This document shows positions 1 through 64,000 of a DNA stretch of 64,000 nt, one piece after another. The notes under the pieces are model-generated. The model ran no database searches. It had not been told where the DNA came from and saw only the letters and a program-made list of their open reading frames with translations. The position numbers and the translations under genes are program-made. Source of the stretch: an uncultured Pelagibacteraceae bacterium (GTDB lineage: Bacteria; Pseudomonadota; Alphaproteobacteria; Pelagibacterales; AG-422-B15); the NCBI GenBank assembly GCA_902617525.1, contig CACMWW010000003.1:1-64000 (forward strand). Reading direction: 5' to 3'. Position 1 is the stretch's first letter; each line of letters begins with the position of its first letter.

Positions 1-123
1 AACAATAATTCGATTTTTATATCTTTTTATAAATTGATCTGTGCTGTTGAAATATTTTTTTCCTGATGGCCAATATTTCTGTAAAAGCCTAGAGCTTTCA
101 CTCACATTATTTTTTATAGACAT
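1..123 (-). CDS. Partial CDS downstream of yidC, unidentified (possibly engB/yihA by position)
   Basis: An ATG on the minus strand lies one base past the yidC stop and opens a frame with no stop for 41 codons to the window edge. The visible N-terminus (MSIKNNVSESSRLLQKYW) is basic and shows no P-loop yet. In many Alphaproteobacteria the GTPase gene engB follows yidC, so that is a positional guess only. The tight spacing suggests translational coupling to yidC. Confidence 0.5.
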   Translation of the reverse strand, partial: MSIKNNVSESSRLLQKYWPSGKKYFNSTDQFIKRYKNRIIV

Positions 124-124
124 T

Positions 125-1846
125 TTAATTTGTTTTGACCGTGGTTCTTTTATTGATTATCCACTGCTGAATAATTGAGAGCACGTTATTTGTTGTCCAG
201 TAAATTACAAGACCAGCAGCAAATTGTGCTAAGAGAATTGTTATAAAGAGCGGAAAGAACATGAATATTCTTGCTTGTATTGGATCGGGAGGAGCTGGGT
301 TGAGTTTTTGTTGTATATACATGGTTAAGCCCATCAACACTGGCCAAATCCCTATAATCATAAATGATGGCGGGTCCCATGGTATGAGACCAAAAAGATT
401 AAATATGGTCGTTGGATCCTTTGCAGCAAGGTCTTGAATCCATCCATAAAAAGGGGCGTGTCTCATTTCAATTGAAACAAATAACATTTTATAAATTGCA
501 AAGAAAAATGGAATTTGAATAAGTATTGGCAAACATCCTGAAATTGGGTTTACTTTTTCCTTTTTGTACAAAGCCATTAGTGCTTGTTGTTGCTGCGCTC
601 TATCATCTTTGTGAAGCTGTTTAATTCTTGTCATTTCAGGTTGAAGCATTTTCATTTTGGCCATGGAGATGAATGACCAGTTAGCAAGAGGAAAGAAAAC
701 AATTCTTGTAATAACTGTTAATATAATGATAGCTAAACCAAAGTTTCCTGATAACTCAGAGAAGAAGTAAATTACATTGAATAAAGGTTTTGTGAGAAAA
801 TAGAACCAGCCCCAGTCAATCGCTAAATCAAAATTATAGATTCCATAATCTTCTTGATATCGATCGATGAGTTTTGCTTCTTTAGCACCAATGAATATTT
901 GACTCTCAACAATGTGATCGCTGCCAGCTGCAACTTTTGTTGCATTTAGAGATCTATAGTAAGCGATGTATCCGTTATCATAAGTATAAATAGCTTTGAA
1001 TGATTTATTCTGATCTGGAATGAGCGCAGCTAACCAGTATTTATCTGTAATGCCCACCCAACCATTATCACTTTCAAAGTTAAGTGTTTCTTCATCATCT
1101 TTTAGGTCGTCGTAATCTATTAATTCAAGTTTTTCTTGTAAGACACCAAGCAAGCCTTCATGCAGAATAAACATGCCAGATAAAGAAGGCGCCTGCTTTC
1201 TTGTTACCTTACTTGCGTTATTTATAATAATTTCTTCATTTGAATTATTTTTAACTTCTTGTGTAATATCAAATAAATAGTCTTCATCTAATCCAATTGT
1301 AGTTACAAATGTCTGGCCAGTTGTATTGCTCCATTCAAATTCAACTTCATTGTTCGATGTAAGAGTAGCATTGTTATTAGATACTTTCCAAATAGACTCA
1401 GCATTTGGTGTTTCAAAATTAGCGTCTTGATTTTTTATCCATCCAAATGTTACTTCATAGCCGTCATAAGTATCAATTGGTTGTAAAACTCTAATTTTTT
1501 CTGAAAACTCCTCTTGAGTTTCATTATATTTTTTGAGAACAATGTCATCAATTCTTAGACCTTTAAGATTAATTGACCCAACAATGCTGTTCGTTTCAAT
1601 GTTTACTCTCTTATCCGCACTCAGCGCCTCGTCTAAACCAATGTTATCATTTTTGGTAATACCTAGAGATCTCTCAATTTCATCAACGGCTTCCATATCA
1701 AGTTCATTTGAGTTAACCTCTGACACGTCACCACTTTCTATTTCTCCATTAAGCATTTCTTGCTCAGGTGCTTCAAAGAAAAAGCTCCAGATAAACAGAA
1801 CACCTACTGAGAGTATTATCGCAAGTATTAGATTTCTACTTTCCAT
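125..1846 (-). CDS. yidC: Membrane protein insertase YidC
   Basis: YidC/Oxa1 insertase, which helps inner-membrane proteins insert and fold, alone or with SecYEG. The 573-aa protein has an N-terminal membrane anchor (residues about 5-25), a long periplasmic beta-rich domain (about 30-340) and the conserved C-terminal core of membrane helices (about 355-565), including FGLAIIILTVITRIVFFPLA and the cytoplasmic loop with the QPEM motif. Length is normal for a Gram-negative YidC. It is the fourth gene of the rpmH-rnpA-yidD-yidC order on the minus strand, 3 nt after yidD. The identification is firm from both sequence and synteny. Confidence 0.97.
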   Translation of the reverse strand: MESRNLILAIILSVGVLFIWSFFFEAPEQEMLNGEIESGDVSEVNSNELDMEAVDEIERSLGITKNDNIGLDEALSADKRVNIETNSIVGSINLKGLRIDDIVLKKYNETQEEFSEKIRVLQPIDTYDGYEVTFGWIKNQDANFETPNAESIWKVSNNNATLTSNNEVEFEWSNTTGQTFVTTIGLDEDYLFDITQEVKNNSNEEIIINNASKVTRKQAPSLSGMFILHEGLLGVLQEKLELIDYDDLKDDEETLNFESDNGWVGITDKYWLAALIPDQNKSFKAIYTYDNGYIAYYRSLNATKVAAGSDHIVESQIFIGAKEAKLIDRYQEDYGIYNFDLAIDWGWFYFLTKPLFNVIYFFSELSGNFGLAIIILTVITRIVFFPLANWSFISMAKMKMLQPEMTRIKQLHKDDRAQQQQALMALYKKEKVNPISGCLPILIQIPFFFAIYKMLFVSIEMRHAPFYGWIQDLAAKDPTTIFNLFGLIPWDPPSFMIIGIWPVLMGLTMYIQQKLNPAPPDPIQARIFMFFPLFITILLAQFAAGLVIYWTTNNVLSIIQQWIINKRTTVKTN

Positions 1847-1849
1847 AGA

Positions 1850-2083
1850 TTACTTCTTCTCTTTTGGAACAGGATCATAACCTTCCGAACCACCTAAAAG
1901 CTTTATTGGATGACATTTTGTTATTCTCTTCATACCTAAATATGTTCCCTTAATTAAACCGTACTCTTCAATTGCCTCTTTTGCATACTCAGAGCATGTT
2001 GGCATAAAACGACATGATGAGGGAAAATATGGAGAGATTAATCTTTGATATAGTACTATAAGAAATATAAATATTGATTTCAT
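1850..2083 (-). CDS. yidD: Membrane protein insertion efficiency factor YidD
   Basis: Small YidD protein (77 aa, normal length) that assists YidC-dependent insertion at the inner membrane. It shows the family core: an amphipathic N-terminal hydrophobic segment, YQRLISPYFPSSCRFMPTCS, then YAKEAIEEYG and a CHP-containing stretch near residue 58. The three conserved cysteines are present. It sits between rnpA and yidC with only 3 nt on either side, so the genes are almost certainly co-transcribed. Confidence 0.96.
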   Translation of the reverse strand: MKSIFIFLIVLYQRLISPYFPSSCRFMPTCSEYAKEAIEEYGLIKGTYLGMKRITKCHPIKLLGGSEGYDPVPKEKK

Positions 2084-2086
2084 TTG

Positions 2087-2419
2087 TTAACTATGAATTT
2101 TTTTAATTGCTGTATTCATTTCAAATTCTAGATTTTTAAAATCTTCAATAAGCGAATTCTTCTTACCAATAATTACGTAATTCCAATTTTTAATACCATA
2201 TTCCCCAATAATATTTTTTGCAATTACTCTTAATCGCCTCTTTATTTTATTTCTTACGACAGCGTTTCCATTTTGTTTTGAAACTGTGTATCCAACTTTT
2301 ACCTTATTGCACGATTTATCCTCGTAAGCCTGTAATAAAAAGGACTTACTTCTAAAGAAGAGTCCACTTTTAGCTCTTTGAAAATCCTTTGAGGATTTTA
2401 ATGTCTCTAATTTGTTCAT
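2087..2419 (-). CDS. rnpA: Ribonuclease P protein component
   Basis: Protein subunit of RNase P, which binds the catalytic RNA and matures tRNA 5' ends. The diagnostic RNR region is clear: NAVVRNKIKRRLRVIAKN. The ORF track starts this gene at 2521, but its first 34 residues are the rpmH gene read in another frame. The ATG at 2419 (MNKLETLKSSKDFQ) gives a 110-aa protein of family length, 13 nt after the rpmH stop, with a weak AAGAT purine stretch before it. I therefore place the start at 2419. Confidence 0.93.
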   Translation of the reverse strand: MNKLETLKSSKDFQRAKSGLFFRSKSFLLQAYEDKSCNKVKVGYTVSKQNGNAVVRNKIKRRLRVIAKNIIGEYGIKNWNYVIIGKKNSLIEDFKNLEFEMNTAIKKIHS

Positions 2420-2432
2420 TGAATATCTTGTT

Positions 2433-2567
2433 CTAAGCTGAGAGAACTTTTCTGCCCTTAGCACGGCGCCTAGCCAAAATAATCCTTCCATCTTTAGTCG
2501 CAGAACGTGCTCTGAATCCATGACGTCTTTTTCTGACTAAGTTGCTTGGTTGAAATGTTCTTTTCAT
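2433..2567 (-). CDS. rpmH: 50S ribosomal protein L34
   Basis: This gene is too short for the ORF track. On the minus strand the ATG at 2567 encodes a 44-aa protein that begins [20 protein letters not shown] and ends in the lysine/arginine-rich [12 protein letters not shown], the unmistakable L34 sequence of the large ribosomal subunit. It heads the rpmH-rnpA-yidD-yidC operon. The upstream gap (2568-2643) is shared with the divergent TVP38-type gene and must hold its promoter. No DnaA boxes were seen there. Confidence 0.98.
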
Positions 2568-2643
2568 AACTTTATTTTGTTAGGTGATTGGCTTATAAAT
2601 TGCATTCTATTGATAGTCAATTAATATTCATTAAATAAGAAAT

Positions 2644-3339
2644 ATGTTTAAAAATAAGTCATTAAGGTTACTGGGGATTGGTCTCGCTATCATTCTAATT
2701 TTATATTTTCTGGGGAAATATAACCCTATATCCATGGAATTCCTAATAAACCAACATGGATATATTCAGGATTATATTCTTTCCTATCCATCACTCTCAG
2801 TTGTTATATGCATCCTAATAATTGCAGTGATGATTTCTTTAATGGGTCCAATAACACCAGTGTGTATTTTAGCAGGATTTTACTTTGGTCTATATATAGG
2901 ATTACTCATAGCTATAATTGGTGAAATCACAGGAGCAGTAATTGTATTTTTGTACGGACGATACTTATTTAAAGCTTATATTTTAAAACAATTCGGTGAA
3001 AGATTTAAAAAGTTCAAAGATGGTTTTAATCGTAATTCGATAAGCTATTTGCTCTTTATAAGAGTAATAGGAGGAGTTCCATTTGGAATACAAAATTTAC
3101 TTCCAGCTGTCTTGGATATGAAGTTTAGAGACTATTTTATAGCAACGATCTTTGGTGTTATTCCCTGGGCATACATTTTAGTGAGTATTGGAAATGGAAT
3201 TCAAAATATTATGGAAACGCAAAATTTCTCTTCAAGCGATATTTTAAAAATAGAGTATTTACTTCCTGTTTTATTGATAAGTATAATTGTAATAGTTCCT
3301 GTAATTTACAAATTTATAAAAAAAAGATTTTTGGTTTGA
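2644..3339 (+). CDS. TVP38/TMEM64 family (DedA-like) inner-membrane protein
   Basis: A 231-aa integral membrane protein of the TVP38/TMEM64 (VTT/SNARE-associated) family, related to DedA and YdjX/YdjZ. Members are linked to lipid scrambling or transport across the inner membrane, but the bacterial substrate is unsettled. Visible features are an N-terminal hydrophobic helix, the conserved GPITPVCILAGFYFG stretch with a re-entrant helix around residues 75-95, then GEITGAVIVFLYGR and the FIRVIGGVPFGIQN motif near residues 138-155. It is divergent from rpmH and followed by tRNA-Arg, so it is probably a single-gene unit. Confidence 0.85.
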   Translation: MFKNKSLRLLGIGLAIILILYFLGKYNPISMEFLINQHGYIQDYILSYPSLSVVICILIIAVMISLMGPITPVCILAGFYFGLYIGLLIAIIGEITGAVIVFLYGRYLFKAYILKQFGERFKKFKDGFNRNSISYLLFIRVIGGVPFGIQNLLPAVLDMKFRDYFIATIFGVIPWAYILVSIGNGIQNIMETQNFSSSDILKIEYLLPVLLISIIVIVPVIYKFIKKRFLV

Positions 3340-3371
3340 TTATACGAAAATAAACTATAATCAACCTATAT

Positions 3372-3448
3372 GCGCCGGTGGCTCAGCTGGATAGAGCACC
3401 AGACTACGAATCTGGGGGTCGGGAGTTCGAATCTCTCCCGGCGCGCCA
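3372..3448 (+). tRNA. tRNA-Arg (anticodon ACG)
   Basis: A 77-nt cloverleaf can be folded by eye. The acceptor GCGCCGG pairs perfectly with CCGGCGC, followed by a G discriminator and an encoded CCA. The anticodon stem CCAGA/TCTGG encloses the loop CTACGAA with anticodon ACG. The T arm is GGGAG-TTCGAAT-CTCTC with one G-U pair. ACG (read as ICG after TadA editing) decodes CGN arginine codons. There is no integrase or duplicated 3' end nearby that would suggest use as an attachment site. Confidence 0.97.
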
Positions 3449-3457
3449 TTAAAATTT

Positions 3458-4333
3458 ATGTTTAACAAATTATCAAATACACAAAAGGGAACACTACTTG
3501 CATTTATTGGAGTAATGATTGTAACTCCAGACTCACTAATTATAAGACTCGTATCAATTGATACATGGAACCTTTTGTTTTATAGATCTCTGTTTCCTGG
3601 AACTGCATTATTAATTGGCTATTTTGTTTTCTTCAGTGCTAGAGCTGTATCAGATTTTATGAGTATTGGAAAACCCGGGCTATTAAATGCAGTTTTAATA
3701 ATGGGATCTAACATTACATTTATTTTAGCCTTAGCGAATACAGATGTCGCAAATGCTTTAATAATGATTAGTCTTGTCCCGATAATTGCGTCAATATTTT
3801 CATTTATTTTTCTTAACGAGAAACCTCAATTGATCACTTGGATATGCTCTCTTGGTTGTTTGATTGCTGTAATTTATATTTTCTATGAGTCATACGAGCT
3901 TAATCGATATCTAGGTGATTTTTATGGACTCCTGTGTGCTGCTTTTGTTGGAGCAAGCTTAACTGTAATGAGAAGTTCGCCAAATATCAATTTTGTGCCC
4001 TCATATATATTAGGAAAACTTTTAACAGCTTGCGTAGCAGTATTCTTTGTTAGTAGTTTCATAATTAATTCAACTGATTTGATACTTTTGTCATTAATGA
4101 TCGTCACTGTAGGTGTATCTTTTGTATTTATAAGTATTGCACCGCAATTCATTAGTTCCCCTGAGGTGGGAATTTTCTTTTTACTCGAGACCGCCTTAGG
4201 ACCTTTATGGGTATGGTTTTTTATTAGTGAAGCACCAACGGAAAAAACCTTGATTGGTGGTATTTTTATAATAATTATAATATTTATTCACTCGTACTAT
4301 ATGATTAGAAAAGAACGCTCAGAACGGATATGA
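3458..4333 (+). CDS. EamA-family (DMT) transporter
   Basis: A 291-aa ten-helix drug/metabolite transporter with two EamA repeats: one about residues 15-140, ending in the typical FIFLNEKPQLITW, and the second about 155-285, ending near GIFFLLETALGPLWVWFFISEAP. These proteins usually export or import small metabolites such as amino acids; the substrate cannot be read from sequence. It starts 9 nt after tRNA-Arg and its stop overlaps the next ATG in the tetranucleotide ATGA, so it is translationally coupled to the M48 protease gene. Confidence 0.88.
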   Translation: MFNKLSNTQKGTLLAFIGVMIVTPDSLIIRLVSIDTWNLLFYRSLFPGTALLIGYFVFFSARAVSDFMSIGKPGLLNAVLIMGSNITFILALANTDVANALIMISLVPIIASIFSFIFLNEKPQLITWICSLGCLIAVIYIFYESYELNRYLGDFYGLLCAAFVGASLTVMRSSPNINFVPSYILGKLLTACVAVFFVSSFIINSTDLILLSLMIVTVGVSFVFISIAPQFISSPEVGIFFLLETALGPLWVWFFISEAPTEKTLIGGIFIIIIIFIHSYYMIRKERSERI

Positions 4334-5394
4334 TAAAAAAATTCTCAATTTTAGCTTTGTTGTTTCTTATCTCTTGTGCCCAACCGCAAACACAGCTTCC
4401 GGACTACAGTACAACAATAACTGAGAAAGAACGAGATATACAAAACCAAATGTTCGCTGATTCATGGCTTGATACGTATTTACCATTTTCAACAATGGGT
4501 ACAGATATATTGTTCAGTGCTTCAGATCTATGTGCTGAAGATGACCGAATATTTGCTCTTGGAATGAATCTTGCAAATGAGTACTCGGCATATGAAACTA
4601 TTCGAAAAGAAATTAATAAAAGTCTTGCACTAGGTTCAAAATTAAAAGTTGTGAGTTTAGGCACTAACTCGCCGGCAAGTAATGCAGGTGTCTTAGTTGG
4701 TGATGAAATTTTAGAAATAGATGGTGAAAGCTTAATTCAGGGGGAAGATGCATTTAAATCTTATATTGAAAAGATTGATAAAGAATACCAAAAATTATAT
4801 GAATTTAAGATTCTTAGAGGAGATGAATTTAAAAACATAAAAATCAGAAGTGAACAAAGATGCCGTTTCAACTTTGTCATTGATCTTGATAACAATACAT
4901 TTAATGCTTTTGCTAATGGTGAGATTATGGTTTTTTCACTGAGAATGGCAAAGTGGCTACTCCAAAATGAACCTGGTGCTGCAATTGTTTTTGCTCATGA
5001 ATTAGGTCATAATGCCAATAAGCACGTTGCAGATAAAATTCAGAATGCGAACACGGGTGCTTTGCTTGGCTTGCTGGTTGGAATATATGTTGGTTTGCCA
5101 CAAGACATGATGGAGATGGGTCAAAGCATTGGTGCTACAGCTTATTCAATTGAATATGAGAACGAGGCCGATTATCTTAGCATGTATATTTTAGCACAAG
5201 CGGGTTATAACTTAGATGATGCTGTAAATTTTTGGAGAAGATTTGCCGTAGAAGTTCCTAATTCAATTTATTCAACTGGAGGAACTCATCCGTCAACTGC
5301 AGAAAGATATGTCAGAATGGAGTCAACAATAAAAGAAATTAATGATAAAATAAATAAAGGTGAAAAACTTATACCATCTTATAAAAAGGAATAA
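4330..5394 (+). CDS. Lipoprotein M48-family metalloprotease with PDZ domain
   Basis: A periplasmic zinc protease of the M48 (BepA/LoiP-like) group, expected to act in envelope protein quality control. The N-terminus is a lipoprotein signal with lipobox LISC (Cys about 16). A PDZ-like domain spans about residues 95-165 (SPASNAGVLVGDEILEIDGE). The catalytic motif HELGH lies near residue 222 and the third ligand in ENEAD near residue 275. Length (354 aa) suits a PDZ-containing M48 protease without the TPR tail of BepA. Its start overlaps the preceding transporter by 4 nt. The lipobox predicts membrane anchoring; I cannot tell inner from outer membrane with confidence. Confidence 0.9.
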   Translation: MIKKFSILALLFLISCAQPQTQLPDYSTTITEKERDIQNQMFADSWLDTYLPFSTMGTDILFSASDLCAEDDRIFALGMNLANEYSAYETIRKEINKSLALGSKLKVVSLGTNSPASNAGVLVGDEILEIDGESLIQGEDAFKSYIEKIDKEYQKLYEFKILRGDEFKNIKIRSEQRCRFNFVIDLDNNTFNAFANGEIMVFSLRMAKWLLQNEPGAAIVFAHELGHNANKHVADKIQNANTGALLGLLVGIYVGLPQDMMEMGQSIGATAYSIEYENEADYLSMYILAQAGYNLDDAVNFWRRFAVEVPNSIYSTGGTHPSTAERYVRMESTIKEINDKINKGEKLIPSYKKE

Positions 5395-5396
5395 AA

Positions 5397-5486
5397 ATGA
5401 ACTTAATTAACGGAGTAATATTTGTAATTGTAATCTTATTGATCTTTTCTTTTGGTCTAAGCCTCTCTCTTGAGTTTTTATTCTAA
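5397..5486 (+). CDS. Possible 29-aa single-helix membrane protein
   Basis: A short frame beginning 2 nt after the M48 protease stop encodes MNLINGVIFVIVILLIFSFG followed by a few residues, almost entirely one hydrophobic helix. It is below the ORF-track limit. Its TAA shares the tetranucleotide CTAA with the gcrA stop on the other strand, a pattern shown by other convergent pairs in this window. There is no clear Shine-Dalgarno site, but coupling to the protease gene is possible. It may be a small regulator or subunit of the protease, or chance. Confidence 0.4.
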   Translation: MNLINGVIFVIVILLIFSFGLSLSLEFLF

Positions 5487-5938
5487 GAAATTCTAAATTT
5501 CTTTTTGATTTTCTTTCGTTCTCTTACTTTGCTTAGTGGTTGATAAGCTTGTTTGTGATGAGCTTGACAGTAAACAAACCCTTCATTCGTATTCCTTCCG
5601 CAGAACTTAAAATCTATTTCCTCTGGTTCTCCAAGTGGCCATCTACATAAGCCATCCTTAATATCTTGAAATGATGTTGGATTCATTGGCTCATCAATAA
5701 CAGGTGAGATGTCAATTACTTTTTGACTTCTTGATACATTTATTCTTTTTTTTCTTATTATGGATATTCCATTGTTCTTGCTTTTCGAGGCCATTCTGCC
5801 CGAAAGACCTAATCTGTGTGCTTTGCCAATTACCGCATTTCTTGTGACTTCACCTAACTCTGCTGCAATTCTGCTTGCTGTTAGACCTTCATCCCAAAGC
5901 TGTTTCAGCTTCTCAATACGTTCATATGTCCAGGGCAT
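5483..5938 (-). CDS. gcrA: GcrA cell-cycle regulator
   Basis: GcrA is an alphaproteobacterial transcription regulator that binds sigma70-RNA polymerase and favours promoters methylated at GANTC by CcrM. The N-terminal DNA-binding helix-turn-helix is highly conserved: WTYERIEKLKQLWDEGLTA, then ELGEVTRNAVIGKAHRLGLSGR. The C-terminal part holds CRWPLGEP and a CxxH pair (FVYCQAHH), as in the sigma-interacting domain. Length (151 aa) is slightly short of typical 170-aa members. A strong AAGGAG lies 6 nt before the ATG. It is one of the best markers that the genome is alphaproteobacterial. Confidence 0.95.
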   Translation of the reverse strand: MPWTYERIEKLKQLWDEGLTASRIAAELGEVTRNAVIGKAHRLGLSGRMASKSKNNGISIIRKKRINVSRSQKVIDISPVIDEPMNPTSFQDIKDGLCRWPLGEPEEIDFKFCGRNTNEGFVYCQAHHKQAYQPLSKVRERKKIKKKFRIS

Positions 5939-6126
5939 AATTTCTCCTTAATTGATTGCAAATGTTACCACTACATTTTGATAAAATTCAATATAAATAT
6001 ACTAAATGTTGATATTATTGCTCAATCTGTGAGTATAAAAATTTATCTATAAATATCAGTTGAATAGAATAATTACTGAAATCTAAATATTAATGACATT
6101 TTTAGAAATTTAATTAAACAGACGCT

Positions 6127-6894
6127 ATGCAGTACAATCCAATAAGTATAATTACTTTATACAAAAAAGAAGTACAAAGATTTACTAAAATCCCACTCCA
6201 GACAATTGTTGCACCTGCAGCAACTAGTTTGCTTTTTATGGTAATCTTTACTACAGCGATTGGCTCTGTAAGAACTAATTATCCACTTGATAGTTTTAAA
6301 AGTTTTCTTTTCCCAGGCTTGATAATGATGACCATCATTCAAAATGCCTTTATGAATAATTCTTCTTCCATCTTGATGTCCAAAGTACAGGGCAATATTG
6401 TTGATCTCTTGATGCCACCTCTTAATAATATTGAAATAATTTTAGCTTTTACTTTAGCTGGAATTACCAGGGGGTTAGTTGTTGCAGTTGCTTGCGCTCT
6501 CATGATGTACCCTTTTGCTGATGTTAGTATTTATAATATCTATATAATTCTTATTTTTGCTATAATAGCTTCAGCAATCATGTCATTAATTGGAACTATT
6601 TCAGGAATATGGGCTGAAAAATGGGACCATCTTGGAACAGTAGGTAACTTTGTAATTGTTCCGTTATCCTTTCTTTCTGGTACATTCTATTCAATAACTG
6701 TGTTACCAGGACCCATTCAAACGGCAAGTTTAATAAATCCATTTTTTTATATGATTGATGGTTTTCGTTATGGCTTCCTAGGTGTAAGTGACTCTTCATA
6801 CCTTACAGCTATTTTTATATTGTTATTAATTTTTATATTTCTTATCGCGATAAATTATTTGATGTTAAAATCAGGATATAAATTGAGACCATAA
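6127..6894 (+). CDS. ABC-2 type transporter permease (YadH-like)
   Basis: A 255-aa ABC-2 permease with about six membrane helices. An N-terminal amphipathic segment (LYKKEVQRFTKIPLQTIVAPA) precedes helix 1, and the conserved PLSFLSGTFYSITVLP motif occurs near residue 175, as in YadH/NodJ-type exporters. The ATPase partner (YadG-like) usually sits beside it but is not in this window: the upstream gap of 188 bp holds no gene and the next gene is argD, 1 nt downstream. It may pair with a distant ATPase gene. The substrate is unknown. Confidence 0.85.
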   Translation: MQYNPISIITLYKKEVQRFTKIPLQTIVAPAATSLLFMVIFTTAIGSVRTNYPLDSFKSFLFPGLIMMTIIQNAFMNNSSSILMSKVQGNIVDLLMPPLNNIEIILAFTLAGITRGLVVAVACALMMYPFADVSIYNIYIILIFAIIASAIMSLIGTISGIWAEKWDHLGTVGNFVIVPLSFLSGTFYSITVLPGPIQTASLINPFFYMIDGFRYGFLGVSDSSYLTAIFILLLIFIFLIAINYLMLKSGYKLRP

Positions 6895-6895
6895 A

Positions 6896-8062
6896 ATGAC
6901 CAATGTTCTTCCAACATACCCTAGATCAAACTTAGAATTTACCCATGGAGTTGGTAGTTATTTGTATACAAAATCAGGGGAGAAGTTTTTAGATTTTGGT
7001 ACAGGAATAGCGGTTAATTCCCTAGGTTATTCAAATCCATATCTAAACGACAAATTAAAAGAACAAATTGATAAATTATGGCATTTATCAAATGTATATC
7101 AGATACCAGAACAAGAAAAACTCGCGCAAAGATTATGTGATAATTCTTTCGCAGAGTATGTATTCTTTTGTAATTCAGGTACTGAAGCTATTGAGGCAAG
7201 TATAAAAATTGCTAGAAGATATTTTCATAGTTCAGAAAATTTTTCACATAAAACAGAAATCTTAAGTTTTTCAGGTTCATTTCACGGTAGAACAATTGGG
7301 GCGCTTGCGGCGGGAGGTCCGGACAAGCTCAGTTCTTTTAATACCACAGTAAATGATTTTAAATTTCTTGAATTTGGAGATCATGAGCAGCTTCAAAACT
7401 CAATAAGTGAAAAAACTGCTGCAGTAATTATTGAACCAATACAAGGTGAGGGAGGTATAAGAGAAGTTCCTAGGCAATGCCTTGAGGGATTAAGGAAAAT
7501 TTGTGATGAAAATAACTGCCTTCTAATCTTTGATGAAGTGCAATGCGGCATGGGCAGAACAGGAAAATTATTTGCATATGAATGGTCGGCAGTAAATCCA
7601 GATATTATGACAATAGCTAAAGCTATTGGAAATGGTTTTCCATTAGGTGCATGCCTAACATCAAAAAAAGTTGGTGAAAAAATGGATTTTGGTTCCCATG
7701 GTTCAACTTTCGGTGGTAATCCACTTGCTTGTACAGTCGGAAATGCTGTTTTGGATATAATGCTAAAAGACAAATTTTTTAGTGAAATTAATGTTGTTGC
7801 AAAAAAACTCTATGAAGGACTTCAAAACGTGATAACTGATTTTCCAAGCGTTATTGAAAATATCAGAGGAAGAGGATTTATTTTAGGGCTAAAGTGTATA
7901 GTTGAAAACGATAATTTTGTTAATCTGGCAAGAGAAAAATACATTCTAACCGTAAAAGCGTCAGACAATGTAGTAAGACTTTTGCCTCCAATAAATCTTA
8001 CCTTAGCTGAATGCGATGAAGCAATAGATAAAATAAGAGCTACTTGCAGCGAATTAAAATAA
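6896..8062 (+). CDS. argD: Acetylornithine aminotransferase
   Basis: PLP-dependent class III aminotransferase of arginine synthesis, which makes N-acetylornithine from N-acetylglutamate semialdehyde. Visible motifs are the start YPRSNLEFTHGVGSYLY, the phosphate-binding NSGTEAIEASIKIARR near residues 95-110, LIFDEVQCGMGRTG near residue 205 and the PLP lysine in TIAKAIGNGFPLGA near residue 240. Length (388 aa) is normal. The stop overlaps the argF start (TAATG), so the two arginine genes are coupled. It could also serve as succinyldiaminopimelate transaminase, which is common for ArgD. Confidence 0.94.
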   Translation: MTNVLPTYPRSNLEFTHGVGSYLYTKSGEKFLDFGTGIAVNSLGYSNPYLNDKLKEQIDKLWHLSNVYQIPEQEKLAQRLCDNSFAEYVFFCNSGTEAIEASIKIARRYFHSSENFSHKTEILSFSGSFHGRTIGALAAGGPDKLSSFNTTVNDFKFLEFGDHEQLQNSISEKTAAVIIEPIQGEGGIREVPRQCLEGLRKICDENNCLLIFDEVQCGMGRTGKLFAYEWSAVNPDIMTIAKAIGNGFPLGACLTSKKVGEKMDFGSHGSTFGGNPLACTVGNAVLDIMLKDKFFSEINVVAKKLYEGLQNVITDFPSVIENIRGRGFILGLKCIVENDNFVNLAREKYILTVKASDNVVRLLPPINLTLAECDEAIDKIRATCSELK

Positions 8063-8970
8063 TGAAAAATTTTATAGATATAAAAGAACTCTCAAAGAGT
8101 GAATTAACTAGTTTATTAAATGATGCCTTGCAAAATAAGAGGTCAAAAACAACAATACAGAATCATCTGAATGGTAAAAACCTAGTATTATTTTTTGAAA
8201 AAAAATCTACCAGAACAAGGTTGTCATTTGATATTGCAATAAAACAATTGGGAGGCTCCACAACAATTTTAAATAAGGAAGATATTCACCTGGGTAATGA
8301 CAAAGAAAGCGTAAGTGATACGATTAATACTTTTGGACTATATGCTGACGGACTTATTCTTAGGGTCAACGATCATAAAACTATAATGAGTGCCTCCAAG
8401 CTATCTCATTTGCCTGTGATAAATGCACTATCAAATTTATCACATCCTTGTCAGTGCCTGGCTGGACTGATGACGTTATTAGAGGAGAGGGGTAGTTTAG
8501 AAAAATTGAATATTGTTTGGATGGGGCCTATTACAAATGTAGCAAATTCTTGGATTGAGGCTTTTAAAAAAGAATTAGGCTTCTCACTTAATATTTTTTG
8601 TCCAGAGGCTTGGTTTGAAAAGTATAAAGAAAAAATGCAGGAATACGACATTTCAACTGATCTTGATGATATTGTACATCATCATATAAATGACCAAATT
8701 CTTGCTCACGCTGATGCCGTGATGACGGATACATGGAAATCAATGGGTGAGGATACGAAAAATCAGGATTATGATTTGATTAAAGAATTCAGAGTTACCG
8801 AAAAGGTAATGAGAATGGCTAAATCGGATAGTATTTTTATGCACTGTCTTCCAGCAAATAGAAATGAGGAAGTTGAAGCAAGTGTGATAGATGGAAATAA
8901 TTCAAGGGTTTGGCAAGAAGCGAGTAATAGACTGTTTGTTCAAAAGGAAATTTTAAAAAAAATGTTTTAA
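8062..8970 (+). CDS. argF: Ornithine carbamoyltransferase
   Basis: This enzyme joins ornithine and carbamoyl phosphate to give citrulline in arginine synthesis. The carbamoyl-phosphate motif STRTR (EKKSTRTRLSFD, about residue 50), the SHPCQ motif (about residue 127) and the ornithine-binding HCLPAN (about residue 265) are all intact. The track opens the frame at a TTG six codons earlier; the ATG at 8062 overlaps the argD stop as TAATG and gives MKNFIDIKELSK, the usual start for the family (302 aa). Its stop directly abuts the convergent trkH stop. Confidence 0.96.
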   Translation: MKNFIDIKELSKSELTSLLNDALQNKRSKTTIQNHLNGKNLVLFFEKKSTRTRLSFDIAIKQLGGSTTILNKEDIHLGNDKESVSDTINTFGLYADGLILRVNDHKTIMSASKLSHLPVINALSNLSHPCQCLAGLMTLLEERGSLEKLNIVWMGPITNVANSWIEAFKKELGFSLNIFCPEAWFEKYKEKMQEYDISTDLDDIVHHHINDQILAHADAVMTDTWKSMGEDTKNQDYDLIKEFRVTEKVMRMAKSDSIFMHCLPANRNEEVEASVIDGNNSRVWQEASNRLFVQKEILKKMF

Positions 8971-10422
8971 TTATTTCTTCCAAAAGGCAGGATGAAAGAT
9001 AACTAATACAGTTAATATCTCTAATCTACCTAATAACATTGAGAATATAAGTATCCACTTAGCAGGATCTGAAACTGCATAAAAAGAATTTTCTGGACCT
9101 ATTGTGGCCCCAAGTCCTGGCCCGACATTGGCAAGAGAAGTCGCGGCTGCTGACAATGAAGTCACAAAGTCAAGCTCAGTCATAGATAAAAGCAAAGTAA
9201 TAGTTATGAAACTGAGTATGAATATAAAAAAGAAACTCATGACTGAAGATGTTACTTCATCCTGGATTTTTCTATGATTATAGTGCGGAACAAATACACC
9301 GTGAGGATGTAAGAGCTTTTGAATTTGCATTTTTAAAGTTTCAAATAATATCTGAAATCTAAAGACCTTGATCCCACAAGTAGTTGATCCAGCACACCCG
9401 CCAACAAACATCCCAAAAAAAAGTAAGTAAATTGGAAATGGTCCCCACAGATTATAATTATCAGAAGTGTAACCCGTACCGGTTATAATTGAGACAACAT
9501 TAAATGCACCATGCCTTAAAGACTGTTCAAAATTTTTAAAATCTAATATCCATAAGTAAGAAATTACTAATAAAGAGCTTACTAAAATTATGATTAAAAA
9601 AGTTTTAATTTGGGTATCTCTAAAAAAACTTTTGATGCCATTACGTGTAACTTCAAGAAATATTAAAATTGGAAGGCTACTTAAGATCATAAATAAGATT
9701 GCAACGTATTCTGTTGATCGATTATCAAAGCTAGCGAAGGAGTCATTCCTTGTTGAAAAACCACCCGTAGCTATTGTTGTCATTGAATGAACTAAGGACT
9801 CGAAAATTCTCATGCCGCTTAACCAGTAAGATATGAAACAAAGAGCTGTCAACGATAAGTATATTATGATTACTGCAAAAGATACCTGCGCAGTTCTTGG
9901 TAAGATCTTTTCAGTTGTATCTGATGATTCTGTTCTGAAGACCTGCATTCCTCCGACTTGCAATACAGGAAGTATACTGATAGCCATGACTATTATGCCA
10001 ACCCCCCCGATCCATTGAAGAAGTCCTCGCCATAGCAGAATGCCCTCAGGCATAGACTTAATATCGCTAAGAATTGTCGATCCTGTTGTTGTAATGCCTG
10101 ACATGGACTCAAAAATTGAGTCTGTAAAACTAATATTAAGATTTGCTAAAAAAAAAGGCAGAGAACCAAAAATACAAATAAAAACCCAAGATAAAGTAGT
10201 AATTAAAAATGCATCTTGAGTTTGGATTTTATTTTCTGCAGCATTTCTAGTTGAAATAAAAAAAGTAATACCAAATCCTAGAGTAATTATTGAGCTTATC
10301 ATGAATGACTGCCATGTTTCATTGCTAAAAGCCAGGTCCAGAAATGCTGGTATTAGTAATATAGAACTTAATGCAATCAACAAATAACCTAATACATTAA
10401 GTATTATTTTAAAATTTATCAT
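8971..10422 (-). CDS. trkH: TrkH-family potassium uptake protein
   Basis: Ion-conducting subunit of a Trk/Ktr potassium importer in the inner membrane. The 483-aa protein contains the four pore-loop repeats with their filter segments: TTGST (about residue 113), ATGGF (about 222), GTGYT (about 317) and NVGPG (about 437). Each has the central glycine of the superfamily. The regulatory TrkA/KtrA subunit is not in the window. It lies 9 nt downstream of folE on the same strand and is convergent with argF with no spacer. Confidence 0.94.
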   Translation of the reverse strand: MINFKIILNVLGYLLIALSSILLIPAFLDLAFSNETWQSFMISSIITLGFGITFFISTRNAAENKIQTQDAFLITTLSWVFICIFGSLPFFLANLNISFTDSIFESMSGITTTGSTILSDIKSMPEGILLWRGLLQWIGGVGIIVMAISILPVLQVGGMQVFRTESSDTTEKILPRTAQVSFAVIIIYLSLTALCFISYWLSGMRIFESLVHSMTTIATGGFSTRNDSFASFDNRSTEYVAILFMILSSLPILIFLEVTRNGIKSFFRDTQIKTFLIIILVSSLLVISYLWILDFKNFEQSLRHGAFNVVSIITGTGYTSDNYNLWGPFPIYLLFFGMFVGGCAGSTTCGIKVFRFQILFETLKMQIQKLLHPHGVFVPHYNHRKIQDEVTSSVMSFFFIFILSFITITLLLSMTELDFVTSLSAAATSLANVGPGLGATIGPENSFYAVSDPAKWILIFSMLLGRLEILTVLVIFHPAFWKK

Positions 10423-10431
10423 TCTTAAGAT

Positions 10432-11037
10432 TTAATTTTTTTTGAGAATTGATCCTTGGTTGATCATGCTATAGAACTCTCTTCTCGTAGACGCATCAGT
10501 TCTAAACTTACCTAATAATTGACTAGTAACCATTGAAATACCTGGTGTACCAACACCACGTGTAGTCATACATTGATGTTGCGCCTCAACAACCACGGCA
10601 ACACCTTTCGGCTTTAAGACTTCTTGTATGCAATTTGCAATTTGTGCAGTGAGCTTTTCTTGGATCTGCATTCTTTTCATATATATCCTAGTAATTCTTG
10701 CAAGTTTACTAATACCAACCACTCTTTTATTTGGAAGATATGCAACATGTGCTGAACCAATAAATGGTGCAATATGATGTTCACAGTGAGATTCAATTCT
10801 AATATCTCTAAGCATTATTATTTCATCATATCCCTCAAGTTCATCGAAAGTTTTTTTTAATACTTCCTTTGGATCTTCATTATAACCTGCAAACCAGTCC
10901 TCATATGCTTTCACAACTCTTTTTGGCGTTTCAAGCACTCCTGGGCGTTTAACATCTTCACCCACGAATGCCATAAGGGTTTTAACGGCATCTTCTGCTT
11001 GTTGCCTTGTAGGTTTAATTGCTTTTCTTTTTTTCAT
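10432..11037 (-). CDS. folE: GTP cyclohydrolase I
   Basis: Type I GTP cyclohydrolase, which makes 7,8-dihydroneopterin triphosphate, the entry to folate (and often queuosine) synthesis. The zinc site and catalytic motifs are intact: [13 protein letters not shown] near residue 90 and [14 protein letters not shown] near residue 155; [14 protein letters not shown] is also diagnostic. Length (201 aa) is normal. It is divergent from lysK, and the gap contains a striking AT-rich inverted repeat. trkH follows after 9 nt, so the two may form one transcript although their functions are unrelated. Confidence 0.96.
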
Positions 11038-11060
11038 AATGCAGAGTGAGTACTATATGA

Positions 11061-11083
11061 AAAACTATAAAATTTATAGTTTT
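11061..11083. promoter_or_regulatory. 23-bp AT-rich inverted repeat between folE and lysK
   Basis: The arms AAAACTATAAA and TTTATAGTTTT are perfect 11-bp complements around one central A. The repeat sits 24 nt upstream of the folE start and about 100 nt upstream of the preferred lysK ATG. It looks more like a repressor site or bidirectional control element than a terminator, since no T tract follows. AT-richness makes chance dyads commoner, but an 11-bp perfect arm is long. Confidence 0.45.
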
Positions 11084-11184
11084 ATTATTTGATAGATTTA
11101 TTAATCAGTAAAATTAAAAGATTATCATCAAAAAATTGTTTATTTTTCAGCGAATTGTACGATATATATGCTAATGTCAATATC

Positions 11185-12750
11185 ATGTTACTAAATAGCG
11201 AAATTAGTGAAAACTCTAAAGCCTGGCCAATTTTGGAAGCCAGAAAGATCATTAATCAAATCCAAAAAAAAAATAAGAAAAAAATAAGACTTCAAACTGG
11301 TTATGGGCCAAGCGGGCTTCCACACATAGGGACTTTCGGAGAGGTTGCAAGGACCACTATGGTGCTTAATGCTATAAAAGCGTTATCTGACTATGAAGTT
11401 GAATTGATTGCTTTTTCTGATGATATGGATGGATTAAGAAAAGTTCCTGATAATGTTCCTAACCAGGAAATTTTGGAAAAAAATTTAAATAAACCACTCA
11501 CCTCGATCCCAGATCCCTTTGAAACATCCAAGAGTTTTGGAAACCATAACAATGAAATGTTACAAGAATTTCTTGATAAGTTTGGGTTTAAATATTCTTT
11601 TAAGAGTGCAACAGAGCTTTATAAATCAGGTTTTTTTAACGACCAATTAATTAAAGTTTTGAATTCTTATGATCAGATTAAAAAAATAATATTACCTACA
11701 CTAGGAGAGGAAAGAAAAAAAACGTACAGTCCATTTTTGCCGATTTGCTTAGAAACAGGACATGTACTCGAAGTTGAGATTATTTCAATTAATACTGAAA
11801 AAAATACGATTGTTTATCTTAAGAATAATAAGGAAATCGAACAGTCAATTTTAGATGGTAATTGCAAACTACAATGGAAAGTGGACTGGGCAATGAGGTG
11901 GTGTGCTTTAGATATTGATTATGAAATGTATGGTAAAGACTTGATACCAACTTTTCAACTTTCATCAAAAGTATGCCGTGCATTAGGACATCAACCTCCT
12001 GAAAATTATTTCTATGAGTTGTTTCTCGATCAAAATGGAGAAAAAATTTCAAAATCAAAGGGAAATGGTTTAAGCATTGAAGAATGGTTATCTTATGCTC
12101 CTAAGGAAACATTAAGTTACTTTATGTACCAAAATCCAAGACGAGCAAAAAAATTATTTTTGGATGTTATCCCCAAATCAGTTGATGAATTTTTGAATCA
12201 TCTAAATAAATTTAATGACCAAAATGATAATGAAAAAATTGAAAATCCAGTGTGGCACATCATGAATAGTCAAAATTATATTGGTTCGATACCCATTTCT
12301 TTCAATTTAATATTAAATTTAGTTTCAGCAAGTGGCAAAAATGATCCAGAATTCATTCTTAATTTTATAAAAAAATATGATGGTTCAGTTATCAATTCTG
12401 ATCATAATTTCATGTTAGAGTTAATAACTGGAGCAATTTCATTTGAACAGAATGTTAATGCCGATAAAATTCAGTATAAAGTACCTAATGCAGAAGAGAA
12501 AAATATTTTTTTAGATTTAATTAATCGAATTGAACTTTTGCCAAATAATGTAGATGCTGAGACTATACAGACTGAAATATATCAAATAGGTAAAGATCAT
12601 AATTTCGATAATTTAAGAGACTGGTTCAAACTTATTTATCAAGTCCTATTTGGTAAAACTGATGGACCAAGGTTCGGAACTTTTATTGCTATTTATGGCA
12701 TTAAAGAAACTATACAGCTCATCAGAGAAAGAATAAAAGTGAGTAGATGA
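11185..12750 (+). CDS. lysK: Lysyl-tRNA synthetase, class I
   Basis: Class I LysRS charges tRNA-Lys. It is the archaeal-type enzyme found in many Alphaproteobacteria in place of class II LysS. The HIGH-like motif is PSGLPHIGTFGE (about residue 45) and the KMSKS-like motif is KISKSKGNG (about residue 290). The track frame opens with a TTG at 11089, but those 32 residues do not resemble the family. The ATG at 11185 gives MLLNSEISENSKAWPILEAR, close to the usual KAWP start, and a 521-aa protein. It overlaps pyrD by 4 nt (ATGA). Confidence 0.93.
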   Translation: MLLNSEISENSKAWPILEARKIINQIQKKNKKKIRLQTGYGPSGLPHIGTFGEVARTTMVLNAIKALSDYEVELIAFSDDMDGLRKVPDNVPNQEILEKNLNKPLTSIPDPFETSKSFGNHNNEMLQEFLDKFGFKYSFKSATELYKSGFFNDQLIKVLNSYDQIKKIILPTLGEERKKTYSPFLPICLETGHVLEVEIISINTEKNTIVYLKNNKEIEQSILDGNCKLQWKVDWAMRWCALDIDYEMYGKDLIPTFQLSSKVCRALGHQPPENYFYELFLDQNGEKISKSKGNGLSIEEWLSYAPKETLSYFMYQNPRRAKKLFLDVIPKSVDEFLNHLNKFNDQNDNEKIENPVWHIMNSQNYIGSIPISFNLILNLVSASGKNDPEFILNFIKKYDGSVINSDHNFMLELITGAISFEQNVNADKIQYKVPNAEEKNIFLDLINRIELLPNNVDAETIQTEIYQIGKDHNFDNLRDWFKLIYQVLFGKTDGPRFGTFIAIYGIKETIQLIRERIKVSR

Positions 12751-13790
12751 TTAGTTTGTTAACCGGTCTACTTCAACTTTTACCGCCTGAGACTGCTCAT
12801 AACTTCACAATTCAATTAACAAAATATGGAAGCTCCTTACTAGGTCCAGGTTTTAAGGATCAAAGTTTGCAGACTAATATAAAAGGTCTAAGTTTCAGTA
12901 ATCCACTAGGTATTGCTGCTGGTTTTGATAAAAATGCTGAATTAATAGATCCTTTACTAAAGATTGGGTTTGGATTTGTGGAATGTGGAACCGTCACACC
13001 ATTACCCCAATTTGGAAATCCAAAGCCAAGAGTTTTTAGATTAAAACAGGATAATGCTATAATTAATAGATTAGGTTTTAATAACAATGGAGAAAAGAGA
13101 TTTGTAAAGAATCTTATGTCTGCAAAAAAGACAGGTATTGTTGGATCAAATATTGGACCAAATAAAAACTCTAAAAATTTCATTGATGATTATTTAAAAA
13201 TTTACAGAAAGATTTCAGTCTCTTGTGATTATGTTACCATTAATGTTTCATCTCCAAATACTGAAGCCCTACGTGAATTGCAAAGAAAAGAGTGTCTTGA
13301 AGTACTTTTAAGAGAAGTATCTCAAATTAGGGATGAGGAAAAAAATAAAAAACCAGTGATGCTAAAAATTGATCCAGATAATACAAATGAACACTACAGT
13401 ATGATTCTTAATGTTGTTAATAAATATAATATCGATGGAATAATTGCTACAAATACATCACTTTCACGGCCAGAGATCTTACGAGATCTCAATAAGAAAA
13501 GAGAGGGAGGGTTATCTGGTACTCCGATAAAAGATTTATCAGATAAAGTTTTGAAATTTTTATATCGAGAGACTAATCAAGAAATCATTTTAATTGGCGC
13601 AGGTGGAGTTGGTAGTGCATTGGACGTATATAATAAAATTAAATTAGGTGCATCTTTAGTGCAAATGTATACCTCACTCACTTATGGCGGTCCGCAACTG
13701 ATAAATAAGATATTGATTGATCTTGTTAAACTTATCAAAGATGACGGATTTATTAATATTTCAGAAGCAGTGGGTGTAAATAATAAATGA
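12747..13790 (+). CDS. pyrD: Dihydroorotate dehydrogenase (quinone), class 2
   Basis: Membrane-associated FMN enzyme of pyrimidine synthesis that oxidises dihydroorotate to orotate with quinone as acceptor. The N-terminal hydrophobic helices (about residues 1-30) are those of class 2 enzymes. Visible motifs include NPLGIAAGFDKN, VECGTVTPLPQFGNPKPR, the catalytic serine in TINVSSPNT (about residue 174), IIATNTS and the FMN-phosphate segment LIGAGGVGS. Length (347 aa) is normal. It overlaps lysK upstream and the TetR gene downstream by 4 nt each, so it lies within a coupled operon. Confidence 0.95.
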   Translation: MISLLTGLLQLLPPETAHNFTIQLTKYGSSLLGPGFKDQSLQTNIKGLSFSNPLGIAAGFDKNAELIDPLLKIGFGFVECGTVTPLPQFGNPKPRVFRLKQDNAIINRLGFNNNGEKRFVKNLMSAKKTGIVGSNIGPNKNSKNFIDDYLKIYRKISVSCDYVTINVSSPNTEALRELQRKECLEVLLREVSQIRDEEKNKKPVMLKIDPDNTNEHYSMILNVVNKYNIDGIIATNTSLSRPEILRDLNKKREGGLSGTPIKDLSDKVLKFLYRETNQEIILIGAGGVGSALDVYNKIKLGASLVQMYTSLTYGGPQLINKILIDLVKLIKDDGFINISEAVGVNNK

Positions 13791-14401
13791 ATAAAAACAT
13801 TGATCTTCCTTTTAAAAAAAGAAAGAGGCAGTTAAATAAACAACAGAATCGCGACTCGATAATTTTAGCTTCAAGAAAAGTTTTTACTGAAAAGGGCCTT
13901 GACAGTTCTAATGTAAGAGAGATTGTATCTGAGGCTGGCTTAGGTTCTGGTACGTTCTATAATTATTTTGATGATAAAGTTGAAGTTTTTTTAGTTATTG
14001 TAAATAGGCTTATTAACGAATTTAGTAACTTTATCATACCTGAAATTAATAAAGCTAAAACATTTGATGAGTTAGTTAGTATTGCTTTTAATAGCTGGTT
14101 TAACTGGATATCTAATGATGCAGAAAATTATATTTTTTTCAAAAATAATAAAAAGTATATATTGGATCTTAAATGGTTGGGTCAAAATTCAAGAGAATAC
14201 CAAAATTTTAATAAAAAACTGCTAGAAGTAACAGTTAATATGTCAAAAATTATTAGATTTCCTCAAAATGATATTTCACTTATGGTAACATCTGTCATTG
14301 CTGTTAGCGTTAATCTTGGCGATCAATTATTGGAACGAAACGATTTAAAACCATCTGAGGTAAGCTTATTCGCAACTAAATTATTTTTAAAAGGATTATA
14401 G
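13787..14401 (+). CDS. TetR/AcrR-family transcriptional regulator
   Basis: A 204-aa one-component repressor. The N-terminal helix-turn-helix covers about residues 18-65: RDSIILASRKVFTEKGLDSS, then VREIVSEAGLGSGTFYNYFDDK, the classic TetR recognition helix. The C-terminal ligand/dimer domain is variable and gives no clue to the effector. Its start overlaps pyrD by 4 nt and the SDR gene begins 6 nt after its stop. Regulation of the SDR or of nearby fatty-acid genes is plausible but only inferred from position. Confidence 0.9.
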   Translation: MNKNIDLPFKKRKRQLNKQQNRDSIILASRKVFTEKGLDSSNVREIVSEAGLGSGTFYNYFDDKVEVFLVIVNRLINEFSNFIIPEINKAKTFDELVSIAFNSWFNWISNDAENYIFFKNNKKYILDLKWLGQNSREYQNFNKKLLEVTVNMSKIIRFPQNDISLMVTSVIAVSVNLGDQLLERNDLKPSEVSLFATKLFLKGL

Positions 14402-14407
14402 CTTTAA

Positions 14408-15211
14408 ATGACAAAGAGTATATTTATTACTGGAGCAGCATCAGGAATAGGTAAGGCAACTGCAATATCGTTTGCTGAAAACGGATGGAATGTAGGACTC
14501 TTTGATATCAATCAAGAAGGTCTGAAAGAGGTAGCCGAAATCATTGGTCATAATAAATGTATGTATCAAAAGTTAGATGTAACAAATATTAAAGATTGGA
14601 TTGAAGCAGAAAAAAGTTTCTCACAGTATACAGGCGGTAGGTGTGATATATTTTTTAATAATGCGGGTATAGCAAACTTTGCTGGAGCATTTGAGGATAT
14701 AAAGATTGAGGAAATGAACAAAATAATTGATGTAAACTTTAAAGGTGTTGTTAATGGATGTTTTACAATGCTTGAAATTTTAAAAAATACGAAAAACAGC
14801 ATGCTACTTAACACAAGTTCAGTTGCGGGACTTATCACAGCGCCAGGCATATCAGTTTATGGAGCAACAAAGCATGCCGTAAGCTCTCTTACCGAAAATT
14901 TGCGAATTGAGTTTGAGCGGTATGGCATTAAAGTATCTGAAATTAATCCTTGGTTTACCGAAACACCTATCTTAGACGCTGAAGCTGTTACTACTGGTGC
15001 AAAAAGTCAATTAGACCGTGAATTTGTCAATCAAAAAACAAAAGTTTATCCAGTTGAAAAAGTCGTAAATTCAGTTTGGTCAGCTTATAACTCAAGTAGA
15101 ATTCATCATCCAGTTGGATTTGAAGCAAAGTTTGCGTCTTTTTTTATGAGACACCTTCCATCACTCATAAGAGGTTTGAGCAAAAAGCTTTTTAAGGACT
15201 CTTTTATCTAG
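14408..15211 (+). CDS. SDR-family oxidoreductase
   Basis: A classical short-chain dehydrogenase/reductase (267 aa). The cofactor motif is ITGAASGIGKAT (about residues 6-17), followed by FNNAGIA (about 83), the catalytic serine in NTSSVAG (about 142) and YGATKHAVS (about 155). An acidic residue after strand 2 (GLFDIN) favours NAD. The substrate is not evident; a basic C-terminal segment (FFMRHLPSLIRGLSKKLF) may contact membranes. It ends the lysK-pyrD-tetR-SDR run and shares a CTAG bidirectional stop with the convergent SDR gene. Confidence 0.88.
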   Translation: MTKSIFITGAASGIGKATAISFAENGWNVGLFDINQEGLKEVAEIIGHNKCMYQKLDVTNIKDWIEAEKSFSQYTGGRCDIFFNNAGIANFAGAFEDIKIEEMNKIIDVNFKGVVNGCFTMLEILKNTKNSMLLNTSSVAGLITAPGISVYGATKHAVSSLTENLRIEFERYGIKVSEINPWFTETPILDAEAVTTGAKSQLDREFVNQKTKVYPVEKVVNSVWSAYNSSRIHHPVGFEAKFASFFMRHLPSLIRGLSKKLFKDSFI

Positions 15212-16083
15212 ACAGACCTTTTTGCTTTATCAGCATCATTTGAAGCTTTAATCATATTTCTGAGTTGTTCCCACTCTTGATCGGTTACATCTTTTAACAT
15301 TTCATAGAAATTACCCGCATGATTTAACCATTGAGCCCCATCAATAGTAATGATTTCTCCTGTTAAGTAATCAACTCCATCAGCCATTAAGAAAGTTGCT
15401 AAATTTGCGAGCTCACTGAGCTCTCCAGTTCTTTTCATCGGAATCGACTCCATCATATTTGCACCTTTGCCACCTGGCGCTAATCTATCCCATGCACCTT
15501 TGGTCGGAAATGGTCCAGGCGAGATAGCATTTAATCTTATACCTCTATTCCCCCATTCAGCTGCAAGAGATCTAGTCATTGTTGCTAAACCAGACTTAGA
15601 CATTGCTGATGGAACTGTATATGGACCACTGCTATCAATCCATGTAGTTAAAATAGAAATTATACTTCCTTTTAGATTTTCAGCTAACCACCTCTTACCT
15701 ATTGCATTTGTCATGTAAAAAGTTCCATTGAAAACAATGTTAGAGATAGCAGTAAATGCTCTTGGAGATAAATCTTCTGTTCTCGAAATAAAATTTCCTG
15801 CAGCATTATTTAATAGCCCTGTTAGTGGTCCTTCACTCCAAATTTCATCCACCATATCTTCTATTGCTTCAGGAACCTTAATATCACATGAGATTGATCT
15901 TACAGATCCTCCGTGCATATCCATAAGCTCTTTTGCCGTTTCATCTAGTACTGACTTTCTTCTGCCACAGATATAGACATCAGCACCTAGTTCTAAGTAC
16001 CTTGTCGCCATTGCTTTACCAAGTCCCGAGCCTCCACCAGAAACTAAAATTCTTTTATTTTTCAATAAATCTTTTTGAAACAT
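15208..16083 (-). CDS. SDR-family reductase, 2,4-dienoyl-CoA reductase (DECR)-like
   Basis: The sequence follows the DECR branch of SDRs, which remove double bases at C4 of dienoyl-CoA during oxidation of unsaturated fatty acids with NADPH. Cues are SGGGSGLGKAMATRYLELGA, NNAAGNF, VPSAMSKSGLATMTRSLAAEWG and SPGPFPTKGA. In place of the usual YxxxK, DECRs use SxxxK, as here. At the position 15 residues before the lysine, where human DECR1 has its catalytic Tyr, this protein has Trp (TTWIDSSG). The start at 16083 is fixed by AGGAG seven bases upstream; the track start at 16101 is six codons too long. Final length 291 aa. Confidence 0.85.
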   Translation of the reverse strand: MFQKDLLKNKRILVSGGGSGLGKAMATRYLELGADVYICGRRKSVLDETAKELMDMHGGSVRSISCDIKVPEAIEDMVDEIWSEGPLTGLLNNAAGNFISRTEDLSPRAFTAISNIVFNGTFYMTNAIGKRWLAENLKGSIISILTTWIDSSGPYTVPSAMSKSGLATMTRSLAAEWGNRGIRLNAISPGPFPTKGAWDRLAPGGKGANMMESIPMKRTGELSELANLATFLMADGVDYLTGEIITIDGAQWLNHAGNFYEMLKDVTDQEWEQLRNMIKASNDADKAKRSV

Positions 16084-16093
16084 ATTCACTCCT
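16084..16093 (-). promoter_or_regulatory. Shine-Dalgarno site fixing the DECR-like start
   Basis: Read on the minus strand, AGGAGTGAAT lies between the ccdA-like stop at 16094 and the ATG at 16083. The AGGAG core at ideal spacing decides in favour of 16083 over the upstream in-frame ATG. Confidence 0.75.
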
Positions 16094-16825
16094 TTATCCA
16101 AATTGCGCTAAGAATGGAAAATACTTTATAAAAAAGAAAGCCAATTCTTGAATTCTGTTTGTTAGTATCAGAATACCAAATAAAATTAGTAAAACACCAG
16201 TAAAAATTTCAATTAATCTTATGTAATTTCTTATTCTTGATAAAAATTTCATAAAGCCATTTATTGCATATGCCGCTATCAGAAAAGGTATGCCCAAGCC
16301 AGCTGAATACAGCATTAGTAAAGCTATTCCATACGTTACCGTCTCTGAGCTTGCGGCTATCGATAAAACACTTCCTAGAATAGGCCCAATGCAAGGTGTC
16401 CATCCAAATGCAAATGATAAACCAATTACATAAGAGCCAACTATACCTGGTCTATAACTTTCAATTTGGTATCTCATCTCCCTATTTAAAAATGGTATTT
16501 GTACGATTTGCATAAAATGAATACCAAATATGATAATTATTATCCCTCCAGCAATACGTAAAATATCGAGATATTCATAAACTAAGCTACTTAGTAAAGT
16601 TGCAGAAGCACCTAAGATTACAAATACAGTTGAAAACCCAAACACAAAACTTAATGAAAAGCTAAAAACCTTTTTTTTAATGTCATCACCTTGGTCCAAT
16701 TGTAATTTATCCAAACTAGTTCCCGCCATAAAACACAAGTAACCTGGAACAATTGGTAATACACATGGAGATAGAAAACTAAGGAGTCCCGCTAGAATTA
16801 CATATAAATATGATATTTCAGTCAC
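16094..16825 (-). CDS. ccdA: CcdA/DsbD-family thiol-disulfide transmembrane protein
   Basis: A 243-aa inner-membrane protein with six or more helices that passes electrons from cytoplasmic thioredoxin to periplasmic thiol proteins, often for cytochrome c maturation. The two redox cysteines are in FLSPCVLPIVPGYL (about residue 21) and FGWTPCIGPILG (about residue 140), each with the family prolines. Its start abuts the end of the TIGR02186 gene (shared base at 16825). The TSUP-TIGR02186-ccdA order suggests handling of a sulfur compound or reductant in the periplasm, which is inference. Confidence 0.88.
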   Translation of the reverse strand: MTEISYLYVILAGLLSFLSPCVLPIVPGYLCFMAGTSLDKLQLDQGDDIKKKVFSFSLSFVFGFSTVFVILGASATLLSSLVYEYLDILRIAGGIIIIIFGIHFMQIVQIPFLNREMRYQIESYRPGIVGSYVIGLSFAFGWTPCIGPILGSVLSIAASSETVTYGIALLMLYSAGLGIPFLIAAYAINGFMKFLSRIRNYIRLIEIFTGVLLILFGILILTNRIQELAFFFIKYFPFLAQFG

Positions 16826-17616
16826 TATATTCTTCTAAATCTTTTAAATATTTCAGCACCACTCCAGCCAATAATTATTGCAATTATCAAAGAAATCAAT
16901 CCGTAAAAAAATGGATAGTTTTTTGAAAATGAGTAGATTGCTTCCTCAATTCCAACTCTAGTAACCATAAAGTTGTAAGAATATTCCTGAGATACCTGAT
17001 TATCTATAATTAAATGAAGATTAACAGTGTATTCTCCTACAGGAACGGTATTCGGAATATCAATATAAGATCTGAATAGATTTCCATCAATTATTTCAAT
17101 TTCATCTGAAACTTGTTTGTACAAACTATCATTTTGTTTTGTTCTAATTAGAGCATTATAGAATTCCTCTTTTTCCTTTTCATTTATAATGCTTCCCCAA
17201 TCAGTAGTAAGTAAGCTCCAATCAATCATCTCTGATTTTTTCTTCTCAAGTAGTCCAATTTGATTATTTATTAAAAATTCATCTGTAAGTTCAGACGTAC
17301 TCGAAAGATAATAGAAACCCGGCACATCTCTGAAAATTACACTTTTAGAATTCAACCAAAAACCGAAATATGAGTCTTTCTTTCTTAACGCAACATCCTC
17401 AGGAGGGCCAACAACTTCTATAAGTATGTCACTTTTACTATCTCTTGACTGAGATGGATCAGAATAAAATGCCCCAAAAACGAGAAGCTCTTCACCAGAA
17501 AAGTTTGCGTCTATATATATTTCTTCCTGGTCTGAGCCAATTACAAGTGCAAATGAAATTGTTGGTGTCAACATTCCAGTCAAAAAATAAAATAAAATAA
17601 TTAATTGTTTGATCAT
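16825..17616 (-). CDS. TIGR02186-family membrane-anchored protein
   Basis: A 263-aa conserved protein typical of Alphaproteobacteria and commonly found beside TauE/SafE transporters, as here. It has a signal peptide (about residues 1-23), a periplasmic beta-rich domain that begins with the family-like LVIGSDQEEIYIDANFSGEELLVFGA and a C-terminal membrane helix (about 235-255) followed by a short basic tail. No catalytic motif is visible. Its start shares one base with the TSUP stop (TGATG), so translation is coupled. It is probably an accessory subunit of the transporter, but no function is established. Confidence 0.8.
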   Translation of the reverse strand: MIKQLIILFYFLTGMLTPTISFALVIGSDQEEIYIDANFSGEELLVFGAFYSDPSQSRDSKSDILIEVVGPPEDVALRKKDSYFGFWLNSKSVIFRDVPGFYYLSSTSELTDEFLINNQIGLLEKKKSEMIDWSLLTTDWGSIINEKEKEEFYNALIRTKQNDSLYKQVSDEIEIIDGNLFRSYIDIPNTVPVGEYTVNLHLIIDNQVSQEYSYNFMVTRVGIEEAIYSFSKNYPFFYGLISLIIAIIIGWSGAEIFKRFRRI

Positions 17617-18539
17617 CAGAAAACTAATCGTATTACAGATAAATTAAAAATTTCGTTAGGCTCTACTAACAAATCAAGCGCAATTTTAGTTGCAACACCA
17701 AGCACTATAATGGCTAGTAAAGCCCTTATTTCTTCACCTCTTAACTTATTGGCCGCCAACACCCCCACTTGAGCACCAATTACAGAAGAAAGTATTAAAA
17801 AGAAAGCTAGGACTGCATCAACAGCAAAAGTAGTAGTAGCATGTAAAATTGTAACAAGTGCAGTTATGAAAATAATTTGGAATAACGATGTACCTATTAC
17901 TTTAGAGGTTGGCATTCCCAAAAAATAAATCATTGCAGGAATTAATATAAAAGCTCCACCAATACCCATCGTTGCTGATAAGATACCGATTACAAAGCCA
18001 ATTATAATTGGAGGAATAACACTTATGTATAATTTAGATTTATAAAATCTAACTTTGAAGGGCAATCTATGCGCCCAGTTATGATAATGGATCTTACGTT
18101 TAACACTTTTTCTTCTTATTCTATCTCTTATTACTTTAGAGCTTTCAATCAGCATTGATAAACCTATACCTGTTAAAAGAGCAAAATATAGAATTGAGAT
18201 CACAGTATCAATTTGACCAATTGCAACAAGTCTACTGAATATCCAAACACCCAAGATTGATCCAAAGAAGGCGCCAATAAGCAATACTCCTCCCATTTTA
18301 AAATCTACTAGACCTTGTCTCCAATGTCCTAATGTTCCAGAAATTGAAGATGCAACAATTTGGTTTGCTGAAGTTGCAACTGCAACATTGGTAGGTATGC
18401 CGATGAATATTAATAATGGGGTCATTAAAAAGCCTCCACCTAAACCAAACATTCCTGATAGAAATCCTACAACTCCACCTAAAGACAATAATAGAAAAAT
18501 GTTAACTGAGAGCTCTGCAATAGGCAGATAAATACTCAT
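17616..18539 (-). CDS. TauE/SafE (TSUP) family sulfite/sulfonate exporter-like protein
   Basis: A 307-aa anion transporter of the TSUP family with about eight membrane helices in two repeats. Each repeat carries the family glycine-rich motif: GFLSGMFGLGGGFLMTPLL near residues 25-45 and GILSATMGIGGAFILIPA near residues 180-200. Substrates in the family include sulfite, sulfolactate and other organosulfur anions; the exact one here is unknown. It is the first gene of a coupled three-gene unit with TIGR02186 and CcdA and is divergent from the DmdC-like dehydrogenase gene, a possible link to organosulfur metabolism. Confidence 0.85.
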   Translation of the reverse strand: MSIYLPIAELSVNIFLLLSLGGVVGFLSGMFGLGGGFLMTPLLIFIGIPTNVAVATSANQIVASSISGTLGHWRQGLVDFKMGGVLLIGAFFGSILGVWIFSRLVAIGQIDTVISILYFALLTGIGLSMLIESSKVIRDRIRRKSVKRKIHYHNWAHRLPFKVRFYKSKLYISVIPPIIIGFVIGILSATMGIGGAFILIPAMIYFLGMPTSKVIGTSLFQIIFITALVTILHATTTFAVDAVLAFFLILSSVIGAQVGVLAANKLRGEEIRALLAIIVLGVATKIALDLLVEPNEIFNLSVIRLVF

Positions 18540-18651
18540 AATTCTAAACTTTTCAGACTTTCCCCATCGATATGGCCAACAAAATTAGAAATTTGCAATT
18601 TATGAGACAAAGGTTATATATATTTAAACTACAATAAATATTCATAAACCT

Positions 18652-20421
18652 ATGTCGTACAAAAGTCCAATAGAAGATTTCAAATACAATCTTGCTATGC
18701 TTAACTATGATGAGGTCATTGCTGGCATAGAGAAGTTCAAGGAATATGACTCCGAAACACTCATGAGTGTTGTTTCTGAAATTGGGCGCCTTAATGAGCA
18801 GGAAGTACTAGATAGTAACAAAATTGGAGATAGAGAAGGCTTAAAATATGTCACTAATGGAGCAGAGGGTCCTGAAGTGCACACCCCTGAGAGATTTAAG
18901 AAGTTGTATAATGCAGTAAAGGCCTCTGGCTATGTTGGTGCCACTATGCCCACTCAATATGGAGGTGGCGGAGCTCCATTCACGACTGCAATACTTGCAG
19001 GAGAGATTGGCATTGCCGCTAATATGGCATTCTACATGGGTCCAGGATTAAGTCATGGAGCAATGAAGACCATATTAAAAAAAGCTACAGAGGAACTTAA
19101 AGATAAATATCTACCTAACATGACTTCTGGTGAATGGATGGGCACGATGTGCCTTACTGAACCACAATGTGGAACTGATCTTGGTTTAATAAAATCAACT
19201 GCAATTCCTAAAGATGATCATTATGAATTAACAGGCCAAAAAATTTGGATTTCATTCGGTGAACATGACTTAACAGAAAATATTATTCATCTTGTTCTTG
19301 CAAGAACACCAGACGCACCTGAGGGTATTAAAGGAATAAGTTTATTTCTTGTACCAAAGCGATTAGATGATAATTCTCGAAATACAATTTATTGTGGCGG
19401 TTTAGAACATAAACTTGGGATTAATTCATCACCAACCTGTGTCATGAATCTTGAAAATGCAAAAGGTTGGCTTGTTGGAGAAAAAAATAAAGGGATGGAA
19501 GCGATGTTTCTGATGATGAATGATGCACGTTTAAAAGTTGGACTCCAAGGTATAGCAATGTCTGAGATCTCGTACCAAAACGCCTTAGAATTTGCAAAAG
19601 AAAGAAAACAAATGAGGTCTGTTGTCAAGGATAAGCAAGACAAAGATAGTAAAGCTGACAATATAATCGTTCATCCTGATGTAAGAAGAATGTTAATGAA
19701 TGTCAAAGCAACAACTGAAGCAATGCGTGCACTATGCATTTATACAGCAATGAAAATTGATCTTGCAGAAGATCATCCTGATGAAAAAGTAAGACAGGAA
19801 GCTGATGATTTTGCCGCATTAATGACACCGATTATCAAAGCTTACTGCACTGATAGAGGTTTTTTAAATTGTTCAGAATCATTACAGGTCTTAGGTGGTA
19901 GTGGTTTTACAAAAGAATATCCTCTCGAGCAGTACATGCGAGATGTAAGAATTACAATGATATATGAAGGTACAAATGGTATTCAAGCATTAGACTTAGT
20001 TGGAAGAAAATTAACAATGCACCAGGGACGGTTGTTACAAAATTTCCAAAAAGAGGTTCAAAAATTTATAACTGAAAATAAAGATAATAAGGAAATATCA
20101 TCATTTATTAAGCCTCTCGAGAACGCTCTCAATGAAGTTACTGCTTCAACAATGTGGTTGATGCAAAATGGTATGCAGGATCCCGAAAATGCTCTTGCTT
20201 CTGCTACTGATTACCTAAATTTAGTGGCTCTATCTTCAATGACATATATGTGGGCACGCATGGCAAAGTTCTCAGTTGGAAAAAATGAACCTATCCATAA
20301 AAATAAAATAAAAACTGGAACCTATTTTGTTGAAAAGATTATGCCAGAGTTAACAATGTACTCAAAAAAAGTACAGGCCGGCAAGTCATCAATGATGGAT
20401 ATGGAAGTTGCAGAGTTTTAA
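18652..20421 (+). CDS. Acyl-CoA dehydrogenase, DmdC-like long form
   Basis: A 589-aa FAD-dependent acyl-CoA dehydrogenase with the N- and C-terminal extensions typical of the DmdC group (3-methylmercaptopropionyl-CoA dehydrogenase of DMSP demethylation) and related fatty-acyl enzymes. The N-terminus MSYKSPIEDFKYNL is typical. FAD/substrate motifs are MCLTEPQCGTDLG and KIWISFGEHD; the catalytic glutamate is in MIYEGTNGIQALDL (about residue 444). Family size alone does not separate MMPA-CoA from medium or long acyl-CoA substrates, so dmdC is not assigned. DmdB and DmdD genes are not adjacent, although a crotonase occurs 2 kb away. Its stop abuts the convergent acyl-CoA dehydrogenase stop. Confidence 0.88.
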   Translation: MSYKSPIEDFKYNLAMLNYDEVIAGIEKFKEYDSETLMSVVSEIGRLNEQEVLDSNKIGDREGLKYVTNGAEGPEVHTPERFKKLYNAVKASGYVGATMPTQYGGGGAPFTTAILAGEIGIAANMAFYMGPGLSHGAMKTILKKATEELKDKYLPNMTSGEWMGTMCLTEPQCGTDLGLIKSTAIPKDDHYELTGQKIWISFGEHDLTENIIHLVLARTPDAPEGIKGISLFLVPKRLDDNSRNTIYCGGLEHKLGINSSPTCVMNLENAKGWLVGEKNKGMEAMFLMMNDARLKVGLQGIAMSEISYQNALEFAKERKQMRSVVKDKQDKDSKADNIIVHPDVRRMLMNVKATTEAMRALCIYTAMKIDLAEDHPDEKVRQEADDFAALMTPIIKAYCTDRGFLNCSESLQVLGGSGFTKEYPLEQYMRDVRITMIYEGTNGIQALDLVGRKLTMHQGRLLQNFQKEVQKFITENKDNKEISSFIKPLENALNEVTASTMWLMQNGMQDPENALASATDYLNLVALSSMTYMWARMAKFSVGKNEPIHKNKIKTGTYFVEKIMPELTMYSKKVQAGKSSMMDMEVAEF

Positions 20422-21609
20422 TTAAGATCTATATCCCAGTTGTCTTGCAGCTAAATCGTACATTATTTCTTCTGATCCACCGCCAATTGCATTAACCCTT
20501 ACTTCTCTGTAAATTCTCTCAACTTTTCCAGGTCCGCTATTAGCTCGAAGATATCCTGCTCCACCAAGTATTTGCATTGCTTCTCTTGCGCATAGTTCCA
20601 TTGCTTTACTTGCATGTACTTTTAGCATTGCTAAGTCTGCAATAGGACTTTCACCATTCATTACTCTCCAAGACAGCAATTCGGTCCATGCCCTTGATGT
20701 TTTAACTGCTCTGTTCATATCAACGAGTTTATGTTTTATCACTTGATTATCAATCAATGGCTTACCAAATGTTTTTCGCTCTTTTGCCCAAGCTACTGCT
20801 TCATCAATACAAATTTGAGAATACGCATTCATACCGGCTGCCATACCAAGTCTTTCTTGACTGAAGTTGCTCATTACGCCAATCCAGCCACTGTTTTCTC
20901 CACCAATCAGATTTTCTACAGGTACTTTACAATTATCAAAGTAAAGTACAGCCGTATCGGAGCTTAGCCATCCCATTTTTTTTAGAGGTGTTTGCGTGAA
21001 GCCAGGCGTATCCTTTTCAATAACCAGAACTGATATTCCAGTTGCACCTTCACCACCAGTTCTTACTCCTACTACGTAGGTATCAGCACGCATTCCACTT
21101 GTAATGAACATTTTTGAGCCATTAACAATGAAATGGTCGCCTTTTCTAACTGCTTTAGTTTTCAAACTTGCAACATCTGATCCTCCCGAAGGTTCTGTCA
21201 TTGCAAGAGCTGCTATCTTCTCACCTCTTACAACGGGAGGAATAAATTTTTCTTTTTGCTCTTCTGTACCCAAAGATTGTATCAATGGTATTGCAATATT
21301 GTGTGATAAAAGACTTGCTGAAACACCGCCACATCCATGGGCGAACTCCTCAGCTGTTACGATACCGTGAAAAATATCAATACCTTCTGTTGTACCGCCA
21401 TACTTTTCATCATAGCCCATTCCCATTAGACCTACATCGGCGGCTTTTTTATAGAGTTCTCTTGGAAACTCACCAGCTTCTTCCCATTCTTCAACAAAAG
21501 GAGCTATTTCCTTTGAAACAAATTTTCTTACTTCTTCTCTCCATGCATGATGAGACTCATTATAAAAAAGAGGTTCTTTACCCTCAGAAATTCCAACTTT
21601 TGGTATCAT
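20422..21609 (-). CDS. Acyl-CoA dehydrogenase, long-chain/isovaleryl-like
   Basis: A 395-aa standard-length acyl-CoA dehydrogenase. FAD-binding motifs are LAMTEPSGGSDVASLKT and MFITSGMRADTYVVGVRT. The position that holds the catalytic Glu in MCAD (YEGT) is glycine here (NAIGGGSEEIM), while a glutamate occurs in FSQERLGMAAG (about residue 256), the alternative base used by isovaleryl- and long-chain enzymes. This supports a long- or branched-chain substrate. The start overlaps the MaoC-like gene by 4 nt, which points to co-function in beta-oxidation. Its stop directly abuts the convergent dehydrogenase. Confidence 0.9.
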   Translation of the reverse strand: MIPKVGISEGKEPLFYNESHHAWREEVRKFVSKEIAPFVEEWEEAGEFPRELYKKAADVGLMGMGYDEKYGGTTEGIDIFHGIVTAEEFAHGCGGVSASLLSHNIAIPLIQSLGTEEQKEKFIPPVVRGEKIAALAMTEPSGGSDVASLKTKAVRKGDHFIVNGSKMFITSGMRADTYVVGVRTGGEGATGISVLVIEKDTPGFTQTPLKKMGWLSSDTAVLYFDNCKVPVENLIGGENSGWIGVMSNFSQERLGMAAGMNAYSQICIDEAVAWAKERKTFGKPLIDNQVIKHKLVDMNRAVKTSRAWTELLSWRVMNGESPIADLAMLKVHASKAMELCAREAMQILGGAGYLRANSGPGKVERIYREVRVNAIGGGSEEIMYDLAARQLGYRS

Positions 21610-22454
21610 ATTATTTCACTCACTCCATTTTTAATTACCATTTTATCACGTTCTTTTACTTTGCACTGATAATAAACATTATTACCATCTTTCCACATTT
21701 CTGTAACTATTGTTTCTCCAGGATATACAGGTGAAGAAAAACGACAATCAAATCTTTTTAGTTTCTTTACATCTTTATCGCAGACACTTTCAATAATTGA
21801 TCTGCATGCGATACCGTATGTGCACATGCCATGTAGAATTGGCCGTTCAAAACCAGCAGACTTTGCAAAATTTGGATCAGAGTGCAATGGGTTGTAATCA
21901 CCTGAAAGTCTAAAAATTAATGCTTGATCAGGTTTAGTATTTATTTCATGCACATAATCTGGTTTACCCTCAGGTCTTACTAATTCTTTTTTTGGAGACT
22001 CAGGTCCACCAAAACCACCGTCCCCCCTAGCGAATGTTGTACTAACGAGCTTACAGATTTCCGTATTATCTTTTTTAAGATTTACAGTTGTTTCAACGTC
22101 AATAATTGCACCCTTACCAGGACCTTTATCATAACAACCTATAACTTTTGCGTTGGTTATAAAATCTCCTGAGACAGGTAAAGGATTAGTTACTGATAAC
22201 CTCTGTTCACCATGAACAACCATAATGAAATTAATATTTGTCTTCAGCAATAATGGTGAGTGATATTGAAAATTAGTAGCCATTGACGGCAATGCAATTT
22301 GTGAATTTTCATAGACATACTTCAATTCATCTAAATTCATTGGATCATTCCCAAGACCGACGCCTAAACTATAGAGAATTGAGTCTTTATCAGTATAGGA
22401 AACTTCAATGTTTTCTGAAGTCATGGACATTATTTCTTCGTAATTAATAGCCAT
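21606..22454 (-). CDS. MaoC-family enoyl-CoA hydratase 2
   Basis: A 282-aa double hot-dog protein resembling the hydratase 2 domain of eukaryotic multifunctional enzyme 2. It is expected to hydrate trans-2-enoyl-CoA to (R)-3-hydroxyacyl-CoA. The hydratase-2 motif is in the C-terminal half: FRLSGDYNPLHSDPNFAKSA followed by GFERPILHGMCTYGIA, with the Asp/His pair intact. The N-terminal half (about residues 1-130) is the degenerate hot-dog that binds the acyl chain. It is coupled to the downstream acyl-CoA dehydrogenase and divergent from the crotonase gene over a 75-bp gap. Confidence 0.9.
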   Translation of the reverse strand: MAINYEEIMSMTSENIEVSYTDKDSILYSLGVGLGNDPMNLDELKYVYENSQIALPSMATNFQYHSPLLLKTNINFIMVVHGEQRLSVTNPLPVSGDFITNAKVIGCYDKGPGKGAIIDVETTVNLKKDNTEICKLVSTTFARGDGGFGGPESPKKELVRPEGKPDYVHEINTKPDQALIFRLSGDYNPLHSDPNFAKSAGFERPILHGMCTYGIACRSIIESVCDKDVKKLKRFDCRFSSPVYPGETIVTEMWKDGNNVYYQCKVKERDKMVIKNGVSEII

Positions 22455-22529
22455 TTTTTATGTATTTCTCTAATTTTTAAATGTATATATACTTTATATA
22501 GATCACTTATCTAAAGCGAGGAAAAAAAC

Positions 22530-23381
22530 ATGCCAAAACCCTTTGATGTTGAAATAAATAATTCAATTGCTCATATCAGGTTCAATAGGCCTGAAAAAAG
22601 AAATTCAATGAACGAGGATTTCTGGAGATTATTTCCAAAGGAAGTTGAAGAGCTAGATGATAGTGGTGAGATTAGAGCTTTAATTGTATCTTCCACAGGA
22701 CCACACTTTTCCGCTGGAATAGACCTTAGCATGTTTAAAGATGATGTTGTTGAACACGAAACAAACCAAGAGCTTGGCAGAAGTAGGGGGTATTTTATTC
22801 AACAGTTAAAGTTTCTGCAACGTGCTGCTTCATGTTTGGAAGATGCGAGATTTCCAGTTGTTGCTGCTGTCCAAGGAGGATGTATTGGTGGAGGTATCGA
22901 TTTAATCACTGCCGCTGATATAAGACTTTGTACTAAAGATGCATTTTTTTTAATTGAAGAAATAAATGTAGGTTTGGCAGCGGATATTGGAACTATACAA
23001 AGATTACCAAAAATTATACCTGCTGGTATAGCGCGTGAGTGGACTATGATGGGTGAAAAGATATCTGCTGAAAGAGCAAAAGAAGTAGGCCTTGTGAGCT
23101 CTTTGCATGAGAGTCATGAAGAAATGATTGATAGTGCTTTTGAAATGGCTGAAAAATTAGCATCAAAAACACCACTTGCGATGTGGGTTACAAAAGAAGT
23201 TCTCAATTATTCAAGAGATCACTCTGTTAAAGAAGGACTAGATAATGTAGCGCTTTGGAATGCAGCTACGCTTCATAAAGAAGATGTAATGACTACAATG
23301 ATGTCAAAAATGCAAAAGAAAAAGCCAGAGTATAGAAATTTAAGAGATAAAAATTTCTTGAAACATAAATCAAGCAAATAG
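22530..23381 (+). CDS. Enoyl-CoA hydratase/isomerase, ECH1-like dienoyl-CoA isomerase
   Basis: A 283-aa crotonase-fold enzyme that closely follows the delta(3,5)-delta(2,4)-dienoyl-CoA isomerase (ECH1) pattern rather than plain enoyl-CoA hydratase. Cues are FSAGIDLSMF (oxyanion region, about residue 67), VQGGCIGGGIDLITAADIRLC (about 112-132) and IEEINVGLAADIGTIQRLPK (about 140-160), whose acidic residues match the ECH1 catalytic Glu/Asp positions. Together with the DECR-like SDR it would allow oxidation of polyunsaturated fatty acids. GAGG precedes the ATG by about 9 nt. Confidence 0.87.
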   Translation: MPKPFDVEINNSIAHIRFNRPEKRNSMNEDFWRLFPKEVEELDDSGEIRALIVSSTGPHFSAGIDLSMFKDDVVEHETNQELGRSRGYFIQQLKFLQRAASCLEDARFPVVAAVQGGCIGGGIDLITAADIRLCTKDAFFLIEEINVGLAADIGTIQRLPKIIPAGIAREWTMMGEKISAERAKEVGLVSSLHESHEEMIDSAFEMAEKLASKTPLAMWVTKEVLNYSRDHSVKEGLDNVALWNAATLHKEDVMTTMMSKMQKKKPEYRNLRDKNFLKHKSSK

Positions 23382-23404
23382 TATTTTTAACAAATTAAAT
23401 TTTA

Positions 23405-24274
23405 ATGAGATTTAAAAAAGGCATTATTCTCGCTGCCGGCAAGGGAACTCGACTTTCGCCTGCAACAAAAGTAACAGTGAAGCCTCTTCTGCCTTTATAT
23501 GATAAACCTTTACTTTATTACGCGTTATCAAACTTAATTAAGGCTGGTGTTCGTGAGGTACTATTTATATCTCAAAAGAAAGATATACCAGAATTTAGAA
23601 AACTATTTGGCTCGGGAAAACAGCTTGGCATGAAATTCAGTTACACATTTCAAAAAAAACAAGTTGGAATTCCTGATGCAGTTAATATTGCCAAAAAATT
23701 TATTAATAAAAAACCATTTGTTTTAGCCTTAGCTGATAATTTATTTGTTGGTAAGAGCTTCACATCAACTTTAAAAAAAGTTCAGTCGCTCAAGGATGGA
23801 GCTGCTGTTTTAGCTGTAAAAACGAAATATCCACACAAATCAGCTGTTATTGAATACGATAGAGAAAAAAATATAAAATCAATTATTGAGAAACCAAAAA
23901 AACCAAAGAGTAATCTTACAATACCAGGTCTTTATTTTTATGATAAAGACTCCATATCAATTGTTAAGAATTTAAAGCCCTCTAAACGAAAAGAATTAGA
24001 AATAGTTGATGTGCATCAATCTTATCTTAGAAAGAATCTCTTAAAAGTTTTTGCATTAAAAAATGATATTCAGTGGTTTGATACTGGTGATGCAGAAGAA
24101 ATGCTTGAAGCCTCAAACTATATTCACAAATATCAAAAAAAGGGAAAAAAGCTATTTGGGTCTATTGAAATGGATTCATATTTAAATGGATGGATTACAA
24201 AGAAACAACTTAGAACTCTTATTGATCAAATGCCCAACTCAAAATATAAAGAGAAATTAAGTTCTCTTGTTTAA
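23405..24274 (+). CDS. Nucleotidyltransferase, glucose-1-phosphate thymidylyltransferase-like
   Basis: A 289-aa sugar-nucleotide pyrophosphorylase of the RmlA/RfbA group, which activates glucose-1-phosphate as dTDP- or UDP-glucose. The NTP-binding signature is IILAAGKGTRLSPATK followed by KPLLPLYDKPLLYYAL; ALADNLF is the metal-binding loop and EIVDVHQSYL plus WFDTGDAEEMLEAS match the RmlA C-terminal part. No rmlBCD genes are adjacent, so the exact sugar and base are not known. Its stop shares one base with the next start (TAATG). Confidence 0.85.
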   Translation: MRFKKGIILAAGKGTRLSPATKVTVKPLLPLYDKPLLYYALSNLIKAGVREVLFISQKKDIPEFRKLFGSGKQLGMKFSYTFQKKQVGIPDAVNIAKKFINKKPFVLALADNLFVGKSFTSTLKKVQSLKDGAAVLAVKTKYPHKSAVIEYDREKNIKSIIEKPKKPKSNLTIPGLYFYDKDSISIVKNLKPSKRKELEIVDVHQSYLRKNLLKVFALKNDIQWFDTGDAEEMLEASNYIHKYQKKGKKLFGSIEMDSYLNGWITKKQLRTLIDQMPNSKYKEKLSSLV

Positions 24275-24774
24275 TGTTTGATAAAATTTCATTAATTAAT
24301 TTATTAGACTCAAAGTCTATTAGTTATAAGATTACTGAACATAAACCGCTGTTTACAGTCGAAGACTCTAAAAATCTTCGAGGTTCAATTGAAGGAGCGC
24401 ATTCAAAGAATCTTTTTTTGAAAGATAAAAAAAATAATTTTTTTTTAGTAAGTTTTATTGAGGATATTATTGCTGATTTAAAAAAAGCATCAGTGCCTTT
24501 AAACTCCAAAAAATTGTCTTTTGCAAATGAAGATTATTTAATGAATATTCTAGGTATCAAACCCGGATCAGTATCTCCATTTGGATTATTGAACGATAAA
24601 GAAAAAAAAGTTAAATTTTTCTTTGATCAAGAGTTTATGGAATATGAAATTGTGAATTTCCATCCTTTAATCAACACGTCAACAGTGTCAATAGCTCCGA
24701 ATGACCTGATAAACCTGATTGAACAGCATCATTCAAAAGTCGAATTTATTAATATGAGAGATTTTCAAAAATGA
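24274..24774 (+). CDS. Aminoacyl-tRNA deacylase, ProXp-ala/PrdX-like (YbaK fold)
   Basis: A 166-aa free-standing editing-domain protein of the YbaK/ProX superfamily. Members hydrolyse mischarged tRNA, in the ProXp-ala branch Ala-tRNA(Pro). The branch-specific path is visible: EHKPLFTVEDS, GAHSKNLFLKDKKNNFFLVS, the lysine in DLKKAS, LGIKPGSVSPFGLLND and NFHPLINTSTVSIAP. Length is typical. It is coupled at both ends (1-nt overlap with the RmlA-like gene, 4-nt overlap with the Nudix gene), though the three functions are unrelated. Confidence 0.88.
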   Translation: MFDKISLINLLDSKSISYKITEHKPLFTVEDSKNLRGSIEGAHSKNLFLKDKKNNFFLVSFIEDIIADLKKASVPLNSKKLSFANEDYLMNILGIKPGSVSPFGLLNDKEKKVKFFFDQEFMEYEIVNFHPLINTSTVSIAPNDLINLIEQHHSKVEFINMRDFQK

Positions 24775-25304
24775 CTCTAAGAAAAGCAAAATTTATTAAA
24801 ACCAAGAAAAAAATTAAAGCTAATGTTTTTGATTTACAATTTGATGAAGTTAAATGGGTAAATGGAAACAAAACTATTAGGGATCTTATTGTACACAATG
24901 GCATAACTTGTATTGTTCCAATAATTGATAAGAAATTTATAGTTTTGCTCAAACAATATCGATACGGATCAGATCAAATTATGCTTGAAGTCCCAGCAGG
25001 GACTATTGACCCAGGAGAAAGGCCATTAAGTTGCGCTAAAAGAGAATTAATTGAAGAAACCGGTTATCATGGAAAAAATTGGAAAATGATAGGCAAATAC
25101 TTTTCAACTCCAGCATATAACACTTGCATAGTGCACTGCTATCAAACTCATTGTTATAAAAAGTGTGAGACAAATTTTGACGAGGATGAGGTTCTAGAGA
25201 CAAAAATATATTCAGTCCAAGAAGTAAGAAGACTACTTAAAACAAATAAGATTAATGATATGAAAACTTATATCAGCCTCGACCGATTTATGAATTATTA
25301 TTGA
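24771..25304 (+). CDS. Nudix hydrolase (ADP-ribose pyrophosphatase-like)
   Basis: A 177-aa Nudix protein with a complete Nudix box, GTIDPGE-x7-RELIEETGY (about residues 80-102), preceded by the LLKQYRYGSDQIMLEVPAG segment usual in ADP-ribose/NDP-sugar pyrophosphatases such as NudF. It would split nucleoside diphosphate derivatives for housekeeping. It overlaps the deacylase gene by 4 nt and the convergent thioesterase gene by 7 nt at its 3' end. Confidence 0.88.
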   Translation: MTLRKAKFIKTKKKIKANVFDLQFDEVKWVNGNKTIRDLIVHNGITCIVPIIDKKFIVLLKQYRYGSDQIMLEVPAGTIDPGERPLSCAKRELIEETGYHGKNWKMIGKYFSTPAYNTCIVHCYQTHCYKKCETNFDEDEVLETKIYSVQEVRRLLKTNKINDMKTYISLDRFMNYY

Positions 25305-25735
25305 TTCAATATTTTCCAAATACCTGAGGCAGATAAAATAATTTTATCTTGTGAGATCAAATTACCCTCAATAAAGACGAGTGATTTCGTAGTTCTTGTA
25401 ACCTTAGCATCACATTCTACAATATCATCCTGAAGACCTGGACTTACAAAGTTACAATTCAGTGAAATGGTACTGCAAGGTTTTTTTCCACATGCAGCAA
25501 ATACCATAGATCCTAAGAAAATATCTGCTAATGACATAGAGTAGCCACCATGTGCAATACCATGAGCATTGAGATGCTTATCCAAAATTTTAGTAATGAA
25601 TTTGTATTGGTTATTCTCTTCTCGCTTAAAATACATTGGTCCAATTAAAACATCAAAGCCAGCATGCCATCCAAGTTTTTTGTATCCTTCTGGTACCCAC
25701 CTTGGTGCTGATACTTCTGTCTTTAACATGACCAT
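25298..25735 (-). CDS. PaaI-family hot-dog thioesterase
   Basis: A 145-aa single hot-dog protein of the PaaI/YdiI acyl-CoA thioesterase group. The active-site helix is NAHGIAHGGYSMSLADIFLG (about residues 54-73), with the HGG motif and the acidic residue in place, followed by TISLNCNFVSPG. The substrate is an unspecified acyl- or aryl-CoA. An AGGGAG site 7 nt before the ATG at 25735 supports this start over the ATG two codons later. The 3' end overlaps the convergent Nudix gene by 7 nt. Confidence 0.86.
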   Translation of the reverse strand: MVMLKTEVSAPRWVPEGYKKLGWHAGFDVLIGPMYFKREENNQYKFITKILDKHLNAHGIAHGGYSMSLADIFLGSMVFAACGKKPCSTISLNCNFVSPGLQDDIVECDAKVTRTTKSLVFIEGNLISQDKIILSASGIWKILNQ

Positions 25736-25924
25736 AGAGAATCTCCCTAATTCAAAGAATGCGACTTTCTAGACTTCAATTCGGATATGGTCAAGCAGAA
25801 TAAAGAAAAATATTTGCCAAAATTGAGGGTATTTTTGATGTATTTTTTAAATAAAATTAAACTTTTTTTTTTATATAAAAAGTCTATCTTACGGTTTTCT
25901 AAATATTTATAAGGACAATATAGT

Positions 25925-27106
25925 ATGAGAGAAGCAGCAATAATTTCAACTGCAAGAACTGGATTGGCAAAAGCTATGAGAGGTGGATTTAACAAAACTC
26001 ACGGCATTACAATGGGTGGCCATACTGTTAAACATGCTATTGAAAGAGCAGGAGTTGAAGCTGGTGAAGTAGAAGATGTAATTTTTGGATGCGGACAACC
26101 AGAGGGAGCAACGGGTCATAATATTGGAAGAAATGTTGCAATTGCAGGTGGATGTCCCGTAACTGTGCCAGGTACTACAATAAATCGTTTTTGTTCATCA
26201 GGTTTACAATCAATAGCGGTAGCTGCTCAAAGAATTATTGTTGATGGAATTAAAGTAGCTATAGGTGGGGGAGTAGAGTCAATCTCAATGACACAGCAAA
26301 ACATGAACATGAAACACCTTATTGAGCCTGAACTTCAAAAAATTTGTCCTGCATTATGGATGCCTATGATTAATACTGCAGACGTTGTAGCAGATCGATA
26401 CAAAGTAAGCAGAGAATACCAAGATGAATATTCGCTGCAAAGTCAACAGCGAACAGCTGCAGCTCAAACGGCAGGAAAATTTAAAGACGAGATTGTTCCT
26501 TTAACGACAAAAATGGATGTAATGAATAAAGAAACAAAGGAAGTTACAGAACAAGAAGTAACAGTTGATAAAGATGAGTGTAATCGACCACAAACTACAC
26601 TTGAGAGCCTTGCTGGTTTAATGCCAGTTATGGGACCTGATAAATATATTACTGCGGGTAATGCTAGTCAGCTGTCAGATGGTGCATCTTCATGTTTGTT
26701 AATGGATCTTAAAGAAGCAGAAAAAAGAAATATTGAGCCTATGGGAATTTTTAGAGGACTTTCTGTTGCAGCTTGTGAGCCCGATGAGATGGGTATAGGA
26801 CCAGTATTTGCTGTCCCAAAACTCTTAGAGCAACATGGCTTAAAGGTAGATGATATCGATATATGGGAACTTAACGAAGCATTTGCAGTTCAAGTTTTAT
26901 ATTGTAGAGACAAGCTAGGAATTGATAATGAGAAATTAAATGTAAACGGAGGATCAATTTCTATTGGACACCCATATGGTATGACTGGCTCTAGAATGAC
27001 TGGACATATTTTAATAGAAGGTAAGAGACGAAACGCCAAATATGGTGTTGTAACAATGTGCGTTGGTGGCGGAATGGGAGCAGCAGGTCTTTTTGAGATT
27101 TTATGA
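25925..27106 (+). CDS. Thiolase (acetyl-CoA acyltransferase)
   Basis: A 393-aa thiolase that cleaves 3-ketoacyl-CoA in the last step of beta-oxidation, or condenses acetyl-CoA. The acyl-accepting cysteine is in NRFCSSGLQSIA (about residue 90), the catalytic histidine in SIGHPYGMTGSR (about 350) and the second cysteine in CVGGGMGAAGLFE (about 380). WELNEAFAVQ is also diagnostic. AAGGAC precedes the ATG by 8 nt. It overlaps psiE by 4 nt. The upstream 189-bp gap holds no gene, only AT-rich sequence with a dyad ACTTTTT/AAAAAGT. Confidence 0.94.
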   Translation: MREAAIISTARTGLAKAMRGGFNKTHGITMGGHTVKHAIERAGVEAGEVEDVIFGCGQPEGATGHNIGRNVAIAGGCPVTVPGTTINRFCSSGLQSIAVAAQRIIVDGIKVAIGGGVESISMTQQNMNMKHLIEPELQKICPALWMPMINTADVVADRYKVSREYQDEYSLQSQQRTAAAQTAGKFKDEIVPLTTKMDVMNKETKEVTEQEVTVDKDECNRPQTTLESLAGLMPVMGPDKYITAGNASQLSDGASSCLLMDLKEAEKRNIEPMGIFRGLSVAACEPDEMGIGPVFAVPKLLEQHGLKVDDIDIWELNEAFAVQVLYCRDKLGIDNEKLNVNGGSISIGHPYGMTGSRMTGHILIEGKRRNAKYGVVTMCVGGGMGAAGLFEIL

Positions 27107-27474
27107 TAGATACAATTAAATACATTGAAAAAATAGCATTGGTAATAATTATATTTGCTACAGTTATAGCTATTGGCTATGAAATATATGCAATGTATGA
27201 AAAAAATCTCGTTGAACTTGCAGACTTACTTTTGTTATTTATTTATCTCGAAGTTATACAAATGATTAGAGAATATTGGACACTAAATAGAATTAGAATA
27301 AGTATACCACTGTTTATTGCTATTACTGCTGTTGCACGTTTAATAATCTTACAGGGCAAAACTATGGATCCAAGTATGTTGCTTTACGAGGGTGGAGCTA
27401 TTTTATTGATTGCCATAGCTGTTCTTATATTAAAAGCAAGAAAGCTTAAAATATTTGCCGATGTTGACGATTAA
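27103..27474 (+). CDS. PsiE-family phosphate-starvation-inducible membrane protein
   Basis: A 123-aa protein with four membrane helices that matches the PsiE family. The central conserved segment LLLLFIYLEVIQMIREYW (about residues 44-62) and IPLFIAITAVARLII are diagnostic. PsiE is named for induction under phosphate starvation in E. coli, but its biochemical role is unknown. It is coupled to thiolase (ATGA overlap) and overlaps the DUF4864 gene by 20 nt, an unusual neighbourhood for PsiE. Confidence 0.82.
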   Translation: MIDTIKYIEKIALVIIIFATVIAIGYEIYAMYEKNLVELADLLLLFIYLEVIQMIREYWTLNRIRISIPLFIAITAVARLIILQGKTMDPSMLLYEGGAILLIAIAVLILKARKLKIFADVDD

Positions 27475-27895
27475 GATTGTCAAAGGATTAGTACTTCCAT
27501 TTCTAGTTGTCCTTTTAATAAGCACATCTGCATTTTCACTTACTGATGAGGATGAACAAGAGATTATTTCTGTTGTAAGTCAGCAGCTGCAGGCATTTCA
27601 AGATGATGACTTTGAAAAAGCTTATTCTTTCGCATCGCCAATTATTAAGAAAATATTTCCAAGTTCAAAAGCGTTTGGTGAAATGGTTGTAGGTCAGTAC
27701 CAGGCTGTTTATCGTCCCAAAAGTGTGAACTTCGGTAAGATATCACTCAGAGATGGAGCACCTTCCCTAGAAGTATATTTAGTTGATCCTGATGGTGAAT
27801 TCGTAACTGCAATTTACTCAATGCAGCAACAAGAAGACGGTGAATGGCTGATTAATGGATGTTTTCTTACTCAAGCAGAAAGTAACGAAATTTAG
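27455..27895 (+). CDS. DUF4864-family secreted protein
   Basis: A 146-aa protein of the alphaproteobacterial DUF4864 family. A signal peptide (about residues 1-28, VLPFLVVLLISTSAFS) precedes a small NTF2-like domain: VVSQQLQAFQDDDFEKAYSF, FGEMVVGQYQAVYRP, then EWLINGCFL. The function is unknown; cone-shaped folds of this kind often bind small ligands. Two ATGs (27455 and 27461) could start it. Its frame overlaps psiE by 20 nt. The TAG shares a TTAG bidirectional stop with the convergent GH1 gene. Confidence 0.8.
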   Translation: MPMLTIKIVKGLVLPFLVVLLISTSAFSLTDEDEQEIISVVSQQLQAFQDDDFEKAYSFASPIIKKIFPSSKAFGEMVVGQYQAVYRPKSVNFGKISLRDGAPSLEVYLVDPDGEFVTAIYSMQQQEDGEWLINGCFLTQAESNEI

Positions 27896-29136
27896 GATTG
27901 AGAGTTTCTTATAACTTGCTCATAAAATTTTAGACTTTCTTTGCTTCTTCTTTCTAAAGTGTCTCTATTAACCTCGATTAAACCAAAACGCGGTTTGTAG
28001 CCATATATCCATTCAAAGTTATCAAGAAATGACCAATAGTAATAACCTCGTATATCTAAACCGTCATCTAAACAGCTTTGAAGTCCTTTTAATGCTGTAG
28101 TGATATATTTTATTCTTTGATTATCATCATCTGTGCCAATACCATTTTCAGTTACAATCATTGGGCAATTTATTTTTGGAGCAACATACCTCAATACATT
28201 TTCTAATGACTCAGGATAATATTCATATCCCATAACAAGCATATTTTCATCATTGACGTTAGGTTTCATAATTCCTTCAGGTCCATAAGTGTGACGTGTA
28301 TACGTTTGAATGCCAATGAAATCATCATCTTTAGTTTGATCCAAGCACACATCAACAGTTTCAGCATGAGCAATATCACGTGATTGTTCACCTCCTTCTG
28401 CCGCTTGGTAATCCATAATTGAAAGTGTAATACCAACAGGCTGATTTTTTGTAAGTAGACCTTTAATAACTGGAAACGCTTTTACATGCGCCGCCATCAT
28501 ACAGTCACGTATTTTATAGGGATGGCCAAATAGAAATGGGCCAAAATTATCTAGAGTTGACCCGCATGATTTAGCTGCATCTTCAACAAATGGCATGATA
28601 GTTTTCATACCTTGTTCAGGGTAGCTAGGAAATGTATGTGCAAAACATGCAGTTAGATTTGCCTCATTTATTGTACAAACCGTATCTATACGGTCACCCA
28701 GCTCTTTTGTTACAAATTCAGCATATTTAACATATAAATCTGCGTTTTCCATTTTTTCCCAACCTCCTTTAGCTGTAAACCAAAGTGGGGAAGTGAAGTG
28801 TTGGAATGTGACGCACGTTTGAAGATTATTTTCATGACAACAATCTAAAACTTTTTTGTAATGATCAATTGCCTCTTTTGAAAATTCTCCCTCGGACTCT
28901 TCGATACGAGCCCATTCAATAGATAGTCTATAGGACTGTATTGCGTGAGATGACATAAGCTTTATATCTTCCTCATATCTATTCAATTGATCACAAGCAA
29001 TTCCTGACGGTTCAGCAAATGTAGTATTTTTTGTATTTTCAAGTAGCCAAAAATCAGAGTTCGTATTATTTCCCTCTACTTGATGAGCAGCAGTCGCTGT
29101 ACCCCATATAAAGTCTTTTGGTAAATTAAGTTTCAT
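27892..29136 (-). CDS. Glycoside hydrolase family 1 (beta-glucosidase/beta-galactosidase)
   Basis: A retaining beta-glycosidase of family GH1 (414 aa, a little shorter than the usual 440-470). The N-terminal signature is FIWGTATAAHQVEG. The acid/base glutamate is in TINEAN (about residue 163; the family usually has NEP, so Pro is Ala here) and the nucleophile in VTENGIG (about residue 331). No signal peptide, so it acts in the cytoplasm. It is the last gene of the operon with galactokinase 2 nt upstream, which points to a beta-galactoside substrate. Confidence 0.92.
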   Translation of the reverse strand: MKLNLPKDFIWGTATAAHQVEGNNTNSDFWLLENTKNTTFAEPSGIACDQLNRYEEDIKLMSSHAIQSYRLSIEWARIEESEGEFSKEAIDHYKKVLDCCHENNLQTCVTFQHFTSPLWFTAKGGWEKMENADLYVKYAEFVTKELGDRIDTVCTINEANLTACFAHTFPSYPEQGMKTIMPFVEDAAKSCGSTLDNFGPFLFGHPYKIRDCMMAAHVKAFPVIKGLLTKNQPVGITLSIMDYQAAEGGEQSRDIAHAETVDVCLDQTKDDDFIGIQTYTRHTYGPEGIMKPNVNDENMLVMGYEYYPESLENVLRYVAPKINCPMIVTENGIGTDDDNQRIKYITTALKGLQSCLDDGLDIRGYYYWSFLDNFEWIYGYKPRFGLIEVNRDTLERRSKESLKFYEQVIRNSQS

Positions 29137-29138
29137 AA

Positions 29139-30170
29139 TTATATAAATTTAGCATTTGGATACCCATCAAGAATATACTTTTTAAGTTCTTCAACCAGCT
29201 CTTTTTTTACTAAAGTTACGATTGCCCCACCAAAACCAGCTCCAGTAAGTTTAGATCCTAAAGCGCCAAAGGAATTAGATAGATCAACCAACTTATTCAA
29301 ATCATCAGTTGAAACCCTATAGTGTCGTGATAAAGAAATATGACTTTCTGTCATTAATTTTCCAAATTCTTCAGCTTTATTATCTTTTAAATATTGAGCT
29401 GCTTTTACAACTCTCAAATTTTCCTCAATTACATGTTTACTAACATTAAGCTCTTCATCAGACAGCAATTGAATATCATTTTCATCAATTTTTGTTTTTG
29501 CACAGAGGTTTTGAATTTTCATTTTTTTTGCAGCATTGAGACATAATTCTTTTTTTTTATTAAACTCACTATCTGATAAAATTCTTTGTGTATTGCTATC
29601 AATTATTAGAAATTGATAATCTTGAAAAATTGGTATCAATTCATAATTTTTATTAAAGGTATCAAGAAAAAGAGCCTCATAATGATTTCCTAAGACCGAT
29701 ACAAATTGATCCATAACTCCACCGCCCACACCAACAAAATCATTTTCAACCTCAAATGCTAAATTAATTAAATCTTCATCTGCCAAATTTTTTTGAAAAT
29801 AATCACTTAGTGATTTTAAAGTACTAACGGTGATTGCAGCAGAGGAAGAAAGACCGACCCCCAATGGAAGGCTGCTTTTGATATAAATTGAGATATTGTT
29901 AACCTTAACTGAAAATTTCTTCTCAAAATAAAGACATGATCCAATAACGAAATCTGCCCAATTATTTCTTTTTTCGAGTTTCTTAACAATTAAAGAGTCC
30001 TTATATTTATCTGAAAATATCGAAATAGACTCACTATTTTTATTTTCAACGATCTCACAGATAATTGAGTTCTTAATTTGTAACGGTAAAACATGTCCAC
30101 CATTATAGTCTAAATGCTCCCCAATGAGGTTAACTCTGCCAAAGCCCTCACCAATCGAGACTGTGTTCAT
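29139..30170 (-). CDS. galK: Galactokinase
   Basis: A GHMP kinase that phosphorylates galactose at C1 (Leloir pathway). The galactokinase signature GRVNLIGEHLDYNGGHVLP is intact (about residues 12-30), as are the ATP loop LPLGVGLSSSAAITVS (about residue 101) and the C-terminal GAGFGGAIV. At 343 aa it is somewhat shorter than typical bacterial GalK. It sits between the GPH symporter and GH1 genes with 2-3 nt gaps. No galT, galE or galM lies in the window. Confidence 0.93.
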   Translation of the reverse strand: MNTVSIGEGFGRVNLIGEHLDYNGGHVLPLQIKNSIICEIVENKNSESISIFSDKYKDSLIVKKLEKRNNWADFVIGSCLYFEKKFSVKVNNISIYIKSSLPLGVGLSSSAAITVSTLKSLSDYFQKNLADEDLINLAFEVENDFVGVGGGVMDQFVSVLGNHYEALFLDTFNKNYELIPIFQDYQFLIIDSNTQRILSDSEFNKKKELCLNAAKKMKIQNLCAKTKIDENDIQLLSDEELNVSKHVIEENLRVVKAAQYLKDNKAEEFGKLMTESHISLSRHYRVSTDDLNKLVDLSNSFGALGSKLTGAGFGGAIVTLVKKELVEELKKYILDGYPNAKFI

Positions 30171-30173
30171 AAC

Positions 30174-31505
30174 TTAACTTTGTCTTTGTTTTAATTCAGA
30201 AAATATTCTTTCATAAAAGTTACTATCGTACTTATTAAAGTACGTAACTATTATTGCTATAGTTCCGGCAACGGCTGGAAAAATATACCCCATAATAAAT
30301 AGACCATTCAATGTTTCTGGACTTTGATCTATTGCATTTGCCACATAGTCTGTGCTTTCAAGAATTACTCCAGCAAGCCATGCACTAAAACCAACACTTA
30401 ATTTAAAAACAAATACGTGAGCTGCGTTTAAGACTCCTTCAGCACGAAATCCAGATTTCCATTCACCATATTCGATTGTATCAGCTATCATTGACCAGGC
30501 CATGACACCTGCCATACCGAAACCAATGAAGCCAAAGGTTGCAATAAAAGCTAATAACCAAAAGTTTTCATACCCAGTAATATAATAGATTATTAAATCT
30601 GTGATTACGTAAAGAAATGTTCCAATCATGAATAAAGTCTTTTTCTCAAACCTATGTTTTATTAAGTTAACTAAATATGCACCAAACATAATTTGTAAAA
30701 TTACTCCAAGCAAAATTGGACTAAAGTAAGCCTCTAATTGAAGATTATATTTTACAAAATAGACAACTGTTAGTTGCTTGATATTATTTGCAACCCAAGT
30801 TGTTAAAAGTGCCAATATTACGAAATGTAATGGATAATTGTTAAATACCATTTTAGTAACTTTTTTAATACCAATGGTTTCTTCATATGGCTTTGAATAA
30901 ACTTCTTTAGTATTAAAAAAACATAGGAATGCAAAAATAGCTCCAAGGACTGCCAAACAACCCACTACAATTGGAAATCCGAACTGTGGTGAGCTAAAAA
31001 GGCCAACTAGAGGCAATGTTAGAACTGCAACAGCAATTGATCCAGAGCTGGCTCCTAAATATCTAAATGATGCGAGCGATGTTCTTTCATCTCTGTCTTG
31101 AGTCATCGCCGGAATGAGCGATCCAACTGGAATAGCAATGATTGTATATAAAGTGGTGAATGTAATGTATGTAAAAAGTGCCCAATAAAATTTACCCGTT
31201 TGTGACAAATCAGGTGAGGTAAAGCATAAAATAATCATTATTAGCGCAGGTACTGATCCAAACAAAATATAAGGTCTGAATTTCCCCCACCTGGTCGAAG
31301 TATTATCTGCAATATACCCCATAATCGGGTCAGTAAATGCGTCCCAGATTTTCGCTAAAAAGAAAACTAAGCCAGCGTTTGCAGGCGATAATCCAAAAAT
31401 ATCTGTATAAAAAAATAGTAAGTAGAAGACAGTCAGTTGCCACATTATATTAATGGCAAAATCACCACCACCGTAAAACAATTTTGATCTAAAACTTAGT
31501 TTCAT
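30174..31505 (-). CDS. GPH-family (MelB-like) sugar:cation symporter
   Basis: A 443-aa MFS transporter of the glycoside-pentoside-hexuronide:cation family with 12 predicted helices. The N-terminal KLFYGGGDFAINIMWQ and AKIWDAFTDPIMGYIADNT, followed by RWGKFRPYI, are diagnostic. The conserved aspartates of helix 2 (WDAFTDP) that bind the coupling cation are present. With GalK and GH1 downstream it most likely imports a galactoside. It overlaps the serine hydrolase gene by 4 nt. Confidence 0.9.
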   Translation of the reverse strand: MKLSFRSKLFYGGGDFAINIMWQLTVFYLLFFYTDIFGLSPANAGLVFFLAKIWDAFTDPIMGYIADNTSTRWGKFRPYILFGSVPALIMIILCFTSPDLSQTGKFYWALFTYITFTTLYTIIAIPVGSLIPAMTQDRDERTSLASFRYLGASSGSIAVAVLTLPLVGLFSSPQFGFPIVVGCLAVLGAIFAFLCFFNTKEVYSKPYEETIGIKKVTKMVFNNYPLHFVILALLTTWVANNIKQLTVVYFVKYNLQLEAYFSPILLGVILQIMFGAYLVNLIKHRFEKKTLFMIGTFLYVITDLIIYYITGYENFWLLAFIATFGFIGFGMAGVMAWSMIADTIEYGEWKSGFRAEGVLNAAHVFVFKLSVGFSAWLAGVILESTDYVANAIDQSPETLNGLFIMGYIFPAVAGTIAIIVTYFNKYDSNFYERIFSELKQRQS

Positions 31506-32644
31506 AGGGCATCATATATTGTTTCAACTAATTTAAGTGCTCTTTGATCACCGAGCATGGATCCAGTTAATAAATTCATTGTGTATGCGCAGCTAATTCC
31601 ATTTTCAGGATCCCCAAATGCCATAGAACCGCCCCATCCAGTATGACCAAATGCTTTACTGCTTTTACCAAATAACTTTCCACCACCGACACTATAACCT
31701 GCATGTGACCACTGCATAGGTGACTTCATTACATGATCGTCTCCACTTACAGCAACTGTAGTAAGATTTTCAAAGGTATTTGATGAAATAAATTTATTTG
31801 ATAAATGCGATAAGAAAAAATCATAAATTTTTGCAAGTGATCCTGAATTAGAGTGACAGTTCATAGCTGGAATTTCCGCAAGTCGCCATTCAGCTGTATT
31901 TGCTGTTTTTGTTCTGTTTGCAGGATTAAGAAACGCAGTAATTAGATACTCATCTACATTTGTCGGATCACTGAAAGCTTTCCTTAGGCTTTCAGAACTA
32001 ATTAGTTCAGCAATATTGTCATGATATGCTGAAGGTGTACCTATAAAACATTTGGTTTCAAGAGGACTATTCAGTAACTCCTCCAAGTTCTTACCGACTG
32101 ATTTATTGGTCACTCGTTTAATTAATTCACCAACTAAAAAACCGATCGTCTTTGGATGATAACATATTTTTTCATCAGCTTTATGATATGGTTCTTGATT
32201 TGCCAACAGATCAACTACATAGTCCCATTTGTAAAAATCGGTTTCATCTATAGGCTGTCTCCATCCATACATCCCTGCTTGATGGGAGAGTAATGTTTTT
32301 ACTTTTATACTTTCTTTTCCGCCGTTCGCAAACTCAGGCCAGTAATCAGCGACATTTTTCTCTAAATCTAGTTTGTTTTCATCAATCAATTTAGCAACAA
32401 TCATCGCAACAATACCCTTACTGGTTGAGTGGATATTTACTATTGTATTTTGGTCCCACTTGTTTTTTTTATCACGATCCCGATAGCCGCCATAAAGGTT
32501 CACCAAAACTTCTCCATTTTGATAAACGGCAAATGATGCACCCACCTCCTCATCATTTTCTAAGTTTTTCTTGAATAATTCGTAAGTGTTTTCGAACTTT
32601 TTATTAAACTCACCCAATGCTGTTATCTCATTTTCTGTGGTCAT
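31502..32644 (-). CDS. Serine hydrolase, class C beta-lactamase-like esterase
   Basis: A 380-aa cytoplasmic (no signal peptide) serine hydrolase of the beta-lactamase/EstB type. The SxxK nucleophile motif is STSKGIV (about residues 75-81) and the late HTGWGGSMAFG motif matches the EstB-type replacement of KTG. Such proteins are usually esterases, not antibiotic-hydrolysing enzymes. It is the first gene of the sugar operon and might remove acyl groups from an esterified glycoside, which is inference. It is divergent from the EamA gene over 46 bp. Confidence 0.87.
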   Translation of the reverse strand: MTTENEITALGEFNKKFENTYELFKKNLENDEEVGASFAVYQNGEVLVNLYGGYRDRDKKNKWDQNTIVNIHSTSKGIVAMIVAKLIDENKLDLEKNVADYWPEFANGGKESIKVKTLLSHQAGMYGWRQPIDETDFYKWDYVVDLLANQEPYHKADEKICYHPKTIGFLVGELIKRVTNKSVGKNLEELLNSPLETKCFIGTPSAYHDNIAELISSESLRKAFSDPTNVDEYLITAFLNPANRTKTANTAEWRLAEIPAMNCHSNSGSLAKIYDFFLSHLSNKFISSNTFENLTTVAVSGDDHVMKSPMQWSHAGYSVGGGKLFGKSSKAFGHTGWGGSMAFGDPENGISCAYTMNLLTGSMLGDQRALKLVETIYDAL

Positions 32645-32690
32645 TTATAGTGTCATAAGGCTATTATTTATATATTCTGCAGTAGATTAT

Positions 32691-33599
32691 ATGACAGAGC
32701 AGAATAACAAAACATATTTAATAGGTTTTATACTGGCACTATCCGCTGGTTTGATATGGAGTTTTGGAGCACCTACTGTTAGATACATGGTAGATGCTCA
32801 GGTCTATCAATGGCATTACCTTTTTTATAGAGGTATAGTTGTAGCAACAATTCTGTTGATCTATTTGATTTATAACGAAGGAATATCTTTCTATCATAAT
32901 TTTAATAGAGTTGGATCATCTGGTTTATTGGGCGGTATTGGTCTTGCTGCAGCTTTTATATTTTTTATTTTTGGAATGACTTATACCTCTGCGGCTACCA
33001 CATTATTTATGATCGGTACACAACCATTATTTGCTGGGCTCTTTGCATATATCTTTCTAAAAGAAAAAATTGGCATCACAACTGCAATAGCGTGTTTTGT
33101 ATCTTTGTTTGGTATCTTTCTAATGGCTTATAATGACTGGTATGCAGGAACCTTTTTAGGTTGGGTATTTGGTTTATTCTGTTCTATTGGATTTGCAATA
33201 TTTGCAACAACGCTCAGATGGCAACCAGACACACCTAAATTTACGACAATCATTATTGCTGGTATTGCCTGCTCGCTTTTTTCAATGATTATGATTGTTT
33301 TATTTGCTGACAGTTACTCAATGCCGTTACAAAATATTTTATTAAGTATGCTACATGGAACTTTAGTTGGGATTGGACTTATACTTTTAAGTTTAGGTGC
33401 GCGCTATCTGCCTGCAGCAGAATTTATGCTACTTTCTTTAACAGAAGTTGTGGGAGGAGTAATTTGGTGTTGGATACCTTTATTTGGAGTAAACGAAGTT
33501 CCCTCAAACATAACTTTAATGGGTGGCTTGGTAATTATCATTGCTATAAGTTTTTATGCTTTTGGTACTACAAAAAAAACTACACCGCCAACGCTATAG
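32691..33599 (+). CDS. EamA-family (DMT) transporter
   Basis: A ten-helix DMT exporter with two EamA repeats: GFILALSAGLIWSFGAPTVR at the start, FAYIFLKEKIG at the end of repeat 1, and AEFMLLSLTEVVGGVIWCWI in repeat 2. The track frame begins at 32586, inside the divergent hydrolase gene. The ATG at 32691 gives MTEQNNKTYLIGFILALSAG and a 302-aa protein of normal length, so I use it. It precedes the iron-dependent ADH gene by 6 nt. The substrate is unknown. Confidence 0.86.
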   Translation: MTEQNNKTYLIGFILALSAGLIWSFGAPTVRYMVDAQVYQWHYLFYRGIVVATILLIYLIYNEGISFYHNFNRVGSSGLLGGIGLAAAFIFFIFGMTYTSAATTLFMIGTQPLFAGLFAYIFLKEKIGITTAIACFVSLFGIFLMAYNDWYAGTFLGWVFGLFCSIGFAIFATTLRWQPDTPKFTTIIIAGIACSLFSMIMIVLFADSYSMPLQNILLSMLHGTLVGIGLILLSLGARYLPAAEFMLLSLTEVVGGVIWCWIPLFGVNEVPSNITLMGGLVIIIAISFYAFGTTKKTTPPTL

Positions 33600-33605
33600 A
33601 AAAGT

Positions 33606-34769
33606 ATGAGTGATATTGATAATGTTAGCTGGAATTATCCTACCCCAATATGGTTTGGTTTAGGCCGTTCCCTAGAGATCCCAAATGCCTTAGAAGCTCA
33701 AGGTATGCAAAATCCTTTAGTTGTTACCGATCCAGAATTTACCTCTAATAAAAACTTTATAAAAATTATTGAATTATTAAAAAATAATAAAATCAAACAC
33801 TCAATTTTTTCAAATATAAAAGGAAATCCAACTGGCAAGAACGTAATGGACGGTGTCGAACACTATTTGTCTAACAATAACGATGGTGTAATTGCGATTG
33901 GTGGAGGAAGTTCTCTTGATGCTGGTAAAGCAATTGCCTTTATGACAAAACAAAGGGAAAACCTATGGTTTTTCGAAGATATTGGGGATAATTGGACAAA
34001 GGCAATTACAGATCAACTTCCAAAAGTAATTGCGATACCAACTACGGCTGGCACAGGTTCTGAAACAGGCCGCGCATCACTTATCTTGGACGAAAGTGAT
34101 AATACAAAAAAAATAATATTTCATCCCTCTTTCTTACCAGACCTTGTAATACTTGATCCAAATCTAACTTTGTCTCTTCCACCTCATCTCACAGCTGCAA
34201 CAGGTATGGATGCATTAGCTCATTGTTTAGAGGCATACTGTGCTAGAGGTTTTCATCCTATGGCGGATGGTATTGCACTAGAAGGGATAAAGAACGTGAA
34301 AGATAGTCTTCTAAGTGCTTATAAAAATCCAGATGATATATTTGCAAGATCAAAAATGTTAGTAACATCATCAATGGGATCAACTGCATTTCAAAAAGGA
34401 CTAGGAGCAATACATTCTCTTTCACATCCTATAAATGCAGTTAATGATATTCATCACGGTCTCTCAAATGCGATATTTATGCCATATGTACTTAAGTTTA
34501 ATGAACCGATTATAAGTCAGAGGATACAACTTTTAACAAAATACTTAGAATTAGAAAATTCTTCATTTGATGGTTTTATGTCGTGGATATTGAAGCTTAG
34601 AGATGAACTCGCTATCCCCCATACACTGAAGGAGCTTAATCAAGAATTTGATTTTGAACTACTCAGTGAAATGGCCTTGAAAGATCCATCCACTGGACCA
34701 AACCCACGTGATATAAGTCTTGATGAAATGAAGCAACTTTACATTAACTCATATGAGGGTATTCTATAA
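33606..34769 (+). CDS. Iron-containing alcohol dehydrogenase
   Basis: A 387-aa group III (Fe-type) dehydrogenase. The NAD-binding GGGSSLDAGKAIA (about residues 99-111) and AIPTTAGTGSETGRAS are clear. Metal ligands appear as Asp in the PDLVILDP region, then His in GMDALAHCLEAY (about 201), SHPINA (about 280) and DIHHGLSNA (about 289). The substrate (alcohol, aldehyde or lactaldehyde-like) cannot be read. It lies between an EamA exporter and a dienelactone hydrolase in one operon with 2-6 nt gaps. Confidence 0.92.
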   Translation: MSDIDNVSWNYPTPIWFGLGRSLEIPNALEAQGMQNPLVVTDPEFTSNKNFIKIIELLKNNKIKHSIFSNIKGNPTGKNVMDGVEHYLSNNNDGVIAIGGGSSLDAGKAIAFMTKQRENLWFFEDIGDNWTKAITDQLPKVIAIPTTAGTGSETGRASLILDESDNTKKIIFHPSFLPDLVILDPNLTLSLPPHLTAATGMDALAHCLEAYCARGFHPMADGIALEGIKNVKDSLLSAYKNPDDIFARSKMLVTSSMGSTAFQKGLGAIHSLSHPINAVNDIHHGLSNAIFMPYVLKFNEPIISQRIQLLTKYLELENSSFDGFMSWILKLRDELAIPHTLKELNQEFDFELLSEMALKDPSTGPNPRDISLDEMKQLYINSYEGIL

Positions 34770-34771
34770 GT

Positions 34772-35512
34772 ATGATTAAAACAGAAAAACTAGTTTATGG
34801 TTCTGCAAATTCTAGTGTGCAATTTGAAGGTTCAATAAGTTATGAAGATAGTTTTGATACACCAAGACCAGGAGTTCTCGTATGTCATGCTTATGGAGGC
34901 CATTCTGATTTTGATATTAAGAAATCAGAACAACTTGCTGAGCTTGGGTACTTTGCATTTGCTATGGATTTATATGGACAGGGAAGAAGAGGTTCAAACC
35001 CCCAAGAGTCAATGGAGTTGATGAATGAATTTAATTCTGACCGAGTATTGCTTCAACAAAGAATGATACATGCTTTTCAAACCCTCAAGAATTTTGATAA
35101 AGTTGATGAAAACAAAACCGGAGCAATTGGATTTTGTTTTGGAGGAAAATGTGCACTTGATTTGGCTAGGGCAGGCGAAGATGTAAAAGGGGTTGTTAGT
35201 TTTCATGGATTATATGACGCACCAACGGCAAGTTCAGGAAAGCAATTAAAAGGAACAATAAAAATTGACTCATCGATTTTAATTCTACATGGATACGATG
35301 ATCCCATGGCCACTCCACAAAATATGATTGATTTAGCTGATGAATTAAATTCAAAAAAAGCAAATTGGCAAATTCATGCTTACGGCAATGTTGGACATGC
35401 TTTTACAAATCCTGAAGCTAATGATCGAAACTCAGGATTATTTTACGATGCACATGCCGATCAGCATTCATGGCGAGAGATGTCTAATTTCTTTGAAAAA
35501 ATTTTTTCTTGA
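34772..35512 (+). CDS. Dienelactone hydrolase family protein
   Basis: A 246-aa alpha/beta hydrolase of the DLH family. The nucleophile is a cysteine in GFCFGGKCALDLA (about residue 122), the acid an Asp in LHGYDDPMA (about 177) and the histidine in VGHAFTNPEA (about 210), the standard Cys-Asp-His triad. The start VCHAYGGHSDFDI fits the oxyanion region. No chlorocatechol genes are nearby, so a general esterase/lactonase role is more likely than true dienelactone turnover. It starts 2 nt after the ADH gene. Confidence 0.9.
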   Translation: MIKTEKLVYGSANSSVQFEGSISYEDSFDTPRPGVLVCHAYGGHSDFDIKKSEQLAELGYFAFAMDLYGQGRRGSNPQESMELMNEFNSDRVLLQQRMIHAFQTLKNFDKVDENKTGAIGFCFGGKCALDLARAGEDVKGVVSFHGLYDAPTASSGKQLKGTIKIDSSILILHGYDDPMATPQNMIDLADELNSKKANWQIHAYGNVGHAFTNPEANDRNSGLFYDAHADQHSWREMSNFFEKIFS

Positions 35513-35517
35513 AATTA

Positions 35518-35874
35518 TTATTCGGACTTCCAATTGATATTTTTCATTGAATTAAGATAATTTTTAAATTCCTTTATCAATTCTGAGCTTGGTTTTACTG
35601 TTTTTCGTCTTTTATCGTTCTCTGTTTTCTCTAAATGTATGAAACCTCTGTCACAAGCCTCATTAATCATCATAGATGACTTAGGCCGAGATGTATGAAA
35701 GAGCTTTGTCTTTAATTCTTCAACACATAGCTTTTCTTTATTTTGATGTGCTGACATTACAAGGAGCATCATATGATAATGAGATGGGGTCTTTCTGAAA
35801 AAGTGCTTACTTGAGTGGTGTGACGTTCCTATTTGTTCTTCCCAAAATCTTAGGAGTGAATTTGTTGCGCTCAT
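35518..35874 (-). CDS. MarR-like winged-helix protein
   Basis: A 118-aa small basic protein that appears to be a single winged helix. CVEELKTKLFHTSRPKSSMM resembles the recognition region, and GFIHLEKTENDKRRKTVKPS the wing with the DxRRK pattern usual in MarR proteins. The C-terminal helix (SELIKEFKNYLNSM) may serve dimerisation. It lies convergent with the dienelactone hydrolase gene (5-nt gap) and upstream of the sulfatase stop. The targets are unknown. Confidence 0.65.
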   Translation of the reverse strand: MSATNSLLRFWEEQIGTSHHSSKHFFRKTPSHYHMMLLVMSAHQNKEKLCVEELKTKLFHTSRPKSSMMINEACDRGFIHLEKTENDKRRKTVKPSSELIKEFKNYLNSMKNINWKSE

Positions 35875-35935
35875 ATAGAAAAAATTTTACAGCAAATAGA
35901 GCGATCGTCTAATTAAATTTTATAAAAATTACTAT

Positions 35936-37609
35936 TTAATTATCCCAATAAGTGAACTCATCGCCATCTTGAAATGCATACCCATTGTGTTTATCAATTA
36001 ATATAGGAGCAGACATTGTGTTATCATATAGTGGAGGAGGTTGAACCTTTTTATGATCATTTAATAATCTTTTCAGCTCTCCAACTTTCAACGTCATTTC
36101 GCTTGCAAGATTAATTCTCTCATAGGGGTCACTTTCAACATTAAACAACCAGTCTTTACCAGTTCGGTGATCAGTAATGAGCTTCCAATTTTTGTGCAGA
36201 ACAGTTTGAAGGCGACCTTGTAGCCAATATAGTGTTTCATGCGGCATGTCTGAATTGTGATTTTGTAAAAAGGGCAATAAGTTTACTCCGTCAATGATTC
36301 TATCATCTGGTAATTCCGCTCCAGCTGCAGCAGCAAATGTTGGTAAAATATCATTTGCGTGAATAGGAGCATTAAATTCTATTCCTGGTTCAATTTTATT
36401 TGGCCACTTAGCCATAAAAGGTACATGCAAACCACCTTCGAAATGAGTTAGTTTCCATCCACGATAAGGTTTATTGATATCAGATAAATGAATGTAGTTA
36501 GCTCCACCGTTATCGCTGGTTAATACAATCAATGTATTATCTGTTAGATTATTCTTTTCAAGTGTATCTAATATTCTGCCAACACTCCTATCAAGAGCTT
36601 TTAACATTGCAGAATATACTTTTAATTCTTCACTGGATTCACCCTCGATATGGTGAAAATGATCGTAGTCGTCTCTAAGAGCTTGAAGTGGATTATGAGG
36701 TGCAAAGTGAGATAGGTATAAAAAGAAGGGCCTGTTCTTATTTTTTTCAATAACTTTGATTGCTTCATCTGTGTAGTAGTCAGTAATATATCCACGAGGT
36801 TCAAATGGTTCACTCTTATTATTTCTTGCAGCGTATTGAGTACTGGCCCAAACCATTTCGTCAATAATTTCCCCAGTTCTAGCATTTACAACATCTGGAT
36901 GATTCTCTGGAAGATAAAGTCCACCCATTAATTGAAGGCTGTCGTCAAATCCCTGATCAGTTGGACTATAACTTGGAGCAGTTCCAAGATGCCATTTTCC
37001 AATTATTGCACTGTAATATCCTTCATTTTTAAGTACCTCTGGAATAGTTATTTCGCTAGATGGCATGCCTGGGTATCCAATATTACCATCATTATCTAAA
37101 GCAGTGAGTTCAGCTTCATCATCAAAAATTATAGATAACTCCGTATCGTTTAATTCTTCACCCCATTTTGCAATAGTAATGAGTGATTTAAATGCAGGGG
37201 TAAATTCAAATCCAAATCTTGTTGAATAGCGACCAGTCATAATTGAAGCACGTGAAGGAGAGCAGCTTGCACTTGCCGCATAACCATTATTAAATTTTAT
37301 GCCTTCTAAACCAATACGATCTATGTTTGGTGTCATTAAACTGCCATCCCCAGCGCCGCCATTATAAAGCGATACATCATTGAAGCCTAAATCATCAGCC
37401 AGTATTAAAATTATGTTTGGTTTATTAGCTAAGGTAGGATCTCTTTCTGATGGCCCGTCTGGCCAAATGACTTCACGGTTTTCAGCAACTGGTCTTGTGA
37501 ACTCAAATATAGTTGGTAGTGACCAAAGAAATATTTGAAGTTTGTAAGTCCATAGGATTAAAGCGAGAATAAGAACAAAAAAAACTGAAAGAGATATTTT
37601 TTTTATCAT
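35936..37609 (-). CDS. Membrane-anchored sulfatase
   Basis: A 557-aa type I (formylglycine) sulfatase. A single N-terminal hydrophobic segment (about residues 4-24) with no clear cleavage site suggests a signal anchor with a periplasmic catalytic domain. The metal motif LILADDLGFNDVSLY begins at about residue 68; the C-x-P-S-R signature CSPSRASIMTGRYSTRFG (Cys about 117) is the site of formylglycine formation; GKWHLG and TSDNGGAN are further active-site motifs. The formylglycine-generating enzyme gene is not in the window. Substrate unknown. It shares the TAATG-type junction with the MBL-fold gene upstream. Confidence 0.9.
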   Translation of the reverse strand: MIKKISLSVFFVLILALILWTYKLQIFLWSLPTIFEFTRPVAENREVIWPDGPSERDPTLANKPNIILILADDLGFNDVSLYNGGAGDGSLMTPNIDRIGLEGIKFNNGYAASASCSPSRASIMTGRYSTRFGFEFTPAFKSLITIAKWGEELNDTELSIIFDDEAELTALDNDGNIGYPGMPSSEITIPEVLKNEGYYSAIIGKWHLGTAPSYSPTDQGFDDSLQLMGGLYLPENHPDVVNARTGEIIDEMVWASTQYAARNNKSEPFEPRGYITDYYTDEAIKVIEKNKNRPFFLYLSHFAPHNPLQALRDDYDHFHHIEGESSEELKVYSAMLKALDRSVGRILDTLEKNNLTDNTLIVLTSDNGGANYIHLSDINKPYRGWKLTHFEGGLHVPFMAKWPNKIEPGIEFNAPIHANDILPTFAAAAGAELPDDRIIDGVNLLPFLQNHNSDMPHETLYWLQGRLQTVLHKNWKLITDHRTGKDWLFNVESDPYERINLASEMTLKVGELKRLLNDHKKVQPPPLYDNTMSAPILIDKHNGYAFQDGDEFTYWDN

Positions 37610-38676
37610 TATTCAATATTTGTAATTGTAATATCCTCTGAATTAACTGGTAAAATTGCCATTGTACCATCATCAGCTAATGTCCAGTTGTCAGGCCGAA
37701 CTTCATTAACGCCTCTAACGAATATTATCTTAGCAAGGAAAGTTTGAGGGGCTGGTATTAAATGATAAAATATTAGTTCTTTTACGTTTGCTTCATTGGC
37801 AGCTTGAGCAGCCTCTATCGGAGATGCATGATAATCCTGAATATCATAAAAAATTCTTGATAATTGTGGCTCAATATCCAGCGATATTTCTTCTGCTCTA
37901 CCTATCATGTTATAAGAAAGTGCATCATGAAACAGTAAGTCTGCATTTTTTGATTGTTCAATCAAATTTTTACTATAATCAGTATCTCCGCTGATTACGA
38001 TTGATCTTCCTTTATAATCAAAGCGATATCCCAAAGAAGGATCAACAGGGAAATGATCAACTTCAAATGCAGTTATCTTAAGACTGCCATCATCAAAAAT
38101 TACTGGACTATTTAAATCTATAATTTTTGTATCAAAGCCGGCAATATCAGAGGGAGCTACATCTTCTCCGTGGTGCAGTGTTCTCCATTCAGTATCAAGC
38201 TCATACGCCCTTGTTATTCCCTCTGTTACACGTTGTGTTCCCTGTGGCCCGTATACTGGCAGTTTCCCATCTCTATTTTGAGTGACCCATGAATAAAGGT
38301 GATAATCAGCTAAATCAGAAATATGATCTGAATGCAGGTGTGTAAACAGTACTGCATCTAAATTACCAAGGTCTACCTGCCAATTCATTAGATTTTGCCT
38401 ACTTCCATCTCCAGTATCCACAATAAACATATGGTCTGGAGTCTTAATCATAATGCATGGCTCTGCCCTTCCTTTGCCTGGTAAAGGGCCCCTTGAACCA
38501 CAAACTAGTCCGATAATATAATCTCCTTCAAAAGTAACTAGTTTATCTTGATTGTTCCACTGCCTTTCAAAATCAAAATCAATTAAATAATTTTGAACAA
38601 CGGAAGTTCTAAATCCAAAAAAAGTTACAATTAAAATTAGGATAGCAGCTATCAAGAGATAATAGATTTTTTTCAT
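37609..38676 (-). CDS. Membrane-anchored metallo-beta-lactamase-fold hydrolase
   Basis: A 355-aa MBL-fold protein with the zinc motif FTHLHSDHISDL (about residues 112-124), VDTGDGSRQNL before it and VISGDTDYSKNL (about 221) and FYHLIP later. The fold resembles the RNase Z/arylsulfatase-type branch. An N-terminal hydrophobic segment (about residues 3-22) predicts export or anchoring, which argues against a tRNA-processing role. It lies between a 125-aa membrane protein and the sulfatase in the same operon. The substrate is unknown. Confidence 0.87.
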   Translation of the reverse strand: MKKIYYLLIAAILILIVTFFGFRTSVVQNYLIDFDFERQWNNQDKLVTFEGDYIIGLVCGSRGPLPGKGRAEPCIMIKTPDHMFIVDTGDGSRQNLMNWQVDLGNLDAVLFTHLHSDHISDLADYHLYSWVTQNRDGKLPVYGPQGTQRVTEGITRAYELDTEWRTLHHGEDVAPSDIAGFDTKIIDLNSPVIFDDGSLKITAFEVDHFPVDPSLGYRFDYKGRSIVISGDTDYSKNLIEQSKNADLLFHDALSYNMIGRAEEISLDIEPQLSRIFYDIQDYHASPIEAAQAANEANVKELIFYHLIPAPQTFLAKIIFVRGVNEVRPDNWTLADDGTMAILPVNSEDITITNIE

Positions 38677-38678
38677 GA

Positions 38679-39056
38679 TTACTTGCCAGCCACTTTTCTT
38701 GATGTAATAAGTAGTAAAGCAACAATAATAATTTCAATTACAATAAACTGTGTTGCAAAAGTTGCATCATGTGCTGCCCACGAAATAATTCTAAATATTG
38801 CTGTAACACTTAAAAGCATTGCAGGAGCATAAAACCAAATCTCTTTTAGAGTATAAGCTGCAAATATCATCATCAAACCAATGCAAAAGAAATAACTTCC
38901 AACATCGCCAATCAGACTGCTTCGACCTAATCCTTCTGGAATTACTAATATACCAAAATTTGCTCCAGCATCGTAAGGGGATATTATCCAAACAAGACCA
39001 AGTACAATGAATATAAATCCGTTTATTGTATTTAGAATAATTAAAAATTTATTCAT
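38679..39056 (-). CDS. Four-helix membrane protein of unknown function
   Basis: A 125-aa protein with four hydrophobic helices (about residues 5-25, 48-68, 72-92 and 100-118) and little else. The layout resembles small DUF4345-type proteins, but I cannot confirm membership. It overlaps the DJ-1-like gene by 4 nt and lies 2 nt before the MBL-fold gene. The opposite arm of the divergon has another small four-helix protein (157 aa) in a similar position. Confidence 0.72.
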   Translation of the reverse strand: MNKFLIILNTINGFIFIVLGLVWIISPYDAGANFGILVIPEGLGRSSLIGDVGSYFFCIGLMMIFAAYTLKEIWFYAPAMLLSVTAIFRIISWAAHDATFATQFIVIEIIIVALLLITSRKVAGK

Positions 39057-39904
39057 GATGACTCCTCTATTATTTCCATAATTCTTTGTGCTGTTTCATG
39101 GCCTGAATTTTGATTTTGGCCAGTTACAAATCGTTTTTCATCATCAACAACTACGTGATAAGCAAACTGGTCAAGAAATTTGGTTTTAGCTTCAAACAAT
39201 GCGCCTGCTTTTTTTAATTCTTCTTCTGGATGTAATGGTGTCATTGTAATATTAAGTTCTTTTACTTGTTTGTCAGTTACACCAGTCATTTTCCTTCCAG
39301 CAATGAGAATGTTGCCGTTTTTATCTTTTGAATTAATTAAGCCCAAAGGACCATGGCAAATTGCTCCTATGATGCTTCCAGAGTAATATGCTTTAGAAAT
39401 TCCTGCAGCTAAAGTATCTGAAAAGCCCAAGTCATATGCAGCTCCCCATCCACCAGCAAGAAATACAATATCATACACAGAGAAATCTATTTCACTAATA
39501 TTGATTGAATTGTTAAGTTTATCAACCGCCTCAGCATCCTTATAAAATCTTTTATCAGATGAAGACCTTACGAAATATGATGTTGTTTGTGGATCCACTG
39601 GAATTTCTCCACCTTTGATACTTGCAATATCAACACTTATGTTAGCGTCTATAAATTCGAAATAGGGAGCAGTTAATTCAGAACTCGCGAGGCCCGAGGG
39701 TTTACCAGATGACTCTCCCGGATAATTTAAAACCCCATGACTTGTTGCAATTATAAGAGCTTTTTTTCCAGCTAAATCAAATGTATTTCCATCATAATCT
39801 GGATGTAAACCCAAGTTTTTAAGAATATATGGCAAAAAAATAATTACCGTAATAACGATAAGAATTAGTGATAACAAAGTTTTTCTAACTGTTGACTGAT
39901 ACAT
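39053..39904 (-). CDS. Membrane-anchored DJ-1/PfpI family protein (Hsp31-like)
   Basis: A 283-aa DJ-1/PfpI-type protein with the nucleophile cysteine in IGAICHGPLGLIN (about residue 185) and the preceding FLAGGWGAAYDLG. Cytoplasmic family members act as chaperones, glyoxalases or amidases. This one has an N-terminal hydrophobic segment (about residues 8-28) and a linker, so its catalytic domain should be periplasmic, which is unusual. It starts 7 nt after the TetR stop and overlaps the 125-aa gene by 4 nt. Confidence 0.84.
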   Translation of the reverse strand: MYQSTVRKTLLSLILIVITVIIFLPYILKNLGLHPDYDGNTFDLAGKKALIIATSHGVLNYPGESSGKPSGLASSELTAPYFEFIDANISVDIASIKGGEIPVDPQTTSYFVRSSSDKRFYKDAEAVDKLNNSINISEIDFSVYDIVFLAGGWGAAYDLGFSDTLAAGISKAYYSGSIIGAICHGPLGLINSKDKNGNILIAGRKMTGVTDKQVKELNITMTPLHPEEELKKAGALFEAKTKFLDQFAYHVVVDDEKRFVTGQNQNSGHETAQRIMEIIEESS

Positions 39905-39911
39905 AACTACT

Positions 39912-40499
39912 TTACTTGAGTTTCATTAAAAATAGTAACTTTAACTCTTCAATAAGTCTTTCTTCTTTCGTACTATTAAATTTGGTCATACGAAACCATG
40001 CTGCATACGAAATTAGGGTATCGATAAGATTTTGTTTATCTTTATTAATCATTTTAATTTCAGGTATTAAATCTTCGAATCTCTGTCTTAAAATATTATT
40101 AAATTTTATAAACCCAGTTCTTATTGCATTAGAATTATTTAAACTTGTAATAGTTAAATTAAATACATGCTGGTAAGTGTTATATAAATAAAAACGCTCT
40201 TTAATTACATGTTCAATTCTCTGATCTTTGCTGCTTTGTTTTGGATTATTTTTTGCAATATAGCTCTCAAGATCGTTTAGATAACGACGATTTACTTCTT
40301 CAATTAATCCTTCCATATCGTCGATGTGCCTAAAAACAGTTCTTATTCCAACTCCAGATTTTACAGCAATTTCTTGAGCAGTTGGGATTTGACCATTGTT
40401 ATTCTTTCTTAATAAAGAAATAGTGGCTGCAACAATTTTATTTAATGTTGTTTTACTTCTGTTGATGCGTCCATCGTTAACTATCGGTGCAATTACCAT
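39912..40499 (-). CDS. TetR-family transcriptional regulator
   Basis: A 195-aa TetR regulator. The helix-turn-helix lies at about residues 14-62: NKIVAATISLLRKNNNGQIP, then AVKSGVGIRTVFRHIDDMEGL. It is the first gene of the minus-strand arm and divergent from the nitronate monooxygenase arm. Two dyads in the gap are good operator candidates, so it probably controls both arms. The inducer is unknown. Confidence 0.88.
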   Translation of the reverse strand: MVIAPIVNDGRINRSKTTLNKIVAATISLLRKNNNGQIPTAQEIAVKSGVGIRTVFRHIDDMEGLIEEVNRRYLNDLESYIAKNNPKQSSKDQRIEHVIKERFYLYNTYQHVFNLTITSLNNSNAIRTGFIKFNNILRQRFEDLIPEIKMINKDKQNLIDTLISYAAWFRMTKFNSTKEERLIEELKLLFLMKLK

Positions 40500-40514
40500 A
40501 GATAAAAATTATCT
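40500..40514. promoter_or_regulatory. Inverted repeat AGATAA-N3-TTATCT (candidate TetR operator)
   Basis: A perfect 6-bp-arm dyad directly upstream of the tetR ATG, in the 46-bp gap between the two arms of the divergon. Its last base is the first base of the next dyad. A bound repressor here would cover the tetR start region. Confidence 0.45.
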
Positions 40515-40536
40515 ATTGACAGTGTTTATGTCAATA
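40514..40536. promoter_or_regulatory. Inverted repeat TATTGACA-N7-TGTCAATA (candidate TetR operator)
   Basis: A perfect 8-bp-arm dyad, 23 bp in all, the size usual for TetR operators. Both arms contain TTGACA, a consensus -35 element, one on each strand, so bound protein would block promoters in both directions. This is the best operator candidate in the window. Confidence 0.6.
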
Positions 40537-40545
40537 CTTTAGGCT

Positions 40546-41496
40546 TTGTTAAAAAATATAGAATTCGTGAATAGAATTACAGAAATACTTGGTTCTAAAT
40601 ATCCAATTATACAGGCCCCAATGGGCTGGATTGCAAGAAGTGCATTAGCTTCAGCGGTTTCTAATGCTGGAGGGTTTGGAATTATTGAAACTTCATCAGG
40701 CGAACTTGAGGAGTGTAAGCAGGAAATCAAAAAAATGAGCACACTCACCAATCGACCTTTTGGTGTGAATCTTCCAATTCTTTTTTTACGTGATGAAAGT
40801 ATGATCAATTTAGTCATTGAGGAAAAAGTAAAATTTGTAACTACATCTGCAGGCGATCCAGCAAAATATATTCATATTTTAAAAGATGCAGGCATTAAAG
40901 TGTTTCATGCTGTACCAAGTTTAGCCGGCGCACTAAAAGCAATAAAAGCTGGTGTAGATGGCTTAGTAGTTGAAGGGACTGAGGGAGGCGGATTTAAAAA
41001 TCCTGAAGAAGTTGGACTTTACGTATTATTGCAGTCTATTAGAAAGCATTCTGATATACCAATGGTTGCGGCTGGAGGTATAGTTGATGGCATTGGAATG
41101 GCTGCAGCATTTGCAGCAGGAGCTGAGGGAATACAAATGGGGACTAGGTTTGTATCTTCTAAAGAGAGTCCGGTTCATCAAAATTACAAGCAAGCAATTT
41201 TAGATTCAGACGAACAGGGAACTTACATCTTAAATAAAAAATCTAAACCTTGTGTTCGTGCAATTAAAACTGACTTCACTCACGGTATTTATGAAAAGGG
41301 TGAAATGGATATGTCCGCAATGTTCGGTATTAAGAAACTTTATTTTGAGGGTGACATGAACGCAGCACCAGCATTGGCAGGTCAATCGATGGGATTAATT
41401 GATGAGATCAAAGGTGTTGAAGAAATTATCAATGAAACTATTTTGCAGTTTAATGAAGTGTGTAAAAAAATGGGAAATCACAATTTTGCTAATTAA
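40546..41496 (+). CDS. Nitronate monooxygenase family protein
   Basis: A 316-aa FMN TIM-barrel enzyme of the nitronate monooxygenase (2-nitropropane dioxygenase) family. The N-terminal YPIIQAPMGWIARSALASAV, VNLPIL, VVEGTEGGGF and AAGGIVDGIGMAAAFAAGAEG with QMGTRFV form the FMN phosphate site. Family members act on nitronates, or as enoyl reductases in some branches. No ATG is available: the frame opens with TTG at 40546 and a GTG at 40567 (giving MNRITEILGSKYPIIQ) is equally or more plausible. It heads the plus-strand arm. Confidence 0.9.
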   Translation: MLKNIEFVNRITEILGSKYPIIQAPMGWIARSALASAVSNAGGFGIIETSSGELEECKQEIKKMSTLTNRPFGVNLPILFLRDESMINLVIEEKVKFVTTSAGDPAKYIHILKDAGIKVFHAVPSLAGALKAIKAGVDGLVVEGTEGGGFKNPEEVGLYVLLQSIRKHSDIPMVAAGGIVDGIGMAAAFAAGAEGIQMGTRFVSSKESPVHQNYKQAILDSDEQGTYILNKKSKPCVRAIKTDFTHGIYEKGEMDMSAMFGIKKLYFEGDMNAAPALAGQSMGLIDEIKGVEEIINETILQFNEVCKKMGNHNFAN

Positions 41497-41970
41497 ATGA
41501 AGTTTATCAGCCTTTTGCCAACGGAAGCAAACAACAATTATCGGGGTTTAAAGTTTGCACTTTGGTTTTTTTATTTATATCTCGCATTAGTAGCGTTCAG
41601 ATCGTTTACCCATATGTTTGCTCAAGATGCTGGTTTAAATTCAATTGCATCAATTATAATTTTTCCAGAGGTTAATAATTTAAATCCTAATAGTGTAATT
41701 TATCTTATAGGTTCTTTATGGGGTGGATCACAGATCGTAGTACTTTTTATATCAATTATAATTCTTATAAAATATAAAAGCCTTTTATCATTAGCCTGGC
41801 TAGTTTTCGTATTCGATAATATATTAAGAATTATAACGATGACGATGCATAATTTAGATCAGGATTATCTCACTTCAACTGCTCCAGGAGGTTTAGTTGG
41901 GACAAGCGTCATGTTATTTGTTACACTTTTAATGTTTTTTATCTCGACCATTGAAAGGAAACAGAAATGA
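41497..41970 (+). CDS. Four-helix membrane protein of unknown function
   Basis: A 157-aa protein with four hydrophobic helices (about residues 20-38, 64-90, 96-116 and 130-150). I do not recognise the family. It starts directly after the monooxygenase stop and overlaps the DUF1330 gene by 4 nt, so it belongs to the same transcript. The pairing with the 125-aa membrane protein of the opposite arm suggests a membrane component for each arm. Confidence 0.72.
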   Translation: MKFISLLPTEANNNYRGLKFALWFFYLYLALVAFRSFTHMFAQDAGLNSIASIIIFPEVNNLNPNSVIYLIGSLWGGSQIVVLFISIIILIKYKSLLSLAWLVFVFDNILRIITMTMHNLDQDYLTSTAPGGLVGTSVMLFVTLLMFFISTIERKQK

Positions 41971-42389
41971 AAGTAGAAAATCGTGTTTTTCCAAATAGAG
42001 AACAAATGAAAGGCTTTTTTGAGAATACGGATGATAATGAGCCAATATTCATGCTCAATCTTCTCAAGTTTAAAGAGAAAGCGGAATATAAAGATGGGAG
42101 AGAAACAAACCTAACTGGAAGAGAGGCTTATACAATTTATGCTGAGTTTATGGATAAACATCTAAAGGAAATTGGAGGAGAATTAGTTTTGCATACAGAT
42201 GTAAAACGTTTAGCGGTTGGTAAAGTTGAGGAATTATGGGACGTTGTTGCTATTGCAAAATGGCCTTCAAGAAAAATAATGGGTGAAAATATGATGCCCA
42301 GTGATCCAGAATATCTTGAAGCTTATCAGCACCGCGAAGCAGGATTAGCAGGCCAATTAAACATTGAAACAAAAGAAATTAATGATTGA
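41967..42389 (+). CDS. DUF1330-family protein
   Basis: A 140-aa protein of the dimeric alpha/beta-barrel DUF1330 family: [34 protein letters not shown], then [11 protein letters not shown] and [19 protein letters not shown]. Related small ferredoxin-like proteins bind small hydrophobic ligands or act as monooxygenase-like enzymes, but this family has no proven function. It overlaps the neighbours by 4 nt (upstream) and 8 nt (downstream). Confidence 0.82.
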
Positions 42390-43068
42390 ATTATATACTT
42401 CACCTACACCAAATGGATATAAGATTTCAGTAGCTCTAGAAGAGTTGGAAATACCTTACAATGTTCATGTTGTGAATTTACAAGCTGGTGATCAAAAGAA
42501 ACCCGAATTTTTAGCAATGAATCCTAATGGGCGTATCCCAGTAATAGTCGATACTGAAAATGATAACCTTTCAATCATGGAAAGTGGTGCACAACTAATT
42601 TATTTAGCTGAGAAAGCAGGTAAATTATTGCCTACAGAGTCAATTGCACGTTCAAAAGTTATTCAGTGGTTAATGTTTCAAATGGGAGGAATTGGTCCGA
42701 TGATGGGGCAGGCTAATGTTTTCTTTCGTTATTGGCCTGGAGAAAAAATACAACCAGCAATTGACCGTTATCAAAACGAAGGAAGACGCTTGTTTGAAGT
42801 CATGGAGACACGTTTAAAAGACAATGAGTATCTCGCTGATGATTTTAGTATAGCTGATATAGCAAATTGGTGTTGGGTAAGAACATATAAATGGTCAGGT
42901 GTGAATATCGACGGTCTTGAAGGTGTAAAAAGATGGATGCAGATGATGGAAGATAGACCAGCTTGCAAAAAAGGTGTTGCAGTACCAATTGATATTATGG
43001 AGTTGATGAGAAATATGAAACAGTCAAAAGATCTAACCGATACCGGTTCAAAAATAATTCAAAAGTAG
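42382..43068 (+). CDS. Glutathione S-transferase, nu-class (YfcG-like)
   Basis: A two-domain GST/disulfide reductase. The N-terminal thioredoxin-like domain has the nu-class [18 protein letters not shown] and [12 protein letters not shown] with the [10 protein letters not shown] glutathione site; the C-terminal helical domain contains [15 protein letters not shown]. The track start (42364) is six codons early; the ATG at 42382 gives [14 protein letters not shown], the usual family start, and a 228-aa protein. It overlaps the DUF1330 stop by 8 nt. The TAG stop forms part of the AGGAG site of the next gene. Confidence 0.9.
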
Positions 43069-43075
43069 GAGAATA

Positions 43076-44122
43076 ATGATGAGTTTACCAAATCCATTAG
43101 TTGTTCTCGGCGGTGTTGGCTCACCCTATACACGTAAGATGCTTTCATATCTTAGGTATAAACGTATTCCTCATAAAATGATTTGGGGAGACCCTTCAAA
43201 ATATCTTGATCAAGAGGGTATTGAAAAGCCCAAGCCTGGATTACTGCCAACATTTATTTTACCTGATGAAAATGGAAATTTAAAAGCTGTAACAGATTCG
43301 ACTCCGTTAATAAGAAGGATTGATAAAGAGGTTAGTGAGCGAAGCACTATTCCATCTGATCCTGCACTTGCGTTTATAAATTATTTAATTGAAGATTTTG
43401 CTGATGAGTGGGGAACGAAATATATGTTTCATTATAGATGGCATGATCAAAAAGATGCTGAAAATGCAGGAACAATTTTACCTCTTCAAACCGTAGGAAT
43501 GATGCCAAATGAAATGCTAGATAATTTAAAGGGAATGATAAGTAAAAGGCAGATAGATAGGTTATGGGTAGTGGGTTCCAACAACAGCACAGCGCCTATT
43601 ATTGACGCAAGCTTCAGACGCTTATTGGGTATACTTGAGAAACATTTCACATCAACACCCTATTTGATAAGCAATAGACCCTCATCAAGCGATTTTGCAA
43701 TGTATGGTCAATTGTCTCAACTTGTAAACTTTGATCCCACGCCAAGAGAAATTTGTCATCAAGTATCTCTTAGGACAGTCGCGTGGGTTGGGTTAATTGA
43801 AGATCAGTCTGGTATTGAAGTAGATGATGAGCATTGGGGGTCAATTGAAAAATTACCATCAACAGTAAAGGAATTACTTGCAGAAATCGGCAAGGGTTAC
43901 GTGCCTGCACAGCTAGCAAACGCTAAAGCAATAGAAAATGGCGATAAAGAATGGCAAACAGAGATTGATGGATGTCCGTGGAAACAAAAATCATTTCCTT
44001 ACCAGGCAAAGTGTTTAAAGTGGCTTAACGAAGAATATAAAATGCTTGAAGATAATGATCAGAAAAAAGTAAATGATCTTTTTGAAGACACTGGATGTGA
44101 AAGGTTAATATTTGAGATATGA
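43076..44122 (+). CDS. GST-like protein, long form
   Basis: A 348-aa protein with an N-terminal thioredoxin/GST fold (GGVGSPYTRKMLSYLRYKRI, PGLLPTFILPDENG, DSTPLIRRID) and a long helical C-terminal part (NRPSSSDFAMYGQLSQL). It is longer than standard GSTs and lacks the nu-class TPNGYK motif. The substrate is unknown. AGGAG is placed 7 nt from the second ATG at 43079 and 4 nt from the first, so the true start may be 43079. It overlaps the next gene by 4 nt. Confidence 0.8.
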   Translation: MMSLPNPLVVLGGVGSPYTRKMLSYLRYKRIPHKMIWGDPSKYLDQEGIEKPKPGLLPTFILPDENGNLKAVTDSTPLIRRIDKEVSERSTIPSDPALAFINYLIEDFADEWGTKYMFHYRWHDQKDAENAGTILPLQTVGMMPNEMLDNLKGMISKRQIDRLWVVGSNNSTAPIIDASFRRLLGILEKHFTSTPYLISNRPSSSDFAMYGQLSQLVNFDPTPREICHQVSLRTVAWVGLIEDQSGIEVDDEHWGSIEKLPSTVKELLAEIGKGYVPAQLANAKAIENGDKEWQTEIDGCPWKQKSFPYQAKCLKWLNEEYKMLEDNDQKKVNDLFEDTGCERLIFEI

Positions 44123-44757
44123 AAATAGATTTATATTTCTCCTTTAGAAGTCCATACTCTTATTTAATATTACCGCGTATCGTTTTGTTAAGAGATAAGT
44201 ATGGTGTAGATATAAATTTTAAACAAGTCTACCCGTTAGCAATAAGAGAGCCAGAATTCTTTAAAGGTAAGAACTTATTTACATATTTTCTTCTAAAACG
44301 ATTTGATTATTTTTTACAGGCAAAAAAACTCGGTATGGTATTTAAGAAACCAAATCCAGATCCAATAAAACAAAATATGCTAACCGGTAAAATTTCTGAT
44401 GACCAGCCACGTATATTTAAGTTATGTCATTACTGCCAGGCAATAGAAAAAGATAGACAACTTGATTTTGCCGTAGAAGTTTCAAGCAAAATTTGGAGTG
44501 GTATGAAAAATTGGAATTCTGACGACTCAATTTCTGAGTCATCATTAAAATTAGGCTTAAATCATAATGATATTGAAAAAAAACGAACTGAGGCTGAGCA
44601 AAGCTTGATTGGTGAAATAAAATTAAACCAAAAGGAACAATTAGAAGCAGGTCATCATGGAGTTCCATTAACAGTTTATAAAGACAAGTTTTTCTTTGGG
44701 CAAGACCGATTTAATGATCTTTTAAGAGCATTAAAAAAAGATGGACTTGAGTTATAG
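44119..44757 (+). CDS. 2-hydroxychromene-2-carboxylate isomerase/DsbA-like protein
   Basis: A 212-aa member of the kappa-GST/HCCA-isomerase branch of the DsbA superfamily. The start DLYFSFRSPYSYL contains the catalytic serine of the SPYSYL motif, and HHGVPLTVYKDKFFFGQDRF is the C-terminal active-site loop. In this family glutathione is often used to isomerise ring-cleavage products or to reduce substrates. There is no signal peptide. It ends the plus-strand arm, which thus carries three thioredoxin-fold proteins in a row. Confidence 0.85.
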   Translation: MKIDLYFSFRSPYSYLILPRIVLLRDKYGVDINFKQVYPLAIREPEFFKGKNLFTYFLLKRFDYFLQAKKLGMVFKKPNPDPIKQNMLTGKISDDQPRIFKLCHYCQAIEKDRQLDFAVEVSSKIWSGMKNWNSDDSISESSLKLGLNHNDIEKKRTEAEQSLIGEIKLNQKEQLEAGHHGVPLTVYKDKFFFGQDRFNDLLRALKKDGLEL

Positions 44758-44782
44758 TATATTTAACAAATTGCCTTAACTT

Positions 44783-45655
44783 TTATTGAGCTGAAATCCC
44801 TCTTATCCTCTCAGATCTTCTTCTTAACAACTCAGTCACAATCAGGATTAATGTTGAAAGCACAATTAAGCATGTAGCAACAGCCATGATCGTCGGGCTG
44901 AGCTGCTCTCTCAAACCAGTCCACATTTGAAGTGGGATAGTTGTAAGATTTCTATCTCCTCCTGCTACGAATAGAATTACGACAATTTCATCAAAAGAAG
45001 TTACGAATGCAAATAAAGCACCAGAGATAATACCAGGTGTTATTAGAGGTAATGTAATTTTAAAAAAAGTATTAGTTGGTGTGCTGCCGAGACTTGATGC
45101 TGCACGTGTAATGCTGTCATCAAATCCACTTAGGGTTGCGGTAACTGTTATTACAACAAATGGTGTACCTAAAATAATGTGAGCAATGACGATGCCAGGA
45201 AAAGTTGCAGCTAATCCTAGTTTTGCTAATGAAAAGAAGATAGCTGATCCAGAAATAATTAGCGGAATAATCATCGGCGAAATTAATACACTCATTATTA
45301 ACTGTTTGTAAGGCATGTAACGACTGCTGAGGCCTAATGCAGCGACAGTTCCAAGTACGGTCGCTCCAATTGTTGAGAAAAAAGCGTAATAAACACTGTT
45401 TCGAGCTGCTATTCCCCAAGGATTTTTTGTTCCATAAATCATATCTTCATACCACCTTAGTGAGAAAGCTTCTGGCTGCAATGCAAGCATACCGTCAGAA
45501 AAGTGGATATATTGCTCAGCATTGAATGATAGTGGTATGATCACAAAAAGAGGCGCAATCAAAAATACGAAAACTGCAGTACAAATTACTAAATAAGAAT
45601 AGTGCCACACTCTGTATCTCATTTCCGTATATTTTGGTAATGCCATATTATCCAA
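44783..45655 (-). CDS. ABC transporter permease, spermidine/putrescine type (PotC-like)
   Basis: A 290-aa inner-membrane permease with six helices of the PotC family. The ABC-interaction loop is in DDSITRAASSLGSTPTNTFFKITLPLITPGI (EAA-type motif, about residues 178-205). It overlaps the PotB-like gene by 8 nt and is the last gene of the transporter cluster. The substrate class (polyamine or related amine) comes from family resemblance only. Confidence 0.9.
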   Translation of the reverse strand: MDNMALPKYTEMRYRVWHYSYLVICTAVFVFLIAPLFVIIPLSFNAEQYIHFSDGMLALQPEAFSLRWYEDMIYGTKNPWGIAARNSVYYAFFSTIGATVLGTVAALGLSSRYMPYKQLIMSVLISPMIIPLIISGSAIFFSLAKLGLAATFPGIVIAHIILGTPFVVITVTATLSGFDDSITRAASSLGSTPTNTFFKITLPLITPGIISGALFAFVTSFDEIVVILFVAGGDRNLTTIPLQMWTGLREQLSPTIMAVATCLIVLSTLILIVTELLRRRSERIRGISAQ

Positions 45656-46895
45656 GCCTCATGTTATCTATGCCAACAATCTTATTGTAGAGCCAGTATA
45701 CCACTAGCACTGCTATTAAAAGAACTGTTGCCATTGCCGTTGCAAGAGACCAGTCTAGTGATTGCTGCATGTGATATGCTATTCTATTACTAATTAAAAT
45801 TCCTTTTGCTCCACCGACCAATGCCGGTGTTATGTAATAACCAATCGCTAAAACAAATACTAAAATTGATCCTGCACTAATTCCTGCGTATGTTAGAGGA
45901 AAATATATTTTTCTAAAAGCGTGAAAGGGTGTTGCACCCATTGATGTTGCAGCGCGCATTAAACTTGGTGAAATAGTTTTCATTACACTATAAAGAGGCA
46001 AAACCATGAATGGTAATAGGATTTGTGTCATTGCAATGAATGTGCCTGTCATATTATACATGAGCTCAAGTCTCGACTCATCTGCAACAAATCCAAGCGA
46101 CACTAAGGTGTCATTTAACACTCCTTGTTTTTGTAATAAAACCATCCAACTAGATGTTCTAACAAGCAGTGACGTCCAGAAGGGCAAAAGGACGCAGATC
46201 ATCAGTAGATTTGAATAACGAGTCGGTAAGACTGAAAGTAAGTGTGAAATCGGGTAAGCTAAAATAAAGCAGCAGAAAGTTACTCCAACGGCAACAAATA
46301 TTGTTCGTAGCCACAAGGTTACATTAATTCTAAGTTTTTCAGGAATCCTCTCAATTGAGCCATCAAACCTTTGTTCATAATCAAATGTCGTTAAATATTT
46401 TCGAAAATGATAAGCGTCAGTTCCTCTTTTTAATGCTTGCCAATATTCAATGTCACCCCATTTTTTATGTACATCAATGAATTGGTCGAGAAAGTTAGCA
46501 TTTTCATCAAAGTTTTTAAGCTTACGTGACGTCTTCTTAATCAGACTTGTAAAGCCACCTTTCTCATAGTTTAAACGAGTTGCAATCTTACCGTGGTATT
46601 TATTTTCTACAGCAGTCTTTAATTCGTAATAAAATGTTGATGTTACATCTTCACCAGGCATTTCACTGCCATCCCATGTTTGCATAACCTCGTGTGTTTC
46701 TGTAAGAAATGAGTTCATTTCAGCGTTATCAATACTTCGCCCCAACATCTGAAAAATAGGAATTACGTATGCAAAAACAATGAAGAACAGAAGCGGTGCA
46801 GCCAGTAAAAAAGCAGTAGTTCTGCGTCTTCTCTCAACTTTTTTGAGTTTGACGGATAGAAGTTCTCCATCCGAGGTTCTTATTTCGGCAGTCAT
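45648..46895 (-). CDS. ABC transporter permease, spermidine/putrescine type (PotB-like) with large periplasmic insert
   Basis: A 415-aa PotB-type permease. After helix 1 (about residues 25-45) an insert of about 150 residues (SIDNAEMNSFLTETHE to EKLRINVTLW) precedes the six-helix core, which ends with the EAA-like MRAATSMGATPFHAFRKIYF. Classical PotB is about 280 aa, so this belongs to a long-form subgroup. The track opens at a TTG (46931) inside the stem of an intergenic hairpin; the ATG at 46895 (MTAEIRTSDGELLS) is preferred. Confidence 0.88.
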   Translation of the reverse strand: MTAEIRTSDGELLSVKLKKVERRRRTTAFLLAAPLLFFIVFAYVIPIFQMLGRSIDNAEMNSFLTETHEVMQTWDGSEMPGEDVTSTFYYELKTAVENKYHGKIATRLNYEKGGFTSLIKKTSRKLKNFDENANFLDQFIDVHKKWGDIEYWQALKRGTDAYHFRKYLTTFDYEQRFDGSIERIPEKLRINVTLWLRTIFVAVGVTFCCFILAYPISHLLSVLPTRYSNLLMICVLLPFWTSLLVRTSSWMVLLQKQGVLNDTLVSLGFVADESRLELMYNMTGTFIAMTQILLPFMVLPLYSVMKTISPSLMRAATSMGATPFHAFRKIYFPLTYAGISAGSILVFVLAIGYYITPALVGGAKGILISNRIAYHMQQSLDWSLATAMATVLLIAVLVVYWLYNKIVGIDNMRLG

Positions 46896-46921
46896 ATTTA
46901 AAAGGATACTTAATTTGAGGT

Positions 46922-46949
46922 ACTTGGGCAACCCATAGGTTGCCCAAGT
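46922..46949 (-). promoter_or_regulatory. Intra-operon hairpin after the substrate-binding protein gene
   Basis: Perfect 12-bp arms ACTTGGGCAACC and GGTTGCCCAAGT enclose the 4-nt loop CATA. It follows the binding-protein stop by 8 nt, and no T tract follows, so it is not a classical Rho-independent terminator. Hairpins at this place (as between malE and malF) protect the 3' end of the abundant binding-protein mRNA and lower permease output. It also excludes the TTG start for the permease. Confidence 0.75.
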
Positions 46950-46956
46950 TTAAACC

Positions 46957-48078
46957 TTATAGGTTAGCTTTCCAAGCTTCCCAAGCGTCGTTGATTTCAG
47001 TGTTGTTATCAGCGTACCACTCAGGGTTCATAAGAACGTAGTTCTCAGTATTTGCTGGAGCAGTAGGCATGTGAGGCATAATCTCAACAGCACCTGCTTG
47101 CTCAGAATAGAACCACGGCTCATCAGCCATGATCACATCAAGAGATGAGATACGGAAAGGAGCGTAAGCAATGTGCTTAGCACTTCCAGCTAAACCTTCA
47201 GAACTAGTGAAGTACTGAAGAGCTTTCATAGCTTCTTCTTGGTTTGGTCCACCTTTAACAAGTACGAAGTACTCATAGTCAAGGATCTGACCATCCCATA
47301 CCATTTTCATTGGTGAACCTTCGTTCACGATGGCATTGAAGTGACGTCCATTCCAACCAGTAGCCATGATAGCTTCACCAGAAACTAGCTGCTCAGGTGG
47401 TTGTGCACCAGCTGACCAGAAAATGCATCCACCTTTAGGGTTTGTGCATAAGTCTGTAAGCTTATCAAGAGCTCTATCAATTCCATTGTCTTCCATGTAG
47501 TCATACACTTCAGATGCAGGAACACCATCAGCAACTAGAGCAAATTCTAAGTTTGACATAGCTGAAGAGTAGATAGATCTTACTCCTGGATATTTATCTG
47601 GGTTGAAGAAATCTTCCATTGAGTCAGGATAGTTTCCGTCAAAATTTATATTGTCAGTGTTGTAAGCGTAGTTCCATGAATAAAGAATGTTACCCACAGC
47701 ACAATCACTAGGCATTGGAGCAAAGAAATCGTCACTTGCTTTCATACCATTAACACCAGCAGGGAAGTCGTTATCGAAATCGAATTCTACAAACAATCCT
47801 TCGTCACAACCGATAATAGTATCACGTGCATACACATCGATAATGTCCCAAGTAATTGCTCCAGACTCGACTTGAGCTTTAATTTCACTCAAACCTCCAC
47901 TGTAGTCGATCCAGTTTACTTGAACGCCACTCATTTCCTGATATGGGTCCCCGTAACCTAGCTTTTGACTTTCTGTATAAGCGCCTCCCCATGACACCAC
48001 GTTTACTTCCGCGGCTGTAGCCATAGATGGAGCCACCAATAGAGCAGCCAAAGAGATTAGTTTAGTTAATCTAGACAT
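46957..48078 (-). CDS. ABC transporter substrate-binding protein, PotD-like
   Basis: A 373-aa periplasmic binding protein of the family 1/PotD group with a Sec signal peptide (MSRLTKLISLAALLVAPSMATAA). The mature start VNVVSWGGAYTESQKLGYG is typical of proteins that bind polyamines or related cations. The track start (48132) adds an unlikely 18-residue leader; the ATG at 48078 follows a strong AAGGAG at 8-nt spacing. The gene is visibly richer in G and C and in frequent codons than its neighbours, as expected of a highly expressed binding protein. Confidence 0.92.
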   Translation of the reverse strand: MSRLTKLISLAALLVAPSMATAAEVNVVSWGGAYTESQKLGYGDPYQEMSGVQVNWIDYSGGLSEIKAQVESGAITWDIIDVYARDTIIGCDEGLFVEFDFDNDFPAGVNGMKASDDFFAPMPSDCAVGNILYSWNYAYNTDNINFDGNYPDSMEDFFNPDKYPGVRSIYSSAMSNLEFALVADGVPASEVYDYMEDNGIDRALDKLTDLCTNPKGGCIFWSAGAQPPEQLVSGEAIMATGWNGRHFNAIVNEGSPMKMVWDGQILDYEYFVLVKGGPNQEEAMKALQYFTSSEGLAGSAKHIAYAPFRISSLDVIMADEPWFYSEQAGAVEIMPHMPTAPANTENYVLMNPEWYADNNTEINDAWEAWKANL

Positions 48079-48199
48079 GATTAATCGTCTCCTTTTTTTA
48101 TATAAAGAAATATTACACAAGGCCTTGAGCAAAAACGCAACAAAAAAAAAGATTATTTTTCAACAAATTAATGTTGAATCTACATGTAGTATCAAAGGA
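48079..48199 (-). promoter_or_regulatory. Control region between the transporter ATPase and binding-protein genes
   Basis: A 121-bp gap with several dyads: TTCAACA-N6-TGTTGAA (48159-48178), followed on the minus strand by a 9-T run after about 9 nt; the palindrome CTACATGTAG (48180-48189); and CAAGGCCTTG (48118-48127). The AAGGAG site for the binding protein is at its end. Together they suggest partial termination after the ATPase gene and a separate start for the binding-protein transcript. No -35/-10 pair is clear enough to name. Confidence 0.45.
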
Positions 48200-49288
48200 T
48201 TAGTAATCTAGAGCCCTGCAGTCATGAGATGACCAGCCAAGGTCCAATTTATCGCCGACGTTAAGCTTTAAATCACTGCTCGCGTTTGGAACTTTTAAAA
48301 TAAATTCATCATTACCAAGAAGATTTACACGCACCCTGGTATGATCTCCATGATAGATAATTTCGCGGATCTCACTTGTGAATTTATTCTCAAGTTGTTC
48401 ATTTGGGTCAATACTCACTCGCTCAGGTCTTAGAGAAATTCTGGATTTTTCCCCAGAAGAGCTCACAGCAATAGGATTAGCAACAATAGTTTCACCTGAG
48501 TCAGTTTCAATCTTTGCTGAACCAGATGCAATTTCTTTTACAGTTCCAGTGAAAGTATTATTTTCTCCAATAAAACTTGCAACAAACGAATTTACAGGCG
48601 TTTCATATAATTCATTTGGTCCAGAAAGCTGTTGAACCTTACCGTCGTTAAAAACAGCAATGCGGTTTGACATGGTCAATGCTTCACCCTGATCGTGTGT
48701 GACATAAACAACAGTTACTCCTAATGACTCGTGAATATGCTTTAATTCATACTGCATACTCTCTCGCAAATTTTTATCAAGAGCTCCAAGAGGTTCATCC
48801 ATCAATACAAGTTTTGGATCAAATACAAGCGCGCGGGCAACAGCAACTCTCTGTTGCTGACCACCAGATAATTGTGCAGGCATCCTATTTTCAAAACCTG
48901 TTAGTGAAACCATTTTCAAAGTTTTATTAATTCTTTCTTCAATTTCTGATTTATCCACTTTTCTTACTTTGAGAGGAAAAGCTAAATTTTCATAAACTGA
49001 TAAATGCGGAAACAAAGCATAATTTTGAAAAACCATTCCTATTCCACGTTTGTGAGGTGGGATATTGTTTATCGGACGTCCATCAAAATATATTTCTCCA
49101 TTCGTTGGAGTTTCAAAACCAGCCAGCATCATGAGAGTTGTTGTTTTGCCAGATCCAGATGGCCCAAGCAAGGTAAGAAACTCACCTTCTGCAATATCTA
49201 AGTCAAGACCTTTAACAACAAGCTCTTTTCCATCATAACTTTTATCGACTTGTTCAAATTTAACAAAATCAGACTTTTTTGAATTCAT
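48200..49288 (-). CDS. ABC transporter ATP-binding protein, spermidine/putrescine type (PotA-like)
   Basis: A 362-aa ATPase. Walker A is LLGPSGSGKTTTLMMLAGF (about residue 40), the signature is LSGGQQQRVAVARAL and Walker B LVLMDEPLGALD (about residue 162), followed by the switch histidine in VYVTHDQGEA. A TOBE domain forms the C-terminal third (about 270-360). It would energise the two permeases downstream. It is divergent from the aldehyde dehydrogenase gene across a 110-bp gap in which I saw no clear dyad. Confidence 0.93.
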   Translation of the reverse strand: MNSKKSDFVKFEQVDKSYDGKELVVKGLDLDIAEGEFLTLLGPSGSGKTTTLMMLAGFETPTNGEIYFDGRPINNIPPHKRGIGMVFQNYALFPHLSVYENLAFPLKVRKVDKSEIEERINKTLKMVSLTGFENRMPAQLSGGQQQRVAVARALVFDPKLVLMDEPLGALDKNLRESMQYELKHIHESLGVTVVYVTHDQGEALTMSNRIAVFNDGKVQQLSGPNELYETPVNSFVASFIGENNTFTGTVKEIASGSAKIETDSGETIVANPIAVSSSGEKSRISLRPERVSIDPNEQLENKFTSEIREIIYHGDHTRVRVNLLGNDEFILKVPNASSDLKLNVGDKLDLGWSSHDCRALDY

Positions 49289-49398
49289 GTTGGTAAGACT
49301 AAGGTAAAAATAGTTGGGAATCTAGGAATTTTTGAACTAAATTAAAGCTGACCTTATTACAAAAATAGATCAGTATTTAACAAGAAAGACTCTAACTT

Positions 49399-50832
49399 AT
49401 GAAAAAATACCAGCACTATATTAACGGTGAATGGACCGATGCCTCAAGCAAAGACCTTATTCCAGTTATTAATCCTGCGAATGAAGAAGTCATTGGTGAA
49501 GTAACTTGCGCAAAAGATGAAGATATTAATCAAGCGGTAGAGTCTGCTAAAAAATCATACGAGTCTCGAATTCTCGTAGATATGAATCCGATGGAACGAG
49601 CAAAACTAATGCGACGTATTGCTGAAGAGTTAAGAAAAGTTAGTAAAGAAGGTGGTGCATTACTTTGCGCTGAAAATGGTAAACTACTTGCTGCTTCTGA
49701 ATATGAGTTTGTTGATGCGGCAAACTACTTTGATTACTACAGTGGCTTAACAGATAAAATCGAAGGCCAAACTATTCCTGTAAACAGTCAGGTCATGGAT
49801 TATACGGTCTATGAACCTTACGGTGTGTCCGGACATATCGTTCCTTGGAATTTTCCTATTGCAATGATTGCTCGTTCCTTGGCATGTTCGTTTGCAGCAG
49901 GAAATTCCACTGTTATAAAACCTGCTGAGCTAACACCTTTAGCAACCACATCTTTTTTCGCTCAAGCAATCCATAATGCTGAAGTTCCAAAAGGCTTAAT
50001 AAACATAGTCACAGGTTATGGAAGTGAAGCTGGAGCTGCTCTTACTGCCCATCCGGACGTTGCACAAATAACTTTTACTGGATCTGTAAAAACAGGAAAA
50101 GCAATTTTACATGCTGCCGCTGAAAGAGCTGTACCTGCTGTTGTTGAGTTGGGAGGAAAATCTGCTGCTGTTGTTTTACCAGATGCGGATATTGATAAAG
50201 TTGTTAATGCAACCAAGGTTGGAATTTTTAGCCAAGCTGGACAAATTTGTTCTGCAATGTCGAGAATGATAGTCCATAAATCTATCAAGGATGAAGTGCT
50301 CGAGAAGTTATCAAAATTAGCAGCTTCAATAAAAGTAGGCCCTGGCGATGAAGAGGGTGTTGATCTAACACCTGTAATATCAGAGGAACAGCTTCAAAAA
50401 GTAGAAAATTATGCTCGTTCAGGTTTACAAGCTGGCGCTAAAGCAGTCTCAGGTGGCAACAGAGTAGATAGAAAAGGTTTCTTCTTTGAACCCACAATTT
50501 ATTCAGATGTTAAGCCGGATATGACAATTGCACAGGAAGAAATTTTTGGACCATTCTTATCTGTTTTAGATTATGAAGATCATGAAGAAGCAATCCATAT
50601 TGCAAATGACACAGATTATGGTTTAGCAGCAGGTGTATTCACTAAAGATGTTGATATGGCTACAAAAACTGCTTCACGTTTAAATGGTGGTCAAGTTTAT
50701 GTGAACAGTTGGTTCACAGGAAGTATCGCAACTCCATTTGGAGGTTATAAACAATCAGGTTACAGCCGTGAGAAAGGTCAACAAGCAATTAAAAGCTACT
50801 TGCAGCTGAAGAACGTTGGAATACAACTTTAA
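49399..50832 (+). CDS. Aldehyde dehydrogenase, NAD(P)-dependent
   Basis: A 477-aa ALDH that oxidises an aldehyde to an acid. The cofactor region is VPWNFPIAMIARSLACSFAAGN, the catalytic Glu in VVELGGKSAAVV (about residue 252) and the Cys in SQAGQICSAMSRM (about residue 286). The family includes betaine aldehyde and aminobutyraldehyde dehydrogenases. Its place beside a polyamine-type transporter and a glutamine-synthetase-like ligase suggests an amino-aldehyde intermediate, but this is inference. Its stop lies 3 nt from the convergent DUF3726 stop. Confidence 0.92.
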   Translation: MKKYQHYINGEWTDASSKDLIPVINPANEEVIGEVTCAKDEDINQAVESAKKSYESRILVDMNPMERAKLMRRIAEELRKVSKEGGALLCAENGKLLAASEYEFVDAANYFDYYSGLTDKIEGQTIPVNSQVMDYTVYEPYGVSGHIVPWNFPIAMIARSLACSFAAGNSTVIKPAELTPLATTSFFAQAIHNAEVPKGLINIVTGYGSEAGAALTAHPDVAQITFTGSVKTGKAILHAAAERAVPAVVELGGKSAAVVLPDADIDKVVNATKVGIFSQAGQICSAMSRMIVHKSIKDEVLEKLSKLAASIKVGPGDEEGVDLTPVISEEQLQKVENYARSGLQAGAKAVSGGNRVDRKGFFFEPTIYSDVKPDMTIAQEEIFGPFLSVLDYEDHEEAIHIANDTDYGLAAGVFTKDVDMATKTASRLNGGQVYVNSWFTGSIATPFGGYKQSGYSREKGQQAIKSYLQLKNVGIQL

Positions 50833-50835
50833 ATA

Positions 50836-51465
50836 TTAATCGTTATCTCGAAGACCGGCCCCAGCCCCAGTTTGTTTTGATTGTTCCGTTTCCTCAACAA
50901 AGGTCTCTGTTGACATTTCATATAGCTCATCCCAAGTTTTGCTGGTAAAACTATCTTCATTTTCTAAAATATTAATTTTTACTGTATTAGCTTTTTTAAT
51001 AATTAAAGATTTGATTTGATGATCAGCAAGTACACATGCGTTTAGATTGCATTCCACATTAATATCATCTATAGCAATTTCAATTCTCTTACCAATTAAA
51101 TATGAAAGTTTATTTACAAAAGGTAAAAGTAACAATGGATAATCCAGGTTTATAAATTTTAATGCTTTTATTCCATCTACAGATTTGTAGTTATCAATTA
51201 ATTTTAATCCTGTATAGATAGGGCAGAGACTTTTATCATTCAATTTATTAGTTTTTTCAATTTGCTTTGGACCTTCTGGTTCAATACCTTTGATGGTTTT
51301 AAAATAATTATTTAAATTTTCTACTCCAGGAATTCCAAACATCTCTATTGAACTTATACATTTACCAACTTCTTCTGCTACTCCCCATGAAAAACCAACC
51401 GCTCTTGCGGCTCTCTTTGATATGGTATTAATTTCACTTGATGATTGCATTAATTGTAAATCCAT
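50836..51465 (-). CDS. DUF3726-family protein
   Basis: A 209-aa protein whose N-terminal segment SSSEINTISKRAARAVGFSWGVAEEVGKCISSIEMFGIPGVENL matches the DUF3726 family of Alphaproteobacteria, which has no established function. The remaining part is alpha/beta with few conserved polar residues and no signal peptide. It overlaps the 551-aa gene by 16 nt, indicating strong coupling and a shared role. Confidence 0.78.
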   Translation of the reverse strand: MDLQLMQSSSEINTISKRAARAVGFSWGVAEEVGKCISSIEMFGIPGVENLNNYFKTIKGIEPEGPKQIEKTNKLNDKSLCPIYTGLKLIDNYKSVDGIKALKFINLDYPLLLLPFVNKLSYLIGKRIEIAIDDINVECNLNACVLADHQIKSLIIKKANTVKINILENEDSFTSKTWDELYEMSTETFVEETEQSKQTGAGAGLRDND

Positions 51466-53105
51466 GTGTCATCTGATTTATTTATTTCGTGCATCAAAGG
51501 TGCTCCCTGATACATGCAAATTCTCAGCCACTTGTCTGATCGAGGATCAAATTTTTGGGCGCCAAAAAAAGATAATTTTAGTCTTAGCATATCAATAGGC
51601 ATCAACTCTGCACCAATGGAGTTGTCTTGAATTTCTGCGTAAGGCAACTCTTCGACAATGTGGCATCTTCTAACAACATGTCTTAGGTCGCTATTTTCTT
51701 CTAAAAATTTCGATAATTCTTCATTTTTATAAAGTGATAATCTAGCATGAAGTTCTTTAATATCTCGAGCAATTGCTAGAGGCTGCTCTAATTCCGATCC
51801 CTGCTCATCAAAGCGACGCGCTAGTCGAGGCTCTTCCTTATTTTTTGAAATATACCAAAAATTTTCATTACTTTTATCAATTGAGAAGTCCATTCTAATT
51901 ATATCTGGATAAGATTTTTCAATTGATGATTTTAATTGATCTGTACTTTTATTTGTAGGTATATGAAAATATTGATCTTCGTCAGAACTCATTTCAGGAA
52001 CTAGTAAATTAACAATGTTATCGTATGGTTCCATCATGAGAGAAACAATATATTCTACGCCCTCATGAGTTAAATTCTTCTCAACCCACTTATACAATTC
52101 ATCCCAAAAATATTCTTCATCAAAAGTTATATTGCAGAGATAATTCTTCTCAAATTTTTTAATATCTTCTTTTAATTGAGTAATTTTTATATTTTGATAT
52201 TTGCTATCTGTATTCCAATTATTTATATTTTTCTTTGAAAGTTCTAAGAATTTTTTAAACATTCCAATATCATCGTTTGATACATTTTTAATTTCTCTAA
52301 TTTGCTTTAAAGCTTCTTCTCTCACATAAATCCATTGATGTAGTAGAGCTGGGTGATTGATAATAAAGGGAGCCATGCCAAGGCCAGTTGAATTACCAAT
52401 ACCAAGCTGTCTGGCTAATTCAAGATCTAGTTTAACAGATTGATTTGGATTCTTTTTATTAGCAATGTGATTGACTTGATCAAAAGTAAACTGACGAACC
52501 AGATAAACAAGCATCATTTCAATTCTAAATGGACCGTTTATTTCAGGGCGATCTTTAATTCTATATCGATCTGCTAATCCAAATTTACCTGATCCATAAA
52601 CTGCAGTGGTTCTATATAAATAACCTACTTCAGAAAGTAGTTTTTTGTCAGGCTGCGTTCCATTTGATAGACTATCAATTACATGGTTAAAAACTCTTAC
52701 GGACCGATTTGCTCTTGATAAAGCAAGTTCCTTAAATGAACATCTTCCCACTTCTTGTTTTGGGACATTTTCACGAAGTCTTTCAATATCATCTTTACTA
52801 GGAAGTCCATCATGAATTACAAATGCCGCATCCCATTTAGTGGCTATCACTCGATCAGATCTTTCTGTGTCATCTAATTTGTTTGCAAAGCATACAAGAG
52901 AGTATGTGCGCTCCTTATTTGAAACAGAATAAACAGCAGTTCCATAACCCTCTTCATTAAGTTCAAAAAGTTCATTTTTAAATTCCCAATCTTTAAATTC
53001 TCTTATGAAACTTCTTAAAAATGATAGCTTAGATTGATGGAAACAACCTAATCGACTGAGCTTCATGATTTGGTTTGGATCTCTGTGCTGAACTTTTATT
53101 CTCAT
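51450..53105 (-). CDS. Conserved protein of unknown function, 551 aa
   Basis: I do not recognise this protein. It is soluble-looking, with no signal peptide or membrane helix. The N-terminal half (about residues 1-270) is the more ordered part: KVQHRDPNQIMKLSRLGCFH, YSLVCFANKLDDTERSDRVIATKWDAAF and LYRTTAVYGSGKFGLADRYR, then GIGNSTGLGMAPFIINHP, all rich in Gly, Arg and aromatic residues. The middle (about 280-400) is charged and helical, possibly coiled. The C-terminus has RHVVRRCHIVEELPYAEIQDNSIGAELMPIDMLRLKLSFFGA. It lies 3 nt after the M19 dipeptidase gene and overlaps DUF3726, so it is part of the amine locus. Confidence 0.7.
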   Translation of the reverse strand: MRIKVQHRDPNQIMKLSRLGCFHQSKLSFLRSFIREFKDWEFKNELFELNEEGYGTAVYSVSNKERTYSLVCFANKLDDTERSDRVIATKWDAAFVIHDGLPSKDDIERLRENVPKQEVGRCSFKELALSRANRSVRVFNHVIDSLSNGTQPDKKLLSEVGYLYRTTAVYGSGKFGLADRYRIKDRPEINGPFRIEMMLVYLVRQFTFDQVNHIANKKNPNQSVKLDLELARQLGIGNSTGLGMAPFIINHPALLHQWIYVREEALKQIREIKNVSNDDIGMFKKFLELSKKNINNWNTDSKYQNIKITQLKEDIKKFEKNYLCNITFDEEYFWDELYKWVEKNLTHEGVEYIVSLMMEPYDNIVNLLVPEMSSDEDQYFHIPTNKSTDQLKSSIEKSYPDIIRMDFSIDKSNENFWYISKNKEEPRLARRFDEQGSELEQPLAIARDIKELHARLSLYKNEELSKFLEENSDLRHVVRRCHIVEELPYAEIQDNSIGAELMPIDMLRLKLSFFGAQKFDPRSDKWLRICMYQGAPLMHEINKSDDTWIYN

Positions 53106-53108
53106 ATG

Positions 53109-54080
53109 TTAACCAATATAATTTTTATAAAAATTAAACCAATTATTGCCTAAGATGCCATTTGTCTCATCTGTATTAAACCCCACACTTTTTAATCCAT
53201 TCTCAATATTGTCAAAGCCAGTAGCATTTTTGAACCATTCCGGCTGTTTTGGAAAAGCTGCATTATCTTTAGAACCTTCGCCGTAATCTTTTGTTTTGGT
53301 CCAAGTTCCGTTTCGCATCCAATCTACAACTGAGTCAGGTTGGTTTAAGCATAAATCAGATCCAATACCAATATGTTCTGCTCCCATAATGTCTGCAGTG
53401 CGGGCAACCATTTCACAAAAACTCTCAAGAGTACAATTTGTGCCGTTCGACAGATGATGGGGATAAAGTGAGAGTCCAATCATTCCATTTGATTGACCCA
53501 GTTCTTTAAGCAGTGTTTCAGATTTATTTCTTTTTGCCTCATGCCAGAAGGAAGGGTTGGCATGTGTTATAGCAATTGGCCTATCAGAAATTTCAATTGC
53601 ATCCAAAGTAGATTTTTCTGCTGAGTGTGACATGTCAACTATGATTCCTACACGATTCATTTCTTTAATAACTTCTTTTCCCATTCTAGTAACGCCGCTG
53701 TCATTTTCTTCATAGCATCCTGTAGCCAGTAAAGACTGATTATTGTAAGTTAATTGCATAAATACTGTCCCCATTTTGTGAACAGCTTCAACCAAATTTA
53801 TATCATCCTCTATAGGCGAACAGTTTTGAAAACCAAAGAAAATAGCAGTCTTATTTTCCTCATTAGCTCTTTCAATATCTTCATATGACTTGCCGTGAAA
53901 TATTAATTCATTGAATTTTTCAAAATAAGTGTTCCATTCATCAATATTTTTTTGAACTTCATCGTAGTCTTCATGATATGCAATTGTGACATGAACGGCG
54001 TCTAATTTTGCCTGTCTGTTAATCTTAAATATGTCTTCATTCCAATTGCAATATTGAAGATTATCGATTCTATAATTCAT
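53109..54080 (-). CDS. Membrane dipeptidase family (M19) zinc hydrolase
   Basis: A 323-aa metallo-dependent hydrolase of the renal-dipeptidase family. Visible are AVHKMGTVFMQLTYNNQSLLATGCYE, the zinc-site histidine in IIVDMSHSAEKSTLDA (about residue 155), AITHANP (about 178) and HIGIGSDLCL (about residue 238). It lacks a signal peptide and the usual N-terminal DGHxDL is replaced by DAVHVTIAYHED. Family members cleave dipeptides, beta-lactams or N-acyl amino acids; in this cluster a gamma-glutamyl or amide bond is possible. It starts the three-gene minus-strand run. Confidence 0.85.
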   Translation of the reverse strand: MNYRIDNLQYCNWNEDIFKINRQAKLDAVHVTIAYHEDYDEVQKNIDEWNTYFEKFNELIFHGKSYEDIERANEENKTAIFFGFQNCSPIEDDINLVEAVHKMGTVFMQLTYNNQSLLATGCYEENDSGVTRMGKEVIKEMNRVGIIVDMSHSAEKSTLDAIEISDRPIAITHANPSFWHEAKRNKSETLLKELGQSNGMIGLSLYPHHLSNGTNCTLESFCEMVARTADIMGAEHIGIGSDLCLNQPDSVVDWMRNGTWTKTKDYGEGSKDNAAFPKQPEWFKNATGFDNIENGLKSVGFNTDETNGILGNNWFNFYKNYIG

Positions 54081-54092
54081 AATGTAGCTTTT

Positions 54093-54104
54093 GAGTTATA
54101 ACTC
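54093..54104. promoter_or_regulatory. Palindrome GAGTTATAACTC upstream of the M19 gene
   Basis: A perfect 12-bp palindrome 12 nt upstream of the M19 dipeptidase ATG, in the 192-bp gap that separates it from the divergent oxygenase gene. It may be a regulator site for the minus-strand operon. No other strong element was seen in this gap. Confidence 0.35.
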
Positions 54105-54272
54105 TTACTTATCTCTTACCAAGGGTTCAATGCAAATAAATAAATTGTAATTTTTACCTAATTTCCTATATTTTGACGAGAAAACTGCGACAATTTAAGC
54201 ATGGTTCATTCTCTGTAGATCTTTTAATTATCATAGAAAATACTATATTGAATCTGGATACTAACAAAAAAT

Positions 54273-54872
54273 ATGTACACACCGATTAACCAGTATATTG
54301 AAAGACTTGAGAACATTTCATTTGATGTTGATAAATTAAATGAAGCTGTCAGTGAATTAATCAAAATCAGACCTTTTGAAAATTCAGAACAAAAGCCTGG
54401 CATGCTTAAGTCAAATGCTATTTGCCTTAATTATGATGAGAAAGAGCTCGATGAATGGTTTGGTGGTAATATTAGGGGTAAATATTGGACAAAACCAGAC
54501 TCTTCATTTGAAGAAATGGAGAGGGAGCCATACATTGATGAAACAAGGTACACGCTCTTTAACCCAAAATTAAACAATACTTACTTCAAGTATGTATATG
54601 AAAAAATAAATGAGTTTTTTGAAATAGGCAGATGTCGTGTGATTAAAATGCCACCGCGCACCACTTTAAGCTGGCATAGAGATCCTGAAAAAAGACTTCA
54701 TATTGCAATCAAAACCAATTATGGAGCCCGAATGTTCATTGAACATACTGGACATCACATTCCTGCTGATGGAAATATTTATTTAACTGATAACACTAAA
54801 TATCACACAGCTATTAATGGTGGTGAAGAAGATAGAATTCACTTGGTAGCCACTGTTCTAGGTACAAAATAA
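54273..54872 (+). CDS. Aspartyl/asparaginyl beta-hydroxylase-like 2-oxoglutarate oxygenase
   Basis: A 199-aa cupin-fold protein that shows the Fe(II)/2OG facial triad: His and Asp in LSWHRDPEKR (about residues 130-139) and the distal His in TKYHTAINGG (about residue 178), followed by the Arg of DRIHLVAT that would bind 2-oxoglutarate. GARMFIEHTGHH lies between them. It is a small free-standing member without signal peptide. The substrate could be a free amino acid or a peptide. It stands alone on the plus strand inside the amine locus; its stop lies 2 nt from the GlnT-like stop. Confidence 0.78.
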   Translation: MYTPINQYIERLENISFDVDKLNEAVSELIKIRPFENSEQKPGMLKSNAICLNYDEKELDEWFGGNIRGKYWTKPDSSFEEMEREPYIDETRYTLFNPKLNNTYFKYVYEKINEFFEIGRCRVIKMPPRTTLSWHRDPEKRLHIAIKTNYGARMFIEHTGHHIPADGNIYLTDNTKYHTAINGGEEDRIHLVATVLGTK

Positions 54873-54874
54873 AT

Positions 54875-56194
54875 TTAACAATCAATTATATTTTTACGTA
54901 TCCAGTTTGCCTTGTTCTCTTCACCTACTTGACTAAATTCCTTTAACTCACGTTTCTTCAATTTTACATACTTCGAGACAACTTTTGCGCCGATTGACTT
55001 CTTAACAACAGCATCATTATTGAATTTTTTTAGAGCTTGTTCCAGGCTGTTAGGTAGTTTTTTTATCCTTTTTTGTTTGTGACCCTGTGTATACATATTT
55101 ATATCAAGGCGTTTTCCAGGGCTACGTTTGTTTTTCATTCCATCGAGACCCATTGCTATAATTCCTGATTGAAGCAGGTAAGGGTTAACAGCGCCATCTG
55201 CAGCTCTAAATTCAAATCGTCCTTCATCTGGAATTCGTATCATGTGTGTACGGTTATTTCCTGAGTATGTCACAGCAGTTGGAGAATAAGTTGATCCAGA
55301 GTTTGTTGTTTTTGCATTTAATCGTTCATAACTGTTAAGACACGGATTTAACCATGCAGCAAAAGAGTCTACTGATTTCATTATACCACCAATGAATTGA
55401 TAACCCATTTTTGATAGACCTAATTGATCAGAAGAATCCTGAAATAAGTTTTTTTTCTTTTTTTTATCCCATACTGACACATGTGCATGACAACCATTGC
55501 CTGTCAGTTGAGTAAATGGCTTGGGCATAAATGTCGCCCTCAATCCATGCTTTTCAGCAATTGATTTTACCATAAACTTAAAGAATACGTGACGATCTGC
55601 AGTTGTGAGACAATCTGTAAAATCCCAATTCATTTCAAACTGACCATTAGCATCTTCGTGGTCATTTTGATAAGGGTTCCAGCCTAGTTTAATCATGGAG
55701 TCACAAATTTCACTTAACACATCAAAGCGTCTCATTAAAGCGGCCACATCATAGCAAGGCTTTAAAGCATCATCGCGAGTATCAGCGACTTCACTGCCAT
55801 CTTCATTTAAGATAAAAAATTCACATTCAACGCCAGTCTTCATCGTAAGGTCTAACTTATCTAAATTATTAATTTGGTTTTTTAAAATCACGCGAGGACA
55901 TTGGTCCATAAATTTATCATTCATAACCAGGTCACTTGCTAACCAGCCAACATCAGGCTGCCAAGGTAATTGAATGAGGCTATCTGGATCAGGCAAAGCA
56001 AACATATCAGGTTCAGAAAATGAAAGATCCAAGTGCGTTGCAAACCCTCCAAAGCCAGCACCCGTTTTTTGCATTTCTCCAATAGCTCGAGATGGTACGA
56101 GTTTTGCCCTTTGCACTCCAAAAAGATCAACAAATGTGACTAGGAAATATTTGATTTTCTTCTGCTTTGCGATTTTTTCTAAGCTTTTTACCAT
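54875..56194 (-). CDS. glnT: Type III glutamine synthetase, gamma-glutamylmethylamide synthetase (GMAS)-like
   Basis: A 439-aa member of the glutamine synthetase family that follows the GlnT/GMAS pattern, which ligates glutamate to methylamine or another amine using ATP. Cues are IKYFLVTFVDLFGVQRAKLVPSRAI, MKTGVECEFFIL (metal Glu), YQNDHEDANGQFEMNWDF, LTGNGCHAHVSVWDK, SGNNRTHMIRIP and RFEFRAADGAVNPYL. It is shorter than GS-I and has no adenylylation loop. The track start (56215) is seven codons earlier; MVKSLEKIAKQKKIKYF fits the family better. The N-methylglutamate synthase/dehydrogenase genes are not in the window, so the amine is uncertain. Confidence 0.85.
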   Translation of the reverse strand: MVKSLEKIAKQKKIKYFLVTFVDLFGVQRAKLVPSRAIGEMQKTGAGFGGFATHLDLSFSEPDMFALPDPDSLIQLPWQPDVGWLASDLVMNDKFMDQCPRVILKNQINNLDKLDLTMKTGVECEFFILNEDGSEVADTRDDALKPCYDVAALMRRFDVLSEICDSMIKLGWNPYQNDHEDANGQFEMNWDFTDCLTTADRHVFFKFMVKSIAEKHGLRATFMPKPFTQLTGNGCHAHVSVWDKKKKKNLFQDSSDQLGLSKMGYQFIGGIMKSVDSFAAWLNPCLNSYERLNAKTTNSGSTYSPTAVTYSGNNRTHMIRIPDEGRFEFRAADGAVNPYLLQSGIIAMGLDGMKNKRSPGKRLDINMYTQGHKQKRIKKLPNSLEQALKKFNNDAVVKKSIGAKVVSKYVKLKKRELKEFSQVGEENKANWIRKNIIDC

Positions 56195-56250
56195 TGAAAG
56201 AATTATGCGCAGCATTGATGATTATTCAATAGGTAAATGTTTATTGATAT

Positions 56251-56279
56251 TTGAGCAAAAAACCCATATTGGGTATAAT
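56251..56279 (+). promoter_or_regulatory. Sigma70-type promoter with operator-like dyad, leaderless
   Basis: TTGAGC and TATAAT are separated by exactly 17 bp. The dyad ACCCA-TAT-TGGGT (56262-56274) fills the spacer, a typical repressor position. The -10 ends 5 nt before the ATG at 56285, so transcription should start at or within a base or two of that A, giving a leaderless mRNA. No Shine-Dalgarno could fit. Confidence 0.65.
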
Positions 56280-56284
56280 TAAAA

Positions 56285-57346
56285 ATGGATCCTAATTTAA
56301 AAAAAATTCGAGACTCTGTCATTGAGTACACTTTAAAGTTGGACAATGACCAACTTGCACTCTTATTGTTAATTCAACTTTCTCGTCATCAAAATCTATT
56401 TATTCATGAGCCGTCAGATTGGGAAGATAGTCCAACAGGTTGGATTACAAAAGATCAAAGACTGCAAGATGAAGTTATTGCTATTTTATCTTTTATAATA
56501 CTTTTTTCATTTACAAACGCATACCACGATGAAAATTTATTCAAGGAGCATAGGAAAGAAATATTAGCAATGCATCCAGAGGATTTTCTTAATAATTCAA
56601 TTTATCAGTCATCATTTAATCGATTCATTGGCAAAAAAATTACTATCAGTTCACTTTCAGATCATTTCAATATTCCAAAAGAAAGTATGAGAAGATATCT
56701 AAATTCAGTTTTAGAAAGTGATTTGATAACCAAGAATTCAAAATATGGATACCTTGTAAATTTTGACGCTTATCAAGCATATATATTTACGAATTCATTA
56801 AGTAATATTTACAAATCAGTAATGCGCTCATTGAATGATTTTATATTAAATCTTGAAGATTATTTTGACATTAAATTTAATTTAAAGCCTCTAACTTCAA
56901 TCAATACAAAAAAATTTTCACAGTCTAAATGGAACAGAGTACGATTGCATTTATATCACTTCTGGGTAAGAATTCTTACATTAGAAGGTAGCGATCAATC
57001 ACTTTTACCAGCTGATCGTATAATACTCTCAGCTGCAGTATATTTTAAAAACAGACACGGTATATTAAAGTATAAATCCATTGAAGATTTATATGAGAGT
57101 GAACATCTTCTTCCAACAAACCTATCTTCAATTTCTGAGGCAGCAAAAATGCCGCGTGAAACTGTAAGACGATCTAGCAAGAAATTAATTGAATTGAAAC
57201 ATCTTGAAAAAAAGGGGAGAAATATTTACCGAGTTAATTACCCAAAACTCAATGGAGAGGTAGATATTTTTTTAAAATTTAAAGAATTAACTTTTACAGA
57301 AATGATGAACTTTTATTTCAATATTTATGAGGATCTAACGAGTTAA
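56285..57346 (+). CDS. Putative transcription regulator with two winged-helix domains
   Basis: A 353-aa protein I do not recognise as a named family. It contains two similar helix-turn-helix segments: ISSLSDHFNIPKESMRRYLN (about residues 120-139) and LSSISEAAKMPRETVRRSSK (about residues 279-298). Each is followed by a wing-like strand pair (NSKYGYLVNF; KGRNIYRVNY) and each is preceded by a helical region, so the protein looks like an internal duplication. The first gene half also has a hydrophobic segment (VIAILSFIILFSFTNAY). It is divergent from glnT and convergent with the TolC gene, sharing a TTAA bidirectional stop. Confidence 0.68.
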   Translation: MDPNLKKIRDSVIEYTLKLDNDQLALLLLIQLSRHQNLFIHEPSDWEDSPTGWITKDQRLQDEVIAILSFIILFSFTNAYHDENLFKEHRKEILAMHPEDFLNNSIYQSSFNRFIGKKITISSLSDHFNIPKESMRRYLNSVLESDLITKNSKYGYLVNFDAYQAYIFTNSLSNIYKSVMRSLNDFILNLEDYFDIKFNLKPLTSINTKKFSQSKWNRVRLHLYHFWVRILTLEGSDQSLLPADRIILSAAVYFKNRHGILKYKSIEDLYESEHLLPTNLSSISEAAKMPRETVRRSSKKLIELKHLEKKGRNIYRVNYPKLNGEVDIFLKFKELTFTEMMNFYFNIYEDLTS

Positions 57347-60165
57347 ATTGAACACATTAGAATGACTTCTTCATTACAAGTAAGCTCAGCGTCAATAATT
57401 GAGCTATTCTCAGAACTTAATTGAGTATCAAGTTCTTCGAGCATTGATTTAGCCTCAACCATAGGAACTGGGCCGATTACTACTGAGAAGTCATTTTTAT
57501 CAAATTTTTCAACATTAATATCATATTTGAGGAAACGAGTATCAAAGCCCATTAAATCATATATGTAATTCATTAAGCTATTCGCCGAATTTCCTCGTTT
57601 ATATGACCCGATCTTAATATAAGCATACTCTGCATTTGATGAACTTTCTGAAAGATCATTGTCAGTTTCAGCTGGTACTTCACTTGCTTGAGCACTGAAA
57701 GAATTAGTTTCAGTATCAATACTTGTATCGACAAGTTCATTTAAATTTTCTAAAGCCTCTTCAGCCTCTTTAGCTAACTTTTCTTCAAGTGCTTCTTGAG
57801 CAGCTTTTTCTTCTAACTCTTTTTGTTTATTTTCTTCAATTAATTGAGCTAATTCTTCTTTTGCTTCAGCAGTTTCAGAAAGCAGTTGCTCATTTTCAGT
57901 GAGAAGTTCCTCATTCTCAGCTAAAAGCTTTTCGTTTTCTTGAATAATTTTTTTTGTTGGCAAAATATTATCTTCTTCAACTGCATTAGCACTTGTTTCA
58001 TTTGTAGTTATAACTTCGTCATCAGTATTGGCACTGGCAGTTTCATCAAAGATTTGATTATTAAACTCTAGTGAGTCCTGTTCTTCATTCAATTGGTCAA
58101 GTGATCCTTCAAGCAACTGATCAACCGAGTCCAGAAGGTCATTTAGTTCTTCAGCTGATACATTACTAAACTCATATTCTGCCTCAATTGGTTCAGATGT
58201 TGTTTCTTCTACTTCCATTTGATCTTCAACTTCAACAGTTTCAACTGAAACTGCTTCCACTTCTTCATCCGGCAATACTTCATCTTCATTACTTAACCTT
58301 GTCATCCGCGCAAGTTCTTCTCTTGCTTTCTGACTTTCATTTGCGAGGAAAGTTTCTTCATCAACAAATCTTAGAACAAAGTTATCCTCAGCTGATACTA
58401 GGGCATTTGCAACTGTCATTTTAAGTTTTATACCTGATACATCCTCTGGTGGGTTACCAACTATTGATAAATCTGATGTGAGGAAAGCAAGCCATCGAGG
58501 TAAGTCAGTGCCATCTTCTTGTGTCACTGAGTATCTCAATTTTCCTGGCCCAGTGATATTAAATGTATCTTTAGATACCTTAAATTTGTTACTAGATTGT
58601 TTTGTATTAATCGGGTCTGTGATTACTAGAAGTTGTGGGTTTTGATCATTCAAAGGAATATTAACTGCTGCCTGATAAGTTACGCCCCACTCAGCTAGAT
58701 TGGCTTTTATGCTATTACCTAAGTCCTCGATTGATAGATTTTGATGATCTGCTGGCAAAATGTCTTTACCAATTGATGCATAAATCTGACCGATACTGTG
58801 CTGCATTTCAGAGAAGGCTAAATCTTTTCTTAGCTCTGCAACTAAAAGACTTGCTTCTTCTCGAATAACTTCAAGCTCACCAAATCTTGAGACTTTCTGG
58901 GCATTTTTGACTTGTTTACTTATTCTTTGTGCCACATCCAAATATCTTTGCGCTGTGTCATATTCCTCAATTGCAAGGTCATAATTGATATTCGATAAAT
59001 GAACCTGAGAGAGTACTGTCATGGCTATTGCAAGATGTCTTTCGGCAATGAGCTCTTGGTTTGCCTTCGAAGCTTTTCTAGTTGCTCCAATTGAGAAGAT
59101 GTCAAATAGATTGCCGCCGATTGATGCTCCATACTCTGTTGTATCTTGATTTAGCAAGTAATCATTATTTGTGTAACCATATGCAGCATTAAATTTTAAG
59201 CTTGGTATAAGTGCTAACATAGCTGCCCTTGTATCTTTACTTGTAATTCTTTTTTGATATCGACTTTCCATAAGTTCAGGTCTTGAAAGAAGTGCTATTT
59301 CCTCCATAGCTTGAATATCCATATTAAGGTTTGTTAAATATGTATCATTCTCAGCAAGTGTGAATTTTTCACTAGGAAGCAGACCCATTAATGTTGCTAA
59401 CTCGTTTTTTGAATTTACGAGAGCACGTTTTTGTGTTTGAAGTGTTCTCTGTACGTCAAGTAACTCTTTTTGATAAAGTAAAGAGTCCATTGGGGCCGAG
59501 ATTAAAAGTTCTTCAATGTATTGAGAATCTGCCAATGCGTCTTCAACTCTCTTAAGGAGTGGGTTAAGTTTTTCAAGAAGATTTTCTGATGCTTGGGCTT
59601 TCCAGTATGACCTGATAATATCTCTAGTAATATTTTGAATAGCCTTTCTCTCAAGTTCCTTCGCAATTAAATATCTATCCGCCTGTTGTCCTGCCCTTAT
59701 GTATGAGAGTCCAAAGTCTAGTGCATTCCAAGTAAATTCAATACCTCTTGTTGCCTGACCTTTATCTCTTGAGATAGTGTATCCTTCGGTTCCATCAATT
59801 GATGGTGCAACACTATCATCCGATGCAACGGTTTTACTAGTAGAAGGTTGAAGTTCCGTAAATTCAGAATAACCAGCACTGAGTGCTATGTCAGGAAGCA
59901 TATCAAATTTTTGCAAGTCTCTTTGACTCTGTGATAGAGCAGACTCCATAACACTTAACCTTAAATCGCGATTGTTTCTGACAGCAATTGCAATTGCAGT
60001 GTGTAAATCAATATTTTTTAAAGATTCGTCAATTTCAAGTTCGGCAATTTCCTCAGCAACTGAAACACTTAATGACTCTGCATCAATTACTCTTGGAGAT
60101 CGTGCACAAGCAACGAGCGCCAAACATATGAAAACTATAAATAATTTTTTTATTGGGTTGACCAT
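57343..60165 (-). CDS. TolC-family outer-membrane lipoprotein with cadherin-like, coiled-coil and SPOR-like extension
   Basis: A 940-aa protein, about twice the length of TolC/NodT channels. A lipoprotein signal ends at LALVAC (Cys about 20). The TolC efflux domain covers about residues 50-490: LHTAIAIAVRNNRDLRL, MLPDIALSAGYSEF, YWKAQASENLLEKL, then the second repeat ALIPSLKFNAAYGYTNND. Next comes a dystroglycan-cadherin/He_PIG-like domain (about 515-620; GKLRYSVTQEDGTDLPRWLAF), a Glu-rich linker, a coiled coil (about 755-830; ENEKLLAENEELLTENEQLL) and a SPOR-like domain (about 865-935; YIKIGSYKRGNSANSLMNYI, FSVVIGPVP). Such channels serve type I secretion or efflux. It is divergent from the giant repeat protein, its likely cargo. 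Confidence 0.85.
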   Translation of the reverse strand: MVNPIKKLFIVFICLALVACARSPRVIDAESLSVSVAEEIAELEIDESLKNIDLHTAIAIAVRNNRDLRLSVMESALSQSQRDLQKFDMLPDIALSAGYSEFTELQPSTSKTVASDDSVAPSIDGTEGYTISRDKGQATRGIEFTWNALDFGLSYIRAGQQADRYLIAKELERKAIQNITRDIIRSYWKAQASENLLEKLNPLLKRVEDALADSQYIEELLISAPMDSLLYQKELLDVQRTLQTQKRALVNSKNELATLMGLLPSEKFTLAENDTYLTNLNMDIQAMEEIALLSRPELMESRYQKRITSKDTRAAMLALIPSLKFNAAYGYTNNDYLLNQDTTEYGASIGGNLFDIFSIGATRKASKANQELIAERHLAIAMTVLSQVHLSNINYDLAIEEYDTAQRYLDVAQRISKQVKNAQKVSRFGELEVIREEASLLVAELRKDLAFSEMQHSIGQIYASIGKDILPADHQNLSIEDLGNSIKANLAEWGVTYQAAVNIPLNDQNPQLLVITDPINTKQSSNKFKVSKDTFNITGPGKLRYSVTQEDGTDLPRWLAFLTSDLSIVGNPPEDVSGIKLKMTVANALVSAEDNFVLRFVDEETFLANESQKAREELARMTRLSNEDEVLPDEEVEAVSVETVEVEDQMEVEETTSEPIEAEYEFSNVSAEELNDLLDSVDQLLEGSLDQLNEEQDSLEFNNQIFDETASANTDDEVITTNETSANAVEEDNILPTKKIIQENEKLLAENEELLTENEQLLSETAEAKEELAQLIEENKQKELEEKAAQEALEEKLAKEAEEALENLNELVDTSIDTETNSFSAQASEVPAETDNDLSESSSNAEYAYIKIGSYKRGNSANSLMNYIYDLMGFDTRFLKYDINVEKFDKNDFSVVIGPVPMVEAKSMLEELDTQLSSENSSIIDAELTCNEEVILMCSI

Positions 60166-60372
60166 TTATTTGTTTTTATAAAAACCAAGATACTGTCTTA
60201 ACGGGTAACCGTATCCGGCGCAAGTAATACCAAACTTTAGTAATTTCAGTGTATATATAACCGCCCATTTTGGGTTTTTTTTGCGATCTTGCTACATTTA
60301 GTAGCATTACTGCTGTATACAGAAAAGGTATATTTATCAATAAATTACTAAATTTTATTTATATAAATTAAC
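60166..60372. promoter_or_regulatory. Divergent control region between TolC-like and giant repeat protein genes
   Basis: A 207-bp gap, the longest non-coding stretch in the window. It contains GCTAC-N5-GTAGC (60291-60305), the palindrome CTGTATACAG (60313-60322) and CCCA-TTT-TGGG followed by eight T residues (60265-60282 region, plus strand), which could act as a weak attenuator in a long leader of the repeat-protein gene. Promoters for both genes must lie here; none is clear enough to mark. Confidence 0.45.
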
Positions 60373-63300
60373 ATGACCAAAAAACTAATTCAGGCACTCG
60401 AACCACGTATGATGCTCGATGGAGCTGCGGTTGCAACTGCAATTGATACCATTGATGACTTAGCAAATGCGAACAAAACTGATTTAGACAAAAGATTAAA
60501 AGAAAATAATTTTAAAACCGAACAAGATACAAAACTTCCATTTGTAAATCGTGAAAGCATTAATCAAAACACACGCACAAAACAATTTGTGTTTATTGAT
60601 AGTGCAATCGATGACATCGAAGTCTTAATTGAAAGTTTTGATGACAATACTGAAGTGCACATCATCCAAAGTGATGTGGATGGTTTTAAAGAGATGCAAA
60701 ATATTCTCGCTGATGAAAAAAACATTGATGGTATTCATGTTATTGGTCACGGTAGCATTGGTCAGATTGCATTTGGTGATGCGATTTTAAACAGTGATAC
60801 ATTAAATGAGTACAAACAAACTTTAAAAGACATTGGCGCAAGCCTCAGTGCTGATGGTGATATCTTATTCTACGGTTGTAATATTGCAGCAGATGAAAGT
60901 GGCGAGATTTTAATTAAGCAAATTGCTGAAATTACTGAAGCTGATGTAGCGGCATCAGATGATGTAACGGGTAAAGGTGGTGACTGGGATCTTGAAAAGC
61001 ATTCAGGTATTATTGAGACTAAAAATATTGATGTTGAGAATTATGCTCATTCACTTGCAAATGGAGTAGCTTCAACTGATGCAGATGTAGTTGAAATTCA
61101 CAGTGCTACAAATTATCGAGCAAGATGGTCAGGTGATAATTCTGGCGGTCAACAAGATCCAAGTTCTGATCGATTTATTATCTCTCAAGAGAGAGCTGAT
61201 GTAACAGGTGGAGCAGGGACTTTAAATTTTGACGTATCAGGAGCAAAGAGTTCACATACACCAAGTTCTAGTGAACCAGTTCATGTATATTTACTTTTTT
61301 CAAATGATGACACAGATAGCAATAGCCGTCGATCTGGTTCAAGAACAGGTGTTGTGACTTTTGAGAATGACATTTTAGGTGTCTTTACCAGTCCGTACAA
61401 CACGATTGCTATGACAGGAATTTCAAAATCAGGGGCCTCATATCCAACAGCAAGTTCGGACAAAATCGGAATGAGGGATTTGGAGTATAAAAATGATAAT
61501 GCGCCAGGACAGCAGGGGAATAAAGACTGGTTTAGAATTTATAACTCAAACAGATCGATTGAAATTGGTACAAAAAACGGCCTTAAAGGTGACTTTATTC
61601 GTGTCATTACTAGAGCTCCAATCGAAAACAATGGACCTACTGGTAATAACGACACGGGGGCAGTAAATGAAGATGCGAGCGTTTCAGTAACTGCGGGCAG
61701 TGGTGTTTTATCAAATGATACAGATCCTGACGGTGATACACTATCCGTAAGTGCAATATCAGGCGGCTCCATTGGATCAGCTCTAAATGGTACATACGGT
61801 CAGCTAACTATGAGTGCAGATGGCAGCTACACTTATATCGCAAATAGAGATGATGCAGACCCTCTTGATCCAGGCGATACAGTAACAGATACATTTACAT
61901 ACACAGTATCTGATGGAACTGATACAGATACCGCAACACTCACAATTACTATTACTGGAGTTAATGATCCGATAACAGCTGTGAATGATACAGATGCTGT
62001 GAATGAAGATGCAACAATTAATCGAAGCACTTCGGACTCTCAAGAGTTAGATCATGACGACACCGACCCTGATGCCGATGATGCGTCTGGTAGCTTTACA
62101 ATCACTGCAATTAGAACAGGAAGAGAATCTGCAACCAGTGGAACAACTGCAGGCACAATCGGACAGGCTCTAAATGGTACTTACGGTGTATTAACTGTAG
62201 CTGCAGATGGTAGCTATAGCTATGCCGCAACCAGAAGCGGAGCAGATGCGTTAGCGGCAGGAGTATCAGCAATTGATTATTTTACCTATACAGTAAGAGA
62301 TCATGCAAGCAGTCCAAATGATACAGATACTGCTGAGCTTGCAATAACAGTAACAGGAGTAGGTCCAAGTGCGAGCAATGATACTGGCAGTGTAAATGAA
62401 AATGCAACTCTAACAGCAAATGCTGGTGCAGGTGTAATTGCAAATGACACAGGTGGCGACACAGAAAGTCTCGCAGTTACTAACATCAGTTCAAATGCTA
62501 CTGGAAACAGTGGTAACGCTGCTCAAGGTGTTCTTGGAACATATGGTACGCTCACAGTAGCTGCTGATGGCAGTTATACTTATGTTGCTAACACAGCAGC
62601 AGCAGAAGCACTCGATGCAGGTGACGAAGTCACAGATATTTTTACTTATACAGTCAAAGATGATGATGATGTTAATTCAGATACAGCAACTCTAACGATT
62701 ACAGTTACAGGTGTAGACGATGACCCAGTTGGTAACAATGATGCAGGCGCAATCAATGAGGATAAAACCCTTACTGTTAGCGCGGGAAGCGGAGTATTAT
62801 CAAATGATACTGATGCAGATGCTAGTTCAAGTCTATCAGTTTCTGCAATTTCGGGCGGTACAGTTGGTGCATCATTAAATGGAACCTATGGTGTTCTGAC
62901 TTTGAGTTCAGATGGTAGTTATACTTATGTTGCAAATGGTAGAAGTGAGGATGGTCTCGCTGCTGACGCCACGGCAACCGATACATTCACGTATACCGTA
63001 AGTGATGGAGCAGGAACAACCGATACAGCAGATTTAGTCATCACAGTAACCGGAGTTGGTCCGCAAGCCGTTAATGATACCGGTGCAGTCAATGAAGATG
63101 CCACTTTAACAGTAAATGAAGCATCTGGTGTAATCAGTAATGATGATGACAATGCAAGTTACGACGTAGAGAGTTTAGCCATAACTGGCATTTCTCACGG
63201 CGTTACTGGAAATAGTGGTAATGCTGCACAAGCTGTTACTGGAACATACGGTGTTTTAACTATGGCGGCTGATGGTAGCTATACATATGTTGCTAACCAA

Positions 63301-64000
63301 GCAGCGGCTGATGAACTTGATCCGAGTGAGACGGCAACAGATGTGTTTACATACACCGTTAAAGACGATGCTGATAAAAATGCCAGTACTGCAACATTAA
63401 CCATAACCGTAACGGGGTTAGCTGATGCAATCACTGCTGTTGATGATACAGATGCAGTAAATGCTGGTAGCACAATTTCGAGAAGCACGAGCGATACACA
63501 AGAACTTGATCACGATGACACCGATGATGATGGTGATGATGTTCCAGGTAGCTTAACCATTACAGCAATACGAACTGGTCAAAAATCAGGCAGTGGTGAC
63601 GCTAAAACACTTGGGCAATCGTTTACTACAACTTATGGAACAGTAACAATCAATGCTGACGGTTCATATTCTTACGCTGCCAATCGAAGTGGCGCAATGA
63701 GCTTATCTGATGGTGCGACTGCAGTTGATTACTTCACATATACTGTAAGAGACCAATCTGGCAATACCTCTAATGGACAACTTGCAATTACTGTGACTGG
63801 AATTGACTCAGGATCAAATAACGCTCCTGTTGCCAATAACGATACTGGAGCTGTTGATGAAGATGCAACACTTACAGTAAATGCAGCCAGTGGGGCTGAA
63901 TCAAATGATAGTGATCCAGATGGAGATGATATTTCTGTTGTGGCTATATCTGGAGGATCTGTTGGCTCAGCTGTAACAGGTACTTATGGACAATTAACAA
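60373..64000 (+). CDS. Giant secreted repeat protein: LEPR-XLL start, DUF4347, VCBS repeats (partial)
   Basis: An uninterrupted plus-strand frame of 1,209 codons runs from ATG 60373 to the window end, so the ORF track missed it. The N-terminus LEPRMMLDGAA (residues 9-19) is the LEPR-XLL-type motif of very large exported proteins. DUF4347 follows (about 69-225; FVFIDSAIDDIEVL, IHVIGHGSIGQIAFGD, ILFYGCNIAAD), then an unassigned beta-rich domain (about 230-415) and at least seven VCBS/cadherin-like repeats from about residue 424 (NNDTGAVNEDA, GTYGQLTMSADGSYTYIAN, DTFTYTVSDG). It is acidic, Asp-rich and cysteine-poor, as expected for a calcium-dependent surface adhesin exported by a type I system. 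The C-terminus and secretion signal are outside the window. Confidence 0.9.
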   Translation, partial: MTKKLIQALEPRMMLDGAAVATAIDTIDDLANANKTDLDKRLKENNFKTEQDTKLPFVNRESINQNTRTKQFVFIDSAIDDIEVLIESFDDNTEVHIIQSDVDGFKEMQNILADEKNIDGIHVIGHGSIGQIAFGDAILNSDTLNEYKQTLKDIGASLSADGDILFYGCNIAADESGEILIKQIAEITEADVAASDDVTGKGGDWDLEKHSGIIETKNIDVENYAHSLANGVASTDADVVEIHSATNYRARWSGDNSGGQQDPSSDRFIISQERADVTGGAGTLNFDVSGAKSSHTPSSSEPVHVYLLFSNDDTDSNSRRSGSRTGVVTFENDILGVFTSPYNTIAMTGISKSGASYPTASSDKIGMRDLEYKNDNAPGQQGNKDWFRIYNSNRSIEIGTKNGLKGDFIRVITRAPIENNGPTGNNDTGAVNEDASVSVTAGSGVLSNDTDPDGDTLSVSAISGGSIGSALNGTYGQLTMSADGSYTYIANRDDADPLDPGDTVTDTFTYTVSDGTDTDTATLTITITGVNDPITAVNDTDAVNEDATINRSTSDSQELDHDDTDPDADDASGSFTITAIRTGRESATSGTTAGTIGQALNGTYGVLTVAADGSYSYAATRSGADALAAGVSAIDYFTYTVRDHASSPNDTDTAELAITVTGVGPSASNDTGSVNENATLTANAGAGVIANDTGGDTESLAVTNISSNATGNSGNAAQGVLGTYGTLTVAADGSYTYVANTAAAEALDAGDEVTDIFTYTVKDDDDVNSDTATLTITVTGVDDDPVGNNDAGAINEDKTLTVSAGSGVLSNDTDADASSSLSVSAISGGTVGASLNGTYGVLTLSSDGSYTYVANGRSEDGLAADATATDTFTYTVSDGAGTTDTADLVITVTGVGPQAVNDTGAVNEDATLTVNEASGVISNDDDNASYDVESLAITGISHGVTGNSGNAAQAVTGTYGVLTMAADGSYTYVANQAAADELDPSETATDVFTYTVKDDADKNASTATLTITVTGLADAITAVDDTDAVNAGSTISRSTSDTQELDHDDTDDDGDDVPGSLTITAIRTGQKSGSGDAKTLGQSFTTTYGTVTINADGSYSYAANRSGAMSLSDGATAVDYFTYTVRDQSGNTSNGQLAITVTGIDSGSNNAPVANNDTGAVDEDATLTVNAASGAESNDSDPDGDDISVVAISGGSVGSAVTGTYGQLT
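61642..64000 (+). repeat. Tandem VCBS-type repeat array (three unit subtypes)
   Basis: Units begin near 61642, 61978, 62371, 62731, 63067, 63436 and 63832, giving lengths of about 112, 131, 120, 112, 123 and 132 residues, the seventh being cut by the window end. By sequence they fall into three subtypes: A (SGVLSNDTDPDGD, AISGGS), B (STSDSQELDHDDTD, ITAIRTG) and C (GVIANDTGGDTESLA, TGNSGNAAQ), in the order A-B-C-A-C-B-A. The units have diverged at DNA level, so the array is old rather than freshly amplified. Confidence 0.85.

What the first reader, a model, noticed from the sequence alone, without database searches (positions are those of the whole stretch)
57343..64000. Candidate dedicated adhesin secretion/retention pair: extended TolC lipoprotein divergent from a giant VCBS protein
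The outer-membrane channel gene and a giant LEPR-XLL/DUF4347/VCBS gene share one control region. Giant proteins of this type are normally type I secretion cargo, and the channel has extra domains that could tie it to peptidoglycan and to the cargo. No ABC exporter (HlyB-like) or adaptor (HlyD-like) gene is visible in the window, so either they follow the giant gene or lie elsewhere. A channel adapted to one giant substrate would be a new variant of type I secretion.
Basis: partly seen in the sequence, partly recalled or inferred. Interest (0 to 1): 0.72.

Follow-up and report, generated by a model that had tools for sequence, protein, structure and literature searches.

The report
ABC-free exporter for giant surface proteins
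The tolC-like gene and the giant repeat gene found back to back in this SAR11 bacterium belong to a widespread, apparently undescribed five-gene cassette that seems to export giant proteins carrying an N-terminal LEPR tag, with an intramembrane protease fused to an adaptor where other systems use an ABC pump.

Summary
A TolC-type lipoprotein gene (57343-60165, minus) faces a giant LEPR-XLL/DUF4347/VCBS gene (60373 onward; 2,328 aa, ends at contig base 67359). Past the window end, same strand: an RND-type adaptor (239 aa), a GAF-like/HlyD adaptor (445 aa) and a 702-aa fusion of a PqqD-like N-domain, an M50 intramembrane protease and a complete HlyD-type adaptor. No ABC gene belongs to the cassette. 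It recurs across Pseudomonadota, in Nitrospira and on E. coli plasmids. In 397 genomes, 59 of 61 with LEPR in ORFs of at least 850 aa have M50-HlyD. Cassette giants carry LExRxxxD (51/52 N-termini); DUF4347 proteins from genomes lacking the cassette do not (0/12). Two complete SAR11 genomes with the cassette show no type I secretion ABC. A sister class, with ORFs up to 19,427 aa in the set, has a short SecA paralogue beside M50 in 17/21 loci. Best reading: an ABC-independent export system with LEPR as substrate tag. Untested: transport itself, leader cleavage, energy source. I found no prior description.

The parts
57343..60165 (-). Extended TolC-type outer-membrane channel lipoprotein (940 aa)
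   Evidence: OEP x2, 113 bits; lipobox Cys invariant in 49 aligned cassette TolCs; 66-67% identical genus homologues at the same place
58375..58632 (-). CADG/He_PIG-like domain in the TolC extension (aa 512-597)
   Evidence: Pfam PF05345, 25.9 bits over cut-off 24; He_PIG in 4/49 cassette TolCs
57346..57630 (-). Conserved C-terminal domain of TolC (aa 846-940), function unknown, SPOR not confirmed
   Evidence: 71-78% identical in three genus members after a variable linker; no Pfam or SPOR hit
60166..60372 (.). Shared divergent control region; CCCANNNNTGGGT inverted repeat near 60263-60275
   Evidence: CCAnnnTGGGT core kept in four SAR11 sequences from two families; functional role not tested
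60373..64000 (+). 5' part of the giant cargo gene. The whole gene is contig C3:60373-67359 (2,328 aa). The other cassette genes lie beyond the window on the same strand: adaptor C3:67371-68090, GAF-like/HlyD C3:68087-69424, PqqD-like/M50/HlyD C3:69425-71533
   Evidence: Giant. Adaptor: RND_mfp 105.8 bits, over cut-off. GAF-like/HlyD: HlyD_3 and HlyD_D23, GAF in 8/27 homologues. M50-HlyD: Pfam M50 and HlyD, HExxH invariant in 46, AF2 pLDDT 85.7, MacA-like adaptor fold
60397..60423 (+). LEPR-XLL motif LEPRMMLDG (aa 9-17), proposed export leader
   Evidence: L9, E10, R12, D16 invariant in 23 aligned giants; 51/52 cassette giants; association with M50-HlyD
60589..61029 (+). DUF4347, caspase-like fold, cargo domain
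   Evidence: 160 bits; AF2 core and Foldseek to Tce1 and caspases

Best explanation
A dedicated, ABC-independent export apparatus for giant surface proteins that carry an N-terminal LEPR-XLL leader. The lipoprotein TolC channel, a periplasmic adaptor and a membrane-bound GAF-like/HlyD adaptor supply the outer conduit; the inner-membrane part is the PqqD-like/M50/HlyD fusion. Shown here: the parts, their linkage, and the association of the LEPR motif with M50-HlyD. Inferred: (1) the PqqD-like N-domain, on the cytosolic side, binds the disordered LEPR leader; (2) the M50 site cleaves or gates the leader; (3) the polypeptide crosses the inner membrane beside or through this protein, possibly pushed by SecA (the housekeeping one here, a dedicated short paralogue in the sister class), and leaves through TolC; (4) folding of the repeats outside may help pull; (5) the caspase-like DUF4347 domain may process or anchor the cargo, and CADG-type extensions on some TolCs may hold it at the surface.
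For: Cassette conserved in order across distant taxa and inherited together (tree distances correlate, r 0.72-0.86). LEPR in ORFs >=850 aa: 59/61 genomes have M50-HlyD, odds ratio 377. Natural control: DUF4347 proteins without the cassette lack LEPR (0/12) and several have Sec-like signals or adjacent ABC+HlyD; cassette giants without DUF4347 keep the motif. No ABC in the cassette; complete genome G041 has MsbA as its only ABC_membrane protein. No Sec-like hydrophobic stretch near the motif in 57 giants. M50 core related to RiPP leader proteases (46/46 daptide model, 34/46 YydH/LiaK, below cut-offs). Adaptor part fits MacA, Z 15.8, rmsd 5.6 over 219 residues. Short SecA beside the sister-class M50 in 17/21 loci, 0/45 in the main class.
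Against: No experiment shows export. The energy source in the main class is not identified and has no gene in the cassette. PqqD likeness of the N-domain is weak in sequence (2/30 at E 0.015) and its fold was not searched alone. 2 of 61 genomes have LEPR ORFs without a detected M50-HlyD. Some genus members carry an unlinked type I ABC, and the window's genome is only 86% complete. Association statistics ignore shared ancestry.
Confidence: 0.6

Rival explanations
1. The giant crosses the inner membrane by another route (for example Sec with an atypical signal), and the cassette is a processing and surface-retention machine: M50 trims the leader while adaptors and the TolC lipoprotein hold the protein.
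For: M50 proteins are proteases; some TolCs carry CADG, cadherin or SPOR domains; the sister class has a SecA paralogue.
Against: No Sec-like signal in 57 cassette giants; three adaptors plus TolC look like a conduit; the cassette tracks the N-terminal motif rather than a C-terminal anchor.
Confidence: 0.2
2. Unusual type I secretion: the inner-membrane step uses an unlinked ABC exporter shared with other cargo, and M50-HlyD is accessory.
For: TolC and HlyD parts; an LssB-like ABC with HlyD exists elsewhere in some genus members.
Against: Complete genome G041 has the cassette and a 7,337-aa giant but only MsbA as ABC_membrane protein; the type I locus has its own repeat cargo without LEPR; linked ABC-exporter-like ORFs in 3/105 loci.
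Confidence: 0.12
3. The cassette exports something else (small molecule or polysaccharide) and the giant is only co-located.
For: RND-type adaptors and TolC also serve efflux.
Against: No pump gene recognised in the cassettes; the association follows the LEPR motif of the giant itself and holds at unrelated chromosomal sites.
Confidence: 0.05

Closest known systems
Type I secretion (HlyB-HlyD-TolC; LapBCE adhesin secretion)
   Same: TolC channel, HlyD-type adaptors, giant repeat adhesin-like cargo
   Different: No ABC exporter; M50 protease fused to an adaptor; N-terminal LEPR motif instead of RTX/C-terminal signal; no LapG. All tripartite systems in the review PMC8277102 have ABC, RND or MFS pumps (abstract)
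Pseudoalteromonas tunicata BapP locus (MFP + LolD-like ATPase + two ABC transporter genes, PMC12153261)
   Same: Large Bap-like adhesin beside its adaptor
   Different: Keeps ABC components
RiPP-maturation intramembrane metalloproteases (daptide HExxH NF041824; YydH/LiaK NF058609)
   Same: M50 core; daptide model covers aa 23-391 including part of the N-domain
   Different: Scores below curated cut-offs; fused to a complete adaptor; cargo is a giant protein, not a small peptide
C39-peptidase ABC exporters (PCAT) with leader peptides
   Same: One protein would couple leader recognition and cleavage to export (inference)
   Different: Different protease, no ATPase; PCATs with active C39 carry small cargo (PMC8277102)
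Accessory Sec (SecA2/SecY2) export of giant serine-rich repeat adhesins in Gram-positives (from memory, a lead only)
   Same: Dedicated SecA paralogue next to a giant surface protein, as in the sister class here
   Different: Gram-negative; adaptor/M50 proteins present; the main class has no SecA paralogue in the cassette

Membership tests
Type I secretion system | ABC exporter in the locus or genome | tested here: not met
   Not in the cassette; complete genome G041 has only MsbA. Some other genus members have one in a separate locus
Type I secretion system | HlyD-type adaptor and TolC-type channel | tested here: met
   Pfam OEP and HlyD, NCBIfam RND_mfp; closer to RND-type than to HlyD models for the 239-aa adaptor
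Type I secretion system | RTX repeats in the cargo | tested here: not met
   0 GGxGxD motifs in this giant; 2 of 80 linked giant ORFs have 3 or more. A C-terminal type I signal without RTX was not tested
LapA/LapG two-step adhesin retention | LapG protease (PF06035) and its site | tested here: not met
Tripartite RND or MFS efflux | RND or MFS pump gene in the operon | not tested
   No pump-sized gene between the cassette members, but no RND or MFS profile was run
M50 (site-2) intramembrane proteases | HExxH plus a second motif with Asp in the membrane domain | tested here: met
   H195, E196, H199 and D297-G298-Y299 invariant in 46; Pfam M50 in 46/46. Enzyme activity not testable here
PqqD/RRE leader-binding domain | Profile or fold match | tested here: inconclusive
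   beta3-alpha3 in AF2; Pfam PqqD 2/30 at E 0.015, sister-class member E 0.008, both under cut-off; WgkC model in 1/46
LEPR-XLL (NF012209) | Score over the curated cut-off near the N-terminus | tested here: met
   21 bits in the genome scan, cut-off 17; 15.5 bits on the whole protein
SPOR domain on TolC | PF05036 match | tested here: inconclusive
   No match at E 5 and no SPOR chain in the PDB profile search; real SPOR in 2/49 other cassette TolCs; this domain's fold was not predicted

The most novel reading that the evidence does not exclude
A new class of Gram-negative protein secretion system: a cytosolic LEPR leader is recognised and cleaved by a PqqD-like/M50/HlyD protein that hands giant proteins to a TolC conduit with no ABC, RND or MFS pump, and a sister branch recruits a truncated SecA as motor for proteins of many thousand residues.
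Probability: 0.5. Interest if true: 0.93.

Novelty: categorically new. Interest (0 to 1): 0.85.

Why it matters
It gives a candidate function to the LEPR-XLL motif of very large bacterial proteins and to a family of M50-HlyD fusions that public records name only 'HlyD family efflux' or 'peptidase'. Relatives occur in 83 of 397 sampled Pseudomonadota genomes, in Nitrospira, and in streamlined SAR11 cells, one of which spends about 1.7% of its genome on one such giant. If true, giant-protein export would exist without an ABC pump, and tools that look for secretion systems by their ABC gene would miss it. It is testable in cultured hosts.

Tried and rejected
(1) SPOR on this TolC: no profile support. 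(2) LapG-type retention: absent. (3) ABC genes a little downstream (drrA-like ATPase at C3 72379-73302, FtsX-like permease at 76169-77419): opposite strand and not next to the cassette in G020, G022, G041 or G043. (4) DUF4347 as the link: rejected; it occurs without the cassette and the cassette occurs without it, while LEPR tracks the cassette. (5) A generally active DUF4347 protease: the Cys or His is replaced in some Nitrospira copies. (6) Promoter scan of the shared region: nothing above shuffles. (7) VIA-align rows covered only the adaptor part of the M50 model, so the fold of the N-domain and of the membrane part stays untested. (9) Literature searches (LEPR-XLL; DUF4347; M50 with HlyD; PqqD with M50 and HlyD; SapC with SecA and HlyD; others) found no description; LEPR-XLL appears only as a domain name, e.g. 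in a Vibrio genome paper (PMC10868602). Preprints and most subscription papers were not covered.

Full report
What is there. The window is contig C3:1-64000 of an incomplete genome (1.10 Mb, 86% complete). Its M50 gene is matched at 97-100% by single-cell genomes named uncultured Pelagibacteraceae, so the source is SAR11. The 940-aa TolC-type gene (57343-60165, minus) and the giant gene (60373-67359, plus, 2,328 aa) diverge over 207 bp. Downstream, abutting or overlapping by a few bases, lie a 239-aa RND-type adaptor (C3:67371-68090), a 445-aa protein with HlyD domains behind a TM stretch (C3:68087-69424), and a 702-aa protein with Peptidase_M50 and HlyD domains (C3:69425-71533). After that the strand changes.

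The set is conserved. 30 of 36 genomes of the genus (own genome included) and 2 of 23 of another family of the order have the M50-HlyD gene. In that other family the cassette sits between different genes, with an extended TolC (638 and 830 aa) again beside the giant gene; one giant there is 7,337 aa (two in-frame ORF pieces, G041 895694-917707). Sampling of 387 alphaproteobacterial and 397 pseudomonadotan genomes finds relatives in 26 and 83. Neighbourhoods repeat giant-TolC-adaptor-GAF/HlyD-M50/HlyD, or the four machinery genes followed by the giant. In 69 non-SAR11 loci with at least 7 kb upstream and 4 kb downstream: GAF/HlyD 66, adaptor 64, TolC 54, giant or LEPR ORF 55, ABC-exporter-like ORF 2. 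The same operon sits on plasmids of E. coli and Kosakonia cowanii, annotated generically; 24 of 5,426 E. coli genomes have the M50 gene, and the E. coli giant begins with ...RFALESRQLFDGAAL. Tree distances of the four machinery proteins agree over 54 loci (r 0.72-0.86); part of this is shared species history.

The LEPR motif is what follows the cassette. Among giants found by the N-terminal profile near M50 genes, 51 of 52 complete N-termini have L-E-x-R-x-x-[FLYM]-D-[AGS] within the first ~115 residues; the exception is an internal fragment. L9, E10, R12 and D16 are invariant in an alignment of 23. In 12 loci from genomes without M50-HlyD, DUF4347 proteins have no such motif: L261-L264 start with Sec-like signals, L266-L268 have an ABC of about 770 aa with a HlyD protein next door, and L260 and L265 carry RTX motifs. 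Conversely, Micavibrio giants without DUF4347 keep a related motif, LEKRLMLDAS, beside the cassette. In the 397-genome sample 59 of 61 genomes with the NCBI LEPR model in ORFs of at least 850 aa have M50-HlyD (odds ratio 377, own genome left out of the test). For DUF4347, 62 of 68 genomes with full-length M50-HlyD against 22 of 328 others. Shared ancestry inflates these p-values. Limits: regular expression and profiles come from cassette members, and the control set is small.

No ABC. The cassettes lack one. Complete genome G041 has a single ABC_membrane protein, best matched by the MsbA model (518 bits, below its own cut-off of 602). Complete genome G043 has one of MsbA length and strength plus a PglK-like one. 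Two of the MacB-type hits were scanned and are LolC/E-like; a 865-aa one in G041 was not. Some genus members do have type I parts: in G020 an LssB-like ABC with a HlyD protein beside a repeat protein, and in G022, G020 and the window's genome a second TolC of about 450 aa next to the start of a repeat protein or at a contig end. That separate locus is a useful contrast: its repeat protein begins MPVTQAEAQEFF, without LEPR.

The M50-HlyD protein. AF2 (pLDDT 85.7) shows a beta3-alpha3 N-domain (about 1-90), a membrane domain with the HELGH helix and the FDGYY loop, and a complete adaptor from about 430 on, closest to MacA (Z 15.8, rmsd 5.6, 219 aligned residues). Helices at 144-163, 178-205, 237-264, 269-289, 340-371, 374-402 and 411-428 suggest seven TM segments, which would put N-domain and adaptor on opposite sides of the membrane; this is my reading of hydropathy and helices. 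All 46 members match the daptide intramembrane protease model and 34 the YydH/LiaK epipeptide protease, below curated cut-offs: relatives of the core process leader peptides. PqqD likeness of the N-domain is suggestive only.

The cargo. The leader region is disordered in the model; the DUF4347 core resembles Tce1 (9qpe) and then caspases. Own giant: no RTX and no LapG site. In 57 cassette giants no 12-residue stretch up to 45 residues past the motif start reaches a mean hydropathy of 2.0; 49 of 72 cassette TolC N-termini do. The measure is crude, not a signal-peptide predictor.

A sister class hints at the energy source. Divergent M50-HlyD members (weaker matches) lie near very large LEPR ORFs. 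In L135 the order is giant, GAF/HlyD (621 aa), M50/HlyD, SapC, SecA-like (660 aa). A short SecA paralogue lies within 1.3 kb on the same strand in 17 of 21 such loci and near 0 of 45 main-class genes; most main-class genomes have one SecA. This points to a Sec-type motor in place of an ABC ATPase in that branch. For the window's branch it is inference.

Judgement. It looks like a type I secretion conduit on the outer side but fails defining tests (ABC, RTX), so it should not be filed as type I. It is made of known parts in a combination for which I found no description. I am confident that the cassette and LEPR giants belong together, moderately confident that the cassette exports them, and least sure of leader cleavage and motor.

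Noticed in passing
L135:9723-16700; genomes G563, G641, G454, G783 and others: Sister class: very large LEPR proteins followed by GAF/HlyD, divergent M50-HlyD, sometimes SapC, and a short SecA paralogue (about 660-720 aa), same strand, 17/21 loci.
   Followed up: partly
window 56285-57346 (+): 353-aa HTH-like gene convergent with and overlapping tolC by 4 bases; homologues in the same place in two genus members. A possible regulator.
   Followed up: partly
window 60263-60275: CCCANNNNTGGGT inverted repeat in the tolC/giant control region, core kept in four SAR11 sequences from two families.
   Followed up: no
L007:1-1804; L287:11251-15498; L289:6332-14001: Separate canonical type I locus in the genus: TolC of about 450 aa, large Ala-rich to Gly/Met/Pro-rich repeat protein, LssB-like ABC, HlyD; assemblies break in the repeat gene.
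   Followed up: partly
G041 C1:895694-917707: 7,337-aa LEPR/DUF4347/VCBS protein in a complete 1.31-Mb SAR11 genome, about 1.7% of it.
   Followed up: partly
control set: A LEPR-XLL match over the cut-off in Deinobacterium chartae, outside Pseudomonadota; presence of M50-HlyD there was not checked.
   Followed up: no
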